A stretch of DNA of 52,574 nt. Source: Bacillota bacterium. GTDB lineage: Bacteria > Bacillota > Clostridia > Clostridiales > Clostridiaceae. The stretch lies in assembly GCA_021781655.1 (NCBI GenBank), contig JAJXWJ010000017.1, positions 1 through 52,574 on the forward strand. The letters run 5' to 3'. The translations under genes were made by a program, and so were the position numbers. Each line of letters starts with the position of its first letter. The stretch's first letter is position 1. The notes below the pieces were generated by a model. It saw only the letters and a program-made list of their open reading frames with translations, searched no databases and was not told the DNA's origin. Shown one piece after another: positions 1 to 52,574 of this stretch.

Positions 1-1139
1 TGTCTTCTCCAAATATTAATTTAAGAGATCCTATACTATATAGAATAGCTCATACCGAGCATCATAATACAAAAGATAAATGGTGCATATATCCAATGTA
101 TGATTTTGCTCATCCTATTGAAGATGCTATAGAAGGGGTAACACATTCAATATGCACTTTGGAATTTGAGGATCACAGACCACTTTACGATTGGATAGTA
201 AAAGAATGTGAAATGGAATTTGTTCCAAGGCAATTTGAATTTGCAAGATTAAATATAACTAATACTGTTATGAGCAAAAGAAAATTAAAGCAACTTGTAG
301 ATGAAAAAATAGTTGATGGATGGGATGATCCTAGAATGCCAACTATTTGTGGCTTAAGAAGAAAGGGTTACACAAAGGAAGCTATAAGAAACTTTTGTAG
401 TGCAATTGGTGTTGCTAAGTCTAATTCAACTGTAGATTCACAAATGCTTGAATATTTTATAAGGGAAGATTTGCAATTAAAAGCACAGGCTGCAATGGCA
501 GTAATGAGACCTTTAAAATTAATTATAACAAATTATCCAGAAGATCAGACAGAATTATTAGAAATTGAAAATAATGCAAATGACGAAGCACAAGGTAAAA
601 GGCTTGTCCCATTTTCAAGGGAACTGTATATAGAAAGAGAAGATTTTATGGAAGTTCCAGTTAAAAAATATTTCAGATTATTTCCTGGAAATGAAGTGAG
701 ATTAAAGGGTGGATATTTTGCTAAATGCACAGGCTTTATAAAAGATGAAAATGGAGAGGTAGTAGAGGTACATTGTACTTATGATCCTGATACAAAGTCT
801 GGTTCTGGTTTTACCGGAAGGAAGGTAAAAGCAACAATTCATTGGGTAGAGGCAAAAACAGCGAAAACAGCTGAATTTAGATTGTTTGAACCTTTAATAT
901 TAGATGATATAGAAGAAAATGAAGGAAAAAACTTTTTAGAGCAAATAAATCCTAAATCTCTAGAAATACTCCAAGGCTTTATTGAACCTGTAGCTATAGA
1001 AAATGCAAAGGTTCAAGATAAATTCCAACTAATAAGAAATGGATTTTTTACTGTAGATTCAAAATATACTACAGAAGAAAAACTTGTATTTAATAGAATT
1101 GTATCACTTAAGAGTTCATTTAAAATAGATAAAAAATAG
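1..1139 (+). CDS. glnS: Glutaminyl-tRNA synthetase, C-terminal part (5' end outside window)
   Basis: Charges tRNA-Gln with glutamine in the cytoplasm. The reading frame is open from base 3 with no start in the window; the first visible residues run through the conserved class I block ending [12 protein letters not shown], so the Rossmann N-terminus with HIGH is missing. The class I KMSKS-equivalent loop reads VMSKRK, preceded by RLNITNT, which is typical of GlnRS rather than bacterial GluRS. The second half is the beta-barrel anticodon-binding region. About 378 codons are visible of the usual ~550. Transcription ends at the hairpin at 1170-1219. Many Firmicutes lack GlnRS and use GatCAB, but several clostridia carry glnS, so this is not anomalous. 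Confidence 0.95.
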
Positions 1140-1169
1140 GATAGATACTCTATAAAATTTAATAAAATG

Positions 1170-1225
1170 AAAGAGGAATTAAGTAGTTGAAGGTATTGTT
1201 TCACTCTTAGTTCCTCTTTTATTTT
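1170..1225. terminator. Bidirectional terminator between glnS and the lipoprotein gene
   Basis: Arms 1170-1183 (AAAGAGGAATTAAG) and 1206-1219 pair over 14 bp with one G-U, followed by a T-rich run on the plus strand and preceded by A-rich sequence for the minus strand. It sits between two convergent genes and can serve both. Confidence 0.75.
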
Positions 1226-1241
1226 ATATAAAGCTATCAAA

Positions 1242-1814
1242 TTAATTTGAATAAGCAGCTTCTAAAAAACCATTTAAACTGGACTGATTTTGGAAAACGC
1301 CATCAACAGATAATGCATATATTGAATAGGTAGTGCTACTAAGCATCTTGAAGGTTATGATTGTATAAGCAGGTGAATTGTTATAATAGGCTGTACCTTC
1401 TGCTCTTACGTAGTAATTCCCATCAGTTCCTGAGTAAGCACTCCATCGAGGATTTTCTATCATTCCTTGAATTGCCTGCCCCATACTTTTATTTGTATAG
1501 TTTCCATAAGTACTGTTTTTAACAACGTTGATGAAGTTTTGAAGCTCAGAATTATTAGAGCTTGAGTTAGAGTTACTGTTAGAATTAGAATTAGAGTTTG
1601 AGTTAGAGTTAGAGTTAGAGTTAGAATTAATGTTGTTGTTAGAATTAGAATTAGAATTACTAGTATTGTTAGAATTATTCTTTGAATTACTATTAGAATC
1701 AGAACTATTACTTGGGCTAGGATTAAAAGTATTAGGATTCAAATTATTACAAGCCGTTAAAATAAAACAAATAAAAATAATGCAAAGAGGTAAGAATAAT
1801 TTATTGATTTTCAT
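1242..1814 (-). CDS. Lipoprotein with Ser/Asn-repeat linker and conserved clostridial C-terminal domain
   Basis: A 190-residue predicted surface lipoprotein. A hydrophobic signal (about residues 5-20) ends in the lipobox LTAC with the acylated Cys at 22. Residues ~33-92 are almost only Ser and Asn, a flexible linker encoded by imperfect hexamer repeats. Residues ~93-190 form a folded-looking domain (VKNSTYG near its start, NPRW in the middle, NGFLEAAYS at the end), resembling an uncharacterised domain that I recall at the C-terminus of other clostridial membrane proteins; that likeness is from memory. The start is supported by GGAGGAAA just upstream. Function unknown; exposure of the C-terminal domain beyond the cell wall is inferred from the linker. 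Confidence 0.8.
   Translation of the reverse strand: MKINKLFLPLCIIFICFILTACNNLNPNTFNPSPSNSSDSNSNSKNNSNNTSNSNSNSNNNINSNSNSNSNSNSNSNSNSNSNSSSNNSELQNFINVVKNSTYGNYTNKSMGQAIQGMIENPRWSAYSGTDGNYYVRAEGTAYYNNSPAYTIITFKMLSSTTYSIYALSVDGVFQNQSSLNGFLEAAYSN
1558..1692 (-). repeat. Degenerate hexanucleotide repeat encoding (Ser-Asn)n
   Basis: On the plus strand the units are TTAGAG or TTAGAA repeated many times, with a pure stretch of TTAGAG copies around 1603-1625. The repeat keeps the lipoprotein frame because the unit is 6 bp. Such tracts change length by slippage. Confidence 0.85.
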
Positions 1815-1940
1815 AAATATTTCCTCCAGCTAAATTATAACCATTTTATATTTTATTCAAGGTGCCTAATATGTGTTACAAGTAAATTTATTATTTACGA
1901 TAAGTTAAAATTGTATCAATACAGTTTGAGATTATAACAT

Positions 1941-1968
1941 TTGTATTATTGAAAATAATGTCTATAAT
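1941..1968 (+). promoter_or_regulatory. Candidate SigA promoter of the 6-phospho-beta-glucosidase gene
   Basis: TTGTAT at 1941-1946 and TATAAT at 1963-1968 with a 16-bp spacer, about 60 bp before the start codon. No BglG-type antiterminator site or terminator is obvious in the leader. Confidence 0.5.
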
Positions 1969-2031
1969 AAAATTATAAGAATGAAATATGTATTAATTTT
2001 ATAAATAATAAATATAAGGAGAGTTGATAAT

Positions 2032-3447
2032 ATGTTACATAAGAGATTAAAAGCTTTTCCACAAAATTTTTTATGGGGTGCATCCACTTCTGCCTATCAA
2101 GTTGAAGGCGCAAATTTAATAGATGGCAAAGGACCATCCTGTCAGGATGTTAAAAAGGTGCCAGAAGGAACTTCAGAATTAGATGTATGTGCAGACCAAT
2201 ATCACCGTTATAAAGAAGATGTTGCTTTAATGGCAGAAATGGGCTTCAAGGTTTATAGATTTTCTATTTCTTGGTCAAGATTAATTCCAGAAGGAACAGG
2301 AGAGGTAAATACTAAAGGAGTAGAATATTACAATAATCTCATAAATGAATGCTTAAAGTATGACATAATTCCATTAGTTACAATGTTTCACTTTGATATG
2401 CCAGCAGCGCTTGATAAAAGGGGAGGTTGGTCGAAGAGAGAATCTGTTGATTGGTTTGTAAATTTTGCAAAGGTTATGTATGAGAACTTTGGAGATAGGG
2501 TTAAGTATTGGTTAACTATAAATGAACAAAACGTATTAACACTAATGGGTGATGTTATCGGAACAACAATGATTCCAGAAGGTTGCACTAATATACAAAA
2601 AGAATTATATCAACAAAATCATCATATGCTTCTAGCTCAAGCAAAGGCAATGGCATTATGTCATGAAATGATTAAAGATGCTAAAATTGGACCTGCTCCA
2701 AATATTTCTTTAGTATATCCAGCAAGTTGTAAACCGGAAGACAATTTGGCAGCTCAAAATTTGAATGCAATTAGAAATTGGTTATATTTAGATATGGCGG
2801 TTTATGGGAAATATAATAATTTAGTTTTGTCGTATTTAGAAGAAATCGATGCAGTTCCAGAAATACAGGAAGGCGATATGGAAATTTTAGCATCAGGAAA
2901 ACCAGATTTCATTGGTTTCAATTATTACAATACGGCTACGGTACAAGCTAATAATGAAGTAGATGCAAATGAAGGAAAAGGAGATCAGCAAAAGGTTTTT
3001 GATGTACCAGGATTATATAAAGGATTTAAAAACCCTAACCTTAAGGCTACAGAGTTTGGCTGGGAGATAGATCCTGAAGGCTTTAGAGCAACAGCACGAG
3101 AAATCTATTCAAGATATAGACTGCCTCTTATTGTAACTGAAAATGGTTTAGGAGCTTATGATAAATTAGAAGATGGAAGGGTACATGATCAGTACCGAAT
3201 CGAATACCTAAGAAAACATATAGAACAACTTCATTTAGCTATAACTGATGGTGTAGACATGATGGGATACTGCCCTTGGTCTGCAATAGATTTAATATCT
3301 ACTCACGAAGGTATGGTTAAACGTTATGGTTTTATATATGTTGATAGAGAAGAGTTTGATTTAAAGTCTTTAGATAGATATAAAAAGGATTCTTTTTATT
3401 GGTATAAGAAAGTTATTAGAACTAATGGAGAAGACTTGACCGATTAA
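2032..3447 (+). CDS. GH1 family 6-phospho-beta-glucosidase
   Basis: Hydrolyses phosphorylated beta-glucosides (for example cellobiose-6-P or salicin-6-P) after PTS uptake, in the cytoplasm. GH1 signatures: N-terminal FLWGASTSAYQVEGA, acid/base Glu in TINEQN, and nucleophile Glu in VTENG. Near the C-terminus Ser423, Lys430 and Tyr432 (LISTHEGMVKRYGF) have the exact S-x6-K-x-Y spacing that binds the sugar phosphate in 6-phospho-glycosidases such as LacG, which favours a phospho-substrate over a free glucoside. 471 residues, full length. Start chosen from AAGGAGAG upstream. It stands alone with its own promoter and a strong terminator; no PTS gene is adjacent, so the transporter must be elsewhere. 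Confidence 0.9.
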   Translation: MLHKRLKAFPQNFLWGASTSAYQVEGANLIDGKGPSCQDVKKVPEGTSELDVCADQYHRYKEDVALMAEMGFKVYRFSISWSRLIPEGTGEVNTKGVEYYNNLINECLKYDIIPLVTMFHFDMPAALDKRGGWSKRESVDWFVNFAKVMYENFGDRVKYWLTINEQNVLTLMGDVIGTTMIPEGCTNIQKELYQQNHHMLLAQAKAMALCHEMIKDAKIGPAPNISLVYPASCKPEDNLAAQNLNAIRNWLYLDMAVYGKYNNLVLSYLEEIDAVPEIQEGDMEILASGKPDFIGFNYYNTATVQANNEVDANEGKGDQQKVFDVPGLYKGFKNPNLKATEFGWEIDPEGFRATAREIYSRYRLPLIVTENGLGAYDKLEDGRVHDQYRIEYLRKHIEQLHLAITDGVDMMGYCPWSAIDLISTHEGMVKRYGFIYVDREEFDLKSLDRYKKDSFYWYKKVIRTNGEDLTD

Positions 3448-3531
3448 TTAATATTGTTAGATTCCAATAATTGTGATACGATATCGAGGCTGGTGACACT
3501 TGGTTGAATTCACATGATTGATTCCCTAATG

Positions 3532-3564
3532 TGCCACATCAGATAAATCTGATGTGGCATTTTT
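3532..3564 (+). terminator. Rho-independent terminator after the GH1 gene
   Basis: Perfect 12-bp stem TGCCACATCAGA / TCTGATGTGGCA with loop TAAA, followed by five T residues. Confidence 0.95.
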
Positions 3565-3662
3565 AACTGAATTTGACTTCCTTAAAATCTTGCAATGTAT
3601 AGAAAATTTGCTCAGTGTCACATATATATTAATATTATTTTGAAATTTTTTGATTATCAAAC

Positions 3663-3691
3663 TTGCAAAATTGAAAATAATATATTAAAAT
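3663..3691 (+). promoter_or_regulatory. Candidate SigA promoter of the aminotransferase gene
   Basis: TTGCAA at 3663-3668, 17-bp spacer, TAAAAT at 3686-3691. Apart from the terminator and this promoter, nothing else is recognisable in the 314-bp gap between the GH1 and aminotransferase genes. Confidence 0.5.
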
Positions 3692-3761
3692 TTTTATGAG
3701 TGTACTTTTGTGTAAAAAATTAAATATTATTTAATTATATTAAGGAGGCTTTCACACATAA

Positions 3762-5033
3762 ATGGAATTTGCTAGTATGGATTCTAAAGCTTTAAAGCAG
3801 TATAGAGAACAACTTTATAAAAGGTATAAGGATTTTCAAGGTAAAAATTTAAAATACAATATGTCACGGGGTAAGCCTTGTAAAGAACAATTAGATTTAT
3901 CCATGGAGTTACTTAATATAAAGGAATATGAAAATGAAGATGGACTAGATTGCAGAAATTATGGAATTGTGGACGGTATCCCTGAAGCTAAGAAACTTTT
4001 TTCAAAGCTTATAGAAGTTGATGAGGATGAAGTTATAATAGGTGGCAATTCAGCACTTACTATGATTTATGACACATTATCTCGGGCTATGCTATTCGGA
4101 GTTTCAGAAAATGCTATACCTTGGAGAAAGCTGCCAAAGGTTAAGTTTTTATGTCCTTGTCCTGGATATGATCGTCATTTTGCAATTTGTGAACTTCTTG
4201 GAATCGAAATGATTGTTGTAGATATGAAATCAGATGGTCCTGATATAGACACTATTGAAAAGCTTGTAGCTGAAGATGACACAATAAAAGGAATTATGTG
4301 TGTGCCTAAATATAGCAATCCTGATGGAATTACATATTCAGATGAGATTGTAGATAGACTTGCGGCTATGAAAACAAAGGCAAAGGATTTTAGAATTATA
4401 TGGGACAATGCTTATATTGTTCATCATCTTTCTGAAAATGGAGATAAGTTAAAAAATATTTTGAAAGCTTGTAAAAAAGCAGGAAATGAAAATAGAGTAT
4501 ATATTTTCGCATCGACTTCTAAAATAACTTTTCCTGGCTCTGGAGTGGCGGTTATGGCTTCTAGCAGTGAAAACATTGAGAGAATAAAAAGTAAATTAAT
4601 TATTCAGATGATAGGCCCTGATAAAATTAATCAGCTAAGGCATGTCAAATTTTTAAAAAGTGTTGAAAATATCGAAGAACATATGAAGAAACATGCTAAA
4701 ATAATAGGACCAAAGTTTTCGGAAGTTTTAAATATATTAGAGTCTGAACTTGGTGGAAAAGGAATAGCCTTTTGGAACAAACCTAATGGAGGATACTTTA
4801 TAAGTCTTAATACACTTGATGGATGTGCAAAAAAAATAGTTAAAATGGCTTTAGAAGCAGGTATTACTATGACCCCAGCTGGTTCTACATATCCATATGG
4901 AAAGGATCCAAGAGACAGAAATATTAGAATTGCTCCTTCTTTACCTTCTATGGACGAGTTAAAGAATGCTATAGAGATATTTTGCATATGCGTGCAAATA
5001 GTAAGTGTTGATAAGCTGTTAAATTCAAGATAA
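3762..5033 (+). CDS. PLP-dependent aspartate-type aminotransferase (class I, clostridial/corynebacterial subgroup)
   Basis: Fold-type I aminotransferase, 423 residues, of the subgroup annotated as aspartate aminotransferase or 'alanine-glyoxylate aminotransferase-like' (Pfam Asp_aminotransf). Visible landmarks: MSRGKP near residue 34, NSALTMIYD at ~96-104 (phosphate/ring contacts), CPGYDRHF at ~133-140, SNPDG with Asn186, WDNAY with Asp215 and Tyr218, and the PLP Schiff-base Lys254 in STSKITFPG. Arg in the C-terminal RNIRIAPS is the likely alpha-carboxylate binder. Substrate preference (Asp/oxoglutarate) is inferred from the subgroup. The Shine-Dalgarno AAGGAGG at ~3743 lies a little far (13 nt) from ATG 3762; ATG 3777 is an alternative. 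Confidence 0.85.
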   Translation: MEFASMDSKALKQYREQLYKRYKDFQGKNLKYNMSRGKPCKEQLDLSMELLNIKEYENEDGLDCRNYGIVDGIPEAKKLFSKLIEVDEDEVIIGGNSALTMIYDTLSRAMLFGVSENAIPWRKLPKVKFLCPCPGYDRHFAICELLGIEMIVVDMKSDGPDIDTIEKLVAEDDTIKGIMCVPKYSNPDGITYSDEIVDRLAAMKTKAKDFRIIWDNAYIVHHLSENGDKLKNILKACKKAGNENRVYIFASTSKITFPGSGVAVMASSSENIERIKSKLIIQMIGPDKINQLRHVKFLKSVENIEEHMKKHAKIIGPKFSEVLNILESELGGKGIAFWNKPNGGYFISLNTLDGCAKKIVKMALEAGITMTPAGSTYPYGKDPRDRNIRIAPSLPSMDELKNAIEIFCICVQIVSVDKLLNSR

Positions 5034-5037
5034 TATT

Positions 5038-5071
5038 TAAGAGGCTGTTTTATTGCAGCCCCTTATTTTTG
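5038..5071 (+). terminator. Rho-independent terminator after the aminotransferase gene
   Basis: Stem AAGAGGCTG / CAGCCCCTT (one mismatch) around loop TTTTATTG, followed by ATTTTT. Confidence 0.75.
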
Positions 5072-5084
5072 GTTTATGAAAATA

Positions 5085-5093
5085 TGTTATAAT
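5085..5093 (+). promoter_or_regulatory. Extended -10 element, probable original promoter of the 7138 kinase gene
   Basis: TG-T-TATAAT at 5085-5093 is an extended -10 box. It lies 23 bp before the left boundary of the IS607 element; before the insertion it would have been about 25-30 bp upstream of the histidine kinase start codon. The -35 region is poor. Assignment is an inference from the reconstructed empty site. Confidence 0.4.
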
Positions 5094-5143
5094 AGTATTA
5101 AAAATTTTGTTAAAAGGTTGTGAGTGTGAGTGCTAGTTAACAA

Positions 5144-5160
5144 AACATTATATAAGTTTA
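5144..5160 (+). repeat. Left subterminal inverted repeat of the IS607 element
   Basis: AACATTATATAAGTTTA; matches the complement of 7082-7098 except for one base. Probable TnpA-binding site. Confidence 0.65.
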
Positions 5161-5170
5161 TATAATACTC

Positions 5171-5208
5171 TTGTATTTATACAATGTCTATAATATGATA
5201 GATACAAG
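5171..5208. promoter_or_regulatory. Dyads upstream of tnpA, possible TnpA/MerR-type binding site
   Basis: TTGTATttATACAA (5171-5184) is a perfect dyad, and CTTGTAT (5170-5176) is matched by ATACAAG (5202-5208). They lie just before tnpA, whose product has a MerR-like DNA-binding head; autoregulation or recombination-site binding are both possible. Confidence 0.4.
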
Positions 5209-5218
5209 AGGTGATGTT

Positions 5219-5863
5219 ATGGAATATTATTCTATAGGGAAATTTTCAAAACTAATAGGTAAAAATGCTCAAACATTAAGAGAATGGGATAAAAAAGGTG
5301 AGTTGAAACCACATCATATTACTCCTAGTGGGTATAGATATTATTCACAAGAGCAACTCAATCACTTTTTAGGGCTAAAAGGTGTTGTAACTAATACTAA
5401 AAAGGTAATTGGATATTGTAGAGTGTCGAGTAATAAGCAAAAAGACGATTTAGTAAGACAAGTTGAGAATGTCAAAACATATATGATTGCTAAAGGATAT
5501 TCTTTTGATGTTATTACAGACATAGGAAGTGGCATTAACTACAATAAAAAAGGATTAAATCAATTAATAGATATGATAACTAATTCAGAAGTTGAAAAGA
5601 TAGTAATTCTATATAAAGATAGATTATTAAGATTTGGATTTGAAATCATAGAAAATCTATGTAATAAGTATGGAACTACTATTGAAATTATAGATAATAC
5701 TGAAAAGATAGAGGAACAGGAATTAGTTCAGGATTTAATTCAAATTGTTACAATTTTTAGTTGTAGATTACAAGGCAAGAGAGCCAATAAGGCTAAAAAG
5801 ATGATTAAGGAGTTGTTAGAAGATGATAACCTCAATGAAAGTAAGGCTAGAACCAAACAATAA
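5219..5863 (+). CDS. tnpA: IS607 transposase TnpA (serine recombinase with MerR-like HTH)
   Basis: Catalyses excision and insertion of the element through a serine-recombinase mechanism. N-terminal MerR-like winged HTH (residues ~3-50: YSIGKFSKLIG, LREWDKKG, TPSGYRYYS), then the serine-recombinase catalytic domain with GYCRVSS (nucleophile Ser at about 70), LVRQ, DIGSGINYNKKGL and YKDRLLRFG, and a C-terminal YxxRxxGKRAxKAKK-like helix. 214 residues, normal for the family. The ATG at 5219 follows AGAGGTGATG; an in-frame codon at 5171 lies inside the presumed terminal repeat region and is less likely. Overlaps tnpB by 41 bp in another frame, the usual IS607 arrangement. No disabling mutation is visible. 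Confidence 0.93.
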   Translation: MEYYSIGKFSKLIGKNAQTLREWDKKGELKPHHITPSGYRYYSQEQLNHFLGLKGVVTNTKKVIGYCRVSSNKQKDDLVRQVENVKTYMIAKGYSFDVITDIGSGINYNKKGLNQLIDMITNSEVEKIVILYKDRLLRFGFEIIENLCNKYGTTIEIIDNTEKIEEQELVQDLIQIVTIFSCRLQGKRANKAKKMIKELLEDDNLNESKARTKQ

Positions 5864-6950
5864 ACAAGTTTCCAAATTATTTCAATGCGCAGGCACTGCA
5901 AGATTTATTTACAACTGGACTTTAGCAAAGGAAGAAGAAAATTATAAGAATGGTGGTAAATTCATATCTGATAATGAATTAAGAAAGGAAATAACCATCT
6001 TAAAGAAAACAGGAGAATTTAAATGGCTTAATGGAGTATCTAACAATGTAGCGAAACAGGCGGTTAAAGATGGTTGTGAAGCTTATAAAAAGTTTTTTAA
6101 ACATTTAGCGGATAAACCAAAATTCAAGAGTCGAAGGAAGTCAAAACCATCTTTTTACCATGATAATATCAAAATCAAATTTACTGAAACTCATGTTCAG
6201 CTAGAAAAGTTAGGAAAAGTGAAGTTATCAGAGTACGGTAGAATACCTATGAATGTTAAATACAATAATCCAAGAATTAGCTTTGATGGTGTATATTGGT
6301 ACATTTCAATAGGTGTGGAATTTCAGCAAGAACTAGTAGAACTAACTGGCGAAAGTGTAGGAATTGACGTTGGTATTAAAGATTTAGCCATATGCTCCAA
6401 TAGAGAAAAACCATATAAAAACATTAATAAGACTAAAAAAGTTAAGAAGTTAGAAAAGAAATTGCGTAGATTGCAACGCAAGGTATCTAATAAATACCAA
6501 TTAAATAAAAGAGGAGGAAGTTACGTTAAAACGAGCAATATTATAAAAATTGAAAGAAGCATTATAAGGTTACACAAAAATCTTGATAATATTAGAACTG
6601 ATTACAGGCACAAAATAACTACAGAGATAGTGAAAACCAAACCTTCTCGTATAGTTATGGAAACATTGAATGTAAAAGGTATGATGAAAAATAGACATCT
6701 ATCTAAAGGTATAGCAAAACAAGGATTTTTTGAATTTAAAACTATGATTCAGTATAAAGCTGAAAAGTATGGAATTGAATTTGTAGAAGCAGATAAATGG
6801 TATCCATCATCAAAAACTTGTAGTGAATGTGGTCATGTAAAACCTAAACTATCACTATCGGAAAGAACGTTTATATGTGAAGAATGTGGTGTTGTTATAG
6901 ATAGAGATAAAAATGCTAGTATTAATTTATCAAGATATAAAATAGCATAG
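5823..6950 (+). CDS. tnpB: TnpB RNA-guided nuclease (IS607-associated, OrfB with zinc ribbon)
   Basis: Ancestor-type relative of Cas12: an omega-RNA-guided DNA endonuclease that helps retain the transposon by cutting the empty site (established for ISDra2 TnpB). 375 residues. N-terminal HTH/wedge region (KVRLEPN, FIYNW), RuvC I Asp in GIDVGIKDLAI (~182-192), RuvC II Glu in VMETLNVKGM (~278-287), zinc ribbon CSECG ... CEECG (~336-358), and RuvC III Asp in DRDKNASINL. All three acidic positions and four cysteines are present, so it is probably active. The start could also be the in-frame ATG at 5835 (MKVRLEPN), which matches the usual family N-terminus. Confidence 0.92.
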   Translation: MITSMKVRLEPNNKQVSKLFQCAGTARFIYNWTLAKEEENYKNGGKFISDNELRKEITILKKTGEFKWLNGVSNNVAKQAVKDGCEAYKKFFKHLADKPKFKSRRKSKPSFYHDNIKIKFTETHVQLEKLGKVKLSEYGRIPMNVKYNNPRISFDGVYWYISIGVEFQQELVELTGESVGIDVGIKDLAICSNREKPYKNINKTKKVKKLEKKLRRLQRKVSNKYQLNKRGGSYVKTSNIIKIERSIIRLHKNLDNIRTDYRHKITTEIVKTKPSRIVMETLNVKGMMKNRHLSKGIAKQGFFEFKTMIQYKAEKYGIEFVEADKWYPSSKTCSECGHVKPKLSLSERTFICEECGVVIDRDKNASINLSRYKIA

Positions 6951-7133
6951 TCACTTTAACGAATTATGCTATTGTGTAGGGTGAGTTACATCCGAATTTA
7001 AGCCTTTGGAGTGTTACATCAAACGAAAGTAGTTATCCTTTGGGATTGCAAAATCGGACACGTTGAATAAGGAAGTAAATTTAAATTTATATAATGTTAT
7101 TATAGAGTTTTGTAAAGTTTACGTAACGGAAGG
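6900..7133 (+). ncRNA. Putative omega RNA (TnpB guide RNA scaffold)
   Basis: In IS605/IS607 elements the guide RNA overlaps the 3' end of tnpB and runs to the right end of the element, with the guide taken from the flanking DNA. Here ~180 non-coding bases follow the tnpB stop and contain short self-complementary blocks (for example ATCCTTTGGGAT near 7037-7048). If the right boundary is 7133, the guide would begin TTAGATGATAAATC, the start of the adjacent kinase gene. Extent is inferred from family knowledge; no alignment was possible. Confidence 0.5.
7082..7098 (-). repeat. Right subterminal inverted repeat of the IS607 element
   Basis: Reads TAAATTTATATAATGTT on the plus strand, complement of 5144-5160 with one difference; a TTTTGTAAAG block follows it, matching the inverted TTTTGTTAAC outside the left copy. 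Confidence 0.65.
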
Positions 7134-7137
7134 TTAG

Positions 7138-8481
7138 ATGATAAATCAAAATAGTATTACGCTCCTTGTAGGTATAATACTTCTACTGGTAATTGTTATT
7201 GTTTTTTTGATGTTTTACATAAAAAAACTTAAAATGCAAAGGGATGAGTTACAGCAAAGTGAGCAAATTTTAAAAACAATTATCAATGGTTTACCAGATT
7301 TAATTGGTTATAAAGATAGTGAAGGAAAATGGATAGTTGCCAATGAAGCCTTCTTTAAAATATTTAATACCGATGAAACTATGTTAGGTAAGACTAATTT
7401 AGAATTGATGTTTTTTTTACCTGAATTTAAAAAGGAATTAGAAGGCTGTGAAGAAACTGATAAAAAAACTTGGGAAAATAAAAATACTTCCATGTTTGAA
7501 GAAAGCTTTCACCAGCTAGATGGTACATTTAGAACTTTTGACGTAGTAAAGGTTCCTATTTTTTATGATTATGGAAACAGAAAAGGCGTTGCTGTTTTAG
7601 GGAGAGAAATAACGGAGCGTAAAAAAACGGAGGAACTAAAAAAACAAACGGAGGATAAAGAAAGACAACTGTTAGAATTAAAGCATTATAATGAAATTAG
7701 GACAGAATTTTTTGCAAATTTGTCTCATGAGCTTAGAACTCCATTAAATTTAATTATGTCATCAGTTCAGCTTATTCAGAAGTTAAATGAAAATGAAATT
7801 AATTGTTTAAATAAATTTAACAAGTATATTAACATAATAAGACAAAATAGCTATAGATTGGTTAAAATTGTGAACAATTTAATCGATATAACTAAAATAG
7901 AGGCAGGATATTTAGAACCAAATTTTTATAATGTAAACATAGTTGAAATTGTTGAAAATATAACGCTGTCTATAAATAGTTATGCAGAACAAAAAGAGAT
8001 ATCCTTAATATTTGATACTAATGTTGAAGAGAAGGTTATGAGCTGTGATCCATATATTATTGAAAGAATAATGTTGAATCTTCTTTCTAATGCTGTTAAA
8101 TTTACTCAAAATGGTGGAACTATCGAAGTCTTTTTAGAAGATAATAATGATTTTATTGAAATTATCGTGAAAGATAATGGGATTGGAATACCTATAGAAA
8201 AGCAGTCTTTAATATTTGAACGATTTGTTCAAGTTGATAAATCCCTTTCTAGAAATAGAGAAGGTAGTGGTATAGGATTATCTTTAGTTAAGGCTTTTGT
8301 AGAAATACACGGTGGAAAAATTGAAATAGATAATAATTATACTGAAGGAAGTAAATTTATTGTTTGTATTCCTGTAAGAGTGCTAGCTGAAGTTGAAAAC
8401 GAAAATAATAATTACATATGTCAAAATAAAGATAACAGAGTTCAAATTATTAATGTGGAGTTTTCTGATATTTATTCATAA
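7138..8481 (+). CDS. PAS-domain sensor histidine kinase
   Basis: 447 residues. One N-terminal membrane helix (~7-28), a PAS domain (~41-160, including GLPDLIGYKD and the end AVLGREITERKK), HisKA with phospho-acceptor His197 in LSHELRTPLN, and an HATPase_c domain with NLLSNAVKF (N box), DNGIGIP (G1), IFERFVQ (F box) and GSGIGLSLVKAF (G2). The PAS domain is cytoplasmic, so it likely senses an internal ligand or redox state. No response regulator is adjacent; the next gene encodes a YcgR/PilZ-like protein 17 bp on. The C-terminal tail ends VEFSDIYS, a motif also ending the kinase at 13720. The start ATG is 5 bp from an IS607 boundary; AAGG serves as ribosome site both with and without the insertion. 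Confidence 0.92.
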   Translation: MINQNSITLLVGIILLLVIVIVFLMFYIKKLKMQRDELQQSEQILKTIINGLPDLIGYKDSEGKWIVANEAFFKIFNTDETMLGKTNLELMFFLPEFKKELEGCEETDKKTWENKNTSMFEESFHQLDGTFRTFDVVKVPIFYDYGNRKGVAVLGREITERKKTEELKKQTEDKERQLLELKHYNEIRTEFFANLSHELRTPLNLIMSSVQLIQKLNENEINCLNKFNKYINIIRQNSYRLVKIVNNLIDITKIEAGYLEPNFYNVNIVEIVENITLSINSYAEQKEISLIFDTNVEEKVMSCDPYIIERIMLNLLSNAVKFTQNGGTIEVFLEDNNDFIEIIVKDNGIGIPIEKQSLIFERFVQVDKSLSRNREGSGIGLSLVKAFVEIHGGKIEIDNNYTEGSKFIVCIPVRVLAEVENENNNYICQNKDNRVQIINVEFSDIYS

Positions 8482-8498
8482 GATAGGTGGGGAATAAG

Positions 8499-9170
8499 TT
8501 GAATAGTAAATTAAATATTTCAGATAAAGAAAAATATCCAGAAATAGATATTTTTAAATCTAATTGTAGTGGAAAAGTGGTAAGTATAAAACATCCATTT
8601 TATCCATTTCAATTAATGAGTGTTATTCAAAGGGTTGAAAATCAAAAGTTATATTTTAAAGTTACAGACAATCTATTAAGTTTAAATGTTTTTTTAGGGG
8701 ATAGACTAACTTGCAGTATATGCTATGAAGATTATGACTATGTTTTTAATGGTATTATTGGAAATATAAATTATGAGAAGTCAAAAGAAATAGAATTGTG
8801 TATAAGCAATGTAAATAAGTATAAAAGTTATAGCAAATGTAAACGTTATATAGTAAATTTTCCTGCATGTTTAACAATATACAATTACAATTTCTACTCT
8901 ACTGTAAAGAAATTAAGTAAAAGTAGTTTTAGTATATGTTGTAATGAAAATATAAAAATTGGAGATGAATTATATGCAGAAATACATGTTGATAATGAAA
9001 TACTGCTTCAATCAAAGGCTGAAGTAGTAAGATATACAGTAAACGATGATTACAATGATTATGAAGCCAAATTTATAGATATAAATTTTATTAATAAGAT
9101 AAAGCTTCAAAATATAATGTTGAGACTGGAAGAAAGCGAGAGTAGTTTTGTAGCTAAAGCTTTAAAATAA
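8499..9170 (+). CDS. YcgR-like protein with degenerate PilZ domain (possible c-di-GMP effector)
   Basis: A 223-residue soluble protein. The N-terminal half (~12-95) resembles the YcgR flagellar-brake N-domain, with GD..TCSICYEDYDYVFNGIIG. The C-terminal half looks like PilZ: a KCKRYIVNFPACL block where canonical proteins have RxxxR, then KLSKSSFSI where (D/N)xSxxG is expected, and GDELYAEI. Both c-di-GMP-binding signatures are altered, so ligand binding may be weak, different or lost. Assignment rests on pattern and is tentative. TTG 8499 is chosen because AGGTGGGG lies 7 nt upstream; the in-frame GTG 8487 falls inside that ribosome site. Probably co-transcribed with the kinase, separated by 17 bp. 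Confidence 0.55.
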   Translation: MNSKLNISDKEKYPEIDIFKSNCSGKVVSIKHPFYPFQLMSVIQRVENQKLYFKVTDNLLSLNVFLGDRLTCSICYEDYDYVFNGIIGNINYEKSKEIELCISNVNKYKSYSKCKRYIVNFPACLTIYNYNFYSTVKKLSKSSFSICCNENIKIGDELYAEIHVDNEILLQSKAEVVRYTVNDDYNDYEAKFIDINFINKIKLQNIMLRLEESESSFVAKALK

Positions 9171-9336
9171 GTACTATAAATGAGAAAATTGAAAGAGTTA
9201 TAAAATAAATATATTACTTGAAGTTATTAATGTTGTATAATAGAAATTAAGGAAAACTTTTTTTATAAAAATAACAGTTAAGAAAAGCCAGTTAAAATTT
9301 AATTAGCATAACTTATAAGGGGATGGTTGTGAAATT

Positions 9337-10371
9337 ATGAGTAAAGTATACTTTAAGGCAGTAGATTCTTATAATAAAACAGAAGAAATTAGTGCAGCAG
9401 CAGCAGAACTTTTGAAATATTTAACTGAAGAAGAAAATGTGGAGCTTGAAAAGTTTATACCACTTAAGGTGCATTTCGGCGAAAAAGGAAACAGTACATA
9501 TATAAATTCAAAAAATTATGTTGGAATAATTAACTACCTAAGGGGAAAAAATATAGAAAGTTCATTCATTGAAACCAATGTTCTATATAAAGGGGAGAGG
9601 ACCACAAAGGAAAAGCACATAAAGTTAGCAAAAGAACATGGTTTTGTAGAGCTTCCAATAATCATCGCTGATGGTGAACATGGTGAGGATTACACTGAAG
9701 TTGAAATTAATAAAAAGAATTTTAATAAATGTAAGGTTGGAAAAGAGATAGCAAATAAAAAACAAATAATAGTTATGAGCCATTTTAAAGGCCATGTTTT
9801 AGCAGGCTTTGGTGGAGCAATAAAGCAGCTTGGGATGGGCTGTGCATCCAGAGGAGGAAAGCTTGCTCAGCATGCAAATTCTATTCCTAAAATCAGCTCA
9901 CTTAAATGCAAAGCGTGTAAAGCTTGTGAGGTGAAATGTCCAGAAGGTGCAATTACGGTAATTAATAAAGCTAAAATTGATAAAGACAAGTGTGTAGGAT
10001 GTGCTTCTTGTATGGCAATATGTCCACATGGTGCAATATCAAATAGTTGGCTTGCTTCTATTTCTAAAAGTTTTAATGAGAGGTTGGCAGAATATGCTTT
10101 TGCAGCAGCAAAAGATAAAAACAATATATACATTACTTTTGCTTTTAACATAACAAAAAATTGTGATTGTGAAGGACATAGCATGAAACCCATAGTAAAA
10201 GATGTAGGCATTTTTGCCTCAAAGGATCCAGTAGCAATCGATAAGGCTGCTTTAGATACTATAGATAAAGATAATGGTAAAACAGTATTCAAAAGAGGTA
10301 GGTATACCTTGGAATATGCGGAAAAAATAGGACTTGGAAGTCAAAATTATGAACTTATAAGGATGGTGTAA
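9337..10371 (+). CDS. DUF362 protein with 2x[4Fe-4S] ferredoxin domain
   Basis: 344 residues. An N-terminal DUF362 domain (~1-185; SHFKGHVLAGFGGAIKQLGMG is its typical core) is followed by a bacterial ferredoxin domain with two full CxxCxxCxxxCP clusters (Cys191/194/197/201 and 219/222/225/229) and a DUF362 C-terminal part (FASKDPVAIDKAALD). Such proteins are cytoplasmic Fe-S electron carriers or oxidoreductases of unknown substrate, widespread in anaerobes. The gene ends 3 bp before an aldo/keto reductase gene, so the two are translated together and may form a redox pair; that partnership is inference. Ribosome site AAGGGGATGG precedes the ATG. Confidence 0.85.
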   Translation: MSKVYFKAVDSYNKTEEISAAAAELLKYLTEEENVELEKFIPLKVHFGEKGNSTYINSKNYVGIINYLRGKNIESSFIETNVLYKGERTTKEKHIKLAKEHGFVELPIIIADGEHGEDYTEVEINKKNFNKCKVGKEIANKKQIIVMSHFKGHVLAGFGGAIKQLGMGCASRGGKLAQHANSIPKISSLKCKACKACEVKCPEGAITVINKAKIDKDKCVGCASCMAICPHGAISNSWLASISKSFNERLAEYAFAAAKDKNNIYITFAFNITKNCDCEGHSMKPIVKDVGIFASKDPVAIDKAALDTIDKDNGKTVFKRGRYTLEYAEKIGLGSQNYELIRMV

Positions 10372-10374
10372 AAA

Positions 10375-11292
10375 GTGAAAAAAATTAATATTGCAAATGG
10401 AGAGGTTATTGCATCTGAAATTGCATTAGGCTGTATGAGGATTAATGAACTTACTAAAAATGAAGTTAATACTTTAATTAATACTGCGGTAGAAGAAGGA
10501 ATAAATTTTTTTGATCATGCAGACATATATGGTGGAGGAAAATCAGAAGAGATTTTTGCTGAAGCATTAAATATGTCAAAGGGTTTAAAAGAAAAAATCA
10601 TAGTTCAGACAAAATGTGGAATAAGGCAAGGTTTTTATGATTTTTCAAAAGAACATATTTTAAATTCTGTAGACGACAGTTTAAAACGTTTAAATATGGA
10701 TTATATAGATGTCCTTTTACTTCATAGACCAGATACATTGATGGAGCCAGAAGAGGTATCTGAAGCATTTTCAAAGCTTCATAACAGCGGTAAAGTAAGA
10801 AATTTTGGTGTAAGCAATCAAAATCCAATGCAAATTGAGCTTTTAAATAAATATTTAAATCAAAAAATAATTATAAATCAAATGCAGTTAAGTGTTACCA
10901 ATACGGGAATGATAGATTCAGGTATTAATGCTAATACTAAAAATAGCCAAGCTATAGATAGAGATGGAAGTATTCTTGAGTATTGTAGATTAAAAGATAT
11001 TACAATTCAAGCGTGGTCGCCATTCCAATACGGTTTTTTTGAAGGTGTATTTTTAAATAATGATAAGTTTACTGAATTAAATAAAAAAATTGATGAAATT
11101 GCAAATTTAAAGGGAGTAAGTAATTCTGCCATTGCAATTGCATGGATATTAAGACACCCAGCGAAAATTCAACCTATTGTTGGAACAACAAAGCCAAATA
11201 GACTAAAAGATATTTGCAAAGCTTCACAAGTGGAATTAACTAGAAAAGAGTGGTATGAAATCTATCTTGCAGCAGGAAATGTACTGCCATAA
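10375..11292 (+). CDS. Aldo/keto reductase
   Basis: NADPH-dependent reductase of carbonyl compounds, 305 residues, (beta/alpha)8 barrel of the YdhF-like AKR branch. The catalytic tetrad is visible: Asp47 and Tyr52 in FFDHADIYGGG, Lys80 in VQTKCG, and His117 in LLLHRPD. The C-terminal cofactor block reads IVGTTKPNRL. The GTG start at 10375 lies 3 bp after the DUF362 stop and uses AAGGATGG inside the end of that gene, a sign of coupled translation. Physiological substrate unknown. Confidence 0.9.
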   Translation: MKKINIANGEVIASEIALGCMRINELTKNEVNTLINTAVEEGINFFDHADIYGGGKSEEIFAEALNMSKGLKEKIIVQTKCGIRQGFYDFSKEHILNSVDDSLKRLNMDYIDVLLLHRPDTLMEPEEVSEAFSKLHNSGKVRNFGVSNQNPMQIELLNKYLNQKIIINQMQLSVTNTGMIDSGINANTKNSQAIDRDGSILEYCRLKDITIQAWSPFQYGFFEGVFLNNDKFTELNKKIDEIANLKGVSNSAIAIAWILRHPAKIQPIVGTTKPNRLKDICKASQVELTRKEWYEIYLAAGNVLP

Positions 11293-11316
11293 AGTATATA
11301 GTGGGCATAATATAAC

Positions 11317-11446
11317 ATATTACGAACTAAGAGGTAATTTAATATTTATTAGAAAGTGAACCGCGGAAAGTTTTAGTTGATAGGTGACAATTAAAACAGC
11401 CTGCGGCTCACTTTAAATCTTTCTATATATTAACTAAGTGCATGTT
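11317..11446. repeat. Compact MITE-like repeat, copy A (related to 41536-41859)
   Basis: Begins ATATTACGAACTAAG (11317-11331), which recurs exactly, inverted, at 41845-41859. Inside, AACCGCGGAAAG, TTTAGTTGATA and GACAATT parallel the complement of the 41.8-kb copy; the far end (GCGGCTCACTTT, AACTAAGTGCATGT) parallels the other terminus of that copy. It folds into one long hairpin: AAAGTGAACCGC (11353-11364) against GCGGCTCACTTT (11403-11414), one mismatch. It fills the 181-bp gap between convergent genes and may also act as a terminator. Confidence 0.6.
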
Positions 11447-11473
11447 ACTTGTCTTTCAATTATATAATGTTAA

Positions 11474-11845
11474 TTATTTTAAAAAATAATCTAAGCAATT
11501 TTCTAAAGTAATGGTACCAATTATTTTATTATTTTCTAGTACAGGCATTGATACTATGTTGTTTTCTCTCAATCTTTTTGCTGTACTAACTACATCTTCC
11601 TCAGCTTTTGCAAGTATAACAGATTTTGACATTACCCATTCGATGGGGCAGGTTTCATAATGTCCTGGGCTTATCATAAACCTATATATATCGGCTTTTA
11701 CAACCATTCCAACTAAGTTATCTTTATCATCCATAACCGGCATACCATTTATGTGGAATTTGTCCATAATTTCTAATGCAACATCTATTGAATCGTTTAC
11801 TTTAATAGTATGGTTTTCTTTATTAATAATCGATTTTATATCCAT
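11474..11845 (-). CDS. Tandem CBS-domain protein
   Basis: 123 residues made of two CBS motifs (Bateman module): residues ~7-60 (NHTIKVNDSIDVALEIMDKFHINGMPVMD, then a GMVVKADIYRFM end) and ~70-122 (VMSKSVILAKAEEDV ... NNIVSMPVLENNKIIGTIT). Such stand-alone proteins bind adenosine nucleotides and act as energy-state sensors, but the partner is unknown. Start ATG with AAGGAGCTGAT upstream. Transcribed in the same direction as fba but separated from it by a strong terminator. Confidence 0.88.
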   Translation of the reverse strand: MDIKSIINKENHTIKVNDSIDVALEIMDKFHINGMPVMDDKDNLVGMVVKADIYRFMISPGHYETCPIEWVMSKSVILAKAEEDVVSTAKRLRENNIVSMPVLENNKIIGTITLENCLDYFLK

Positions 11846-11968
11846 AATATCAGCTCCTTAAAAAGAAAATAAGATCTAAAATATATAATTATATTTTACT
11901 ACAAAATTAGTTTTAAATGAACAATTTACTTGTAAAAAGTGCAAATATTCTAACTTTATTTTATTATT

Positions 11969-12005
11969 TAAAAAAAGCCTAACTTTAGTTAAAAAGTTAG
12001 GCTTT
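11969..12005 (-). terminator. Terminator of fba
   Basis: On the minus strand, 13-bp perfect stem (AAAGCCTAACTTT at 11974-11986 with 11993-12005), 6-nt loop, followed by a run of T (A-run at 11971-11976 on plus). Confidence 0.93.
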
Positions 12006-12015
12006 CAAATAAAAT

Positions 12016-12879
12016 TTAAGCTTTGTTTATTGAACCAAATAATTCTAATTTTTCTTTAACAGAAACTTTAATTGCTTCAAATCCTGGAGCTAATAATTTA
12101 CGAGGATCGAAACCTTTTCCTTGTAAATCTTTTCCAGCTTCGATATATTTACGAGTTGCTTCTGCAAAAGCTAATTGTAATTCAGTATTAACATTGATTT
12201 TAGCAACACCTAAAGAAATAGCTTTTTTAATCATGTCTGCAGGAATACCAGTACCACCATGTAATACTAGTGGAACGTCGCCAGTAGCAGCTTTGATTTT
12301 AGCTAATGCATCAAAATCTAAGCCTTTCCAGTTTGCAGGATATTTTCCATGAATGTTTCCGATACCAGCAGCTAACATTGTAACTCCTAAATCAGCAATT
12401 TGTTTACATTCATTTGCATCAGCAATTTCGCCAGCGCCTATAACGCCATCTTCTTCGCCTCCAATTGAACCAACTTCTGCTTCAATTGAAATACCTTTAT
12501 CTCCAGCTAATTTTACTAGCTCTGTTGTTTTTTTGATGTTTTCATCTATTGGATAGTGTGAACCATCAAACATTACAGAAGAAAAACCAGCTTCAATAAC
12601 TTTTAAAACTCCTTCATAAGTGCCGTGGTCTATGTGTAATGCAACTGGAACAGTAATGTTTAAATCTTTAATTAATCCATTTACCATACCAACTACAGCA
12701 TCGTATCCTCCCATATATTTTCCGGCACCTTCAGATACACCTAAAATAACTGGTGAATTGTTTTCTTGAACAGTCAATAAAATTGCCTTAGTCCATTCTA
12801 AGTTATTAATATTGAATTGACCAACGGCATATTTACCGTCTCTTGCTTTAATTAACATTTCTTTTGCTGAAACTAACAT
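12016..12879 (-). CDS. fba: Class II fructose-1,6-bisphosphate aldolase
   Basis: Zn-dependent glycolytic aldolase cleaving fructose-1,6-bisphosphate to DHAP and glyceraldehyde-3-phosphate. 287 residues, the usual length of the class IIB (Gram-positive) branch. Landmarks: LHIDHGTY with the proton donor and Zn-ligand His82-His85 region, MFDGSHYP near 103-110, EAEVGSIGGEEDG (~133-145), GNIHGKYP with a Zn His, and LHGGTGIP (phosphate/Zn contacts). Ribosome site TGGAGG 6-7 nt upstream of the ATG. Monocistronic: own promoter region with a 24-bp palindrome and a strong terminator. Consistent codon use (GCA, GGA, GTT rich) suggests high expression. Confidence 0.97.
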   Translation of the reverse strand: MLVSAKEMLIKARDGKYAVGQFNINNLEWTKAILLTVQENNSPVILGVSEGAGKYMGGYDAVVGMVNGLIKDLNITVPVALHIDHGTYEGVLKVIEAGFSSVMFDGSHYPIDENIKKTTELVKLAGDKGISIEAEVGSIGGEEDGVIGAGEIADANECKQIADLGVTMLAAGIGNIHGKYPANWKGLDFDALAKIKAATGDVPLVLHGGTGIPADMIKKAISLGVAKINVNTELQLAFAEATRKYIEAGKDLQGKGFDPRKLLAPGFEAIKVSVKEKLELFGSINKA

Positions 12880-12918
12880 ATCTAAACCTCCATAAAATTA
12901 TATTTTATAGTAAACCAT

Positions 12919-12942
12919 AAGAAATAATTTAAATTATTTCTT
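12919..12942. promoter_or_regulatory. 24-bp perfect palindrome upstream of fba
   Basis: Arms AAGAAATAATTT / AAATTATTTCTT with no spacer, 40-63 bp before the fba start codon. Position and symmetry suggest an operator, but A/T-only symmetry also arises easily in such DNA. The rest of the 337-bp divergent gap holds only the promoter at 13096-13124. Confidence 0.4.
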
Positions 12943-13095
12943 GTTTCATAACATATTATAATCCAAAATAGTTAAAAAAGAAACAAATATTTATAGAACG
13001 GAAAATTTAATGTAAATATTAGTTATAAAAAGGTATATATTACTTATATTTTTGCAATATAATAAAAAAATTAAAAAAAATAAAGAAAAAAAGGA

Positions 13096-13124
13096 TTGTT
13101 CAAATATATATACAATATTATAAT
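13096..13124 (+). promoter_or_regulatory. Candidate SigA promoter of the CheY-like gene
   Basis: TTGTTC at 13096-13101, 17-bp spacer, perfect TATAAT at 13119-13124, ~90 bp before the start codon. Confidence 0.6.
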
Positions 13125-13216
13125 GAATTTATAGTTACTTGAGAAAAAGATAGAATATTTAAAAAAGTTATGAAAATGGGTTAAGCAGTTAAAATATTTT
13201 ATTGGAGTGATGATAA

Positions 13217-13582
13217 ATGAAAAGAGTACTTGTAGTTGATGATGCACAATTTATGAGATTATCCATAAAAAATATGTTGGAAGGAAATGGTTTTGAAGTT
13301 GTTGCTTTTGCTGAAAATGGAAAGGAAGCAATAGAAAAGTATAAAGAATGTAAACCTGATATTGTAACTATGGATATTACTATGCCTGTAATGGACGGCA
13401 TAGATGCCTTAAAGAGTATAAAAGCAATTGATGAAAAGGCAACGGTTGTAATGCTTTCAGCACTTGGACAAGAAAATCAAGTTAAAAGAGCAGTAATGTT
13501 TGGAGCAAAAACCTTTATTGTGAAGCCTTTTAAAGAAGATTACTTAATACAAATTTTAAATAAAATTTCAGAAAGCCTTTAA
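13217..13582 (+). CDS. Single-domain response regulator (CheY-like receiver)
   Basis: 121 residues, receiver domain only. Acidic pocket Asp8-Asp9, phospho-acceptor Asp53 in TMDITMP, Ser81 in the switch position (MLSALG) and Lys103 in VKPF are all present. There is no output domain, so it signals by protein contact, as in chemotaxis or phosphorelays. It precedes a PocR-type histidine kinase by 137 bp, which has its own promoter; a phosphotransfer partnership with that kinase (or the one at 7138) is a reasonable inference. GGAGTGATGATAA gives the ribosome site. Confidence 0.93.
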   Translation: MKRVLVVDDAQFMRLSIKNMLEGNGFEVVAFAENGKEAIEKYKECKPDIVTMDITMPVMDGIDALKSIKAIDEKATVVMLSALGQENQVKRAVMFGAKTFIVKPFKEDYLIQILNKISESL

Positions 13583-13646
13583 AAATTATAACTCCTCTAT
13601 TCCAAAATAGTAAATATTTTAACAAAAATGTTACAATTATATTCCA

Positions 13647-13675
13647 TTGGTAATAATATTATGTTAAAATATAAC
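13647..13675 (+). promoter_or_regulatory. Candidate SigA promoter of the PocR-kinase gene
   Basis: TTGGTA at 13647-13652, 17-bp spacer, TATAAC at 13670-13675, 45 bp before the ATG. Confidence 0.5.
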
Positions 13676-13719
13676 ACATATATAATATTAAATTAAAGGG
13701 ATTTATTTGGAGGAGTAAA

Positions 13720-15117
13720 ATGATAGATATAGAATCATTAAAGGTTACTGATTTTATTGATTTGAAATTGTTACAGCAATTTCAAGATTCGTTTTCTAAA
13801 AGTATGGATATAGCTACTGTTGTAGTAGATAAGGATGGAAAACCAGTAACAAACCCAAGTTCATTTACTGATATTTGTAAAACAATAATTCCAACCTGTA
13901 GCAATGGAAATTTAAAATGCCAAGAAGCTCATAGGAGAGGTGGAGAGATGGCAGTTAAAATCGGTAAGCCATATATATATAAATGTCACGCTGGCTTGAT
14001 TGATTTTGCTGCACCAATATTAGTTGATGGTAGTCATATTGGAACTGTTCTAGGTGGTCAGGTTTTGACAAAGGTACCTAAAACAGAAAGTTATAATAAA
14101 GTGATTTCAGAACTAAATTTGGATGAAGAACAATTTGAAAATAGTCTTAAAGACATAAAAATAGTTGATAAAGAGAAGTTATTAGCAGCTGCTGAAGCTT
14201 TGTTTATTATGGCAAATGCTTTATCAAAAATTGGCTATGAAACTTTAAGATTGAGACTAAATTCTGAAAAGCTTAAAGATGAAGTCGTAAACAAAAATAT
14301 TTTATTAGAAAAATCACAAAATAAAAATATATCATTAGCTCGTACTTTTTCTATTATGTCACACGAATTAAAAACTCCAATTAATATAATATTTAGTGCA
14401 TTGCAGCTTTTAGAAGCTCAATATGAGTCTAATTCATATATTTCTGATTCAAAACTATTTTGTAAATATTCTAAAATAATGAAACAAAATTGCTATAGAT
14501 TAGTTAGATTAATTAATAATCTAATAGATATGAACAAAATTGAAAATGGATTTTATAAATTAAAATTAGTAAATAGTGATATTATAAAAACTATTGAAGA
14601 TATTACTTTATCGGTTGTACAATTTGCTAATTTTAAAAATATAGATATCGTTTTTGATACGGATGTAGAAGAAAAAATAACTGCATATGATCCTGAAAAG
14701 CTTGAAAGAATTATGCTTAATATTTTATCTAATGCTATAAAATATACTGGTTCAAATGGATTGATAGAAGTAAATATTTATGATAAAGTTGATTTGTTAT
14801 TGATTTCAATTAAAGATTCAGGAATAGGAATTCCAGAACATATGCATAAAAAAATATTTGAAAACTATATTCAAGTTGAAGATAGTATTGAAAAAAAGCC
14901 AGAAGGAAGCGGCATTGGATTATCATTGGTAAAATCTCTTGTAGAAATGCATAAGGGAAAAATTAGCGTGAAAAGTGAAGTTGGTGTAGGAAGCGAATTT
15001 ATAATAGAACTTCCAATAACTTGTGTAGAAAATAGTGAAAATAATGGAAATGAAAGCATTCACACAAGAGATTATGTGGAAAAAATACAAATTGAGTTTT
15101 CTGATATATACCAATAA
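13720..15117 (+). CDS. Sensor histidine kinase with PocR ligand-binding domain
   Basis: 465 residues, no membrane segment, so a cytoplasmic sensor. PocR domain at ~10-170 (FSKSMDIATVVVDKDGKPVTNPSSF, then KPYIYKCHAGLIDFAAPI and GTVLGGQVL) with four conserved cysteines, Cys53, 60, 67 and 89. HisKA phospho-acceptor His215 in MSHELKTPIN, then HATPase_c with NILSNAIKYT, DSGIGIP, IFENYIQVE and GSGIGLSLVKSL. Kinase half closely resembles the 7138 kinase, including the tail ending IEFSDIYQ. PocR domains bind small molecules such as hydrocarbon derivatives in known regulators; the ligand here is unknown. GGAGGAG precedes the start. Likely partner: the receiver at 13217. Confidence 0.92.
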   Translation: MIDIESLKVTDFIDLKLLQQFQDSFSKSMDIATVVVDKDGKPVTNPSSFTDICKTIIPTCSNGNLKCQEAHRRGGEMAVKIGKPYIYKCHAGLIDFAAPILVDGSHIGTVLGGQVLTKVPKTESYNKVISELNLDEEQFENSLKDIKIVDKEKLLAAAEALFIMANALSKIGYETLRLRLNSEKLKDEVVNKNILLEKSQNKNISLARTFSIMSHELKTPINIIFSALQLLEAQYESNSYISDSKLFCKYSKIMKQNCYRLVRLINNLIDMNKIENGFYKLKLVNSDIIKTIEDITLSVVQFANFKNIDIVFDTDVEEKITAYDPEKLERIMLNILSNAIKYTGSNGLIEVNIYDKVDLLLISIKDSGIGIPEHMHKKIFENYIQVEDSIEKKPEGSGIGLSLVKSLVEMHKGKISVKSEVGVGSEFIIELPITCVENSENNGNESIHTRDYVEKIQIEFSDIYQ

Positions 15118-15138
15118 CAAAATTTGAATTAAAATCAT

Positions 15139-15279
15139 TTACTTGTTTTTTATGGAGTTAGTCCATTGATTATTAGTTTCTGATTTTAATTTTTTATTTT
15201 TTGAAGTAGCATCGTCATTATTAATATTATAGTGCTCACACCATTGGTTATTAGTTGCAGTCTTTTTTTCTTTTTTCAT
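15139..15279 (-). CDS. Small hydrophilic protein, 46 residues, with repeated NNQW motif
   Basis: An ORF with GGTGGG 7 nt before the ATG. The product is Lys/Asn rich and contains TNNQWC near residues 9-14 and TNNQWT near 35-40, so it looks like two diverged ~25-residue repeats. No signal peptide or membrane helix. I do not recognise a family. It is convergent with the preceding kinase gene. Clear ribosome site and internal repeat make it more likely real than chance, but it is unproven. Confidence 0.55.
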   Translation of the reverse strand: MKKEKKTATNNQWCEHYNINNDDATSKNKKLKSETNNQWTNSIKNK

Positions 15280-15398
15280 AATAGTCCCACCTTTCAATTT
15301 TCAAATTTAGTATTTACACTATAAATATTTTTATTCTACAAATCCAATAAAATATGATATTATAGTTTTTATAGTTAATATTTAAGAGGAGAATGGAT

Positions 15399-15554
15399 AT
15401 GTCAGATAAAAATATTGAAATTATGAAGCAAATTATTGAGGAAAAGAAAAAGAAAAGTTCAATGCAAAAATCTTTAAAGAGAGCGGAAAAGAAAAAAGGT
15501 ACTCCAAGAAAAGGGTTCAACAATACTAAATCTGGAGGAGTATTTGATAAATAA
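15399..15554 (+). CDS. Small basic protein, 51 residues
   Basis: Preceded by AAGAGGAG, 8 nt from the ATG (an in-frame ATG at 15393 is too close to that site), and followed by a strong terminator, so it has the structure of an independent gene. The product is rich in Lys (roughly one third) with an amphipathic helix at ~5-34 and a Gly-containing tail ending GGVFDK. No known domain recognised; nucleic-acid binding is possible from charge alone but not shown. Confidence 0.65.
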   Translation: MSDKNIEIMKQIIEEKKKKSSMQKSLKRAEKKKGTPRKGFNNTKSGGVFDK

Positions 15555-15571
15555 AAAATAATTTATGGAAA

Positions 15572-15618
15572 AGCGAAGTTTATGTAGATAAAATTTTATA
15601 AACTTCGCTATTTTTATT
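15572..15618 (+). terminator. Terminator of the small basic protein gene
   Basis: Stem AGCGAAGTTTA (15572-15582) / TAAACTTCGCT (15599-15609), then ATTTTTATTT. Confidence 0.88.
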
Positions 15619-15741
15619 TATGATAAGTGCAACTTATAAAAGGTTAATTTATCATAAAATTGTTTGTTTAAAATATTTAATGTCAAAAGAGTTAAAATAG
15701 TATCAAATAAAATAGTCAGAATATTTCGATAAAAAAGATAT

Positions 15742-15770
15742 TTGACGTATAAAACATAGAGTCTTTATAT
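15742..15770 (+). promoter_or_regulatory. Candidate main promoter of the exopolysaccharide locus
   Basis: TTGACG at 15742-15747, 17-bp spacer, TTATAT at 15765-15770. This leaves a ~150-nt leader before gmd. The rest of the 310-bp gap is A/T-rich and shows no riboswitch or antiterminator that I can recognise. Confidence 0.6.
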
Positions 15771-15919
15771 AGACAAAGAAAAAAAGTAATGCTATTATTT
15801 CCATATAGTTACATAATATACAAAATAAACAATACAACAAGTGAAAAGATTTTGTAATTAATTATATCTAAAGTAACTATTAAAATTGAAATTCTTTTAA
15901 TTAGGAGGGTGATTGAATA

Positions 15920-16993
15920 TTGAAAAAAGCTATCATCACTGGAATTACTGGGCAAGATGGCTCATATTTAGCAGAATTTTTATTAGAAAAAGGTTATGAG
16001 GTTCATGGAATTATACGAAGGTCTAGCACGTTCAATACAAAAAGAATTGATCATTTGTTTGAAAATCATGAGATTGGAAACAAAACTTTATTTCTTCACC
16101 ACGGTGACTTAACAGACTCAAGTAACTTGAATAGATTGATAGAAAAAATAAAGCCTGATGAGATATATAACCTTGCAGCTCAAAGTCACGTTCAAGTTTC
16201 TTTTGAAGTTCCAGAATATACTGCAGAAACAGATGGAATTGGAACCCTTAGAATACTTGATGCTATTAAAGAGAGTGGACTAAAGTGCAAGTTTTATCAA
16301 GCATCCACATCAGAATTATTTGGTGGAATAATAGGCACAGCACCTCAAAGTGAAAAAACGGCTTTTTATCCTAAAAGCCCATATGGAGTAGCAAAATTAT
16401 ATTCATACTGGATAACAATTAACTATAGGGAATCATATAATTTATTTGCTTGTAACGGGATATTATTTAACCATGAGTCTCCAAGAAGAGGAGAAACTTT
16501 TGTAACAAGAAAAATAACAAGGGCAGTTGCAAGTATTATGGCAAAGAAGCAAGAAAAGCTGTCTCTAGGAAATTTAGATGCTAAAAGGGATTGGGGCTTT
16601 GCTGGAGATTATGTAAAGGCTATGTGGCTAATTTTGCAGCAAGATACCCCAAAGGATTTCGTTATTGCTACAAATGAAACCCATACTGTTAGGGAATTTG
16701 TTGAACTTTCTTTTAAAGAAGTTGGAATACAAATAAGTTGGGAAGGATTTGGAATAGATGAAAAAGGGTATGACAAAGTTACTGGAAGACTTTTAGTAGA
16801 TGTTAATGAGAAATACTTTAGACCAGCGGAAGTAGAACTTTTATGGGGTGATTCTTCTAAAGCTGAGAAAGAATTAGGATGGGTAAGAGAAGTTGATTTT
16901 CCAAGACTAGTCAAAATGATGGTAAATGGTGATATGAAAGAAATAGCCGGACTAGATACAGAAGCATTTCTTGAGGCGGCAGCAACAAATTAA
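15920..16993 (+). CDS. gmd: GDP-mannose 4,6-dehydratase
   Basis: Converts GDP-D-mannose to GDP-4-keto-6-deoxymannose, first step to GDP-L-fucose. Short-chain dehydrogenase fold, 357 residues: NADP-binding [12 protein letters not shown] (8-19), RRSS at 33-36, Ser/Thr-Glu in STSELFG (~129-135) and catalytic Tyr155-x3-Lys159 in [22 protein letters not shown] is the characteristic GMD block. TTG start at 15920, supported by AGGAGGGTG 8 nt upstream. First gene of the EPS locus; the next gene, fcl, follows after 15 bp and completes the pathway. Confidence 0.96.
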
Positions 16994-17008
16994 TTAGGAG
17001 TGATTAGT

Positions 17009-17932
17009 GTGGATAAAAATAGCAAAATTTATGTAGCTGGTCATAGGGGGCTTGTTGGGTCTGCAATAGTAAGAAATTTAAAAGAAAAAGACTATAGAAA
17101 TATTATTGGCAAAACTCATGTAGAGCTTGATTTAAAAGATCAAAATGCCGTTAGAAGTTTTTTCGAAAGAGAGAAACCAGAATATGTTTTTTTAGCAGCA
17201 GCTAAAGTAGGTGGGATAAATGCTAATAATACATATCCTGCAGACTTCATTTATGAAAACCTTGAAATACAAAATAATGTTATAAAGGCATCTTTTGATT
17301 ATGGAGTGAAAAAGCTGTTGTTTTTGGGAAGCTCCTGCATCTACCCTAAAAATTGTCCTCAGCCAATTAAAGAAGAGTATTTGTTATCTGGATATCTTGA
17401 GTCAACAAATGAAGCATATGCAATAGCAAAAATATCAGGACTTAAGATGTGTGAATATTATAAAAGACAATATGACGCTAACTTTATTAGCTGTATGCCA
17501 ACAAATTTGTATGGATCCAATGACAATTTTGATTTAAATAACTCTCATGTTTTGCCAGCTCTAATCAGAAAGTTTCATGAAGCAAAGAAAAGTAATGATG
17601 CTTTTGTAGAAGTATGGGGAACTGGAAAGCCATTAAGAGAATTTTTACATGTAGATGATATGGCAGATGGTTGTGTGTTTTTGATGGAGAACTATGATGG
17701 TGTGGAACATGTGAATATTGGAACTGGAAAAGAAGTTTCTATTAAGGAGTTGGCTGAGATGATTAAAGAGATTGTTAAATTTGAAGGGGAAATTAAGTTT
17801 AATAGGGACAAGCCAGACGGGACACCAAGAAAGTTATTGGATGTAAACAAATTAAAAGCTCTTGGATGGGAGTATAAGGTTGATTTGAGGGATGGAATTA
17901 GGTTGGTTTATGAATGGTTCAAGAAACAATGA
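17009..17932 (+). CDS. fcl: GDP-L-fucose synthase (epimerase/reductase)
   Basis: Epimerises and reduces the Gmd product to GDP-L-fucose with NADPH. 307 residues; N-terminal [24 protein letters not shown], Tyr-x3-Lys in AYAIAKISG, and [10 protein letters not shown] are GFS hallmarks. GTG at 17009 is chosen over the in-frame GTG at 17000, because AGGAG occupies 16996-17000. Directly after gmd, so the locus makes its own fucose donor; one or more of the downstream glycosyltransferases should use it. Confidence 0.95.
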
Positions 17933-17948
17933 ATAGGAGTTATTTATT

Positions 17949-19190
17949 ATGAAAAAAAGACTTTTGGTTTATGCACATTACTTCTATCCTGATGTAGCTT
18001 CTACAGGCCAGTTACTAACTGAATTATGTGAAGGACTTCAAGATAAGTTTGATATTACTGTTATATGTGTAGTTCCTAGTTATGGTGGAAAAGTTGAACC
18101 AAAGTATAAAGTTAAGAAATTTTTTAAAGAAAAATATAAAAATATTAATTTAATAAGAGTTAGAGTACCGAATTTTAACAAACAAAACAAATTAAGCAGA
18201 GTAAAAAACATAATAGCTTATTTTATCAATTCAGTTATTGCTACGTTTAAAATTGGGAATCAGGACATAATTTTTAGTATATCTCAACCACCTATACTAG
18301 GAGGTCTCCTTGGGGCTATAGGAAAAAGAATTAAACGTGCAAAATTTATATATAATATTCAAGATTTTAATCCTGAGCAGAGTGAGGCAATCGGCTATGC
18401 TAAAAATAAATTAATTGTTACAGTGGCAAGGGCAATTGATAATTTCAACTGTAAAGAGTCTGATAATGTAGTTGTTGTTGGCAGAGATATGAAAGAAACA
18501 TTACAAAAAAGGTTTAAAGGTAAAAATGTTCCTAAAAATGTAGTGATAAATAATTGGATAGATGAGAAACTTATATATCCACTTGATAAAAATCATCCTA
18601 GAGTATTAGAATTCAAGAAAAAGTATGGCTTGGGTAATAAATTTATATTTATGTATTCAGGGAATATAGGTTTATATTATGATCTTGAAAATATAATAAA
18701 GGTTATTGGCAAGTTTAAGGATAAAGATGACATTGTTTTCGCTTTTGTAGGTGAAGGTACAATGAAAAAAACATTAGTGGAATATGTTGAAGAAAATGAA
18801 TTGCAAAATGTTAAGTTTATTCCATATCAAAAAAAAGAGGATTTGATTTATTCCTTAAATGCTGCTGATGTGCATATTGTTGCTAATGCTGATGGGATAA
18901 AAGGAATTTCAGTGCCAAGCAAGGTTTATGGTGTAATGGCAGTAAGAAAAACTGTGCTAGGTATTTTAGAAGAAGGATCAGAAGCTAGGCTACTTTTAGA
19001 AGAGTATAAATGCAGTATTTGCTGCTTGCCAAAAGATTACAGCAGTTTGCAGAGTATAATTTTACGGATTATCGAAGATAAAGAGCATTTTTTAAATATT
19101 GGATTAGATAGTTCATACCCATTAAGTGCATTATATAGTAAAAGTAAATCTGTAGATAAATATAGAAAGTTAATAAGTAATTTTGTATAA
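17949..19190 (+). CDS. Glycosyltransferase family 4 (WbuB/WcaI-like)
   Basis: 413 residues, GT-B fold. N-terminal HYFYPDVASTGQLLTELCEGL and QPPILGGLLGA resemble WbuB/WcaI-type transferases that add fucose or fucosamine-type sugars; in the C-terminal half FMYSGNIGLYYDLENII is the nucleotide-sugar domain start and GISVPSKVYGVMAV replaces the usual E-x7-E region. Acts on lipid-linked repeat units at the inner membrane face. Position immediately after gmd-fcl makes it a candidate fucosyltransferase; that is inference. Confidence 0.82.
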   Translation: MKKRLLVYAHYFYPDVASTGQLLTELCEGLQDKFDITVICVVPSYGGKVEPKYKVKKFFKEKYKNINLIRVRVPNFNKQNKLSRVKNIIAYFINSVIATFKIGNQDIIFSISQPPILGGLLGAIGKRIKRAKFIYNIQDFNPEQSEAIGYAKNKLIVTVARAIDNFNCKESDNVVVVGRDMKETLQKRFKGKNVPKNVVINNWIDEKLIYPLDKNHPRVLEFKKKYGLGNKFIFMYSGNIGLYYDLENIIKVIGKFKDKDDIVFAFVGEGTMKKTLVEYVEENELQNVKFIPYQKKEDLIYSLNAADVHIVANADGIKGISVPSKVYGVMAVRKTVLGILEEGSEARLLLEEYKCSICCLPKDYSSLQSIILRIIEDKEHFLNIGLDSSYPLSALYSKSKSVDKYRKLISNFV

Positions 19191-19236
19191 GTTATAAAAC
19201 ATATTTAAAATCTAAAGTTCAAAAGTGAGTGATTAC

Positions 19237-20319
19237 ATGAATAAGAAGATTTGTTTTATTTCACAGTTTCCACCACCTATACATGGGTTATCAAAAGCGG
19301 TAGATACTCTCTATAATTCTTCTCTTCAGAAGGAATATGAATTTATAAAAATTGATATTACTAATAATAAAAAAATTATTATAAATTTACTGAAATTAAT
19401 TACAGATAACAGTAGCCTGTATTATTTTACAATTTCCCAAAGTAAAGGTGGAAATTTGAGAGATCTAATTATAATAAAACTATTGCAATTGAAAAAGAAA
19501 AGAATATTAGTGCATCTTCATGGAGGATATTTTAGAACTCTGATAGACGAGAAATGTAATAAACTCCAAAAGGATATTAATTATAAATTATTTAAAAATG
19601 TTGTTGGAGGTATAGTTTTAGGAAACTCACTACAATATATATTTAATGGGATTTTACCTAATAAAAAAATATTTACAGTTCATAATTGTGTAGATAATAA
19701 TTTTTTTATATCTGATATAACCTTCAAAAATAAATTGAGCAAAATTAATGATAAAAAAGTTCTTAATGTTTTATATTTGAGTAATTTTATTGAAGAAAAA
19801 GGGTATAAAGATATATTAAATATCGCAAAATTGATAAAAGAAATTGGGGATAACAAGTTCAAATTTATTTTTGCAGGTAAGTTCTTTGACACCGATGACA
19901 AAAAATATTTTTATGATTTTATAAGTAATAATAAATTAGAAGACATTGTAGAGTATATAGGTATTGTGAGTGGGAAAAAAAAATTACATTTGCTTGAAGA
20001 TAGCGATATTTTCGTTCTGTTGACAAGATATCCAAATGAAGGACAACCTATTTCTATTATTGAAGCAATGGCTAATGGATTGTCAGTGATAACCACTAAT
20101 CATGCTGGAATACCTGATTTAGTTAAAGATCAGTTAAATGGATTCATAGTTAAATATAATGATTACACTAATATAATTAAAAAGTTACTACATATCTTTA
20201 ACAATAGAAGTGTTCAGTTAGATATGGTTAAAGTGAATAGAAAAACTGTAAAACAATATTTTACAGAATCATATTACATTGAAAATATGAAAAAAGTATT
20301 TAAAGAGGTATTGTTATGA
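19237..20319 (+). CDS. Glycosyltransferase family 4
   Basis: 360 residues, GT-B. FPPPIHGLSKAVD opens the N-domain (acceptor loop); the C-domain has NVLYLSNFIEEKGYKDIL and the EPQPISIIEAMA-type motif here reading NEGQPISIIEAMANGLSVITT with the two catalytic/ribose-binding Glu residues. ATG 19237 is chosen over the in-frame GTG 19225, part of the ribosome-site region (AGTGAGTG). Its stop overlaps the acetyltransferase start by 4 bp (ATGA), indicating translational coupling. Sugar specificity unknown. Confidence 0.82.
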   Translation: MNKKICFISQFPPPIHGLSKAVDTLYNSSLQKEYEFIKIDITNNKKIIINLLKLITDNSSLYYFTISQSKGGNLRDLIIIKLLQLKKKRILVHLHGGYFRTLIDEKCNKLQKDINYKLFKNVVGGIVLGNSLQYIFNGILPNKKIFTVHNCVDNNFFISDITFKNKLSKINDKKVLNVLYLSNFIEEKGYKDILNIAKLIKEIGDNKFKFIFAGKFFDTDDKKYFYDFISNNKLEDIVEYIGIVSGKKKLHLLEDSDIFVLLTRYPNEGQPISIIEAMANGLSVITTNHAGIPDLVKDQLNGFIVKYNDYTNIIKKLLHIFNNRSVQLDMVKVNRKTVKQYFTESYYIENMKKVFKEVLL

Positions 20320-20891
20320 ATGTTGATCTAAGTAAGTATAGTCAGGATTGGTATGATAGAGGAAGGCCTAGGTTGATAATTATTTTATGGTGGTTTGTTC
20401 AAGGGACTTTTTTTAGAATATCTTTGCATAATATGTATGGTTATAGAGCCTTTATTTTACGATTGTTTGGAGCAAAGATAGGAGATAACGTAAAAATTAG
20501 AGCAAGTGCTAAGTTTCATTATCCTTGGAAAGTGGAAATCGGACAAAATTCTTGGATTGGAGATAATGTATATTTGTACAGCTTAGATCAAATAGTTATT
20601 GGAGATAATTGTGTTGTATCACAAAACTGTTATATAAATACAGGAGCACACAATATAATTGATGAAAAGTTTGGATTGATTACAAAGCCAGTACACATTA
20701 AAAATAATGCATGGATAGCAGCAAATTGTTTTATAAATTTAGGAATTACAATTGAGGAATCTGTTGTTGTAGGAGCAATGAGTAATGTTACAAAGAATTT
20801 GCCCGCAAATAGTATATGTGTAGGTAATCCATGTGCAGTTATAAGGGATAGATTTGATAATTATAAAGAAAAATTACAATTATTTAAATAA
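20316..20891 (+). CDS. WcaF-like hexapeptide acetyltransferase
   Basis: 191 residues. An N-terminal RGRPRLIIILWWFVQGTFFRIS segment and LRLFGAKIGDNVKIR are typical of colanic-acid WcaF-type acyltransferases; left-handed beta-helix hexapeptides run from ~50 to ~170 (VEIGQNSWIGDNVYL, IVIGDNCVV) with catalytic His in INTGAHN. Ends VVVGAMSNVT, CVGNPCAVIRDR. It probably O-acetylates a sugar of the repeat unit using acetyl-CoA, on the cytoplasmic side. Start overlaps the previous gene by 4 bp. Confidence 0.87.
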   Translation: MNVDLSKYSQDWYDRGRPRLIIILWWFVQGTFFRISLHNMYGYRAFILRLFGAKIGDNVKIRASAKFHYPWKVEIGQNSWIGDNVYLYSLDQIVIGDNCVVSQNCYINTGAHNIIDEKFGLITKPVHIKNNAWIAANCFINLGITIEESVVVGAMSNVTKNLPANSICVGNPCAVIRDRFDNYKEKLQLFK

Positions 20892-20918
20892 ATTAAAGTG
20901 TTTTGAAAGGAATTAACT

Positions 20919-22010
20919 ATGAAAGTTGCTTTTATAACTAATAGTAGAGCACCTTATAGAAGTTTGCAGATAAACAAATTCTGTGAAATAAAAAATACAG
21001 ATTTTGATGTTTATTATACAAATAAAAATATTAATGGGTGTGAATGGAATGTTGATAAAAATATTAAATTTTCAGAGTATAGCTTATTTGGTATGGTTCA
21101 GTTTATTAAAGTGATATCACTTATTAGGTCATACGATATTATTATTTTGGGTGGTTATGATAAGAAAGAATATATTATTATTAGCATCTTATGCAAGTTA
21201 TTTCGCAAAAAATACATTTTACTATTTGATGGTATAAACCCTAAAAAAATTGTTTTTAGAGAAGATGTGCTAAAATTTATAATTAAAAAATTTATAATTA
21301 TGAATGCTTTTTCGATTTTTGGTAATGGGAGAGTAAGCGAGGAATACTTTTCAAAAAAATTTAACTATCCTAAAGAGAAAATCTTCAACCAATATTTAAC
21401 TGTTGATATTGAAAAGATTATGGACATATCAAAAATAAAACATAAAGTAAGAGAAAAACTATTTAATCGGTACAAAATAGAAAAAGGGAAAAGGATAATT
21501 GTTTATAGTGGACGATTAGTAAAAAGAAAAAATGTAGACTTATTAATAAAGGCAATTAGTAAATTAAAAGCACCTCAAAATTATATTTTGCTAATAGTAG
21601 GAGATGGGGATGAAAAAAAAAGCTTATTACAACTAGCCAAAAGTTTAAATGTTAATATAGTTACTACTGGATATATTAAAGACCAAAAGGAGTTATTTGG
21701 ATTTTATTATTTATCAGATTTATTGGTATTGCCGTCATTTAATGAACCATGGGGCTTAGTAATTAATGAAGCTATGGCGGCTGCACTACCAGTGATTGTT
21801 TCCGATGAATGTGGTGCAAGCTTAAATTTGGTAGTAGATGGATTCAATGGTTTTATAGTTAAAGCTGGTGATGAGGAAAAACTTACTGAAGCTATACAAA
21901 ATGTGTTTAATAATAGAGAGATGATGAGTAAAAATTCCTTGAAGTTAATAAAAAATTGGACATTTAATAATTCAAAAAATAGTATGGAGATTATTTTAAG
22001 ACAAATATAA
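20919..22010 (+). CDS. Glycosyltransferase family 4
   Basis: 363 residues, GT-B. N-terminal FITNSRAPYRSLQINKF; C-domain VYSGRLVKRKNVDLLIKAI and the GT4 motif EPWGLVINEAMAAALPVIVSDECG with both conserved Glu residues. This start (ITN..APYR) is seen in capsular/EPS transferases, but the donor cannot be read from sequence. AAAGGAATTAACT supplies the ribosome site 27 bp after the acetyltransferase stop. A small hairpin with a T-run follows at 22023. Confidence 0.85.
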   Translation: MKVAFITNSRAPYRSLQINKFCEIKNTDFDVYYTNKNINGCEWNVDKNIKFSEYSLFGMVQFIKVISLIRSYDIIILGGYDKKEYIIISILCKLFRKKYILLFDGINPKKIVFREDVLKFIIKKFIIMNAFSIFGNGRVSEEYFSKKFNYPKEKIFNQYLTVDIEKIMDISKIKHKVREKLFNRYKIEKGKRIIVYSGRLVKRKNVDLLIKAISKLKAPQNYILLIVGDGDEKKSLLQLAKSLNVNIVTTGYIKDQKELFGFYYLSDLLVLPSFNEPWGLVINEAMAAALPVIVSDECGASLNLVVDGFNGFIVKAGDEEKLTEAIQNVFNNREMMSKNSLKLIKNWTFNNSKNSMEIILRQI

Positions 22011-22022
22011 AGTAACTTTAAT

Positions 22023-22040
22023 AATCGGCACCGATTTTTT
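22023..22040 (+). terminator. Weak intra-operon hairpin with T-run (possible attenuator)
   Basis: AATCG-GCAC-CGATT followed by six T in all, 27-44 bp before the next glycosyltransferase start. The stem is only 5 bp, so if real it would be a partial terminator in the EPS operon. Confidence 0.3.
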
Positions 22041-22066
22041 AACAATTAATTATAAGGGAGGATCAC

Positions 22067-23269
22067 ATGAAAGTTTTTTTGAGTTCAAATATTGAACACT
22101 ATAGATACACAGGTGAAGCACTTCAAGAAGCTGGTATTTTAGAAAGATATGTATCATCAGCTTTTTATAAAAAAAGACCGTGGTACTATAACCTGTCTGG
22201 AGAAAACAAAGCTTGGATAGAAAATAGAATAAATAGCTCATTTGATTTCAATAAAGTTTATCCTTTTAAAATTTACGATATACTTTATAGAATGATAAAA
22301 AGTAATAAATTTATAAACCATATTATTAATAAAGATCAAATAGATTTGATATTTAATTTTATATTTGATCTTTATTGCTATTATAATTTGAGCCTTTCAA
22401 GAGATATAACACATTTTCATTATGTAAGTAGTATTGGATATGAAAGTGCTATTAAAGCTAAAAAAAAATTCAATTGCAAAATTATAGTAGATGATAGGGC
22501 GGAGCATAAAGGATTTCTAGCTAATATTTTAGAAGAAGAGTATAAGAAACTTGATTTGAATTTTGATAAAAAACTCTTTTGGACCGTAGACTCGAGAAAA
22601 GATTATGAAATTGCAGATTATATTATAACTCCATCAAACTATTCTAAATTTACTTTTGAAAGGCAAGGCGTACCAAGTGAAAAATTACATATTATACCTT
22701 ATGGCTGCAATATTACTAGATTTTTTAATGGGAAAAGAGCTGATGATAATATATTTAGGGTAGTACACGTAGGATTGATATGTGTAAGAAAAGGAATTCA
22801 TTATTTAATAGAAGCCTTTAAAAAATTTGACAGACCCAATACTGAACTTATTTTAGTAGGTAATGTTGAAAAGGGAATGGAAAAAATTATGTACAATTTA
22901 CCAGCTAATATAAAACATATACAATATATACCTAATTCCCAATTAAATAAATTATATTCTAAATCAGATGTTTTTGTTTTACCAAGTCTTTCAGATTCAT
23001 TTTCACTAGCTACTTTGGAAGCAATGGCATCTGGATTACCTGTAATAATTTCTGAGAACGTTGGAGCTAAAGATTTTATAAGTGAAGGGGAAAATGGTTT
23101 TATAATTCCAATAAGAAATGTTTTAGAGATAACCTACAAGTTAGATTTACTATATAATAGCAAAAGTTTGACTAAGAGAATGGGAGAAAATGCTAGAGAT
23201 GTAGCTGCAAATGTGACCTGGGACCAATATAGTGAAAGACTGATAGATTTTTATAAAAAAATACAATGA
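22067..23269 (+). CDS. Glycosyltransferase family 4 (paralogue of 32719)
   Basis: 400 residues, GT-B. N-terminal block RPWYYNLSGENKAWIENR and FHYVSSIGYESA; C-domain VVHVGLICVRKGIHYLIEAFK and SLSDSFSLATLEAMASGLPVI, i.e. the E-x7-E region with SFSLATLEAM. The whole protein is collinear with the transferase at 32719 (RPWYYPLAGKNKVWIDNR, FVGKICPRKGVHYLIDAIK), so the two arose by duplication. Preceded by AAGGGAGG. Donor and acceptor unknown. Confidence 0.87.
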   Translation: MKVFLSSNIEHYRYTGEALQEAGILERYVSSAFYKKRPWYYNLSGENKAWIENRINSSFDFNKVYPFKIYDILYRMIKSNKFINHIINKDQIDLIFNFIFDLYCYYNLSLSRDITHFHYVSSIGYESAIKAKKKFNCKIIVDDRAEHKGFLANILEEEYKKLDLNFDKKLFWTVDSRKDYEIADYIITPSNYSKFTFERQGVPSEKLHIIPYGCNITRFFNGKRADDNIFRVVHVGLICVRKGIHYLIEAFKKFDRPNTELILVGNVEKGMEKIMYNLPANIKHIQYIPNSQLNKLYSKSDVFVLPSLSDSFSLATLEAMASGLPVIISENVGAKDFISEGENGFIIPIRNVLEITYKLDLLYNSKSLTKRMGENARDVAANVTWDQYSERLIDFYKKIQ

Positions 23270-23306
23270 GTGTACTTTAAAGAATACAAATTAAAAAGGT
23301 GATTAA

Positions 23307-24530
23307 ATGAAAATAACTTATGTAATTGGATTGTTATTAGGAATAGTAGTAGGATTTTCCCATAGTACTTTACTTAATACGGCAATTGGATCAGGAGCAA
23401 TAAAAATTAATATTATCGATATTTTAATGTTTATTTTAATATTACTTGCAATAAAGGAATCAAGGAAAAATATATTAGAAAAAAAAATACTTTATATTTG
23501 CATAATGTTCTCAGTAATAACTTTAATTTCTTTATGCATTGGTTTACAGAATAATTATGACATACATTTAGTAATAAGAGATTTTAGGTACATTACATAT
23601 TTTATATTAATAATTATAATAGTTAATTTATTGGTTAAAACTGCAGATGATATAAGGACTATAAATAATATTGTGTTCATAATATCGTTCATAGGAATAA
23701 TACAAATATTATTTAATGCAAAAAATAGCATTGATAGTTATCAAGATATTTTGCAAATAAAAACACTATCTATACCATTCACTGCATGTATAATTTCTGC
23801 AAGTAATTTTTTTGCATCATTTGGAAAGTGGAATAAGCTCATATATGTGCCTTCCTTTATATTAATACTTATAGCAACAATATTAACTATGATTAGAAAT
23901 GTTTGGCTAAGTGTATTATTAATCATTATTATGAATGTTTTTTATTTGATTAAGCATGGGATAATGAAGAAAAGATATGTTTTTTTACTGTTAGCTTCAA
24001 CTTTTATAATGATAATGTTTTCTTATGAAATAATATTAAAACCAAAACTTGAGTATACAGTGAACAATTATTACAATGATACGTTATATTTTAGATTTCA
24101 CGATGCACTTAGTTTGTATGATTATGTTAGGGGAAATGTAAATATTTTAACTGGTGCTGGATTAGGAGCAGATGCATCGATTTATGTATTAGGAGGAAAT
24201 GGAACTTTACAATTGTCAGATGATTATTATACTGAGAATAGCTATTTATTTTATTATTGGAAAATGGGATTACCAGCACTTATTTTATTGTTGTATCTTA
24301 TTGTAATCAGATTAATAAAATTATGTAAATACAGATTTCAAGATATACAAATATATAATATATTAGCAGTATACATTATTTATATTATGTTCTTGGCATT
24401 TTCTGGTGGAATAAGTCAAGTGGAACAAATATTTTATTTTGCTTATTTGACTGGTATAAATGTTGATAATGTAAGGAGGTTAGAAGATGATAAATCAAGT
24501 GTTACCGATAACTGTGGTGATTGCAAGTAG
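23307..24530 (+). CDS. Wzy-like polysaccharide polymerase / O-antigen ligase family
   Basis: 407 residues, about 10-12 hydrophobic segments from end to end, with a larger extracytoplasmic loop around 255-310. The loop carries GAGLGADAS and ENSYLFYYWKMGLPALI, the pattern of Wzy/WaaL-family proteins. It would polymerise lipid-linked repeat units on the outer face of the membrane. Sequence conservation of Wzy is low, so the call rests on topology, the loop motif and location beside Wzx. The last 44 bp overlap the next gene in another frame. Confidence 0.78.
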   Translation: MKITYVIGLLLGIVVGFSHSTLLNTAIGSGAIKINIIDILMFILILLAIKESRKNILEKKILYICIMFSVITLISLCIGLQNNYDIHLVIRDFRYITYFILIIIIVNLLVKTADDIRTINNIVFIISFIGIIQILFNAKNSIDSYQDILQIKTLSIPFTACIISASNFFASFGKWNKLIYVPSFILILIATILTMIRNVWLSVLLIIIMNVFYLIKHGIMKKRYVFLLLASTFIMIMFSYEIILKPKLEYTVNNYYNDTLYFRFHDALSLYDYVRGNVNILTGAGLGADASIYVLGGNGTLQLSDDYYTENSYLFYYWKMGLPALILLLYLIVIRLIKLCKYRFQDIQIYNILAVYIIYIMFLAFSGGISQVEQIFYFAYLTGINVDNVRRLEDDKSSVTDNCGDCK

Positions 24531-25455
24531 AAATAGACAGTGTGAATTAGTTAACACTATAAAATCATATTTAAGTTCATTTTATTTACCTTATGAAATA
24601 ATTATAGTTGATCAAAGTGACGATTATCAATTAACTAAAAAATTTATAAATGATATTAATACTGCAGTAAATTTGAAATTAATACATTTAAATAGACCTT
24701 CATCAACTAAAGCTAGAAATGTTGGTATAAAACTTTCAAAAAACGAATTAATAATATTTAGTGATGATGATATCCTAGTGGAAAGTAATACTATTTATAA
24801 TTTGTATAATATATTTTCTAATGAAAAACAGATTGGAATGATAGCAGGTATAAATATTAATGATATAATTCGAAAAAAAAAGCTTACATCCATATATGGA
24901 TATATTTTAGGTAAAAAGTATTTAATCAATAATAGAGGTTATATTACTAAATCAATGTATGGAAGATATCCTGATAATATAGAAAATAGAATAGAAACCG
25001 AATGGGCAATGGGATATTTTTTTTGTGTTAAAAAGACAATATTAGTAAAATATAAAATTAAATGGGATGAAAATTTGGTTTCATATGCTTATGCTGAAGA
25101 CTTAGATTTTAGCCATAGATACTATTTAGCATGTATAAAAGAAAATTTAGAATGTATATTGGATCCAAAGGTTAAAGTGTATCATTTAGCTTCACCAATT
25201 GGAAGAATATCTAATTACAAGGGTGTGCTAATGGGCATTATTCACAGGGAATATTTGTCATATAAATTAAATAACTCCGCTATTTCATCAATAGCCACAA
25301 GATGGAGTAATTTTGGAGAAGTCTTAATACATATAATCACCTTTAAAAATCCATTATTATTTATCAAAGCATATTTTTGTTGCCTTATAAATAGAAGACA
25401 ATTAAAAGATGGGATTATACCTAATTCAATAAAAGAATACTTTCAAAATAATTAA
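24487..25455 (+). CDS. Glycosyltransferase family 2
   Basis: 322 residues, GT-A fold. TVVIASRNRQCELVNTI begins the nucleotide-binding domain, IIIVDQSDD follows, the DXD-type motif is FSDDD (~92-96), and ETEWAMGYFFCVKK plus AYAEDLDFSHR contain the ED catalytic-base region. A C-terminal amphipathic/hydrophobic part suggests membrane association. The ATG at 24487 has AAGGAGG 7 nt upstream, inside the wzy gene, so the 44-bp overlap is real and implies coupled translation. Confidence 0.88.
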   Translation: MINQVLPITVVIASRNRQCELVNTIKSYLSSFYLPYEIIIVDQSDDYQLTKKFINDINTAVNLKLIHLNRPSSTKARNVGIKLSKNELIIFSDDDILVESNTIYNLYNIFSNEKQIGMIAGININDIIRKKKLTSIYGYILGKKYLINNRGYITKSMYGRYPDNIENRIETEWAMGYFFCVKKTILVKYKIKWDENLVSYAYAEDLDFSHRYYLACIKENLECILDPKVKVYHLASPIGRISNYKGVLMGIIHREYLSYKLNNSAISSIATRWSNFGEVLIHIITFKNPLLFIKAYFCCLINRRQLKDGIIPNSIKEYFQNN

Positions 25456-25467
25456 TTGGAGGCTTAA

Positions 25468-26607
25468 ATGAAAATATTAATTGTAAATCATTCCACTGTT
25501 GGTCACAACAAAGAATATACTAAAAAAATATGCGAATATTTAATAGAAAAGGGTAATGATGTAACTCTGTTAAAATCTGACAAGCTGGAAGTTGAATTAA
25601 ATGATTTAAAGAATGTAAGTCTTTCTGATGAAAAATACGATGCAAAGCATAAAATATTATATTGTATAAAAATAAGGAAATTCTACAAGAAGATGTATGA
25701 ATTAAACAAAAAGAATAATTACAATGTTATTCATCATTTATATTTGGACACTCAGCATATATCAATATTATTGTCATTAAGGTACATAAAAAAAATTCAA
25801 AATGCAAAGTTATTTGGCACTATTCATTGGAGTTCTAACTTTGTAGGAGACAGTTATAAAAAAAATAGATTTAAAAATTTTTTTATTAATAGATTTGAAA
25901 AATACTTCAGTATTTTTTTTGTGCATGGTGATAGATGTAAAAAAGATATGATTTCAAAATCAAAAATCAGCAATAAGAAAATAAACACAATACCTTATGG
26001 AACAGAGATGTATAAATATATTGATAAATTAGAATGTAGAAAAAAATTCAATATAGACAGTAATGAGAAAGTATTTCTTTTTTTTGCAGGGCTAACATCA
26101 TATAAAGGGTTTGATATATTGCTTCAAGCATTAAAAAATATAGACGACAAAATCACTTTATTCATAGCAGGTATGCCTTATGATTACATGGATATATTAA
26201 GTGATATTAGTATTGATAACATAAAGTTTATAAAGATATTAAGGTATATTAACAATGAAGAGCTACAAGACATATTTGGTGCATCAGATTTTTTACTTCT
26301 TCCATATAAAAAAATAGTATCTGGTCAATCAGGACCATTAACGATTGGAGCAACATATGGAGTACCTATAATAGGAAGTGATGTAGGTGAGATTGGTAGC
26401 ACAATTGAAAAATATAATTTGGGGTATGTAGTTAAAAGTGAAGATGCAGACGATCTTGCTGAAAAAATCAATAGTGCATGTATAGTGGATAATTTTAAAT
26501 ATAATGAGTTTGTAAGAAATTGTGAAAAGTATACATATTTAAACTCATGGGAGGTTATGTGTGAAAAAATATTTGATTGTTATAAGAAAGTTGTAAATAC
26601 TATATAG
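25468..26607 (+). CDS. Glycosyltransferase family 4
   Basis: 379 residues, GT-B. N-terminal LIVNHSTVGHNKEYTKKICEYL; C-domain FFAGLTSYKGFDILLQAL and SGQSGPLTIGATYGVPIIGSDVGEIG, where the first conserved Glu of the GT4 E-x7-E motif is replaced by a GQSGPL arrangement seen in a subset of the family. Twelve base pairs after the GT2 gene, ribosome site TTGGAGG. Sugar specificity not inferable. Confidence 0.82.
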   Translation: MKILIVNHSTVGHNKEYTKKICEYLIEKGNDVTLLKSDKLEVELNDLKNVSLSDEKYDAKHKILYCIKIRKFYKKMYELNKKNNYNVIHHLYLDTQHISILLSLRYIKKIQNAKLFGTIHWSSNFVGDSYKKNRFKNFFINRFEKYFSIFFVHGDRCKKDMISKSKISNKKINTIPYGTEMYKYIDKLECRKKFNIDSNEKVFLFFAGLTSYKGFDILLQALKNIDDKITLFIAGMPYDYMDILSDISIDNIKFIKILRYINNEELQDIFGASDFLLLPYKKIVSGQSGPLTIGATYGVPIIGSDVGEIGSTIEKYNLGYVVKSEDADDLAEKINSACIVDNFKYNEFVRNCEKYTYLNSWEVMCEKIFDCYKKVVNTI

Positions 26608-26628
26608 AATATTGTAAGAGGAGTAAAA

Positions 26629-28116
26629 ATGAGAAGTATTGCTAAAAATTCAATGTTTAATATTTTAAATTGGATTGTTCCAATAATTATTATGATGGTA
26701 ACTGTTCCTATATATACAAAATACTTAGGAAGTAGTGACTATGGAAACTTAATACTCATGAACACTATAATTTCATTTTTATCGTTGCTAAACTTTGGTA
26801 CTGGAGATTCTATAATAAAATATATATCAGAAGAAAAAAATGCAAAAGGTATGTCAAAATTAATAAACACATCTTTTATTTTGAATATGATTTCTTCTAT
26901 AATTACTGTAAGTATATTGCTGATTTTTTCTAATAGTATATTAACTAATTTTATAAAGAGTACAAATTATTATTATAGAATTTTATTAATAATTTTACTA
27001 TTAACTATATTAGTTAATTTTATAACAGGAAATTTTGCTTGTATTTTTAAGGGGAATAATAATTACAAGATTCCGTCGATTATCAATATAGCCATATATG
27101 TAGGAACTAATATTTTTTCTATAATTTTATTACTACTTGGTTATAAGTTATTGGCTATAATTATAGTTAATTTTATTGGTAGCATAATTGATTTTTTTGT
27201 ATATATTTACTTTACTAAAAAAATATATAGAAGTTATCATTTTAAAATCGAATTTGACTATGAGAGTTTTAACAAAATTTTTAAATATAGTTTATATAGT
27301 TTTCTAAATTCTATTCTAGCCGTTATTATTTTTAATTCAGACAAGCTTTTCATTGCATATTATTTTAATAGTAAAGAAGTCACGTACTATACGATACCAG
27401 CCAATCTAAGCCAAAAGATTCAACAGTTTGTAGGAGCTTCACTAGCATCATTGTTTCCTGTAATAAGTCAAATTTCAAAGGCATACGAAAAAGAAGAGTT
27501 ATTCAAATTATTGCATAATGTAAATAAATTTGTTTGTATTTTCTGTTTGTTTATTTGTATACCAGCTATCACCTATTCTTATAGATTTCTATATTACTGG
27601 ATTGGGTCAGAAAATGCTACAAATGGATATATAGTTTTTTCAATACTATGTATAGCTTACTCACTATTGGCATTTTCAGCTATTCCGTATTATTTCTTTA
27701 ATGGAATAGGATTACCAAAGTATAATACTTATTTCTCTTTACTTAGTGGAATATTAAATTTAACCCTAAATGTAATCTTAATACCTAAATATAAAATATT
27801 AGGTGCAGCTATTGCAACTTTGATTTCAAGTTTTTATGTAATTATTTTTTATGCTAAATTATGCAAGGTTATTAAATACAATATTAAGATAATAAATTTT
27901 AAATTAGTAAGATACTTATTTCTAATATTAATATATTTTGTATTTTGCTTTGTAAATAGGTTATATATTAATGGTTTCATTTCTTTAACTATCATTTGCG
28001 TTATGGATATATTGGTTTATTTATGCATTCTAAATATTCTTAATATATTTGATATAAATAAGCTTGAGATCGTAATGAAATTTAGGAGGCATATCAATGA
28101 GCTATTTAGTTTTTAA
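26629..28116 (+). CDS. Wzx-like polysaccharide flippase
   Basis: 495 residues with about 14 predicted membrane helices, MOP superfamily (PST). N-terminal NSMFNILNWIVPIIIMMVTVPIYTKYLG-type opening (split over residues 6-35) and later GNFACIFKGNNNYK and LLAFSAIPYYFFNGIGLPK are family features. It moves undecaprenyl-PP-linked repeat units across the membrane to Wzy. Ribosome site AGAGGAG; its end overlaps the next gene by 20 bp. Confidence 0.9.
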   Translation: MRSIAKNSMFNILNWIVPIIIMMVTVPIYTKYLGSSDYGNLILMNTIISFLSLLNFGTGDSIIKYISEEKNAKGMSKLINTSFILNMISSIITVSILLIFSNSILTNFIKSTNYYYRILLIILLLTILVNFITGNFACIFKGNNNYKIPSIINIAIYVGTNIFSIILLLLGYKLLAIIIVNFIGSIIDFFVYIYFTKKIYRSYHFKIEFDYESFNKIFKYSLYSFLNSILAVIIFNSDKLFIAYYFNSKEVTYYTIPANLSQKIQQFVGASLASLFPVISQISKAYEKEELFKLLHNVNKFVCIFCLFICIPAITYSYRFLYYWIGSENATNGYIVFSILCIAYSLLAFSAIPYYFFNGIGLPKYNTYFSLLSGILNLTLNVILIPKYKILGAAIATLISSFYVIIFYAKLCKVIKYNIKIINFKLVRYLFLILIYFVFCFVNRLYINGFISLTIICVMDILVYLCILNILNIFDINKLEIVMKFRRHINELFSF

Positions 28117-29086
28117 TGCATTAGCAATGAAAGAAAATTATAAAACCTCAATGCAATTAGGAGAAAATTGTAATATAAATATTTTAGAAAAGTATTTGAA
28201 AAATGCACTTGTATCTTTAGCATCTGCAAAGCAAAATAACCCAGACATAGATGTACAGCTATATGTAAATTTTGAGGTATCTGAAAAGTATAAGTTACAA
28301 TTTGAGCAAGCAGAGGTTATGATTAAAAAAAGTGAATTTGAAACATTCGTTTTACCAGAAGAATATCAATGGGCTATAGCATTTTATAAATTACATATAC
28401 TAAAATATGTGGTAGAAAATTTAGATTACGATAAATATATGCTTCTGGATACGGATACATATACTGTTTCTAACTTTGATGATTTATGGAATGAATGCAA
28501 CAGTGGAATATTACTTTTTGATCTAGATCATAGATTATCTCATCCAGATAGGAAATGCATCATTGATAATATAAAAATAATCGGTGACTACAAAGACAAT
28601 ATCATACATTATGGAGGTGAGTTTATTGCAGGAGCAAGAGAAAATCTGAAGATATTTATAAAAAATTGTTCTTTTATATTTGATAAAATGGCATTAATAA
28701 ATAACTTGGATAGAAGTTTAGGCGATGAATTTATTATTTCTTTAGCTGCTCATTTAATGAAATATAATATCATAAGGGCCAATAGATATATTTATAGATA
28801 TTGGACAGGTAACTTTTATTTGGCTTCAACAAATTTTATAAATAACAGTGTTGATATATGGCATCTCCCAGCAGAAAAAGATAATGGGATGATATGGATG
28901 TATAAGTATTACATTAAAAACAAGTCTTTTCCAAACATAAAGCGTAGTGCTAAAGTCTTTGGCTTTCCTAGAACTTCTTCTTCAATGGAGCATAAAATGT
29001 TTAAGTTGAAATCTAAAATATACAATATAATCATGAATTATCGTATTAAATTGAAAAGTCATAAGCTTGCCCATAGGAAGCTTTAA
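28097..29086 (+). CDS. GT-A fold glycosyltransferase (GT8-like)
   Basis: 329 residues. KYMLLDTDTYTV (~112-123) carries a DxD-type metal site typical of GT8/Anp1-like transferases, preceded by a YKLHILKYV helix that often precedes it in that clan; HYGGEFIAGAR and GDEFIISLAAH are further conserved-looking blocks, the latter placing an Asp-Glu near the acceptor. Not membrane-bound by sequence. The start is well supported by AGGAGG inside wzx. Exact family is uncertain. Confidence 0.7.
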   Translation: MSYLVFNALAMKENYKTSMQLGENCNINILEKYLKNALVSLASAKQNNPDIDVQLYVNFEVSEKYKLQFEQAEVMIKKSEFETFVLPEEYQWAIAFYKLHILKYVVENLDYDKYMLLDTDTYTVSNFDDLWNECNSGILLFDLDHRLSHPDRKCIIDNIKIIGDYKDNIIHYGGEFIAGARENLKIFIKNCSFIFDKMALINNLDRSLGDEFIISLAAHLMKYNIIRANRYIYRYWTGNFYLASTNFINNSVDIWHLPAEKDNGMIWMYKYYIKNKSFPNIKRSAKVFGFPRTSSSMEHKMFKLKSKIYNIIMNYRIKLKSHKLAHRKL

Positions 29087-29102
29087 AGATGGAGGTTTAG
29101 TA

Positions 29103-29810
29103 ATGCTTGCAAGGGAATATATAAAAAAAATAGTAAATAGGATATTGTGTTTCTATTATAAGTTTCCTAAAGATTGTTTGATTCATTACAAGTCAAAATT
29201 AAATAATGTGAAGTGTGAAGGTAAAAACAAAATATGTGGTAATGTACGTTTAAATAATTGCGAACTTGGGTTTGGAACCTTTGTTGCTAACAAATCAAGT
29301 TATTCAAATTGTCGTATTGGAAGGTATTGTGCTATTGGTGGGGGTTTACAAGCTGGTGGTCATCCCTTACATAAAATTGCATCGATTTGTCCAGCATTTT
29401 ATTCAACAACTGGGCAATATGGATTTACCTATGTGAAAGAGATGAAGTTTAATGAATTTAAATATGCTGATAATAAAAAGAAATATCAGCTTATAATAGG
29501 AAATGATGTTTGGGTTGCTATTGGGAGCAAGATAGTAGAAGGAGTTACTATTGGCGATGGAGCTATTGTAATGACTAGTGCAGTTGTAACTAAGGATGTC
29601 CCACCTTATGCAATTGTTGCAGGTATTCCAGCTAAAATAGTTGGTTATCGTTTTAATCCAGAGGAGATAGATTTTCTTCTTAAGTTAAAATGGTGGGAAA
29701 AGGGAGAAGATTGGATTAAGGGTCATGCAGAATACTTCGAAAATATCGAAAAGTTAATGGGCATAATAAAAAGTGAAAAGCAATCTGAAGTTGCCATAGG
29801 TGTGGTCTAA
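29103..29810 (+). CDS. Hexapeptide-repeat acetyltransferase (xenobiotic/CatB-like branch)
   Basis: 235 residues. Left-handed beta-helix: GKNKICGNVRLNNCELGFGTFV, NCRIGRYCAIGGG, and IGNDVWVAIGSKIVEGVTIGDGAIV (in pieces across residues ~40-180), with catalytic His in AGGHPLH. A typical C-terminal end, VAGIPAKIVGYRF, completes it. Likely transfers acetyl to an EPS sugar. ATG 29103 has TGGAGG 8 nt upstream; the in-frame ATG at 29067 lies within the previous gene and lacks a site. Confidence 0.87.
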   Translation: MLAREYIKKIVNRILCFYYKFPKDCLIHYKSKLNNVKCEGKNKICGNVRLNNCELGFGTFVANKSSYSNCRIGRYCAIGGGLQAGGHPLHKIASICPAFYSTTGQYGFTYVKEMKFNEFKYADNKKKYQLIIGNDVWVAIGSKIVEGVTIGDGAIVMTSAVVTKDVPPYAIVAGIPAKIVGYRFNPEEIDFLLKLKWWEKGEDWIKGHAEYFENIEKLMGIIKSEKQSEVAIGVV

Positions 29811-29851
29811 GAAATTAATAAGACTATACCATAATCAGCTATGAAAAGGGG

Positions 29852-30219
29852 GTGAAAAAAATCAAACAGACAATAGAGAATGTTTTAACAACTGATCATT
29901 GCTTGGTACAGGTCCAGATACGTATGCAATAGTGCTAGATGATGCTGAAGCTAAAAGAAGAGCCTTGTTTTTTAAGGCACATAATGAATATTTACAAATG
30001 GCCATTACAGAAGGCTATCCAGCATTAGCTATTTATATTTTTATTGTAGGTTATATTTTGAAAAATCTAATAGAAAACCGCAAAAAAGGAATACATATAT
30101 GGATATTACTTTCATGCATTATTGGATATTTAATACAAGCATTTTTTAACATAAGCTTTATTGCAACAGCAGTAATATATTGGGCGTTGCTTGGTATTGC
30201 TGCAAAATACTGTAACTAA
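29852..30219 (+). pseudogene. Remnant of a second Wzy/O-antigen-ligase gene (out-of-frame internal deletion)
   Basis: From ~29899 the frame encodes 106 residues matching the C-terminus of an O-antigen ligase/polymerase (GTGPDTY, KAHNEYLQMAITEGYPAL, then two or three membrane helices). No proper start exists: an in-frame TGA lies at 29893. Just upstream, a GTG at 29852 with an AAAGGGGG site begins a different frame (KKIKQTIENVL) that stops after 26 codons. The simplest reading is that a deletion joined the first codons of the gene to its last third out of frame. The intact polymerase is at 23307. Confidence 0.75.
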
Positions 30220-30274
30220 GCAACTAGTTAACAAATGTGAAAATATAAAAAAACTATTTCTTATTGTTTATAAG

Positions 30275-30298
30275 TAGTGTATAATATATATTACACTA
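30275..30298. promoter_or_regulatory. Dyad with -10-like sequence upstream of the wzz-like gene
   Basis: TAGTGTA (30275-30281) and TACACTA (30292-30298) flank an A/T core that includes TATAAT at 30280-30285. Overlap of a dyad with a -10 box suggests a repressor-controlled promoter for the wzz/kinase pair. No convincing -35. Confidence 0.35.
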
Positions 30299-30336
30299 CC
30301 AAAATATTGAAAAAATACCTTATAGGAGGAGATTAT

Positions 30337-31014
30337 TTGAAGGAAAAAGAAATTATTAATTTAAGGGAATTATCAAACCTAATTATTAAAAGAAAAATTA
30401 TGTTAGTGACAATTGTATTAATATCAGTATTTATTTCTGTGGTGGTAAGTTATTTTATTATAAAACCTATATACCAATCGGATGCTACTGTTATAGTAGA
30501 TAAAAGTGGTAATGATACAAGTAATACTATTCAGTATAATGATGTAATGATGTATGAAAATCTTGTTACAACTTATGCATATATAGGGAAGTCTGATTTA
30601 GTTTATACAGACTCTGCTAAACAATTAAATAATCGAATATCGCCTTTAGAAATAAGCCAAAGTATAACAATAACTCCAGTAACAAATACACAATTACTTA
30701 CTATAAGTGCAAAAGGGAATAGTGCAAAAGATGCTTCAGAAATTGTTAATGCAGTAACTAATTCATTTATTAAAGTAGCTAATCAGCTTTATCCAGCTGG
30801 AGATATAAGAATAGTTAACAATGGAAAAGTGCCACAAACTCCAGTAAGTCCAAACAAGAAATATAGTATTGCAATTGGCTTTTTAGTGGGATTACTGCTT
30901 TCATTAGGAATTATATTTACTTTAGAAAGCTACAACAATAAGATGGAGACTGAAGAAGATATTAAAAAGTATTTTGATTTTCCGGTATTGGGTGTTATAG
31001 AGATGAGAAAATAA
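30337..31014 (+). CDS. Wzz/YveK-type chain-length modulator (BY-kinase adaptor)
   Basis: 225 residues. Two membrane helices (about residues 19-40 and 178-200) enclose an extracytoplasmic domain with a coiled middle; PQTPVSPNKK before the second helix is the usual proline-rich Wzz motif. In Gram-positive bacteria this protein activates a separate cytoplasmic tyrosine kinase, encoded here by the next gene, to control polymer length and export. TTG 30337 is chosen: AGGAGG is 8 nt upstream, whereas the longer in-frame GTG at 30277 lies in the promoter dyad. Confidence 0.9.
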   Translation: MKEKEIINLRELSNLIIKRKIMLVTIVLISVFISVVVSYFIIKPIYQSDATVIVDKSGNDTSNTIQYNDVMMYENLVTTYAYIGKSDLVYTDSAKQLNNRISPLEISQSITITPVTNTQLLTISAKGNSAKDASEIVNAVTNSFIKVANQLYPAGDIRIVNNGKVPQTPVSPNKKYSIAIGFLVGLLLSLGIIFTLESYNNKMETEEDIKKYFDFPVLGVIEMRK

Positions 31015-31036
31015 TAAGGAGAGATTATAGAAAGTT

Positions 31037-31723
31037 ATGATAGATATTAAATTGAAATCACGTTTAAGTGAAGAGTATAAATCATTGAGAACAAATATAC
31101 AATTTTCCAATTATAATAATAGCATTAACACAATAGTTATAACAAGTTCTGCACAACGTGAAGGAAAGTCTACTATATGTGCAAATTTAGGTATAACTAT
31201 GGCGGAAACAGATAAGAAGGTTTTAATTATAGATTGTGATTTGCGAAAACCAACATTACATAATAAATTTAATATTTCAAATGATAATGGCTTAACAAAC
31301 ATATTGAGTGATGAGAATAAATTTTATGATGTAGCAAGGAAGTGCGATGATAATTTTTATATTTTGACATCGGGAGCTATTCCAGAAAATCCTTCTGAAA
31401 TGCTTTCTTCAAGAAAAATGGAAAAATTTTTAAATGAAGTTAAAAAAGATTTTGATTACATAATTTTAGATTCGCCGCCATTGTTGCAGGTTGCTGATAC
31501 ACAGGCTTTAGCTGCAATAGTCGATGGGATAGTATTTGTGATTTCAGCTAGGCAAACAAAAGTTCCAGAAGTGGAAAAATCCATAGAACTTTTAAAACAC
31601 GTAAAAGCAAACATATTAGGATTTGTATTAAACAATGCAAGAGTAAGTGATATAAACTATAGGCATAGATATTATGATAACCAAAATAAACATGCTAGAA
31701 AGAAAAAGGTTTCTATAATTTAA
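31037..31723 (+). CDS. Bacterial tyrosine kinase (CpsD/CapB/YwqD family)
   Basis: Cytoplasmic BY-kinase, 228 residues. Walker A SSAQREGKST (~35-44), Walker A' LIIDCDLRKP (~66-75), Walker B YIILDSPPLLQVAD (~136-149). The C-terminal autophosphorylation cluster is small (NYRHRYYD, three Tyr) compared with typical CpsD. Works with the Wzz-like protein 22 bp upstream. Followed by a strong terminator, which separates this pair from the sugar transferase. Confidence 0.93.
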   Translation: MIDIKLKSRLSEEYKSLRTNIQFSNYNNSINTIVITSSAQREGKSTICANLGITMAETDKKVLIIDCDLRKPTLHNKFNISNDNGLTNILSDENKFYDVARKCDDNFYILTSGAIPENPSEMLSSRKMEKFLNEVKKDFDYIILDSPPLLQVADTQALAAIVDGIVFVISARQTKVPEVEKSIELLKHVKANILGFVLNNARVSDINYRHRYYDNQNKHARKKKVSII

Positions 31724-31737
31724 AGTAATTTAATAAG

Positions 31738-31788
31738 GAAAACTTTATTTATTTTAAGTAAAAAAGTAAAATAAAGTTTTCTTTTTAT
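31738..31788 (+). terminator. Terminator after the BY-kinase gene
   Basis: Perfect 13-bp stem GAAAACTTTATTT (31738-31750) / 31769-31781, then TTTTTATT. Confidence 0.85.
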
Positions 31789-31954
31789 TACGTCAAAATA
31801 AGTTTGCTTTTTTATTGTAAAATTGGAAAATATATAGACATTATTAAGAAATAATGTTAATATTTACTTGTAGATAATTGTGTTTTAAGCATAATAATCT
31901 ATATGGATATTTATATTGAGGAAGGGGATTCAAAGTTGAGTTTGGGGGTAATTA

Positions 31955-32626
31955 ATGTTGGAGGATCTGAAATTTAGTGATGAAAAATTATTCCTGACAA
32001 ATGATAAAAGTATAGAAAAAAACTTGATTTACTTTGTTATAAAAAGACTATTAGACATAATTGGTTCTGTAATTGGATTAGTTATATTTAGTCCTATTAT
32101 GTTAATTGTTGCAATATTAATAAAGGCTACATCAGATGGACCGATAATATTCTATCAGAGAAGGGTTGGTTTTAAAGGTAAAGAATTCAAATTATACAAA
32201 TTTAGATCAATGATAAATAATGCTGAAACGTTACTTGAAGGGTTGATGGACAAGAATGAAATGTCGGGACCTATGTTCAAGTTAAAGGAAGATCCGAGAG
32301 TTACTAATATAGGTAAATTTATTAGAAAAACAAGTATTGACGAATTACCACAGCTTTTTAATATATTAAAAGGTGAAATGTCTTTAGTTGGTCCGAGACC
32401 AAATTTGCCAAGAGAAGTTGTAAGATTTACAGCGTATCAAAAGCAAAAATTAATGGTTAAACCAGGGCTAACTTGTTATTGGCAGGTTATGGGGAGAAAT
32501 AATATAGATTTTGATGATTGGATAAAGTTAGATATAAAGTATGTTAAGGAGAGAAATACTATAATAGATTTAAAATTAATATTACTAACCTTAAAGGTAT
32601 TGTTCGGAGATAAAAATGCAAGGTAG
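31955..32626 (+). CDS. Polyprenyl-phosphate sugar-1-phosphate transferase (initiating PGT)
   Basis: 223 residues, monotopic/short form of the WbaP family. One hydrophobic N-terminal segment (~28-56, DIIGSVIGLVIFSPIMLIVA), then the cytoplasmic catalytic domain: GPIIFYQRRVGFKGKEF, KFRSM, the Asp-Glu pair in SIDELPQLFNILKGEMSLVGPRP and GLTCYWQV. It starts repeat-unit synthesis by moving a sugar phosphate (Gal, Glc or a GlcNAc-type) from UDP-sugar to undecaprenyl phosphate. It has its own leader of ~230 bp after the kinase terminator, so it may be expressed independently. Confidence 0.93.
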   Translation: MLEDLKFSDEKLFLTNDKSIEKNLIYFVIKRLLDIIGSVIGLVIFSPIMLIVAILIKATSDGPIIFYQRRVGFKGKEFKLYKFRSMINNAETLLEGLMDKNEMSGPMFKLKEDPRVTNIGKFIRKTSIDELPQLFNILKGEMSLVGPRPNLPREVVRFTAYQKQKLMVKPGLTCYWQVMGRNNIDFDDWIKLDIKYVKERNTIIDLKLILLTLKVLFGDKNAR

Positions 32627-32718
32627 TAAAATACACATTGAAAAATAGGACATACTATTATATTCAAGATAAAAATGTAGGATGATATTCTAAACTTAAT
32701 AAAATTAAGGAGATTATT

Positions 32719-33918
32719 ATGAATATAGTATTATGTTCTAAATTAAAAAAGCATAAGCATTGTGCAATTTCTTTGCAAGGTGCAAATATATTAGGAAAAT
32801 ATATTACAGGTGCATTTTTTACTGGTAGACCTTGGTATTATCCGTTAGCTGGTAAAAATAAAGTCTGGATTGATAATAGGTTAAATTATAAATTTGACTA
32901 TAATAAGATAAAATCTTTTGCTTCACAATATATTTTATATAAATTTATTGTGGGTAATAAAATAATTAGTCACACAATTCATACATATAAAATAGATTCA
33001 TTTTTTAAAAATTTGTTGGGCTTATATTGCTATTTTAATATATTAACTATGAAAAACATTACTCATTTTCATTATGAGAGAAGTCTAGGAAGTAAAATAG
33101 CAGCTAAAGCTAAAAAAAGATTTAATTGTAAAGTTATCATAGATGAAAGTCTACCCAATATGAAGTATTTATATAATATAATGAAGGAAGAATATTCAAA
33201 ATTAGACTTGAATTTTGATGAGGATAGCTTTCTAGGTAAATATAATGCTAAAGATTTTGAAACTGCAGATTATATAATTGTTCCTTCGAATTATTGTAAA
33301 TATACATTTGTCAGTGAAGGAGTTAAGGAAGAAAAATTAAAGGTAATTCCTTATGGGTGTGACTTAAGCAAATTTTATCCTATAGCTTTTAAAAGAGATG
33401 CTACCTTTAGAGTGCTTTTTGTAGGAAAGATTTGCCCTAGAAAAGGAGTTCATTATTTAATCGATGCAATTAAAGCCATTAAGCAAAAAAATATTGAACT
33501 TTTACTAGTAGGCATGATTGAAGAAGGCTTTGAAGGCGTACTTAAAGATTTGCCAGCTTGTGTTAAACATATTAAATATTATCCTCATTCAAAGTTAAAT
33601 GAAATATATTCTAAAGCCGATGTATTCGTATTGCCAAGCCTTTCCGATTCATTTTCGGTAACTACCCTTGAAGCAATGGCATCAGGAATTCCAGTTATAG
33701 TTTCAGAAAATGTAGGAGCTAAGGAAATAGTTAATAATGGAGATAATGGTTTTGTTGTTCCTATTAGAAATTGTGAAGCAATAATAGAAAAAATCACAGT
33801 GTTATATAATAATAGGTTTTATGCTAGAGAAATGGGCAAAAATGCGAGAAATTCTGTCATAAAATTTAATTGGAATGAGTATGGGAAAAAAATCATAAGT
33901 TTTTATGAGAATATTTAG
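32719..33918 (+). CDS. Glycosyltransferase family 4 (paralogue of 22067)
   Basis: 399 residues, collinear with the 22067 protein from RPWYYPLAGKNKVWIDNR through FHYERSLGSKIAAKAKKRFNC to SLSDSFSVTTLEAMASGIPVI and NVGAKEIVNNGDNGFVVPIRN. Its N-terminal ~30 residues differ more (KLKKHKHCAISLQGANI). The two copies mark the middle and the end of the EPS locus and may act on different acceptors. Preceded by AAGGAGATTATT; the locus ends with the bidirectional terminator at 33925. Confidence 0.87.
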   Translation: MNIVLCSKLKKHKHCAISLQGANILGKYITGAFFTGRPWYYPLAGKNKVWIDNRLNYKFDYNKIKSFASQYILYKFIVGNKIISHTIHTYKIDSFFKNLLGLYCYFNILTMKNITHFHYERSLGSKIAAKAKKRFNCKVIIDESLPNMKYLYNIMKEEYSKLDLNFDEDSFLGKYNAKDFETADYIIVPSNYCKYTFVSEGVKEEKLKVIPYGCDLSKFYPIAFKRDATFRVLFVGKICPRKGVHYLIDAIKAIKQKNIELLLVGMIEEGFEGVLKDLPACVKHIKYYPHSKLNEIYSKADVFVLPSLSDSFSVTTLEAMASGIPVIVSENVGAKEIVNNGDNGFVVPIRNCEAIIEKITVLYNNRFYAREMGKNARNSVIKFNWNEYGKKIISFYENI

Positions 33919-33924
33919 GCAAAT

Positions 33925-33961
33925 AAAAATGGTGTCCACAGTTTTTGTAGACACCATTTTT
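33925..33961. terminator. Bidirectional terminator, EPS locus and purine permease
   Basis: AAAAATGGTGTC (33925-33936) / GACACCATTTTT (33950-33961), T-runs in both directions; sits between convergent genes. Confidence 0.92.
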
Positions 33962-33967
33962 ATTTAT

Positions 33968-35458
33968 CTAAATATTTCTTACCGCTAATAATATGAAGTT
34001 CAAAATAAATAATGCTGTGAAGAAATATATAACTGGATGTATTTTCTTTGCTTCTTTTTTCAATATGCTTATTAAAACAAAGCTTATAAATCCAAAAGAT
34101 ATACCAGTTGTAATACTGTAAGCAAAAGGCATAAATGCTATTGTTAAGAAAGCAACAGCTGCTGAGCTGAAATCTTTCCAATCAATTTCACCGACAGAAG
34201 ACATCATTAGTATACCAACAACAACTAGAGCAGGTGCTGTTGCAACTGAAGGTATGATTCCAACAACTGGTGATAAAATAAGGCAAACTAGAAACATTAT
34301 TGCAGTTACAACTGAAGTTAAGCCTGTTCTTCCACCAGCAGCTATACCTGCTGAACTTTCAACATAAGTTGTTGTGTTAGAAGTTCCAAATAGAGCACCT
34401 ACTATAGTTGCACTTAAATCAGCAAATAATGCTTTGTCTAAACGTGATTTAACGCCTTTACCTTCAAACATAAGCTTTTCATCTTCTGCATCAAATATAC
34501 CAGAACGTCTACCAGTTCCAATGAAGGTACCAAGTGCGTCAAAAATATCTGTAAGAATAAAAGCTATCATTGCAGTTAAAGCAAGTAAAAATTTTCCACC
34601 AGATGCAAAAAGCCCAGCAAAATCCATTTTAAAAGCAGTGAGTTTTACTGCTGAAATAGAAGTTCCTATACCGCTCAAGGAAATATTAGCAGAGGAGAAA
34701 AATTCATGTGCATTCTTTGCTTGGAATCCAAAAACAGCTGGATTTACGCCACATGCTATTTCAATAAAGCAAATTGCAGTTACAGTAACTATTCCGATTA
34801 AGATAGCTGCTCTAAATTTTAAAATCATAAGAATAAGTATTAAAATAATTCCTAAAAGAGCTAACTGTACAGCTGGGTTAGAGAAATTAACAAGTGCAGG
34901 AACAGCAGATGCATCTGCTACAACTGTTGCATCAGCAGGAGTTTTTCCAAAGAACTGATAAGTGCCTGGGTCAGATGTGAATTTTAAAAGTCCACAGTCC
35001 TTTATACCTATATATGCAACAAATAGACCAATACCACCACCAATAGCTTTTTGAAGGATTGGAGGCAAGGCACGGATAATGACTTTACGAAGGCCTGTTA
35101 CTGTGATAATTATATTTACTACACCACATATAAATACCATAGCTAAAGCTTGTTGCCAACTAAAGCCCATTACGTTACAAACAGTAAAGGTAAAAAATGC
35201 ATTTAATCCCATTCCAGGAGCTAGTGCATAGGGAACATTTGCAAAAAGACCCATAACTAGAGTTCCAACAACAGAAGAAATTATTGTTGCCACAAAGATA
35301 GCTTGTGGGTCAAAAGGATTGTTTGCAGTTCCAGCTAATTTTAAAATACTTGGATTTACAAAGATGATGTATGCCATCGTAAAAAAGGTTGTAAGACCAG
35401 CGATGACTTCAGTTCGAACGTTAGTTCCATAGTGTTTTAATTTGAAAAAATTTTCCAT
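33968..35458 (-). CDS. NCS2-family guanine/hypoxanthine permease (AzgA/PbuG type)
   Basis: 496 residues with about 12-14 membrane segments. The N-terminus (RTEVIAGLTTFFTMAYIIFVNPSIL, split) is the AzgA-like hallmark; other family blocks are APGMGLNAFFTFTVC, GGIGLFVAYIG, FDALGTFIGTGRRSG and SNTTTYVESSAGIAAGGRTGL. Imports guanine or hypoxanthine with protons. The leader contains a guanine-class riboswitch, which independently supports a purine-base substrate. AGGGGTT precedes the ATG. Confidence 0.94.
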   Translation of the reverse strand: MENFFKLKHYGTNVRTEVIAGLTTFFTMAYIIFVNPSILKLAGTANNPFDPQAIFVATIISSVVGTLVMGLFANVPYALAPGMGLNAFFTFTVCNVMGFSWQQALAMVFICGVVNIIITVTGLRKVIIRALPPILQKAIGGGIGLFVAYIGIKDCGLLKFTSDPGTYQFFGKTPADATVVADASAVPALVNFSNPAVQLALLGIILILILMILKFRAAILIGIVTVTAICFIEIACGVNPAVFGFQAKNAHEFFSSANISLSGIGTSISAVKLTAFKMDFAGLFASGGKFLLALTAMIAFILTDIFDALGTFIGTGRRSGIFDAEDEKLMFEGKGVKSRLDKALFADLSATIVGALFGTSNTTTYVESSAGIAAGGRTGLTSVVTAIMFLVCLILSPVVGIIPSVATAPALVVVGILMMSSVGEIDWKDFSSAAVAFLTIAFMPFAYSITTGISFGFISFVLISILKKEAKKIHPVIYFFTALFILNFILLAVRNI

Positions 35459-35514
35459 TTTTTTATAACCCCTATATATAAATTTTATGAGGAAATTTCA
35501 TCACAAAATAAAAA

Positions 35515-35537
35515 AGATTGAAATACCCTTCCAATCT
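35515..35537 (-). terminator. Riboswitch-controlled intrinsic terminator
   Basis: Read on the minus strand: AGATTGGAA, loop GGGTA, TTTCAATCT (9 bp, one G-U), then TTTTTT. Just upstream CCGATAG (plus 35536-35542) is complementary to the 3' strand of the aptamer P1, giving an antiterminator when ligand is absent. Confidence 0.85.
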
Positions 35538-35617
35538 ATCGGGAAAAAAAATAAATCCTTAATTATGATTACGAATTATGAAAAATAAATTATAAATTAA
35601 TCAAATATGAACTAATT

Positions 35618-35688
35618 TTCCGATAGTCAGGTAATTAACGGTCACCCGGTAGAAACTGCCAACCCATACTTGTTGGCGATATATCGAA
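35618..35688 (-). promoter_or_regulatory. Purine riboswitch aptamer, guanine class
   Basis: On the minus strand: P1 strand TTCGATA, junction, P2 GCCAAC / GTTGGC, the conserved AGTTTCTACC joining segment, P3 around GGGTGACCGTTAATTACC, and GACTAT before the closing TATCGGA. The base corresponding to xpt position 74 is C (GACT), which selects guanine/hypoxanthine over adenine. It lies ~160 nt before the permease start. Binding would stabilise P1, free the terminator and switch the permease gene off. Confidence 0.96.
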
Positions 35689-35952
35689 TCTAATTTTTTT
35701 ATGCGAAAACTTCTCCACTTGATTATATTGTACTTCGTCGAATTTTGCAAGTAGTAATTATGTAACCTTTTTTAAAAATTTTTATTGATTAGCATTGGGA
35801 AAATAAGCAGATGAATATATTTGTAATAATGAAATATAATTATGTATGTTTATATTCTGTTATATTTCTGTGTATATTATTGCTTTTTAATTTTTCACTG
35901 TATAAAATTAAATTAAATAAGTAAATAAAATATGTCTTTAGGGGGTTTTATT

Positions 35953-37329
35953 ATGAATAAATGGATAGATAAAGCAATTTTTTATCACATATATCCTTTG
36001 GGATTTTGTGGTGCACCCTTTGAAAATGATTTGAACAGTGAACCTTTTTTTAGACTTTTAAAAATTGAAAAATGGATAACCCACTTAAAACAGTTAAATA
36101 TAAACGCACTATATTTAGGTCCTGTTTTTGAATCTTCGTCACATGGTTATGATACAATAGATTATTTTAAAATAGATAGAAGACTTGGAACAAATGAAAG
36201 CTTTAAAGAACTTGTAAAATTATTGCATGAAAATGGAATAAAGGTAATTGTTGATGGAGTTTTCAATCATGTAGGAAGAGATTTTCCTAGTTTTAAAGAC
36301 GTTATACAAAATAAACAGCAATCCCAGTTTTGCAATTGGTTTTCAAACTTGAATTTTGGAGGAAACACTCCGTATAATGATAGTTTTTATTATGAACCTT
36401 GGAATGGACACTATAATTTAGTAAAGTTAAATACCTTCAATATTGATGTGAAAAATTATATTTTTGATGTGATAAAATTTTGGATTGAGCAATTTGATAT
36501 AGATGGTATTAGGCTAGATGCAGCAGATTGTATAGATATAAATTTCTTAAAGGAATTAGCTAATTTGGTGAGAAGCATAAATCCTGAAATATTTATTTTT
36601 GGAGAGATAATACATGGCGATTATACGAGATGGGCAAATAAGGAAGCTTTAGATTCAGTTACAAACTATGAATGTTATAAGGGGCTTTATTCTAGTCATA
36701 ATGAAAAAAATTATTTTGAAATAGCATATTCATTAAATAGACAATTTGGAAATGGAGGTATATACAAGGGAATACCACTTTATAATTTCGTTGATAATCA
36801 CGATGTAAACAGATTGGCTAGTAATTTAAATAATTCAAAGTACTTAAAGCTAACTTATACAATTTTATATACAATGCCAGGTATTCCATCTATTTATTAT
36901 GGAAGTGAGTGGGGAATTGAAGGGATAAGAACAAGAGAATCAGATTTAGTATTAAGACCAAATCTAGATTTAGAAGAAATGAATAAAAATGCTCCATGTA
37001 AAGAATTGCCTGATTTTATATCTAAGCTAGGGGAAATTAGACTAAAATCTAAGGCTCTTAAGAAAGGTATTTATAAACAGCTTTTAGTAGCAAATAAGCA
37101 TTTTGTTTTTCAAAGGCAGTTTGAAGATGAAATAGTAATAGTAGCATTAAATCTTGATGATAAGGATGTAGAAGTTGATATAAATGTGGATTTTGAAGGG
37201 AAAAAATTCACTGATAATTTAAGTAAAGATAGTGAATTAATAATAAAAAACAACAAAGCTCATATAACTATACCTGCCTTTGATGCTAAAATTTATATAT
37301 CAAGCCAGAGTAATAATTTGTTAAATTAA
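35953..37329 (+). CDS. GH13 alpha-amylase family glycosidase
   Basis: 458 residues, cytoplasmic (no signal peptide). (beta/alpha)8 domain with all GH13 regions: DGVFNHVG (101-108), GIRLDAAD with nucleophile Asp189, FGEII with acid/base Glu218, and FVDNHD with Asp284; YHIYPLGFCGAP at 11-22 is a distinctive N-terminus. A small C-terminal beta domain ends the protein. Probably hydrolyses maltodextrins or related alpha-glucans; subfamily uncertain. ATG 35953 is preferred over ATG 35932 because TAGGGGGT lies between them, 8 nt upstream. The 260 bp before it are A/T-rich without a clear promoter. Confidence 0.88.
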   Translation: MNKWIDKAIFYHIYPLGFCGAPFENDLNSEPFFRLLKIEKWITHLKQLNINALYLGPVFESSSHGYDTIDYFKIDRRLGTNESFKELVKLLHENGIKVIVDGVFNHVGRDFPSFKDVIQNKQQSQFCNWFSNLNFGGNTPYNDSFYYEPWNGHYNLVKLNTFNIDVKNYIFDVIKFWIEQFDIDGIRLDAADCIDINFLKELANLVRSINPEIFIFGEIIHGDYTRWANKEALDSVTNYECYKGLYSSHNEKNYFEIAYSLNRQFGNGGIYKGIPLYNFVDNHDVNRLASNLNNSKYLKLTYTILYTMPGIPSIYYGSEWGIEGIRTRESDLVLRPNLDLEEMNKNAPCKELPDFISKLGEIRLKSKALKKGIYKQLLVANKHFVFQRQFEDEIVIVALNLDDKDVEVDINVDFEGKKFTDNLSKDSELIIKNNKAHITIPAFDAKIYISSQSNNLLN

Positions 37330-37419
37330 CATAAAATTAACAAGAGAAAAAATTTAGTCATAGTATAATTAAATTATAAAATTTGAAGTTATTATTTTTA
37401 AATACAGGAGGAGAATAAA

Positions 37420-39135
37420 ATGAAATTCAAAACCTTAGTTGAAGTTTTGCAGAGTAGAGCAGCTGGAAACAATGGAATTACATTTGTAAATGAAAAAGAA
37501 GATATTTTCTTGTCCTATAAAGATTTATACAATAAAGCTAGTATTGCGCTGAAAGGTTTGCAAACTTTCGGATTGTCAAAAGGAAGCGAATTAATACTTC
37601 AAGTTGATGATAATGAAAAGTATTTAATTGTGTTTTGGGCAGCACTATTAGGAGGAATTATTCCTGTACCAGTTTCACCAGGAAACTCATCTGATATAAG
37701 AAACAAATTATTTAAGGTTGCTACCTCACTAAAAAAGCCGTATATAATTGCAGATAATAAAAATATTGATTTAATCAAAAAATATGCAAAAGAAAATATG
37801 CTAGAAAAACATTTTGATTTAGTTGATTATCGTACTATATCTTTAGAATATATTTTAGGATATAAAAATGGATATGGAAAATTGGAAAATATAAATGGAA
37901 ATGATATTGCCTTTGTTCAATTTACTTCTGGAACAACCTCTTTTTCAAAAGGAGTAGTTTTGACTCATTCAAATTTAATTGCAAATGCTGAAGCTATTAT
38001 TGAAGGCACAAAAGGGAATAGTGAATCTTCTTCACTTTCTTGGATGCCATTATTTCATGATATGGGTTTAATCGGGTTTCATTTAACACCTGTAGTTGCA
38101 AATACAAATCATTTTTTTATGCCTACATCATTATTTATTAGAAGACCACTCATATGGATGAAAAAAGCGAGCCAATATAAAATTAAAGTGTTAGCATGTC
38201 CTAACTTTGGATATAAATATTTTCTAAGTTATTTTAAAAAAGAAAATGAATATGATTGGGATTTATCGGATATAAAGGTTATTTTTAATGGTGCAGAATA
38301 CATATCTACAGACATATGCAATGAATTTTTGGAGGCCATGAGGCCTTTTGGACTCCATAGCAATGTAATGTTTCCGGTATATGGAATGGCGGAAGGAAGT
38401 CTTGCTGTAACATTTCCACCAAAGGGAGAAGGACTAGTTAATGTATATTTTGATAGAAATTATCTTTCAATAGGTGATACTATAAAAGTTACGGATAAAA
38501 GTTACGAAAGAGCAATCCCATTTGTAGATGAGGGCTATCCAGTTATGGGTTGTGAAGTTAAAATATGCGATGAAAATGGAAATAATCTTGAAGAAAATAG
38601 AATAGGTATTATAAACATTCGAGGGACAAGTGTAACAAAAAGATATTACAATAATGAGCAAGATACTGCTATGAATATAAACTTAGATGGATTTATAAAT
38701 ACTGGTGATATAGGTGTAATAAGAAATGGAAGACTTATTTTTATAGGAAGGCATAAAGATATTGTTTTAGCTAATGGGAATACCTATCATCCTCACGATA
38801 TTGAAACAATAGCCGAACAGGTTGAAGGTATTGAACTAGGCAGAATAGCTGTTTGCGGCGTACCTGAAGTGGATAACAGAGGACATAATGTTGTGGCATT
38901 TATTTATTATAAAAAGAAGATGGAACAATTTGTTAAAATGGCAGATGCTTTAAAAGCACTTCTAATGGACAAGTTTGGGTTTGATATAGAAGAAGTTATT
39001 CCGATAAGAGAAATGCCTAAAACAACAAGTGGAAAGATACAAAGATATAAGCTTATAGATAAGTATATAAAAGGAGAATTTAAACAAACAATTTCTGAAC
39101 TAGTTAATATAAGAAAAAATATAGATTGTATATAA
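37420..39135 (+). CDS. Fatty acyl-AMP ligase-like adenylating enzyme (stand-alone)
   Basis: 571 residues, ANL superfamily. A3 core FTSGTTSFSKGVVLTHSN (168-185), LSWMPLFHDMGLIGFHLTP typical of FAALs, ACPNFGYKYF, A5 VYGMAEGSLAVTFPP, A7 NTGDIG, A8 FIGRHKDIVLANGNTYHPHDIE and C-terminal KTTSGKIQRYKL with the catalytic Lys. FAALs activate fatty acids as acyl-AMP and usually pass them to an ACP in lipopeptide/polyketide assembly lines; no ACP, PKS or NRPS is present here. GGAGGAG gives the start. The next gene (YhgE/Pip) follows 77 bp later. Confidence 0.85.
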   Translation: MKFKTLVEVLQSRAAGNNGITFVNEKEDIFLSYKDLYNKASIALKGLQTFGLSKGSELILQVDDNEKYLIVFWAALLGGIIPVPVSPGNSSDIRNKLFKVATSLKKPYIIADNKNIDLIKKYAKENMLEKHFDLVDYRTISLEYILGYKNGYGKLENINGNDIAFVQFTSGTTSFSKGVVLTHSNLIANAEAIIEGTKGNSESSSLSWMPLFHDMGLIGFHLTPVVANTNHFFMPTSLFIRRPLIWMKKASQYKIKVLACPNFGYKYFLSYFKKENEYDWDLSDIKVIFNGAEYISTDICNEFLEAMRPFGLHSNVMFPVYGMAEGSLAVTFPPKGEGLVNVYFDRNYLSIGDTIKVTDKSYERAIPFVDEGYPVMGCEVKICDENGNNLEENRIGIINIRGTSVTKRYYNNEQDTAMNINLDGFINTGDIGVIRNGRLIFIGRHKDIVLANGNTYHPHDIETIAEQVEGIELGRIAVCGVPEVDNRGHNVVAFIYYKKKMEQFVKMADALKALLMDKFGFDIEEVIPIREMPKTTSGKIQRYKLIDKYIKGEFKQTISELVNIRKNIDCI

Positions 39136-39165
39136 AATAATAATTGTCATTATTTTTTTCCATCT

Positions 39166-39195
39166 CAAATACATTAATATAACTATATGTATTTG
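39166..39195. promoter_or_regulatory. Dyad between the acyl-AMP ligase and yhgE genes
   Basis: CAAATACAT (39166-39174) and ATGTATTTG (39187-39195), 9-bp arms, 12-bp spacer, ending 17 bp before the ATG. The size and position fit a TetR-type or similar operator; a small hairpin at the RNA level is the alternative. Confidence 0.4.
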
Positions 39196-39212
39196 AAAGG
39201 TGATGGAAAAAT

Positions 39213-41531
39213 ATGAATAGAAGGGATAGGTACTTAAGAGAAAAGAGGCTTAGAGCAGAAAGAAAAGGTAAATTTACATTTTTATGCAGTTTTAAAAACT
39301 GCATAAAAATTTTTAGAAGGGATATTGCTTCAATTGTTACAAATTGGGTTACACTCTTAATAATAATAGTTCTTATTGTTATCCCTTCCTTATATGCTTG
39401 GTTTAATATTAGAGCTTGCTGGGACCCTTATAGCAATACTAAGGAACTTTCTGTTGCTATAGTTAATTTAGATAATGGAGGACAGTACAAGGATAAAAAG
39501 CTTAATGCTGGGAAGGATATAGTAAATAAGCTTAAGGAAAATGATAAAATCGGATGGGAATTTGTTAATAAAGACGATGCTGAAAATGGAGTTAAATACG
39601 GTAAATATTATGCTAGCATAACTATACCAAAAGATTTTTCAAAAAGCCTTTTATCTTTTGTAAACGATGATATTCCTGAAAAGGCTAAATTGATTTATTC
39701 TGTTAATGAAAAGAAAAATGCAATAGCAGAAAAGATTACAGATAAAGGTTCAAGCACTTTAAAGGAAGAAATAACTCAAACCTTTATTGAAACAGTAAGC
39801 GACACTATAATGAGTTATTTAAACGATATTGGAAGTGAACTGAAAAATGATAAGCCAGCAATTAAAAATATTATGCAATCAATTATCGATTTAGATAACC
39901 AAATGCCTAGTATAAAAAGCAATTTAGATAATGCATATAATTCATCAATAGGTTTAGAGCAATTTATTAAAAGTGTACAGGCAAATGTGCCTACTGTTTC
40001 AGATTCACTAAGCAAAGCAATGTCAATTGCAAAGGAAAATAGAGACAATTTAAATAAATTACAAAATTCTATGGAAGACCTAAGAAATATATTAAAAACA
40101 AACAGTTCTGAATTTAACAAAAATAACGATAGTATAAAAAAGTTTCTACAAAGTGCAGAAGAGGTTTCAAAAATTAATCTAAATGATTCAAATCAAATGC
40201 TTTCTTCGATGAACAATATAATTAAGGATAATATATCAAAAATTGATGATTCCGTAAAATATTTAACTGATTTAGAAAACCTGTTAAAGCAAATTAAAGG
40301 TTTTGGAAATACAACTATTGATAATAGTGTGGATAACGTTACAGAAAAAAACATAAATATTATAAAGCAACTCATAAATAATCTTTCAAATATGAAAAAT
40401 AACATGGAAAATGAACAGAATGATATTAATACTTATATAAGTTCTGTTAGTGGAGAAATTGCAAACATTCAAAAGGAAATACCTTCTGATATTCAAAAAG
40501 CAATTAGTAATATTGATGATGCATCCTCAAAAGTAACTGCAATGCTTAACGATATTAATGATAAAACAATACCAGCATTACAAAATGAAATAAAAAATTT
40601 TAACGGAATTTCTGATAATACCATCACACTACTTCAAAATGCACAAAATACTTTGCCTTTAATCAATAATTCACTATCTATGGCAGATTATGGTGCTGTC
40701 TCCTGGAGAGATGCTCTCGGCATAGCAAAAGATAAATTTCCAACTACACAAAAATATGTTCATGACGTAACAGAAAGGCTTAGACGACTAGAAAATGATA
40801 ACAAGTATGATGAAATCGTAGACTTGCTCTTAAAAAATTCTAAGGATGTAAGTGATTTTTTTTCAAATCCGGTAGATTTACAGGAAAATAGGCTTTTTGC
40901 TATACCTAATTATGGCTCGGCTATGTCCCCATTTTATACTACACTTGCAATATGGGTTGGAACTTTTGTTTTGCTTTCGTTATTGACTGTTCATGTTAAA
41001 GATTTTGAGGATGGTACAATATTCACTTCTAGAGAAGAATTTTTTGGAAGATATTTTACTATTGCAATTATAGCTATTTTACAAGCTTTAGTTGTAACTA
41101 TTGGAGACATGGCATTATTAAAAACATACGTGGTTTCACCAATTATTTTTATATTAATAGGAATTTATGTAGCAATAGTATTTTCCATGATAATATATAT
41201 GCTAGTAAGTGTTTTGGGGAACATTGGCAAAGCAATAACCATGGTTTTTATGGTATTACAAGTTTCAGCATCAGGAGGAACTTATCCTATAGAATTAACT
41301 CCTCCATTTTTTCAATATATCAATCCAATGTTACCCTTTAGATACTCTATAGATGCAATGAGAGAAGCAGTAGCAGGGATACTTTGGGATTCATTGATGG
41401 AAAATCTTATAATGCTAGCTGCTTTCCTATTCATTGCTCTAACTATTGGAGTTATATTTAAACCGAAAGCTAATGAACTATTAAAAAGGTTTGTAAATCA
41501 GTTTAAAGAAAGTGGATTAGCAGGAGATTAA
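39213..41531 (+). CDS. YhgE/Pip-family membrane protein (ABC-2-like)
   Basis: 772 residues. One N-terminal membrane helix (~44-64) is followed by the YhgE/Pip N-terminal signature WFNIRACWDPYSNTKELSVAIVN, a long extracytoplasmic part with coiled-coil (about 190-490), and five to six C-terminal helices (~585-750) of ABC-2 type with ASGGTYPIELTPPFFQYINPMLPF. Relatives include the Lactococcus phage-infection protein Pip and proteins of Type VII secretion loci (EsaA-like). Role here is unknown; export or cell-envelope function is likely. GAAAGGTGATGG is the ribosome site. Confidence 0.88.
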   Translation: MNRRDRYLREKRLRAERKGKFTFLCSFKNCIKIFRRDIASIVTNWVTLLIIIVLIVIPSLYAWFNIRACWDPYSNTKELSVAIVNLDNGGQYKDKKLNAGKDIVNKLKENDKIGWEFVNKDDAENGVKYGKYYASITIPKDFSKSLLSFVNDDIPEKAKLIYSVNEKKNAIAEKITDKGSSTLKEEITQTFIETVSDTIMSYLNDIGSELKNDKPAIKNIMQSIIDLDNQMPSIKSNLDNAYNSSIGLEQFIKSVQANVPTVSDSLSKAMSIAKENRDNLNKLQNSMEDLRNILKTNSSEFNKNNDSIKKFLQSAEEVSKINLNDSNQMLSSMNNIIKDNISKIDDSVKYLTDLENLLKQIKGFGNTTIDNSVDNVTEKNINIIKQLINNLSNMKNNMENEQNDINTYISSVSGEIANIQKEIPSDIQKAISNIDDASSKVTAMLNDINDKTIPALQNEIKNFNGISDNTITLLQNAQNTLPLINNSLSMADYGAVSWRDALGIAKDKFPTTQKYVHDVTERLRRLENDNKYDEIVDLLLKNSKDVSDFFSNPVDLQENRLFAIPNYGSAMSPFYTTLAIWVGTFVLLSLLTVHVKDFEDGTIFTSREEFFGRYFTIAIIAILQALVVTIGDMALLKTYVVSPIIFILIGIYVAIVFSMIIYMLVSVLGNIGKAITMVFMVLQVSASGGTYPIELTPPFFQYINPMLPFRYSIDAMREAVAGILWDSLMENLIMLAAFLFIALTIGVIFKPKANELLKRFVNQFKESGLAGD

Positions 41532-41535
41532 AATA

Positions 41536-41859
41536 ATATTACGCACTAACTCTTAAGTTTAAATAGATAAAAAGTGAAACGCATTATATATTAATTGACA
41601 TTTGACAATGGACAATTGACAATGATGGTGGATTTTCCTACGCTTAGCTACGGAAAATCTTTAAACAATTGTAATTGCCTAAAGGCAATAAATTTCATAT
41701 GGTTTTGCTATGCAAAACCTAAAAATAATAATTTGTAGTTTTTCTGACTGAAAGGAAGAAAAATGTCCTTCATTGTCAATTCTCAATTGTCCATTGTCAA
41801 TTAAATCTTACTGCGGTTTTCTTTATAACGATTTTTAAAAGTAACTTAGTTCGTAATAT
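41536..41859. repeat. MITE-like repeat, copy B, with nested palindromes (~324 bp)
   Basis: Ends ATATTACGCACTAAC (41536-41550) and, inverted, ATATTACGAACTAAG (41845-41859). Inside lies an 18-bp perfect inverted repeat TTGACAATGGACAATTGA (41602-41619) with 41783-41800, and further small hairpins: GATTTTCC/GGAAAATC (41631-41659 region), ATTGCC-TAAA-GGCAAT, and GGTTTTGC-TAT-GCAAAACC. No ORF. Fills the gap between convergent genes. A shorter relative is at 11317-11446. Confidence 0.75.
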
Positions 41860-41881
41860 TTTTCTATTGTTCAACATGTTA

Positions 41882-42748
41882 TTATTTTGCATTTTCAATA
41901 ATATTTGTTCCTTCTATTTTTTCTTCAATCCAAATATTTACGCATTCATAAATTTCTTTGTAGTTAATTTCATTGTGAAGAGAGTGGTACAAGCCTTCTA
42001 ATAATTTTAAGTCACAAAGTTTTTTAGGACTATTTTTAGCAAAAGCTTCACTAGCTTTTGGTGATGTGATGCTATCTGCTGTTCCATGGAGTAAAAGCAG
42101 TGGAATGGTTAGTGAAGATGCATTTTCAATTGCCCATCTTCCTGCATTAAAAGCATTTAAGTAAAGCCTTGCGGTAATTTTATTGTGGACTAATGGATCG
42201 CTATTATAGCTTTCTTGTAAGTTTTTATTATGAGATAGTGCAGAGCTGTCTACAACACCTAAAGCTAAAGAAGATTTTGGATATACTGAATTTAAAAGCT
42301 TTAACATAAATAATTTAGCTTTAGAAGGGTCATAAGTAAGGCTTAGCCAAGGTGCTGTAGCAATTATCCCATCTAGCAGTGGTTTTTCTCTTAAAGCGTA
42401 ATTGATAACTAGGTTTCCTCCGAAGCTGTGACCATAAAAGAAAATTGGTATGTTTGAAAATAGTTTTTTGGCTTCATTAAAAAGAATATCCAAATCATCC
42501 ATGATAGCTTCATAGGAGGGTATATGTCCTCGTATTCCTTCCGATTTTCCATGTCCTCTTAAATCGATTGTAACCACACTATAATTTTTATTTAAATAAT
42601 AGTCTATTAAATTTTTAAATAGACCGCTATGATCTCCTAGTCCATGAACTATACATATTACAGCTTCAGCTTTTAACTTTGGAAAATGCGCTTCAAAATA
42701 AAGTTTTGTATTATCTTTAGCTTTTCTAGTAAATTGAGTAGAGTTCAT
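41882..42748 (-). CDS. Alpha/beta hydrolase, monoacylglycerol-lipase-like
   Basis: 288 residues, Hydrolase_4 type. VHGLGDHSGLF (oxyanion region), TIDLRGHGKSEG, nucleophile Ser in FYGHSFGGN, Asp in LHGTADSITS and His in GLYHSLHNE make a complete triad in the right order. Likely cytoplasmic esterase for monoacylglycerols or similar esters. The start at 42748 has AAAGGATGTGAT just before it; an in-frame ATG at 42781 adds 11 residues without a ribosome site. The FAAL-like gene nearby also handles fatty acids, but a pathway link is only conjecture. Confidence 0.88.
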   Translation of the reverse strand: MNSTQFTRKAKDNTKLYFEAHFPKLKAEAVICIVHGLGDHSGLFKNLIDYYLNKNYSVVTIDLRGHGKSEGIRGHIPSYEAIMDDLDILFNEAKKLFSNIPIFFYGHSFGGNLVINYALREKPLLDGIIATAPWLSLTYDPSKAKLFMLKLLNSVYPKSSLALGVVDSSALSHNKNLQESYNSDPLVHNKITARLYLNAFNAGRWAIENASSLTIPLLLLHGTADSITSPKASEAFAKNSPKKLCDLKLLEGLYHSLHNEINYKEIYECVNIWIEEKIEGTNIIENAK

Positions 42749-42924
42749 AAATATCACATCCTTTAATATCATAGTAAACATATATGAATAATAACATTTT
42801 AATTATTAAATGTCTAGAGGTTTTGTAACACAAATCTTGTTTTTAGGTTTAGTTATCAGTTCTTTTCTCATACATATACTATTTGTATTTCCTATGTATT
42901 GCAGCTTAATATACCGCTAACACT

Positions 42925-45348
42925 TCATTTCCCTTGCTTCCAAAATCCATCAATAAATTTTTTTAAGCTTTCGATATTAGAAAATTCAATATACCTTCTC
43001 CAATAACTTGGGAAAATTCTTTTGTAGTAGGAAGTTGAAAATCTCTCATCTATAAGAAGTACGAGCCCTTTATCCTCTTCAGAGCGGATAACTCTTCCAG
43101 CAGCTTGCAGCACTTTGTTCATTCCTGGATACATATAAGAATATTCAAAACCCATACCTTTTTTTTCAGAAAAGTAGCTTTGAATAATACCCCTTTCTAA
43201 GCTTAATTGAGGTAGACCGACGCCTACGATTACTGCTCCGATAAGCCTGTCACCTTTTAAATCTATACCTTCAGAAAAAATACCACCTAAAACAGCAAAG
43301 GCTATTAAAGTTTTTTCTTGTTTTGCTTTGAAGTTACTTAAAAATGCTTCCCGAGTAGCCTCGTCCATAGAGCCTTCTTGTAATAAAGTTTCAATTTCAG
43401 GATAAACTTCAGCAAAACGGTTGTGAACCTCTTGCATATACTTGTAAGAAGGAAAGAAAACAAGGTAATTACCTGTTTTTCCACTGATAAAGGCATATAT
43501 ATATTCAACAATTTTGCTGTAGCTATTTTCTCTGCTCAAATACTTAGTGGAAATTTTGTTGGCGATAAGAATACCAAGGTTATTAACATCAAAAGGTGAA
43601 GGCAATGATATTTGATAGCTGCTTTCATCTCCACCTAAGATTTCGCGAAAATAATCTATTGGGGTTAAAGTAGCAGAAAAAAATACAGTTGCTTGCCCTC
43701 GTTCTAAAGCTTCCTTTAAAAGATAAGAAGGATCTAGGCAAAACATTTTAACTTTAACATCACCTTTAGTTTTTTCTATGTAAGCTACATATCTCTCATC
43801 ATAAAACTCAGATATTTTTATAAAATTATAAGCATTAAAATACAATTCTAGCAAGGCTTCATTAAATTCTAAATTTCTAATATCATTAATTTCAGGTTCA
43901 GCTTCCTTAACAAAAATTCTAAGAAGTCCACAAAGCTTTTTTAAAGCTTCTTCTTGAATGAGAAAATCGCCATCTTCCATATTTTTTTTCATATCTAAAA
44001 ACATACTGTTTATTTTACCTACTATTTTACCTAAAGGAGATTTTTTTTCTAAATATTGTTTTTTTACCTTAAGAAAAGGTGCTTTGAAAAGTTCCGCAGA
44101 AAACATAGCTCTGCCTCTATCAACAAGGTTATGTGCCTCATCGACTAAAAAGCTGTAATCTGAAGCTGTGTTTAACTGAAAAAATCTTTTTAAATATACT
44201 GTAGGATCGAAAACATAATTATAATCACAAATAATTAAGTCAGCCCATAGCGACAAATCCAATGAAAGCTCAAAAGGGCATACCATATATTGTTTTGCAT
44301 AACTTACTATAACTTCCCTATTAAGTGCATTTTCCTTTTTATATATAGCATAGATTGCTTCATCAATTCTGTCGAAGTGTCCCTTTGCATACTGGCAATA
44401 ATCAGGGTTGCAATTAGTAGTTTCTTTAAAGCAAATCTTATCCTTAGCAGTTATAGTTATATATTTAAAGGTAAGGCCACTTTTGATAAGTTCATCGATG
44501 CATGTTTCGGCAACTTTCCTAGTTATAGATTTTGCGGTTAAATAAAAAATTTTACTTGTTTTTCCTTCACCTATAGCTTTAATTGCTGGGAAGATGGTGG
44601 AAATAGTTTTGCCAATACCAGTTGGCGCTTGCACAAATATTTTTTTATGCTCACATATTGTTCTATAAGCTGAAACCGCCAATTCTCTTTGCCCTTCTCT
44701 ATAATTTTCAAAGGGAAAGTTTAAAGCTTTTAATGAGCTATTCCGTGCTGCATACCAATTATAAACTATCCTCATCCAAGATAAATATTTATCTAGTAAC
44801 TGATAAAAAAATTGTTTTAGAGCAATGTAGTTGTAGGTTTTTCTTATTTTTTTAATCTCATCTGTGTCCACATTGTAGTAAGTAAGCTGAACATCAATGC
44901 TAGTTAAGTTATTATCTGTGCAATAAATATAAGCATAACATTTAGCTTGTGCCATATGTAATGGATTGAAATTTTCATCAATATATTCAAGGGGAACTGA
45001 GGTGGTTTTAATCTCATCTATAGTGGAAAGGCTATTTTCCACTATAATTCCATCAGCTCTCCCCTCTAATATTACAATAAAATCATCAGTAATATGGGTA
45101 TACTTTAAAGAAACTTCTGAATTATAATTTTCCCCACCAGCTTTTTGAAGCTTTTGATGAAGCTTTGTACCCTCCAAGGCTCTTTCTATAGCTTTATTTG
45201 TTCCTTGGAAACTGCTATTTATATCGCCACAGCGCAACATTGTTTCAACAAGATTTCTTATAGATATGTTTAGTTTAGTCTTTCCTTGGGAAGTTCCTAA
45301 ATTTAGCAGCTCTTTTTCTGGTCTAACATATGTATCACTAAAAGTCAT
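42925..45348 (-). CDS. DinG/XPD-type superfamily 2 helicase with N-terminal Cas4/RecB-like nuclease domain
   Basis: 808 residues. N-terminal PD-(D/E)XK-like region (~75-165): GRADG, DEIKTT with the D/E-x-K pair, and MAQAKCYAYIY, as in Cas4/RecB nucleases. Then a Rad3/XPD-family helicase: motif I APTGIGKT (~250), Cys residues that may hold a [4Fe-4S] cluster (KICFKETTNCNPDYC ... MVCPFE), DEAH-type motif II (VDEAH), motif III FFSATL, and C-terminal QAAGRVIRSEEDKG with the Arg finger. Predicted 5'-3' DNA helicase for repair or replication restart. ATG 45348 is preceded by AGGAAGTGATTTT; the ORF can extend to 45378 without support. Confidence 0.88.
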   Translation of the reverse strand: MTFSDTYVRPEKELLNLGTSQGKTKLNISIRNLVETMLRCGDINSSFQGTNKAIERALEGTKLHQKLQKAGGENYNSEVSLKYTHITDDFIVILEGRADGIIVENSLSTIDEIKTTSVPLEYIDENFNPLHMAQAKCYAYIYCTDNNLTSIDVQLTYYNVDTDEIKKIRKTYNYIALKQFFYQLLDKYLSWMRIVYNWYAARNSSLKALNFPFENYREGQRELAVSAYRTICEHKKIFVQAPTGIGKTISTIFPAIKAIGEGKTSKIFYLTAKSITRKVAETCIDELIKSGLTFKYITITAKDKICFKETTNCNPDYCQYAKGHFDRIDEAIYAIYKKENALNREVIVSYAKQYMVCPFELSLDLSLWADLIICDYNYVFDPTVYLKRFFQLNTASDYSFLVDEAHNLVDRGRAMFSAELFKAPFLKVKKQYLEKKSPLGKIVGKINSMFLDMKKNMEDGDFLIQEEALKKLCGLLRIFVKEAEPEINDIRNLEFNEALLELYFNAYNFIKISEFYDERYVAYIEKTKGDVKVKMFCLDPSYLLKEALERGQATVFFSATLTPIDYFREILGGDESSYQISLPSPFDVNNLGILIANKISTKYLSRENSYSKIVEYIYAFISGKTGNYLVFFPSYKYMQEVHNRFAEVYPEIETLLQEGSMDEATREAFLSNFKAKQEKTLIAFAVLGGIFSEGIDLKGDRLIGAVIVGVGLPQLSLERGIIQSYFSEKKGMGFEYSYMYPGMNKVLQAAGRVIRSEEDKGLVLLIDERFSTSYYKRIFPSYWRRYIEFSNIESLKKFIDGFWKQGK

Positions 45349-45416
45349 AAAATCACTTCCTAATAAGTTTAAATACATTATAATTATTATATAATATTAA
45401 TTTAGGAGAACAAAGG

Positions 45417-45659
45417 ATGAATTATATTTATATTTTAAAATGTGCTGATAATACTTTATATACTGGCTATACAAACAACCTAGAGAAGAGGATTAAAGTT
45501 CATAATAGCGGAAAAGGTGCAAAATATACAAAGTGCAGACTTCCAGTGGAGCTCGTATATTTTGAACAATATGAGACTAAAAGTGAGGCAATGAAGAGAG
45601 AATATGCCATTAAGCAGTTAACTAAGAAAGAAAAATTACAATTGATTATAAAAAAATAA
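45417..45659 (+). CDS. GIY-YIG domain protein (YhbQ/YazA type)
   Basis: 80 residues: the whole protein is one GIY-YIG domain, with YIYILKCADNTLYTGYT (the GIY and YIG elements), RI..HNSGKGAKYTK and a Glu in MKREYAIKQL as metal ligand. A small nuclease family thought to act on nucleic acids; function in cells unclear. Divergent from the helicase gene with a 68-bp gap containing both start regions. AGGAGAACAAAGG is the ribosome site. Confidence 0.9.
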   Translation: MNYIYILKCADNTLYTGYTNNLEKRIKVHNSGKGAKYTKCRLPVELVYFEQYETKSEAMKREYAIKQLTKKEKLQLIIKK

Positions 45660-45709
45660 AAACAGCATAAAGTGAAAATAATTATAGTTGATATTTAGAG
45701 GTGAATATA

Positions 45710-46387
45710 GTGCAAAAAATTTTTATTATCGAGGATAGCAAAGATATAAATATAATTCTGGCACAAATGTTAAAAGATGAGGGTTACGAAGTAAAATCAG
45801 CCTTTACTGGCCTCGAAGCAATGACGGAATTAAAGAGTGAAAAATATGATTTGATTTTACTGGACATCATGCTTCCCTATATAAGCGGAGATCAGATTTT
45901 AAAAGAACTTCGAACCTTTTCAGATGTGCCAGTAATAGTAATCTCCGCCAAAGATATGGTTGTAACAAAAATAGATTTGTTAAAATTAGGGGCTGATGAT
46001 TACATTACTAAACCTTTTGATTTAGGGGAGGTTTCAGCAAGGGTAGCTTCAAATTTAAGACGGTTTAATAAGAACAAGGAAATTTATAATGTAATTAATT
46101 ATAAAGATATCAGCATAAATACCAGTACTAAACAGGTTATAGCAAATGGTGTAGAGTTAGAATTAACGGCAAAAGAATACCTCATTATAGAACTTTTAAT
46201 CCAAAATCTTGGAAAGGTATTTTCTAAGGTTAATATTTATGAATCTATTTGGAAGGAAGAATATATTGGCGATGACAATGCAGTAAAAACGCACATGAGT
46301 AATTTACGTAGTAAGTTAAAGAAAGCCAGTCCAGACCAGCAATATATTGAAACAGTTTGGGGGCTTGGCTATAGACTTTACAAGTAA
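45710..46387 (+). CDS. OmpR-family response regulator
   Basis: 225 residues. Receiver domain with acidic pair in IIEDSKD, phospho-acceptor Asp in LLDIMLP (~51), Ser in ISAKD and Lys in TKPF; winged-helix C-domain ending VWGLGYRLYK. GTG 45710 is chosen, AGAGGTG being 7 nt upstream; the in-frame GTG at 45701 is part of that site. First gene of a module: regulator, ABC ATPase, permease, histidine kinase. Target is probably the direct repeats at 46423-46440. Confidence 0.93.
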   Translation: MQKIFIIEDSKDINIILAQMLKDEGYEVKSAFTGLEAMTELKSEKYDLILLDIMLPYISGDQILKELRTFSDVPVIVISAKDMVVTKIDLLKLGADDYITKPFDLGEVSARVASNLRRFNKNKEIYNVINYKDISINTSTKQVIANGVELELTAKEYLIIELLIQNLGKVFSKVNIYESIWKEEYIGDDNAVKTHMSNLRSKLKKASPDQQYIETVWGLGYRLYK

Positions 46388-46422
46388 ATTATCCTTTTCT
46401 TTACGATTTTTTTTCATAGCTT

Positions 46423-46440
46423 AACCTTTTCTAAACCTTT
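46423..46440 (+). promoter_or_regulatory. 11-nt-spaced direct repeats upstream of the ABC operon
   Basis: AACCTTT at 46423-46429 and again at 46434-46440, exactly 11 nt apart, one helical turn; a related ATCCTTTT lies about three turns upstream (46391). This is the usual form of an OmpR-family binding site, ~40-60 bp before the ABC ATPase start. Confidence 0.5.
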
Positions 46441-46480
46441 CTGAATTAAACTAACAGTATGAAAAGGGTAGGTGAAAAAT

Positions 46481-47404
46481 ATGAGACAATATGTATTTAA
46501 AGCTAAGGAGCTAACTAAAAGCTATAATGGTGTAAAAGCACTAAATAATGTTACCTTGAATTTAGAAGTTGGCAAAATATATGGTTTGATTGGTGAAAAT
46601 GGAGCAGGTAAATCTACATTAATGCGAATTATTGCAGGACATTCCTTCCATACAAGTGGTAGCATAGAGCTTTTTGGACATACAACTGAGAAGGACATAC
46701 AGAAGGCTAGAAAGAGACTTGGATGCATGATTGAATATCCTAGCATTTCGCTAAACATGACTGCAAAAGAAAACATGAAACTGCATAGAATAATGAGAGG
46801 TATACCCAATGAAGAAATTGAAGGAGAATTATTAGATTTTGTTGGATTAACGAATACTAACAAAAAGATGGCAAAAGATTTTTCACTTGGAATGAAACAG
46901 CGCTTAGGTATTGCTATGGCTCTTATTGGCAATCCTGAATTTTTAATTTTAGATGAGCCAATAAATGGACTTGACCCAATAGGTGTAGTGGAAATACGAA
47001 AGCTTTTAATAAAGCTATGTGAAGAAAGGCAAATGACAATTTTAATTTCAAGTCATAATTTGCCAGAATTATATCAAACAGCTACAGACTATATAATAAT
47101 TCATAAAGGAGAAATCAAACAAACTCTAACCCTTTCAGAATTGGAAGAATGTTGTAAACATCATATTCTTATTAAATGTGATGAGCCAGAAAAATTGGTC
47201 AGTATTTTTGAGACAGAGCTTAATACAACAAACTACAAGGTTATGCCAGATAAAGCTATAAAACTCTTTGATTATTTGGATGAAAAAGAACTGGTAGCGA
47301 AGGCAATACTGGAAAATAAAATAGTCTTTACAAACTTTTCAAGCGAGGGTGACACCTTAGAAGATTATTTTATTTCAATTGTGGGAGGGAAAGAAAATGT
47401 ATAA
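46481..47404 (+). CDS. ABC transporter ATP-binding protein (BcrA/lantibiotic-immunity type)
   Basis: 307 residues. Walker A GENGAGKST (~40-48), Q-loop, signature FSLGMKQRLG, Walker B FLILDEP, D-loop GLDP and switch His in ISSHN. The ~85-residue C-terminal extension after the ATPase domain is usual in BcrA-like ATPases of peptide antibiotic export or immunity. ATG 46481 follows GGGTAGGTGAAA. Its last 8 bp overlap the permease start. Confidence 0.92.
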   Translation: MRQYVFKAKELTKSYNGVKALNNVTLNLEVGKIYGLIGENGAGKSTLMRIIAGHSFHTSGSIELFGHTTEKDIQKARKRLGCMIEYPSISLNMTAKENMKLHRIMRGIPNEEIEGELLDFVGLTNTNKKMAKDFSLGMKQRLGIAMALIGNPEFLILDEPINGLDPIGVVEIRKLLIKLCEERQMTILISSHNLPELYQTATDYIIIHKGEIKQTLTLSELEECCKHHILIKCDEPEKLVSIFETELNTTNYKVMPDKAIKLFDYLDEKELVAKAILENKIVFTNFSSEGDTLEDYFISIVGGKENV

Positions 47405-48194
47405 TTTAATATTGTCAGATTTTTATAAATTATGGAAATCTAGCGCTGTTAAGATAGTATTTTTAATTACTGCAATATGTGCTGTGATGATGTCTATTAT
47501 TACAAATTTCATAGCACAAGGTAAACTAAATATAAGCATGGCTGGAATTGGATTTTTATTCTCAGATGTAAACACTAAAAGTATACTTGGAGCTGTTATA
47601 GCAGGAATTTTTATTTGCGGTGATTTTGATAATAAAACAATTCATGATGCAGTTTCAATGGGATATAGCAGAGCTGTAATTATTGTAAGTAAGGCAGTTG
47701 TATTTTCCTTATCAATATTAGTTATTTTGCTTCCATATGCTATAGCAACCTGTTTTGATGTCTTTTCTGGTAACAAGTTCAATGTAGGTGCAAATTCAAT
47801 AGGTCTTTTATATATTATTACAAAGTACTGTGGAACGGTCATAGCTTCAGGAGAAGTTTTAAAATTTATAATTATAATGTTTACGATAATGGTTGTATAT
47901 GCTGCACAGCTTAGCATATGTATTCCCGTAGCCTTTACTCTTAAGAAACCAGTATTTGTTGTTGCTATTTATTATGTAATTACAATAGTATTTGCACAAC
48001 TTCCTTCCATAGCAGGTAAATATGAAATATTCGATAAAATATGTAACTTAACACCTTTTGGAAGTAAATATTGTTTTCTAGCATTAAACACTGGTACGGA
48101 AGCTTTAATTAAAGCAATTGTTGTGAGCCTTATTTTCATAATAATTATGATGCTTATAACTTACAGTGCTTTTAGAAAAAAAGAAATCAAATAA
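47397..48194 (+). CDS. ABC-2-type transporter permease
   Basis: 265 residues with six membrane helices (~18-38, 60-78, 103-128, 163-185, 195-213, 236-260), ABC-2/BcrB-like topology, partner of the preceding ATPase. Start ATG 47397 overlaps the ATPase stop (ATGTATAA), with GGGAGGG upstream inside that gene. The extended in-frame GTG at 47379 is less likely. Together they would export or detach a peptide or lipid-active compound from the membrane. Confidence 0.87.
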   Translation: MYNLILSDFYKLWKSSAVKIVFLITAICAVMMSIITNFIAQGKLNISMAGIGFLFSDVNTKSILGAVIAGIFICGDFDNKTIHDAVSMGYSRAVIIVSKAVVFSLSILVILLPYAIATCFDVFSGNKFNVGANSIGLLYIITKYCGTVIASGEVLKFIIIMFTIMVVYAAQLSICIPVAFTLKKPVFVVAIYYVITIVFAQLPSIAGKYEIFDKICNLTPFGSKYCFLALNTGTEALIKAIVVSLIFIIIMMLITYSAFRKKEIK

Positions 48195-48212
48195 ATATCG
48201 GAGTTGATTAAA

Positions 48213-49109
48213 TTGCTAATAATTGCAGTTTTTATACTTATATTCATAGTAATACTTTTAACCTCATATATTATTTTTAATAAACTGCAATTACGAAGTA
48301 TTAATAAGCAGTTAAATGATAGAATAACTGAAGAAATACAGCAGCCCATTAGTTTAGAACTACAAAACAAAACTCTAAATAATTTGGTGGCTAACATAAA
48401 TAGATGGTTTAAGGCGGAGGATACCCTCCGTCTTAATAGAGCTTCAGAGGAAAAGAGATTTAAGGAACTAATTGCGAATATTTCTCATGACCTGCGTACT
48501 CCAATAACAGCAATAATGGGTTATCTTCAACTAATGGAAAAAAGTGAATTATCCCATAGTCAGCTAGAAAAACTATTAATTGCAAAAAAACATACAGAGG
48601 AATTAGGGGATTTGGTACAGAACTTTTTCCAATATTCCTGTCTTTTATCTTCCGAACAAAAACCTATTTTTGAAAAAGTAAATGTTACAAATATTGTTAC
48701 TGAATGTATAGTAGCTGTAATACCAGCCTTTGAAGAGAAGAAATTATTAATTAAATTTGAAAAAACATCACCGATTTTTGTCTTAGCTGATAAAGAGATG
48801 ACGGTGAGAATTATCCAAAATTTGCTCAGAAATTGCCTTGCTCACAGTAGTGGGGATATCGAAGTAAATATAATGGAAACTGATAAATCCATTATAACCG
48901 TGGCAAACCCTATAAAGGAAGGTTCTCAAATAGATGTAAATAGGATTTTTGAACGATTTTATACAAGCGATAACGCTAGGAGTAATAGTACAGGGCTTGG
49001 ATTATCTATAGTAAGTCTACTTACAAACAATATGGGAGGAAATGTAGAAGCAGATTTAAAAGGTAATATTTTAAAAATAGAAGTAAAACTACCGATTTTT
49101 GAAAAGTAA
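48213..49109 (+). CDS. Sensor histidine kinase of the ABC module
   Basis: 298 residues. N-terminal membrane helix (~2-22), short HAMP-less linker, HisKA with phospho-acceptor His in NISHDLRTPITAIMGYL (~95), then an HATPase domain with LLRNCLAH (N box), FERFYTSDNAR (F box) and STGLGLSIV (G2). A clear DxGxG (G1) motif is absent; the place reads VANPIKEG, a pattern common in this short-kinase subgroup. With one TM helix and no sensor domain it may be switched by the transporter itself. TTG 48213 chosen, CGGAG at 48199. Confidence 0.88.
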   Translation: MLIIAVFILIFIVILLTSYIIFNKLQLRSINKQLNDRITEEIQQPISLELQNKTLNNLVANINRWFKAEDTLRLNRASEEKRFKELIANISHDLRTPITAIMGYLQLMEKSELSHSQLEKLLIAKKHTEELGDLVQNFFQYSCLLSSEQKPIFEKVNVTNIVTECIVAVIPAFEEKKLLIKFEKTSPIFVLADKEMTVRIIQNLLRNCLAHSSGDIEVNIMETDKSIITVANPIKEGSQIDVNRIFERFYTSDNARSNSTGLGLSIVSLLTNNMGGNVEADLKGNILKIEVKLPIFEK

Positions 49110-49148
49110 ATAGATATTATAAACGCCTAGCTTCAAGTTACAAAAACA

Positions 49149-50810
49149 TCATATTGCTTTACTCCCGTTTCTAAAAGAACATGTTTGTTGCCTTTTTTTA
49201 TCGGTGAATAAGGCAATAAATATTCCAGGTAAAAGAATTATGGAGCCTGCCTTAAAGGTAAAACTAAAAGCTTTAACTGTATAGGTTAAAAAGGTATCCT
49301 TAATTTCAGGCACTATCTTTTTTGTTTCTTTTTTCTGATTTTTAAAGTTATCTCTAATTTTATCTCTAGCAGCAGCTGGAGATAACGCTAATACTTTAGC
49401 TTCTTTTTTATCAATGATACTTAAAGTTTTTGAAATACTAACGGCTTTTGTGCCTGTTTTTATAGATAAAATCATCTCATCTTTAGCCTTGGCATCAAAT
49501 ACAGTATCTTTATTAATAGTGTTAATTACAGCATTCTTTGCAGCTGTCATTTGTAAGGTAATATTTGAAGTAAATATAGATAAAAACAGGGCAACTCCAA
49601 GTACAGTTCCAATGGTTCTTGTCATGTTAGTTATGCCGGAAGCTATTCCTATTTTAGTTACTGGTACGTTACTCACTGTAGCACCTATAATTGTGGCCAT
49701 GCTGAGACCTGTTCCAGAGCCAGCTACAATAAGTCTTAAAATAATGTCCATATTTGAAGAATTTTGAGTAAGGGAGCTGTTAAGGTAACAGGAAAGGCAA
49801 AGTAACAATATGCCTAAAGCGCTAGTGAATCTACCATTAATTTTTTTACTCAAAAATGTAGCTATTACTGAAAATATCATGGAAGATAATGACATGGTGG
49901 AAATAATGAGTCCTGCTGATAGCTGATTTAAGCCTTTAACTTGAATTAAGAAAAAAGATAGTAGATAAGAACCACACATCATGCCAAGTCCTATTAAAAA
50001 TAGGGAGATTGCTCCACAGCTAAATTGAATTGATTTAAATAAACTTAGTGGAACCATCGGCTCTTTAACCTTTAATTCAGTTATAACAAATAAAATGAAG
50101 AATATAGAAGAAGCTGCAAATAAGGAAAGAATAAAGGAAGAATTCCAGCCATTTTCATTACCCTTCATCAGTGCTAAGGTTAAGGAAAACATAGCAATTG
50201 AAATAGTAATTATTCCAAAGAAGTCGATGCTCTTTGTCGCAGTAGGATCATAAGATTCTTTTATAAACCTAAAGGTTAGAATTAAGCAGATAATGCCGAT
50301 GGGGATGTTTATAAAGAATATAAATCTCCAATTAAAAAACTGTGTTATTATACCTCCGATGGATGGACCACTGGCAGCAGCAAGTCCAGAAAAAGCACCC
50401 CAAAGCCCCATGATGGTTCTTCTTTTTTCTGGAGGGAATACTTCAGAAGATAATGGCATGGCAATAGTAACCACAAAGGCTGCACATAATCCTTGAAAAG
50501 CTCTAAAAATTATAAGTATTTTAAGGGAAGTTGAAATACCACATAAAAAAGAAAATATGGTAAATAGAAATACTCCTGCAATAAAGAATTTCTTTCTGCC
50601 AAATTGATCACCTAATCTGGAAGCGGTTATTAAAATAACTGCAGAAGCTAGATTGTATGCATTTACTACCCAAGAAATATGATCCATTGTTGTGTTAAAG
50701 TACTCTGTCATCTTTGGCAAAGTAATATTTACTACAGTGGTATCTAGTAGTGCCATAAAAAACCCTAAAATAATAGCTAAGAAAGAAATCAATTCATATT
50801 TTTTTCTCAT
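49149..50810 (-). CDS. MFS drug:H+ antiporter, DHA2 family (EmrB/QacA type, 14 TM)
   Basis: 553 residues. Motif D1 LDTTVVNITLPKM in helix 1, motif A GDQFGRKK in loop 2-3, antiporter motif C region GLAAASGPSIGG in helix 5, and about 14 helices. An unusual ~75-residue Lys-rich loop (about 430-510) precedes the last helix. It likely exports cationic or amphipathic drugs. GGAGG site before the ATG. The PadR regulator upstream on the same strand and operator-like half-sites at 50834-50878 suggest inducible expression. Confidence 0.92.
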   Translation of the reverse strand: MRKKYELISFLAIILGFFMALLDTTVVNITLPKMTEYFNTTMDHISWVVNAYNLASAVILITASRLGDQFGRKKFFIAGVFLFTIFSFLCGISTSLKILIIFRAFQGLCAAFVVTIAMPLSSEVFPPEKRRTIMGLWGAFSGLAAASGPSIGGIITQFFNWRFIFFINIPIGIICLILTFRFIKESYDPTATKSIDFFGIITISIAMFSLTLALMKGNENGWNSSFILSLFAASSIFFILFVITELKVKEPMVPLSLFKSIQFSCGAISLFLIGLGMMCGSYLLSFFLIQVKGLNQLSAGLIISTMSLSSMIFSVIATFLSKKINGRFTSALGILLLCLSCYLNSSLTQNSSNMDIILRLIVAGSGTGLSMATIIGATVSNVPVTKIGIASGITNMTRTIGTVLGVALFLSIFTSNITLQMTAAKNAVINTINKDTVFDAKAKDEMILSIKTGTKAVSISKTLSIIDKKEAKVLALSPAAARDKIRDNFKNQKKETKKIVPEIKDTFLTYTVKAFSFTFKAGSIILLPGIFIALFTDKKRQQTCSFRNGSKAI

Positions 50811-50833
50811 AATAAAACCTCCAAAATAATATT

Positions 50834-50878
50834 TAGTATAGTGATGTATGATATATTACTATATTTTATAGTATAGTG
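50834..50878. promoter_or_regulatory. PadR operator-like half-sites upstream of the MFS gene
   Basis: TAGTATAGTG occurs at 50834-50843 and 50869-50878, with TACTATA (inverted core) at 50857-50863. They share the GTATAGT core with the 51471-51497 palindrome. Confidence 0.55.
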
Positions 50879-50923
50879 GCGAAAAAATTGTCTCCAGCTA
50901 TAACACTAAGGAGACAAATAACA

Positions 50924-51451
50924 TTATTCGAAAAAAGCTGAAAGCTTCTCAGACCATTTTTCTAAAACTTTGAAATATTCGTTATATAATTCTAAAAGGA
51001 GAACACCAGAGTCTGCGATATGCGTCTGCTCTTTTTCGTAATTATATCTTAACTCTACAGATGCCCTAGGTTCTTTAATTTTAGCTTTGAAGTTTTCAAT
51101 ATACTCTTTTCGCTTTTCTTTTGGAAGCTTCTCAATGTTTACTATAAATGCATTAAAGTCAAAATATACTTTTCCAATGTTTTTAGAGCTTTCTTCCATT
51201 AACTCTTGAAAATAAGTGTTGCCTTTATCATTAATAGAATATAAGGTTTTTTCGGGCATTTCACCTTCCTTTATAGTCCTTGAATTAAGATAGCCATTTT
51301 CACATAATTTAATTATGTTTTTATAAATTGATGGACTGCTTATTTTTAGCCAGTTGTTTAGACTCCAGCTATCAAATTCTTTCACCATTTCATAAGCACT
51401 TTTTTCTTTATTTTTAAGATATCCAAGTATTATTAGATCTATTGAAGACAA
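50924..51451 (-). CDS. PadR-family transcriptional regulator
   Basis: 175 residues. N-terminal winged HTH (IILGYLKNKEKSAYEM, ISSPSIYKNIIKLCENGYL, KTLYSINDKG) and a C-terminal helical dimerisation region of the PadR subfamily 2 type. Usually represses an efflux gene until a toxic ligand binds; here the MFS gene follows 113 bp downstream. Start is TTG at 51451 with GGTGGTG 6 nt upstream. A near-perfect operator overlaps its promoter, so autorepression is likely. Confidence 0.9.
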   Translation of the reverse strand: MSSIDLIILGYLKNKEKSAYEMVKEFDSWSLNNWLKISSPSIYKNIIKLCENGYLNSRTIKEGEMPEKTLYSINDKGNTYFQELMEESSKNIGKVYFDFNAFIVNIEKLPKEKRKEYIENFKAKIKEPRASVELRYNYEKEQTHIADSGVLLLELYNEYFKVLEKWSEKLSAFFE

Positions 51452-51470
51452 TTAAATCACCACCATTTAT

Positions 51471-51497
51471 CATACTACTATACAGTATAGTAGTATG
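51471..51497. promoter_or_regulatory. 27-bp perfect palindrome, probable PadR operator
   Basis: CATACTACTATAC-A-GTATAGTAGTATG: 13-bp perfect arms around one base, 20-46 bp before the padR start. Confidence 0.8.
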
Positions 51498-51567
51498 GCT
51501 TATATTTGTCAAATGTTTGAATATTAAACGAGCAAATTATATAAAAATTAGTAAAATAAAATCATTT

Positions 51568-51899
51568 GACATATACAAATTGCTAAGTGGTTGGAGGACG
51601 AGATTTTGAAAGGCAACTTAAAGGAAGAGGAACAAGTTATATCAACAAATCAGTTTGCTGCAGTATATAAAATTAATCCTTCAACTGCTGGAAAAGGCTT
51701 AAATATACTGGTAGATCAAAATATTATTTATAAAAAAAGAGGAATAGGTATGTTTGTTTCAAGTGGGGCAAAAGCTATGATAATCGAAAAAAGAAAAGGT
51801 GAGTTTTACACAGAATATATTCAAAATTTGATTTTTGAGGCTAAAAAGTTGGGGATAACAAAAGAAGAAATAATTGAAATGATTGAAAGAGAAAAATAG
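51568..51899 (+). pseudogene. GntR-family (YtrA-type) regulator, N-terminus eroded
   Basis: The frame from 51570 encodes HIQIAKWLEDEILKGNLKEEEQV, matching the normal YtrA N-terminal pattern (PIYxQIAxWLxDEI), then a wHTH with STNQFAAVYKINPSTAGKGLNILVDQ and a short C-terminal helix. TGA at 51567 and TAA at 51552 block the frame upstream and the first ~10-15 residues, with start and ribosome site, are missing; the TTG at 51591 lies inside the conserved domain. Probably inactive, although a short product from TTG 51591 cannot be excluded. It overlaps no gene and is 16 bp before an ABC ATPase remnant, the classic ytrAB arrangement. Confidence 0.65.
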
Positions 51900-51915
51900 G
51901 AAGGTGAATTATATT

Positions 51916-52149
51916 ATGGCATTAGCTGTTGAATGTAAAAATGTTTCAAAAAAATACAATAAAGATATATTAGAAAAATTAGTAGGCAATAAAAATATTT
52001 TAAGCAAAGAAAGTATTGGTAATATAGAAAAATATCATGTATTTGATGATTTTTCTAAAGATGAAATTTACAAATTAAGAGTGAAAGGTATAGAAATTAG
52101 TTCCGTTAATCTACAAGATTTGTTTATAGAAATAACAAAGAAAAAGTAA
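51916..52149 (+). pseudogene. ABC ATPase remnant: N- and C-terminal ends fused by in-frame deletion
   Basis: Starts MALAVECKNVSKKY, the first strand of an ABC ATPase, with GGAAGGTGAATT before the ATG. After residue ~15 the sequence jumps to the C-terminal region of YtrB-like ATPases (ILSKESIGNIEKYHVFDD ... ISSVNLQDLFIEITKKK). Walker A, signature motif, Walker B and switch His are all absent; roughly 200 residues must have been lost without breaking the frame. A 77-residue product could be made but cannot bind ATP. Confidence 0.75.
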
Positions 52150-52251
52150 CTTTATGGAGGATAAGCTGCTTCATAAAAATAAAGACAAAATAGCAAATAT
52201 CGTGATAAAAAATAAAGCGGTGGGTATACTAAGTTCATGAGGTGAAATAAC

Positions 52252-52574
52252 ATGGATAAAATGATAAGTATATCTAAAGCAGCAAAAATATTAGGAGTAA
52301 CAACAAGAACACTAAAAATATGAGAAGAAACAGCGAGTGGGTTAAATGATTAACGAAAAGAACTAATAAAAATGTTTAGGCAACTAAATGAAGTTGACAC
52401 AATAGTTATTGAATACACAGATAGACTTGCAAGGTTTGGGTATAAATATTTAGTTAGTATAGTAACTTGTTTTTCAGCTAGACTTTATGGTGCAAGAGGT
52501 GGAAAAAAGATAAGGAAAGCACTTAAAGAATTAGAAACAGAAAGGCAGGCTGAAAAAAATGAAAGTTACAATAA
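52252..52574 (+). pseudogene. Decayed IS607 transposase gene (tnpA), followed by probable tnpB start
   Basis: Opens MDKMISISKAAKILGVTTRTLKI, the MerR-like HTH, then TGA at 52321 (one base from a Trp codon, expected here) and TAA at 52351 (one base from Lys). The frame continues through SGLND, RKELIKMFRQL, IEYTDRLARFG and FSARLYGARGGKKIRKALKELE, the IS607 serine-recombinase C-half. The catalytic block with the Ser nucleophile (YxRVSS) is deleted, and a second gap follows LARFGYKYL. At 52559 ATGAAAGTTACAATAA overlaps its end like the tnpB start in the intact copy; the rest lies beyond the window. Confidence 0.85.

Follow-up and report, generated by a model that had tools for sequence, protein, structure and literature searches.

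The stretch of DNA analysed here (52,574 nucleotides; hereafter the window) contains an IS607 element belonging to the RAGATH-18 TnpB group, which probably interrupts the ribosome-binding region of a histidine kinase gene, with its right end at the GG at 7128-7129, its left end likely at 5124-5125, and a proposed cycle of insertion and excision linked to the Shine-Dalgarno sequence and the TAM. In this explanation, the GG target of TnpA and the TAM of TnpB (AGGAG/GAGGG) would together amount to a Shine-Dalgarno sequence, the guide RNA would read on beyond the right end to include the opening codons of the following gene, and precise excision would rejoin the Shine-Dalgarno sequence with the start codon, that is, TAM with target. 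TnpB would cut an allele with such a junction, and the element would then be copied back.

The reading frames of tnpA, tnpB and the kinase were all open (Table 1). Pfam assigned MerR_1 followed by Resolvase to TnpA, i.e. the MerR-type HTH and serine-recombinase catalytic domain by which IS607 is recognized, and its structure matches included ISC1926, IS1535 and related proteins. TnpB aligned over its length with the ISFba1 TnpB (8iaz; 1.5e-79), and its RuvC D/E/D triad was complete, in agreement with an earlier sequence-only reading of this DNA that had described the catalytic residues as intact. Directly downstream of tnpB, the RF03064 match scored 72.6 bits against a gathering score of 44.9. 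The same reading had an IS607 element separating a promoter-like site from the kinase start codon, which the sequence supports: both the extended -10 site TGTTATAAT and the kinase ATG are present. The TGTTATAAT site was absent from the promoter-scan list because it has no good -35, and the total of promoter-like sites in the scanned region was no higher than in shuffles. The host genome held one copy of the element and four short partial matches elsewhere. An IStron identity was dropped, as no group I intron was found in the whole window at gathering thresholds; the insertion would thus not be removed from RNA.

Table 1. Features of the IS607 element and its flanks in the window.
Feature	Position	Strand	Basis
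IS607 element, favoured limits	5126-7129	+	right end: relatives' alignment, end motif, empty sites; left end: relatives
Extended -10 promoter-like site TGTTATAAT, left of element	5085-5093	+	sequence
Left-junction zone: favoured 5124-5125 (GT; GG in relatives), alternative GG 5116-5117	5116-5126	+	left ends, 49 relatives
Promoter-like TTAACA-18-TATAAT upstream of tnpA	5137-5166	+	promoter scan, 11/12 matches
LE arm, 20-nt subterminal inverted repeat (90%)	5144-5163	+	
tnpA, serine recombinase, N-terminal MerR-type HTH, ATG 5219	5219-5863	+	ORF, Pfam, structure matches
tnpB, RNA-guided nuclease, D182/E280/D360	5823-6950	+	ORF, alignment, triad
RAGATH-18 RNA, guide-RNA scaffold core	7003-7074	+	RF03064, 72.6 bits
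RE arm of subterminal inverted repeat	7079-7098	+	
Right-end GG, crossover core and scaffold end	7128-7129	+	relatives' alignment, motif, empty sites
Predicted guide (20 nt), its positions 9-11 being the kinase ATG	7130-7149	+	right-flank sequence
Histidine kinase gene behind element (PAS, HisKA, HATPase), ATG 7138	7138-8481	+	ORF, domains

The right end was placed by comparison with relatives, in whose aligned downstream regions scaffold conservation extends through G(T/C)AACGG, beyond which the sequences are unrelated; the nearest relatives of the window element (L038 and L039) have the same scaffold end. This motif, which offers a simple rule for finding right ends, was found in 91 of 119 loci and was missing in 28. 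Two real empty sites agree with it: the site reconstructed for locus L159 was element-free in 4/4 other genomes of its genus, and that of L063 in genome G616. Both lie in sister species, are exact across the junction, and reveal precise insertion at GG with no target duplication. Judged by this rule, the window element ends at the GG at 7128-7129 and not at 7132-7133, so the AAGG at 7130-7133 belongs to the flank. The end at 7133 favoured by the sequence-only reading was ruled out by the alignment and the empty sites, whereas its proposal that a right-flank guide reads the kinase start stood: with the start corrected to 7130, such a guide would span the kinase ATG. Its next best genomic match has 3 mismatches. 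The guide length of 20 nt was taken from work on RAGATH-18 TnpBs (PMC11061315). In ISXfa1, whose TnpB is also an IS607 TnpB, the flanking core nucleotide is described as part of the scaffold (NAR 2023, PMC10711439), so that the guide starts after the GG, as assumed here; the TAM of that TnpB is GGG, unlike the RAGATH-18 TAM.

Left regions of relatives were compared by anchoring on the tnpA start. Of the 49 relatives compared, 42 had a C(A/T/G)G(T/C) motif 7-9 nt to the right of the left junction and 4 had it at 4-5 nt; in the remaining 3 the motif was unmatched, and no distance was larger. Most of these junctions were placed by hand, so the distance measure is partly circular. An anchor search that did not require GG returned 34 places, of which five (L055, L074, L155, L165 and L194) were set aside by eye as not LE; (A/G)GG preceded the anchor in 28 of the 29 kept, L057 excepted. 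The 7-9 nt spacing points to a window left junction at about 5124-5125, which reads GT, and one G of the core has probably become T; a junction at the GG at 5116-5117 is less likely. The left flank would read GTGAGT under the favoured limit and AAAAGG under the alternative, and the GG looked for at both ends of an IS607 element is accordingly present on the right and, on the left, only with the alternative limit. A left core other than GG, as the favoured limit implies, is a counterpoint to our explanation.

Two other placements of the boundaries were weighed. The sequence-only reading, which held that the insertion could be reconstructed to the base, put the element at 5118-7133 and the empty site at AAAAGGTTAGATG, based on AAGGTT on both sides (5114-5119 and 7130-7135) with GG in its middle. 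The repeat is indeed there, and two random GGs share an in-register 6-mer in just 3.6% of cases; yet for random pairs of 30-nt windows from the 52 kb a common 6-mer turned up in 27% of draws, and the AAGGTT pair is weak evidence as a boundary marker. We regard these limits as highly improbable, since relatives have their scaffold end at AACGG, a rule that the real empty sites obey, the left end would be longer by 8 nt than that of any relative measured, and the resulting leader, which had been credited with a good ribosome site, shows poor Shine-Dalgarno pairing (-3.8 kcal/mol). The right end really lies 4 nt earlier, and the left end is ambiguous with a core that has probably changed. A mixed arrangement, unlikely in our estimate, joins the left GG at 5116-5117 to the right GG at 7128-7129 (empty site AAAAGG followed by AAGGTTAGATG). 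It leaves the GG core intact at both ends, has a flank as purine-rich as others, and restores good pairing (-9.0), but sets the junction 16 nt from the TAGTTA motif against 7-9 nt in 42/49 relatives (4 fewer, 3 unmatched).

The comparison of related strains suggested by the sequence-only reading yielded no empty allele of the window locus in the genomes searched, while the two relatives' empty sites contradicted its 7133 rule. The window genus contains one species. Searching contigs for the kinase locus returned two distant kinases (26% and 24%). The kinase N-terminus was matched in 24 of 206 family genomes (own included), the best other match being 49% (G463), around which tblastn found none of five other window proteins tested. 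The upstream aminotransferase occurs in 3/57 other genomes, and the stretches bearing it had no kinase match.

Elements of the RAGATH-18 group recurrently follow a Shine-Dalgarno-like AGGAGG and have a gene start after their right end. The consensus of relatives' left flanks is AGGAGG (nine G549 copies had their left flanks placed by alignment alone). Of 88 elements, the window's among them, 50 have the start codon of an ORF of at least 60 codons 3-12 nt past their right end, usually at 7-8 nt; in GG controls the counts were 243/2733 and 401/3157 (9-13%). Counting against the association, there was no such start in the other 38, and it was found in only 6/16 elements below 55% TnpB identity and 4/13 viral loci. 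The published TAM of RAGATH-18 TnpBs (AGGAG/GAGGG; PMC11061315) would thus be the Shine-Dalgarno motif, and a guide positioned in this way would read the start of the next gene. Estimated pairing was weaker with the element present in 27/27 relatives (median -10.7 empty, -3.3 occupied), and the AACGG end does not rebuild the ribosome site, contrary to what had been claimed for the insertion. At the corrected limits, the empty window sites pair at -9.0 or -9.6 kcal/mol. In the occupied state the window kinase still pairs at -6.9, owing to the AAGG of its own right flank; weaker kinase translation would be expected.

The association could also be passive, with TnpA picking GG-rich sites, intragenic insertions selected away and TnpB having no part in site choice, a view to which we give little short of an even chance. 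Its premise is that AGGAGG in AT-rich genomes mostly marks ribosome-binding sites, and in 400 kb of the relative G549, 75 of the 156 AGGAGG sites already lay 3-12 nt before an ORF start, so that motif abundance accounts for part of the association; moreover, the target preference of IS607 in E. coli is limited to (G)GG (PMC6188088). Against the passive view, 28 of 46 starts were observed where 10.5 were expected from the same 5-mers, and 0 of 200,000 simulations reached 28, though selection could supply the excess. Also against it, the flank consensus is longer than GG and identical to the published TAM (PMC11061315). A further reading, somewhat less probable than the passive one, makes the window copy a trapped relic that could hardly excise because its cores are mismatched, its TnpB heading for decay. 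Serine recombinases require matching cores, and both the GT of the favoured left core and the single copy with four partial matches fit this; intact tnpA, tnpB, RNA and end repeats, as well as the uncertainty of the left core itself, argue against it. In the explanation we prefer, the window copy would produce its guide and its TnpB would recognize the TAM of its group, cut the excised allele and so allow the element to be copied back; cutting of empty chromosomes by TnpB has been published for relatives.

The window element is one more IS607/TnpB system. RAGATH-18-guided systems including ISFba1 (Ren et al. 2024, PMC11061315) likewise have the RAGATH-18 RNA just downstream of TnpB, a scaffold that reaches the right end, a catalytic triad and an IS607 TnpA upstream; an AG-rich TAM at the left end is reported for them, and the window copy differs in its probably changed left core. 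IS607, ISC1926 and IS1535 (eLife 2018, PMC6188088) share the serine transposase and the GG crossover core, the latter as the sequence-only reading had stated, and like the two relatives' empty sites show no target duplication, but they prefer only (G)GG whereas flanks of the window's relatives read AGGAGG. Group B IStrons (NAR 2014, PMC4227781) combine IS607-type ORFs and GG-containing targets, with Clostridium among their hosts; unlike them, the window has no group I intron at gathering thresholds. The words Shine, ribosome and start codon do not occur in the available text of PMC11061315, and no statement equating the RAGATH-18 TAM with the Shine-Dalgarno sequence was found in the literature searched, where the two appeared only apart; the comparison made here joins them. 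If right, the link explains where the elements lie, predicts weakened translation of the gene behind, makes guides predictable in any genome (about the first 20 nt past AACGG), and offers a rationale for carrying a nuclease when the element lands at harmful sites and can excise precisely. A bolder extension, which we think rather unlikely, casts RAGATH-18 IS607 elements as RNA-guided parasites of translation starts, with the Shine-Dalgarno sequence as the TAM and, in every new guide, the start-codon region of the gene behind. Insertion would turn that gene off by removing its ribosome-binding site, precise excision would give the site back and turn the gene on, and TnpB would eliminate the 'on' allele and copy the element in again. 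If true, the element would be an enforced, reversible translation switch, and such a built-in orientation towards gene starts would favour recruitment of TnpB as an RNA-guided gene regulator.

The third catalytic position was changed from D to N in 3 of 119 loci (L057, L064 and L157), and L061 had a gap there. A guide-match search covering L064 and L157 gave three further genomic places for L064, with 3 mismatches each (control 0), and one for L157, with 3 mismatches (control 2). Domesticated dead TnpB was rejected for these two, their guide matches not pointing convincingly to a TldR-like regulator. Among the six annotated outside records scanned, AACGG followed tnpB in L234 and L235 and not in L236, L238, L240 and L241. 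The nearest annotated start was 109 nt or more from the end in L235, and L234 had an ATG 7 nt past the end, in frame with the annotated start at 22 nt; the four records lacking the motif and the distant start in L235 speak against our explanation. In the two unannotated outside records, L239 and L237, an ATG lay 8 and 11 nt past the end, respectively.

One IS607 element was identified in the window, ahead of a histidine kinase gene. The catalytic residues of its TnpB (D182, E280 and D360) are all present, in agreement with the sequence-only reading, in which they looked intact. A 20-nt inverted repeat with 90% identity is common to the left and right ends (LE and RE), and LE holds a good promoter match before tnpA, in a region that is overall no richer in such matches than shuffles. 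A whole-genome search returned four partial matches and no full second copy.

Features of the IS607 element and its downstream gene (coordinates of the window)
Feature	Position	Strand	Remarks
Element, favoured limits	5126-7129	+	
tnpA	5219-5863	+	MerR-type HTH and resolvase domain; IS607-family structures matched
tnpB	5823-6950	+	Solved ISFba1 protein 8iaz matched at 1.5e-79
RAGATH-18 RNA	7003-7074	+	72.6 bits
PAS/HisKA/HATPase kinase	from 7138	+	Downstream of RAGATH-18 RNA

TnpB matches were obtained in 57 of 206 genomes of the family and 5 of 398 of the phylum, the element's own genome counted in each, and at 77 loci on viral contigs, the first 30 of which were scanned; with further stretches added, 119 loci were scanned in all. 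Downstream alignment showed the scaffold to be conserved up to G(T/C)AACGG, with unrelated sequence beyond, and the right end was set in every locus by the first match to this motif more than 120 nt past tnpB. The motif was present in 91 of the 119 loci; the 28 without it mostly had TnpB identity of 50% or less (exceptions: L059, L070 and L150). Removal of two repeat retrievals and one duplicate left 88 distinct elements, including that of the window. Here the motif finishes at GG 7128-7129, which places GG 7132-7133, earlier read as the right crossover core, in the flank.

At the left end, 42 of 49 relatives had the junction GG 7-9 nt ahead of a C(A/T/G)G(T/C) motif and four had it 4-5 nt ahead; three were unmatched. 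The window counterpart of this motif, judged by eye, is TAGTTA at 5134, and the junction would therefore fall at 5124-5125, a position that reads GT. The bases that follow, GTGAGTGC, are similar to the left ends of two relatives (GAGAGTGA in L056 and GTAAGTAA in L162). Because of the motif spacing, this likeness, the GTGAGG left flank of L162 and the lack of GG at the left core of L057, a left junction at 5125 with one base changed is favoured. With the left GG proposed from sequence alone (5116-5117), the left end would exceed the longest one measured by 8 nt. Should the two cores differ, excision by the serine recombinase would be expected to suffer. Upstream of tnpA in L065, L184 and L187, a common stretch, GCGTGAGCGAAAT...GTAGCG, replaces the usual left end; it may be a different kind of left end or what is left of an intron.

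The end rule was compared with empty sites of relatives. The L159 copy sits in genome G549 between putative motA-like and motB-like genes, named by reading their translation. Its empty site (220 nt), built by joining the left flank through GG to the first base past AACGG, was matched across the junction in the four remaining genomes of the genus, at 96% in G550 and 79-80% in G012, G548 and G551, gapless over 218-220 nt. For L063, six other genomes of its genus were searched: G616 matched at 82% over positions 54-220, with the junction TTAGGAGG followed by AAATA exact and gaps farther left, G621 matched partially with GGAGG absent, and four gave no match. The AACGG rule is therefore right to the base at the L159 and L063 sites, with no target duplication.

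Elements ended just ahead of start codons more often than GGs in general. A start was defined as an ATG, GTG or TTG that opens an ORF no shorter than 60 codons and lies 3-12 nt past the element end. It was found for 50 of 88 elements, or 49 when only the first such start was considered, 28 of these at 7-8 nt. When every GG was tested in this way, 243 of 2733 passed in the window and 401 of 3157 in right flanks. By TnpB identity the counts were 16/27 (at least 65%), 27/45 (55-65%) and 6/16 (below 55%), and among viral loci 4/13. Some cases are overlooked by this test: L057 precedes, by reading, a selD-like gene interrupted in frame by a TGA that probably encodes selenocysteine. The left flanks of 49 elements had the consensus AGGAGG and 47 finished in GG, a partly circular result, as most junctions were set by hand; nine G549 copies placed by alignment only finished in GGAGG (5), GGGGG (2) and AGAGG (2), and seven of the nine had a start. 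Both ends were known and the first start fell 3-12 nt past the end in 27 elements; in every one of these the occupied site paired less strongly with the 16S tail than the reconstructed site (medians -3.3 versus -10.7 kcal/mol). For the window kinase the values were -6.9 kcal/mol occupied and -9.6 or -9.0 in two reconstructions.

The AGGAGG motif alone goes far in accounting for this association, as 75 of 156 such sites in 400 kb of G549 lie 3-12 nt ahead of an ORF start. Of the 46 elements that have a GG core and two known ends (omitting L057 and L068, without GG, and L193, without a right end), 28 have a start, where their own last five bases predict 10.5; none of 200,000 simulations reached 28; the excess may reflect loss of insertions inside genes. 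Transposase preference or retention by TnpB may be the cause. IS607 itself is reported to have a target preference of only (G)GG (PMC6188088), which makes retention by TnpB an attractive explanation.

Ren et al. tested 43 RAGATH-18 TnpBs, of which 23, from 22 strains, cut, with target-adjacent motifs (TAMs) AGGAG in 18 strains and GAGGG in four; their scaffold extends 64 nt beyond RAGATH-18, compared with 55 nt between 7074 and 7130 here (PMC11061315). Since the ISXfa1 scaffold includes the flanking core nucleotide (PMC10711439), the window guide should by analogy begin at 7130, with a one-base offset possible. The predicted guide (7130-7149) occurs once, with four other places at three mismatches versus three for the reversed control. 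In the occupied allele AACGG precedes the target and the purine-rich TAM is absent; TnpB is thus predicted to spare it. Copying back or drive by TnpB could follow, on the model given for the sister family in a preprint (PMC11870625). In L057, L064 and L157 the third catalytic position of TnpB is changed from D to N, with frames otherwise open and the right end in place, and these proteins are predicted to be nuclease-dead; the L064 and L157 guides had best matches with three mismatches in their own genomes. The tnpA of L057 is broken into two ORFs (94 and 90 aa).

No link of IS607 or TnpB to a Shine-Dalgarno or ribosome binding site appeared among the titles and abstracts listed, mostly open literature, and Ren et al. 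(PMC11061315) use none of the terms Shine, ribosome and start codon; such a link may already be in print elsewhere.

Elsewhere in the window, a purine riboswitch (35604-35706, - strand, 72.2 bits) precedes a permease-like ORF (33968-35458, also - strand), and a small lipoprotein-like ORF (1242-1814, - strand) carries a long serine/asparagine repeat. A second histidine-kinase-like ORF (13720-15117, + strand) ends in QIEFSDIYQ, similar to the C-terminal residues of the kinase that follows the element.
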